Shown in pieces: positions 1-6,472 of a stretch of 6,472 nt of DNA. The notes below the pieces were generated by a model that saw only the letters and a list, made by a program, of their open reading frames with translations, made no database searches and had not been told where the DNA came from. The position numbers and the translations under genes were made by a program. Positions within the stretch are counted from its first letter, which is position 1, and every line of letters begins with the position of its first letter. The DNA comes from Tenericutes bacterium ADurb.BinA155 (GTDB taxonomy: Bacteria > Bacillota_I > Bacilli_A > RFN20 > CAG-826): positions 1 through 6,472 of the forward strand of contig MVZL01000070.1 in assembly GCA_002068375.1 (NCBI GenBank). Direction: 5' to 3'.

Positions 1-1
1 G

Positions 2-391
2 ATTGTGGCCGACGGGATTATCGAAGCCTCGAAAGCCGCCCGAAAATATGGGGTGACCGTAGGACTTGGTACCGATGGGGCCTGCCCTTTTGCTGCCCAA
101 AGCGGGATGTGGCGTGAAGTTTGCTATTTTGCAAAACTCACGGGAGCGAGCAACGAAGAAGCCCTCTACCGTGCGACTTTAGGCAACGCGAGCATCGTCC
201 ACTTGGAAGAAGAGACCGGAAGCGTAAGCGTCGGCAAGTCCGCCGATCTCATTGTCCTTACGAAGAATCCTTATGAAGATCTCAAAGTTTTGCGCCAGCC
301 GGAAATGGTCATCATCAAAGGCCATCTGATTGCCCACCCGAATCCAAAGAAGAACGAGCGGATGGAAAAAGAACTTGACGCCTTGATCTGA
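2..391 (+). CDS. Metal-dependent amidohydrolase, C-terminal fragment (5' end outside window)
   Basis: This is the last ~130 residues of an amidohydrolase-superfamily enzyme; the reading frame is open to the left edge, so the true start lies outside and the GTG at 5 is probably internal. The fragment shows a GTDG motif (Asp at bases 74-76), which in this superfamily supplies the late metal-binding or catalytic aspartate of the TIM barrel. The tail follows the usual pattern: an 'EALYRATLGNAS' helix, then 'GSVSVGKSADLIVL' and 'MVIIKGHLI', the strands of the small composite beta domain. This resembles the imidazolonepropionase/prolidase-like group (COG1228 type). Members hydrolyse C-N bonds in cyclic amides or peptides in the cytoplasm. 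The substrate cannot be told because the N-terminal HxH metal site is missing. The gap to the next gene is 51 bases, so an operon with it is possible. Confidence 0.85.
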   Translation: MVADGIIEASKAARKYGVTVGLGTDGACPFAAQSGMWREVCYFAKLTGASNEEALYRATLGNASIVHLEEETGSVSVGKSADLIVLTKNPYEDLKVLRQPEMVIIKGHLIAHPNPKKNERMEKELDALI

Positions 392-442
392 CATTCAGTT
401 TCCCCCCAAAAACGTTTATCATTATCGAAAGCAGGTACACCC

Positions 443-937
443 ATGGGAAAAGAAAAGACGATTCAACTTCTGGAATTGCTCGAAAAAGACGCGACCTTAA
501 GCGTGGAAGCTTTGGCCGAACGCCTTGACGTGAAACCCGCCGAAGTTTTGACCGCGATTAGCGACTTAAAAGATGATGGAGTGGTCCTCGCGACTCAAGC
601 CGTCATCAACTGGGATAAGGAAAACGAAGATAAGACCAACGCCCTCATCGAAGTCAAAGTGACGCCCCAAAAGGGAATCGGTTTTGATAAAGTCGCCCAT
701 GAAATCAGCAAATTCCCTGAAGTTTCCGCCGTCTATTTGATGTCCGGTGGCTACGATTTCGCCGTGATGCTGGAACGGAAATCGGTCAAGGAAGTTTCCC
801 GTTTCGTCTTTGAAAAGCTCGCGACGCTTCCTTCGATCGCTTCGACCTCAACCCACTTCATTCTCCGCAAATACAAAGACCATCAAGTTGTGATGGACGA
901 TACGCCCGAAGATAAACGGATCGATCGGGGCTTATGA
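443..937 (+). CDS. alaR: Lrp/AsnC-family transcriptional regulator (AlaR/YugG-like)
   Basis: The 164-residue protein has the two-part Lrp/AsnC plan and length. Residues ~5-52 form a winged helix-turn-helix ('LSVEALAERLDVKPAEVLTA'), and ~66-145 form the RAM ligand-binding and oligomerisation domain with the typical 'SGGYDFAV' segment at 101-108. Such proteins are DNA-binding octamers or dimers that sense amino acids. The ATG at 443 is preceded by only a weak AGG (433-435). The stop overlaps the aminotransferase start as ATGA (934-937), so the two are translationally coupled. This regulator-aminotransferase pairing matches the yugG-yugH (alaR-alaT) arrangement of Bacillus subtilis, where the regulator controls the adjacent alanine aminotransferase gene. 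The family call is firm from the sequence. The AlaR name rests on context and is less certain. A charged tail after residue 150 is unremarkable. Confidence 0.88.
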   Translation: MGKEKTIQLLELLEKDATLSVEALAERLDVKPAEVLTAISDLKDDGVVLATQAVINWDKENEDKTNALIEVKVTPQKGIGFDKVAHEISKFPEVSAVYLMSGGYDFAVMLERKSVKEVSRFVFEKLATLPSIASTSTHFILRKYKDHQVVMDDTPEDKRIDRGL

Positions 938-2100
938 AAGGATCCCGCTTCTCCAATCGACTCGAAGCGATTCCGCCTTCGAAACTGAAGGTGGACTTTT
1001 CCCTCACCAAAAAAGAAGGGGTCATTTCTTTAAGCATCGGCGAGCCGGATTTCGAAACGCCTTTCGAGATTGAGCAAGCCGGCATCGCCTCGATTCAAAA
1101 TGGCTACACCTTCTATTCCGATGGCGCCGGTTTACCGCAGTTACGGAAAGCGATCAGCAAATATCTCGATCGCCATTATGGCCTTTCCTATAGTTCAAGC
1201 GATGAAATTTTGGTGACCGTCGGGGCCTCCGAAGCGATCGATATTGCTTTACGAGCCCTCGTGAACGAAGGGGACGAAGTGCTCCTTCCCGTTCCTTCGT
1301 ATATTTCCTACGCTCCCTTAATCGAACTCGCAGGGGGCAAGGTCGTCGCGGTCCCTCTCCATGAAGATAAAGCGTTCCGTCTTCAGGCCCAAGACCTCGA
1401 AAACGCTATCACCCCCCTCACCAAATTGCTGATTTTGAATTATCCGCACAATCCGACTGGCGCGATTTTGGAGCCGAAGGATCTCGCCGCGATCGCAAAA
1501 GTCGCGGTGGCCCACGATCTCCTCGTCATCACCGATGAGATCTACGCCGACCTCACCTATGGGAAGAAGCCCTGTTCCATCGCGGCTTACCCAGGCATGA
1601 AGGAACGGACCCTCTATATCTCGGGATTCTCGAAAGCGTTTGCCATGACCGGATGGCGCTTAGGCTATGTCTGCGGTCCTTCCGATATCATCACCCGCCT
1701 AAAAAAGATCCATAACTTCACCTTGCTTGCCGCTCCGACGATCAGCCAATTCGCCGCGGTCGATGCTTTGGAACACGAAGAAGAAGAGACAATCAAGATG
1801 CGGGAAGCTTATAATGCCCGGAGACTCTACCTGATCGAAGCCTTAAAAAGCATGGAGCTTCCGTGCTTCACGCCCGAAGGCGCCTTCTATGTCTTTCCCA
1901 ATATTGCGGGACGGGGCTTAAGCAGTGATGAGTTCGTTTCTCTCTTATTTAGCGAAGAGAAGCTGCTCGTGATCCCGGGGACCGCCTTTGGAGAAGAAGG
2001 CGAAGGTTTCATCCGGATTTCCTATGCCTATTCGCTCGATGTTCTCAAAGAAGCGATGAAGCGGCTTGCCCATTTCTTAAAAGCTCACCCCGTCCGCTGA
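934..2100 (+). CDS. alaT: PLP-dependent class I/II aminotransferase (AlaT/YugH-like)
   Basis: This complete 388-residue fold-type I aminotransferase is of normal family length. Visible active-site elements in order are: 'SIGEPDFETP' at 34-43 (N-terminal substrate loop); 'GASEAID' at 97-103 (PLP phosphate loop); 'NYPHNPTG' at 169-176 with Asn173; 'DEIYADL' at 201-207 with Asp201 (pyridine N) and Tyr204; 'SGFSKAFAMTGWRLGY' at 230-245 with Lys234 forming the PLP Schiff base and Arg242; and Arg361 in 'FIRISYAYS' binding the substrate carboxylate. Such enzymes move amino groups between an amino acid and a 2-oxo acid in the cytosol. Coupling to an Lrp/AsnC regulator through ATGA suggests the alanine/pyruvate-glutamate enzyme AlaT, but aspartate or aromatic substrates cannot be excluded. 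There is little ribosome site of its own, consistent with translational coupling. A terminator-like hairpin follows. Confidence 0.9.
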   Translation: MKGSRFSNRLEAIPPSKLKVDFSLTKKEGVISLSIGEPDFETPFEIEQAGIASIQNGYTFYSDGAGLPQLRKAISKYLDRHYGLSYSSSDEILVTVGASEAIDIALRALVNEGDEVLLPVPSYISYAPLIELAGGKVVAVPLHEDKAFRLQAQDLENAITPLTKLLILNYPHNPTGAILEPKDLAAIAKVAVAHDLLVITDEIYADLTYGKKPCSIAAYPGMKERTLYISGFSKAFAMTGWRLGYVCGPSDIITRLKKIHNFTLLAAPTISQFAAVDALEHEEEETIKMREAYNARRLYLIEALKSMELPCFTPEGAFYVFPNIAGRGLSSDEFVSLLFSEEKLLVIPGTAFGEEGEGFIRISYAYSLDVLKEAMKRLAHFLKAHPVR

Positions 2101-2132
2101 TTATTCTTTTTCACTTTGCGCTGGCATTATGG

Positions 2133-2163
2133 AAAGAAAGACCATTAAGGTCTTTTCTTTTTT
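2133..2163 (+). terminator. Rho-independent terminator after the aminotransferase gene
   Basis: AAAGACC (2137-2143) and GGTCTTT (2149-2155) form a perfect 7-bp stem around the loop ATTAA. Beyond a bulged T at 2156, AAAG (2133-2136) can pair with CTTT (2157-2160). The 3' side is a run of T broken by one C, reaching 2163. The stem is A/T-rich, but its place about 30 bases after the stop codon and before a new operon fits a terminator. Confidence 0.7.
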
Positions 2164-2189
2164 CAACCTGCATGGAAGAATATTAGGAA

Positions 2190-2203
2190 GAAGAGCGATC
2201 TTC
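2190..2203 (+). other. Small GNRA-loop hairpin just upstream of the ribosome site
   Basis: GAAGA (2190-2194), loop GCGA (2195-2198) and TCTTC (2199-2203) form a 5-bp stem capped by a GNRA-class tetraloop. It ends four bases before the AAGGAG ribosome site of the phosphatase gene. It may stabilise the leader or shape ribosome access. A stem this short can occur by chance, so only the pairing is claimed. Confidence 0.3.
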
Positions 2204-2207
2204 AGAT

Positions 2208-2213
2208 AAGGAG
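2208..2213 (+). promoter_or_regulatory. Shine-Dalgarno site of the sensor-phosphatase gene
   Basis: AAGGAG lies 5 bases before the ATG at 2219 and fixes that start. The strong match shows that this organism uses canonical ribosome sites, which makes the lack of one before the gene at 5324 more notable. Confidence 0.8.
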
Positions 2214-2218
2214 CCCCT

Positions 2219-4054
2219 ATGGATTGGCTGGAGATGGTCGTGAAGATGTTCGGCGCGATTGCGTTCATCGACCTCCTTGCCATTCTTTTAGCCGGGACTC
2301 ATTCCTTTGCAAAATTAAACGGCAGCACCAAAGGGCGGACGCTCCGCCATGTCCTTTTAGGTGTCACCGGTGGCTTATTTGGCATCTACGCAACGATCGC
2401 GGGCTATACGATGCCCGGTTCCTCCGCTCAAATCTCAATCCGCGATGTCGGAGCGATGCTCGGCGGCGCCTTAGGCGGACCTTTAGGTGGCCTGATCGCC
2501 GGCACCTTGGCCGGTGTTTTCCGGCTTTTCTATCCGTGGATTCGAGCTGGGAATACCTCCGTTTCGATGCTTTCGGGCACGACGATTCCCTGCGCGATCT
2601 CCACTTTTGTGATCGCGATGGTAACCGGCTTTCTCCATCCTTGGTTCCGCAAGGCGAAACATCGGGGCTTATGGGGCTTATTGATTGGCGGTGTCAGTGA
2701 GGTTTTCCATTTGCTTCTGGCCTTCATCTATTTAACGATCATGCACGATGCGGGCTATGCTTGGGACGCGCTTTCCACCCTGATTGCCCCCTTCATCCTC
2801 ACCAACATGCTTGGCTTTGGTTTACTCATGTATGCCTTCGATAAGATGCGGGGGTATCGCGATACCGAAACCCATGCCAAACAAGTGGAAGGGGAACTTG
2901 GGGTCGCGACCTCGATTCAGGGTTCGATGCTTCCGAAGATCTTCCCAGACTTCCCGGGGCGGAAAGAATTCTCGATTTCGGCTTCGATGGCCCCGGCGAA
3001 AGAAGTCGGCGGCGATTTCTATGATTTCTTCTTCACCGATTACGATCATTTCGTTTTCTTGGTGGCGGATGTCTCCGGCAAAGGCGTCCCGGCCGCCCTC
3101 TTCATGGTGATTGCGAAAACCCTGATCAAAAACAATGTCCAATCGGGCCTTCCTTTGGCCGATGCGATTACGAAGACCAATCAGCAGCTTCTTGAAGGCG
3201 ATGACCAGCAGATGTTCGTGACGGCCTGGGTGGGAATGCTCCAAGTCTCGACGGGGGATCTCACTTACGTGAACTGCGGTCATAATCCGCCCTTATTCAG
3301 CAAAGCGGGCGAAGGCTTCTCTTATTTGAAGAATATCTCTGGCTTCATTTTGGCCGGTTCCCGCAAAAGCAAGTACAAGCCCTATTCCTTAAAGATGGGT
3401 CCGGGCGATCGGATTTTCCTCTACACCGACGGCATCACCGAAGCGATGAATCCTGCGCTCGAGCAATATGGGGAGAAGCGCTTGCTTGATTTAGCGAATT
3501 CCGCTCCGCTCACCAATACCCCTGAAGCCGCTTTGAGTTTGGTGAAAGCGGATGTCACGAAGTTCACCGCGGGGGCGGCCCAATCGGATGATATGACGAT
3601 GCTGGCCCTTCAGTTCGTTGATTTCTTCCATCATAAAGAAGTCGATGCCAAAACCGAAAACATCGCGGTCCTGTCGAGCTTCCTTGAAGAGAACCTGAAA
3701 GCCAAGAACGCTCCGGTGGCGATCATGGATAAGCTCGATATCGTGATTGATGAAATTTTCTCCAATATCGTGAAGTATTCGGGCTCACCCCATTGCGACT
3801 TTGGCGTTTTCGTCCACGATAATTCCGTCATTATTACCTTCGAATACGCGGGCGAACTTTATGATCCGACCAAGGCGGCAAAACCGGATACGAGCTTGCC
3901 GGCGGGTCAACGTCAGGTTGGTGGCTTAGGCTTATTCATCGTGGGCAAAATCGCCGATCATTTTGTGTATGGAATTAACAATGGCCACAACTATGTGACG
4001 ATTGAAAAAAGCTTTGGATCCACTCCAAAAGGAGGAGAATTAATCCATGGATAA
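2219..4054 (+). CDS. Membrane sensor–PP2C (SpoIIE/RsbU) phosphatase–RsbW-like ATPase fusion
   Basis: This 611-residue protein has three parts. Residues ~1-208 hold about six hydrophobic segments, with 'IRDVGAMLGGALGGPLGG' and 'GTLAGVFR' matching the 5TMR-LYT sensor domain known from LytS-type kinases. After a linker helix (~209-240, ending 'IQGSMLP'), residues ~241-467 form a SpoIIE/RsbU PP2C phosphatase with metal-ligand candidates Asp266 (GGDFYD), Asp284 (ADVSGKG), Asp404 (YTDGITE) and Asp457/458 (SDDMT). Residues ~475-600 form a GHKL ATPase of the RsbW/SpoIIAB type, with N-box 'DEIFSN' (Glu512, Asn516) and glycine box 'GGLGLFIV' (568-575). The family roles are dephosphorylation (PP2C) and phosphorylation (ATPase) of a STAS antagonist at the inner face of the membrane. 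The expected DxG box reads 'YAG' (543-545), an oddity that may weaken ATP binding. The gene overlaps the next by 8 bases, and that next gene encodes a STAS protein, the natural substrate. Confidence 0.9.
   Translation: MDWLEMVVKMFGAIAFIDLLAILLAGTHSFAKLNGSTKGRTLRHVLLGVTGGLFGIYATIAGYTMPGSSAQISIRDVGAMLGGALGGPLGGLIAGTLAGVFRLFYPWIRAGNTSVSMLSGTTIPCAISTFVIAMVTGFLHPWFRKAKHRGLWGLLIGGVSEVFHLLLAFIYLTIMHDAGYAWDALSTLIAPFILTNMLGFGLLMYAFDKMRGYRDTETHAKQVEGELGVATSIQGSMLPKIFPDFPGRKEFSISASMAPAKEVGGDFYDFFFTDYDHFVFLVADVSGKGVPAALFMVIAKTLIKNNVQSGLPLADAITKTNQQLLEGDDQQMFVTAWVGMLQVSTGDLTYVNCGHNPPLFSKAGEGFSYLKNISGFILAGSRKSKYKPYSLKMGPGDRIFLYTDGITEAMNPALEQYGEKRLLDLANSAPLTNTPEAALSLVKADVTKFTAGAAQSDDMTMLALQFVDFFHHKEVDAKTENIAVLSSFLEENLKAKNAPVAIMDKLDIVIDEIFSNIVKYSGSPHCDFGVFVHDNSVIITFEYAGELYDPTKAAKPDTSLPAGQRQVGGLGLFIVGKIADHFVYGINNGHNYVTIEKSFGSTPKGGELIHG
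4029..4035 (+). promoter_or_regulatory. Shine-Dalgarno site of the STAS–kinase gene, inside the upstream gene
   Basis: AAGGAGG lies in the last codons of the phosphatase gene, 11 bases before the ATG at 4047; a second GGAG at 4034-4037 sits at a 9-base spacing. It fixes the start of the downstream protein and allows independent as well as coupled initiation. Confidence 0.8.
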
Positions 4055-5228
4055 CGTTAAAAGCCGCGTCGAGAAAGATGGCCTGGTGGTCGAACTTAGC
4101 GGTCACATCGACTCCAGCAACGCCGAGGCCGCCGAGGCCGCGATCAACGAGACCCGGGCGAAAGAAAAGGCGGGCGATTTCACGATCGACGCCCAAAATC
4201 TCGAATATATTTCGAGTGCCGGTCTTCGGGTGATTTTGCGTTTGTCCCAAGTCGAACCGACCTTGAAGCTCATCAATGTCTCTTCCGCCGTTTATGAAGT
4301 CCTCGAGATGACTGGTTTCAGCGAAATGATCCCGGTCGAGAAGGCCTACCGCGTCCTCTCGGTCGACGGTTGCGAGGTGATCGGCCAAGGCGCGAACGGC
4401 AAAGTCTACCGGATTGACGCGGACACCATCATCAAGGTCTATAACAACCCGGATTCGCTTCCCGATATCAAACGCGAGCGCGAACTCGCCCGCAAAGCCT
4501 TTGTGAAGGGAATTCCGACCGCGATTCCTTATGATGTCGTTAAAGTTGGGAATGGCTATGGTTCGGTCTTCGAACTTCTCAGCGCCAAGAGCTTCAGCAA
4601 ACTTCTGATGGAAGATCCGGGCAAAATCGATGAAATCGTGAAGATGTTCGTCGACCTCTTGAAGAAGATCCATAACACCAATGTCGAACCGGGCGAGATG
4701 CCCGATAAGCGGGAAACCTATATCGATTATGCCCATTTCTTGGCGGATTACCTGCCGAAAGATCAAGCGGATAAGCTCACCGCTCTTATTACCGCGGTGC
4801 CCGACGTCCACAAGATGATCCATGGCGACTATCACACCAAAAACGTGATGCTTCAAAAAGGCGAGGTGCTTCTGATTGATATGGATACCCTCTCCTATGG
4901 CCACCCGATCTTCGAATTCGCTTCGATGTACCTCGGATTCGTCGGCTTTGGCGAAGCGGATCCCGGCCAAGCCGGGCAGTTCTTGGGAATCCCCTATGAC
5001 CTGGCGAAAGAGTTCTTCCATAAGTGCATGGCGGAATATCTCGGAACCACCGACCCGAAGAAGATCCAAGAAGTGGTGGACAAGTCCCGGATTCTTGGTT
5101 ACGCGAGAATGTTAAGGCGCAGCATCCGCCGCTATGGCCTGAAGAGCGCGGAAGGCAAACCTTCCATCGATCTCTGCAAAGCGAAGCTCGCCGAGCTTCT
5201 CCCCCAGTACGATACCCTCACGTTCTAA
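4047..5228 (+). CDS. STAS-domain (RsbV-like) protein fused to an APH-like kinase
   Basis: This 393-residue protein has no membrane segment and is probably cytosolic. Residues ~1-104 are a STAS anti-sigma-factor-antagonist domain: 'VVELSGHIDSSN' opens it, and 'YISSAGLRVIL' (54-64) is the switch loop. Aligned on Gly-Leu with SpoIIAA, Ser57 takes the place of the phosphorylated serine. Residues ~107-390 resemble the aminoglycoside phosphotransferase/choline-kinase fold: a glycine loop 'IGQGANGKVY' (112-121), ATP-anchoring Lys130 (IIKVY), the catalytic loop 'HGDYHTKN' (259-266, base Asp261, Asn266) and metal-binding Asp278 in 'IDMDTLSYGHP'. The kinase part resembles the TIGR02172 paralogous family noted in Fibrobacter. 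The substrate is unknown; drug resistance is not indicated. Overlap with the phosphatase-ATPase gene makes that protein the likely partner of the STAS domain. A terminator-like hairpin follows. Confidence 0.88.
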   Translation: MDNVKSRVEKDGLVVELSGHIDSSNAEAAEAAINETRAKEKAGDFTIDAQNLEYISSAGLRVILRLSQVEPTLKLINVSSAVYEVLEMTGFSEMIPVEKAYRVLSVDGCEVIGQGANGKVYRIDADTIIKVYNNPDSLPDIKRERELARKAFVKGIPTAIPYDVVKVGNGYGSVFELLSAKSFSKLLMEDPGKIDEIVKMFVDLLKKIHNTNVEPGEMPDKRETYIDYAHFLADYLPKDQADKLTALITAVPDVHKMIHGDYHTKNVMLQKGEVLLIDMDTLSYGHPIFEFASMYLGFVGFGEADPGQAGQFLGIPYDLAKEFFHKCMAEYLGTTDPKKIQEVVDKSRILGYARMLRRSIRRYGLKSAEGKPSIDLCKAKLAELLPQYDTLTF

Positions 5229-5239
5229 TTGCATCTACT

Positions 5240-5284
5240 GCCCTCATTGCCTCCGCTTTAGGGGGGACGTGAGGGCTTTATTAA
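5240..5284 (+). terminator. Hairpin terminator after the STAS–kinase gene
   Basis: GCCCTCA (5240-5246) and TGAGGGC (5270-5276) are perfect inverse complements. Inside, CCTCC and the G-run at 5261-5266 can extend pairing with one G-U. TTTATTA follows at 5277-5283, a short T-rich tail. It lies 11 bases after the stop and before a separate transcription unit. Confidence 0.75.
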
Positions 5285-5319
5285 TCATTTCCCCACTACA
5301 CGGGTCCGACCAATCTCTC

Positions 5320-5325
5320 TATAAT
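5320..5325 (+). promoter_or_regulatory. TATAAT -10 box overlapping the start of the LytTR regulator gene
   Basis: A perfect TATAAT sits at 5320-5325 and shares two bases with the ATG at 5324. Initiation about 7 bases downstream would fall near A5333, which is the first base of a second in-frame ATG. The -35 region is poor (TACACG at 5297-5302, 17-base spacing, three of six matches), so an activator may be needed, or the box may be chance. No Shine-Dalgarno sequence precedes 5324. Confidence 0.45.
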
Positions 5326-6028
5326 GAGAACAATGAAAATCGCCGCCGTCGACGATGACGTCCACTTTCTCGACACCCTTTCCCATTTGGTGGCCCAAAG
5401 CCCCTATGGCAAAGAAGTGAACTTAGTGACTTTTACGAGTTCCAAGACGTTTTTACTTGCGGATCTCGCCACCTTCGATGCTTTTATCCTCGATATTTAT
5501 ATTGATGCGGAGACGGGTCTAAGCTTAGCGAAAATCCTAAAAAAAGAACTGAAGGAGCCCTGGATCATCTTTTTGACCTCCGCGGAAGACCAAGCGGTGG
5601 AAGCCTTTGAACTTGGCGCGGTCCATTATCTCCTAAAGCCGGTCGAGCCGAAGGGCCTAAATGAAGCACTCCGCCGAATCGAAGAAGGGGTGAAGGCGAA
5701 AGACAAACGGATCGTCCTCGAAAATAAAACGGGTTTTCAACGGATTTTACTTCGAAACATCCTCTATATTGAATCCTTTGGGAACGTCAAAGATTTTAAA
5801 ACGACCGAAGGGGTGATCTCCATTCGAAAATCGACGGAAGAAGTCCTTTCTTTATTGGCGGGGGATCCCCGTTTCTTTGCCTTATCCCGTTCCTATATCG
5901 TGAACTTTGACTTCGTTCGGAGCTTAAAAGGAGAAGGCCTTTTGCTTTCGAGCGGAGAAACTCTTCCGGTTCCGCGGGAGAAGAAAAAAGCCGTGATGGC
6001 GGCTTTCTTAACTTATCTCGGTTCTTAA
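5324..6028 (+). CDS. LytTR-family response regulator
   Basis: This 234-residue protein has an AgrA/LytR-type layout. Residues ~4-122 are a CheY-like receiver: acidic cluster Asp10-Asp12, phosphoacceptor Asp57 in 'FILDIYI', Thr85 in 'FLTS' and Lys105 in 'LLKPVEP'. Residues ~130-232 are a LytTR DNA-binding domain, with 'ILYIES' and the signature 'FALSRSYIVNFDFV' (185-198). Phosphorylation of Asp57 is expected to promote dimerisation and binding to promoter direct repeats. The start is uncertain: ATG 5324 has no ribosome site and overlaps a TATAAT box, while ATG 5333 (three residues later) has only GAG four bases before it and could be the 5' end of a leaderless mRNA. The stop overlaps the stop of the convergent GHKL kinase, its likely partner. 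The gene stands apart from the upstream operon behind a terminator. Confidence 0.92.
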   Translation: MRTMKIAAVDDDVHFLDTLSHLVAQSPYGKEVNLVTFTSSKTFLLADLATFDAFILDIYIDAETGLSLAKILKKELKEPWIIFLTSAEDQAVEAFELGAVHYLLKPVEPKGLNEALRRIEEGVKAKDKRIVLENKTGFQRILLRNILYIESFGNVKDFKTTEGVISIRKSTEEVLSLLAGDPRFFALSRSYIVNFDFVRSLKGEGLLLSSGETLPVPREKKKAVMAAFLTYLGS

Positions 6029-6472
6029 GGATGTAGGGGCAAGGCCCCTTCGACTTTAAAGACTCCTTCCGTGTAATCGAAGTTCAAGATCCCATCGTGT
6101 TTTTTAAAGACCGAATCGATCTGCTCCGCTCCTAAGCCGCGATTTCCATCCTTCCGTAAGGGGAAGCCCTCTTTAAAGTGGATTTCGCCAGAGGAGTTCG
6201 TCTCCTCAATCCGAAAGAAAGACTTAACTTCCTTTCCTTTAAGGCGGAGAAAAGGATCGCCGCTCTTCGAAAGAAGAGCCCCATTGAACGCGTTCTCCAA
6301 AAGATTGGCAAATAAGGTGATCGTTTCCGTTTCGTCCAAGGGGAAGCCCCCAGGAAAAATCAAATCGATTTCATAGCGAATTCCCGCTTCCTTTGCTTTT
6401 TTCTCATAGATCGAAAGGATGGCATCGAGGGCGTAAGAACCGCTATGGAACAGCGGGGCGGTGGGCTTTAAT
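6025..6472 (-). CDS. GHKL (AgrC-like) sensor histidine kinase, C-terminal fragment
   Basis: Read on the minus strand, the frame stays open to the right window edge, giving 148 or more residues of an ATPase domain; the N-terminal sensor lies outside. The TTG at 6361-6363 is an internal codon, not a real start, because homologous-looking sequence continues upstream: 'YALDAILSIYEKKAKEAGI' just before it is typical of the helix preceding the N-box in AgrC/NatK-type GHKL kinases. The N-box reads 'LFANLLENAF', and a glycine box 'GLGAEQI' lies 28 residues before the stop region with 'GVFKVEGALPL' as the last strand. Such kinases are membrane-bound and phosphorylate LytTR regulators. The gene converges on the LytTR gene with a 4-base overlap, unlike the usual co-directional pairing. 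Confidence 0.85.
   Translation of the reverse strand, partial: LKPTAPLFHSGSYALDAILSIYEKKAKEAGIRYEIDLIFPGGFPLDETETITLFANLLENAFNGALLSKSGDPFLRLKGKEVKSFFRIEETNSSGEIHFKEGFPLRKDGNRGLGAEQIDSVFKKHDGILNFDYTEGVFKVEGALPLHP
6035..6049 (+). terminator. Possible hairpin past the LytTR stop, inside the kinase 3' end
   Basis: AGGGGC (6035-6040), loop AAG and GCCCCT (6044-6049) form a compact 6-bp G/C-rich stem 6 bases past the regulator stop and within the last codons of the minus-strand kinase. The plus-strand tail (TCGACTTT) is not a clear T-run, and the minus-strand tail has none. It could slow or end regulator transcripts, but this is weak. Confidence 0.3.

Follow-up and report, generated by a model that had tools for sequence, protein, structure and literature searches.

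Partner switching is best known for freeing sigma factors, and the locus described here raises the question of what such a switch controls when its STAS component is attached to a kinase. The DNA analyzed (hereafter, the window) is a stretch of 6,472 nucleotides from Tenericutes bacterium ADurb.BinA155 (contig MVZL01000070.1). A preliminary description had recognized in it a compact module of two coupled genes: the first for a membrane protein with a sensor, a PP2C phosphatase and an RsbW-like ATPase, and the second for a STAS domain followed by a kinase of the phosphotransferase fold. Both gene assignments were borne out, as all five Pfam domains of the two proteins scored above the Pfam gathering scores. 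The parts are ordinary, whereas the covalent kinase output and a link to a hydrolase gene in relatives are unusual; in our judgment, the partner switch probably gates the STAS-fused kinase.

Organization of the two-gene locus

The features of the locus, all on the forward (+) strand, are as follows.

2136..2156, +, terminator-like hairpin 5΄ of gene 1 (terminator scanner; fold z –2.24)
2219..4054, +, gene 1, membrane sensor–PP2C phosphatase–RsbW-like ATPase, 611 aa (Pfam)
2306..2836, +, LYT-type multi-helix membrane sensor, PF07694 (5TM-5TMR_LYT), residues 30–206, E 9.8e-22
3044..3616, +, SpoIIE-type PP2C phosphatase, PF07228, residues 276–466, E 8.2e-45
3647..4006, +, RsbW/SpoIIAB-like ATPase, HATPase_c_2, residues 477–596, E 6.4e-8
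4031..4037, +, Shine-Dalgarno GGAGGAG for gene 2 (from the sequence), within the end of gene 1
4047..5228, +, gene 2, STAS–APH-fold kinase, 393 aa (Pfam; AF2 model, mean pLDDT 92.5)
4071..4343, +, STAS domain (Pfam), residues 9–99, E 7e-12
4215..4217, +, Ser57, presumed phosphorylation site (aligned to RsbV Ser56)
4374..4973, +, APH-fold kinase with K130, E144, D261, N266, D278 and D280, residues 110–309, E 2e-19
5106..5132, +, basic cluster R354/R357/R358/R362 on a C-lobe helix (helix 337–363 in the AF2 model)
5240..5276, +, terminator-like hairpin 3΄ of gene 2 (–24.5 kcal/mol, z –4.6, fold)

The coupling of the genes is visible in the 8-nt overlap between them (ATGGATAA) and in the position of the Shine-Dalgarno sequence of gene 2. 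The preliminary description also had the operon closed by a terminator. A stable hairpin does follow gene 2 at 5240–5276, but it is not among the sites given by the consensus terminator scanner, and closure is only plausible because the scanner over-calls (12 sites in the region versus 4.4 in shuffles, the majority inside genes). For the hairpin upstream of gene 1, 5 of 200 shuffles were equally stable in the fold test. The 5΄ flank holds amidohydrolase, Lrp/AsnC-type and aminotransferase genes, and the 3΄ flank holds a LytTR response regulator gene and, on the minus strand, the terminal part of a gene for a GHKL sensor kinase; we see no reason to count these flanking genes as part of the module.

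In gene 1, PF07694 scored 77.8 bits against a cut-off of 24.6, which places the protein among LYT/5TMR receptors, and the predicted model shows long helices in this part. D266, D284, D404 and D457 of the phosphatase, which we take to be the PP2C metal ligands, were invariant across 37 aligned sequences (window counted), as were D511, E512, N516 and G568–G571 (GGLG) of the ATPase, in which the N and G motifs are intact. The top structural match of gene 1 was Rv1364c (PDB 3ke6), tied with the SiaA PP2C. In gene 2, Ser57 shares an alignment column with RsbV Ser56 (alignment to 6m36), and Ala58 stands opposite the second Ser of the SpoIIAA DSSG motif, presumably Ser58, the phospho-serine of SpoIIAA; we count this alanine against gating by the switch. 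With a PP2C phosphatase bearing the conserved aspartates, a GHKL ATPase and a STAS serine, the two proteins would, by sequence, belong to the partner-switching systems.

S56, S57 and the six kinase residues were present in all of the 93 aligned STAS–APH proteins, an alignment that takes in 13 divergent members (37–44% identical to that of the window). Two loci, L009 (kinase gene split into two frames) and L024 (a fusion), were excluded from this count and from the first tree. When the set was widened to 112 rows, 107 of them had all six kinase residues intact. R354, R357, R358 and R362 were each found in 79–81 of the 93 proteins and were mostly replaced among the 13 divergent ones. This pattern suggests that the constant residues may serve catalysis and the switch, and the variable residues the choice of substrate.

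Partner-switching genes and sigma factors near the kinase

By analogy with RsbW–RsbV, we propose a cycle in which the membrane sensor would control the attached PP2C, the ATPase of gene 1 would bind the unphosphorylated STAS domain and phosphorylate Ser57, and the PP2C would take this phosphate off again. Depending on the state of Ser57, the kinase would be held at the membrane-bound ATPase or be free, which would set its activity or its access to the substrate. With switch protein and enzyme joined covalently, catalysis itself could be the direct readout.

Genes of this kind are numerous. In a search with gene 2, 7,999 of 8,000 scored candidates passed E 1e-3; among the matches listed (the best 120), identities were 58–91% and all 120 carried precomputed STAS and APH annotations. 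A genome scan gave 493 encoding stretches, and the locus counts below describe the closer relatives because the best 80 of these were used. The fetched loci are from Bacillota, Actinomycetota and Spirochaetota; a single record bears the label Bacteroidota. Seven of the listed proteins of the gene 1 type match a listed STAS–APH protein in the size of the longest contig (6624, 9582, 17880, 22786, 24087, 60742 and 68354 bases), which suggests that these seven pairs share contigs.

We compared the neighborhoods of the 76 loci with at least 700 bp of upstream sequence (the four shorter ones of the 80 were excluded). A same-strand run was defined by gaps of up to 150 bp, many contigs being short, and the first ATG, GTG or TTG was taken as the start of each ORF, so that some gene overlaps are overstated. 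The content of the module recurred: in 63 of the 76 loci, the same-strand run that holds the STAS–APH gene also includes a gene for a PP2C, for an RsbW-like ATPase or for a lone STAS protein (ATPase 57, lone STAS 50, PP2C 39). The runs of the other 13 hold none of the three, which speaks against gating, and at seven of the 76 loci such a partner was missing throughout the fetched span of up to 8 kb. Among 42 scanned PP2C proteins of the relatives, we found SpoIIE in 42, HATPase_c_2 in 37, HAMP in nine, 5TMR_LYT in eight and dCache in six; they share a catalytic core and vary in their sensors. The window, which within its 6.5 kb has neither a lone STAS gene nor a hydrolase gene, is a compact form of this module. 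Moreover, the ATPase is fused to STAS–APH in seven of 112 unique rows (window counted), C-terminally in six and N-terminally in one, which argues that the ATPase acts on STAS–APH. The earlier proposal that the STAS state gates the kinase is partly supported. We observe the domains with their key residues intact, the overlap of the two genes, a linkage conserved among relatives and the fusions; the phosphorylation events, the direction of control and the kinase substrate we infer.

The same ATPase and STAS domains resemble RsbW/SpoIIAB and RsbV/SpoIIAA, and the ATPase could instead sequester a sigma factor, either the primary one or an alternative one encoded elsewhere, with STAS–APH as the anti-anti-sigma factor and the kinase as a secondary part. 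An Rsb network is reportedly known from a Chlamydia trachomatis study, by its title, to act on the primary sigma factor. As the preliminary description had noted, a sigma gene is not visible at the locus: neither the six main ORFs of the window nor its terminal minus-strand ORF gave a sigma-factor domain, and a linked cognate sigma factor of the RsbW/SpoIIAB type is thus missing there. Nor do sigma genes regularly accompany the homologous loci, having been detected in three of 90 fetched neighborhoods of 3–20 kb, a scan of moderate sensitivity because its queries were ORFs from 20 fetched regions, some of them antisense frames and not sigma genes.

We also counted sigma factors in 25 host genomes of relatives, which are mostly drafts of unstated completeness. 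One region-3 match was found in 12 genomes, more in 12 and none in one. In the first set of 11 genomes, exactly one match was found in two (G004 and G006) and further ones in nine; G009, with 42 region-2 matches, was excluded from the region-3 search. Genome G004, whose locus L030 combines the sensor type of the window, PP2C–ATPase, HD and STAS–APH, gave a single strong region-2 match, with a second that fell short of the cut-off, versus 2 to 42 in the other eleven genomes. In the second set of 14, one region-3 match was found in 10 genomes, two in three and none in one, which is probably incomplete; 12 of these 14 carry a divergent STAS–APH (37–44% identity) and one a broken copy, so that this set says more about the family than about the branch of the window. 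The extra region-3 factors (9/11 and 3/14 genomes) would suit control of a sigma factor. However, 12 of the 25 genomes have a single region-3 match, the kinase residues are invariant, and seven loci encode the ATPase and the kinase protein as one fusion. The counts argue against an alternative sigma factor that is both linked and obligatory, and not against a primary or unlinked one; overall, we regard a sigma factor as an unlikely output.

The kinase and the adjacent hydrolase-like gene of relatives

If the switch gates the kinase, its substrate becomes the next question. Gene 2 has the APH/choline-kinase fold with its catalytic residues, and most of the fold neighbors listed for the kinase part phosphorylate small molecules (choline/ethanolamine kinase, APH, MPH), with a lexapeptide dehydratase complex among the rest. 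The best NCBIfam match was TIGR02172, which we take to be a family of Fibrobacter paralogues; at 122.9 bits versus a curated cut-off of 228.2, the kinase part lies outside it, and the 226-position profile covers only this part of gene 2. In the sequence and the model, the basic cluster on the C-lobe helix is a possible contact for an anionic substrate, and we infer that the substrate is probably a small, negatively charged metabolite.

Since the catalytic-loop area weakly resembles the Bud32, RIO and CotS/CotI kinases and many operons encode possible protein partners, the enzyme might instead phosphorylate a protein partner, for example a transporter, an HD hydrolase or a lone STAS protein, and its STAS domain would then be no more than a docking part. 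This reading overlaps partly with gating, so the two are not exclusive; the listed fold neighbors are mainly small-molecule kinases, a further protein partner is not encoded at the two-gene locus of the window, and we consider a protein substrate quite unlikely. A drug- or self-resistance kinase under control of the switch seems very improbable: most top Foldseek matches are aminoglycoside kinases and a few relatives have peptide-export or NRPS genes nearby, but identity to these aminoglycoside kinases is only 10–16%, the kinase part falls below the cut-off of every curated APH model, the family is large, conserved and encoded together with regulators, and the basic cluster would be unlike a pocket for cationic aminoglycosides. 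A role in phage defense is similarly weak, as PADLOC gave no match for the four proteins submitted.

A more specific indication comes from the gene order of the relatives. An HD_4 gene lies directly upstream of STAS–APH at 41 of the 76 loci, overlapping it or separated by a gap of ≤30 bp in 38 of them. Two HD_4 proteins taken as representatives are similar to Rel/SpoT hydrolase domains; for one of them, a comparison with the PDB showed a resemblance to Mesh1 as well. R21, H31, H55, D56, E59, D123 and N127 were conserved in 42 of 42 sequences and D60 in 41; we take the conserved residues (R21 to N127) to be the (p)ppGpp hydrolase site. Mapped onto a tree of 85 STAS–APH proteins, the presence of HD requires 16 changes, at least seven of them forced by starred branches, which indicates that the linkage was lost or gained repeatedly. 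Of 291 Clostridia genomes, 15 had matches to the kinase family (E up to 1e-60), 15 to the HD family (E up to 1e-30) and seven to both (hypergeometric P 1e-6, relatedness not corrected); in these seven, the genes are adjacent in five, fused in one (G245) and far apart in one (G316). STAS-free HD–kinase proteins form a further large family: all 120 of the matches listed have HD_4 and APH, and the six kinase residues were kept in 111 of 111 distinct fusion proteins. At one locus (L141), the HD–kinase gene is followed by a MazG pyrophosphohydrolase gene.

The HD gene is absent from the window and from its nearest relative (L001), which makes the window appear a stripped-down form of a widespread circuit. 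Ten loci from small Bacilli genomes likewise gave no HD gene (0/10), and the sole HD match in genome G001 is Rel-sized (a 739-aa frame); we count these absences against the hydrolase link. Among rows with enough upstream sequence, HD was in the locus in 46 of 81 of the basic type versus one of 23 non-basic ones (Fisher 3e-6). The basic cluster changed about four times on the tree, with only two independent pairs on well-supported branches, so that this correlation is inseparable from shared ancestry, and we dropped it as support for the substrate.

In about half of the closer relatives, the SpoT/Mesh1-like hydrolase from the adjacent gene would act in the same pathway as the kinase. We tentatively suggest, as a possibility that we hold to be rather doubtful, that the switch-gated kinase and the hydrolase make and destroy a phosphorylated nucleotide-like signal or metabolite as opposing halves of one cycle, many carriers living in gut or rumen, and that the window is a minimal, kinase-only version. 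The hydrolase link provides a concrete guess at the kinase chemistry, and the hydrolase–kinase fusions are single proteins in which this chemistry could be tested. The link at STAS–APH loci is new here; judged by titles and opening lines of abstracts, a paper on the STAS–APH family or on a STAS–APH/hydrolase circuit was not found in open-access full texts, the scope of our search, with preprints and most subscription papers outside it.

Comparison with known systems

The operon-linked gene of the relatives has an HD_4 domain and keeps putative active-site residues, as in SpoT, Rel and Mesh1, whereas the window lacks the hydrolase. Like gene 1, Rv1364c unites a PP2C phosphatase with an RsbW-like ATPase, and its single chain also has PAS and STAS domains; in contrast, gene 1 has an LYT-type membrane sensor, and the STAS domain is on the kinase protein. 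Fusions of LYT/5TMR receptors to a PPM phosphatase are already on record, and the accessible part of that source mentions neither an RsbW-type ATPase nor a STAS–kinase (PMC11109136).

With the RsbU–RsbW–RsbV and SpoIIE–SpoIIAB–SpoIIAA systems, the locus shares the PP2C phosphatase, the GHKL serine kinase and a STAS domain with a Ser in the RsbV Ser56 column. According to the accessible part of one report, RsbW phosphorylates and inactivates RsbV, and RsbU dephosphorylates Ser56 so that RsbV rebinds RsbW (PMC7522486). The present locus differs in that a kinase is attached to the STAS domain and that a sigma gene is lacking.

Partner switches with an enzyme as output are already known from SiaABCD of Pseudomonas, in which, by the available portions of two reports, a STAS-like protein controls an enzyme and not a sigma factor (PMC7647112, PMC8457831), and SiaC–SiaD serves as the precedent for the output proposed here. 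The output domain of the window is APH and not GGDEF. As far as those portions describe it, the diguanylate cyclase is bound by a separate SiaC, whereas here the kinase is covalently fused to the STAS domain.

Genes surrounding STAS–APH in the window and in related loci

In the window (positions 5324–6472), a LytTR response regulator gene faces the final part of a minus-strand sensor kinase gene of GHKL type (HATPase_c_5), which is truncated at the window end. Among the fetched loci of relatives (L-numbers), the STAS–APH genes of L009 (7989–9161) and L090/L097 were divided between frames or interrupted by stop codons, possibly as a result of decay or assembly error.

NHLP-type peptide export genes adjoined STAS–APH in two loci:

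L044, 9222–14093: NHLP-type peptide export genes
L103, 14381–18754: NHLP-type peptide export genes

The NHLP-type ABC1 and ABC2 matches exceeded their own cut-offs in L044 and fell somewhat under them in L103. A short HlyD-like fragment was observed among the export genes of L044, which also has, close to the module, a gene of GH3 acyl ligase type (4302–5963), and an NRPS with a reductase-type end was present in L103. Near the module in L005 (9474–12830), formyltransferase-like, LPG_synthase_C and MATE genes are consecutive.

Transporters near STAS–APH

By detection, 14 of 18 MATE exporters near STAS–APH carried an RsbW-like ATPase domain at the C-terminus; Pfam placed this domain on the exporters of L005, L147 and L149. 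Transporters may be additional outputs of these switches. In eight loci (L013 and seven more), dicarboxylate-type SDF symporters had an N-terminal part that by eye resembled a degenerate GHKL ATPase, and a search of these symporters with the ATPase model did not detect this part.

L005, 11097–12830: MATE exporter with C-terminal RsbW-like ATPase domain (Pfam)
L013, 1148–2767: SDF dicarboxylate-type symporter (N-terminal likeness judged by eye)

HD hydrolase fusions

Fusions of the APH kinase to the HD_4 hydrolase, lacking STAS, were found in two loci and among the protein matches listed (P0242–P0361):

L141, 1495–2973: HD_4–APH fusion gene, followed by a MazG pyrophosphohydrolase gene
L161, 562–2058: HD_4–APH fusion gene

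In L164 (88–2046), an HD hydrolase of this same type is fused to an ADP-ribosylglycohydrolase, hinting at nucleotide or ADP-ribose chemistry.
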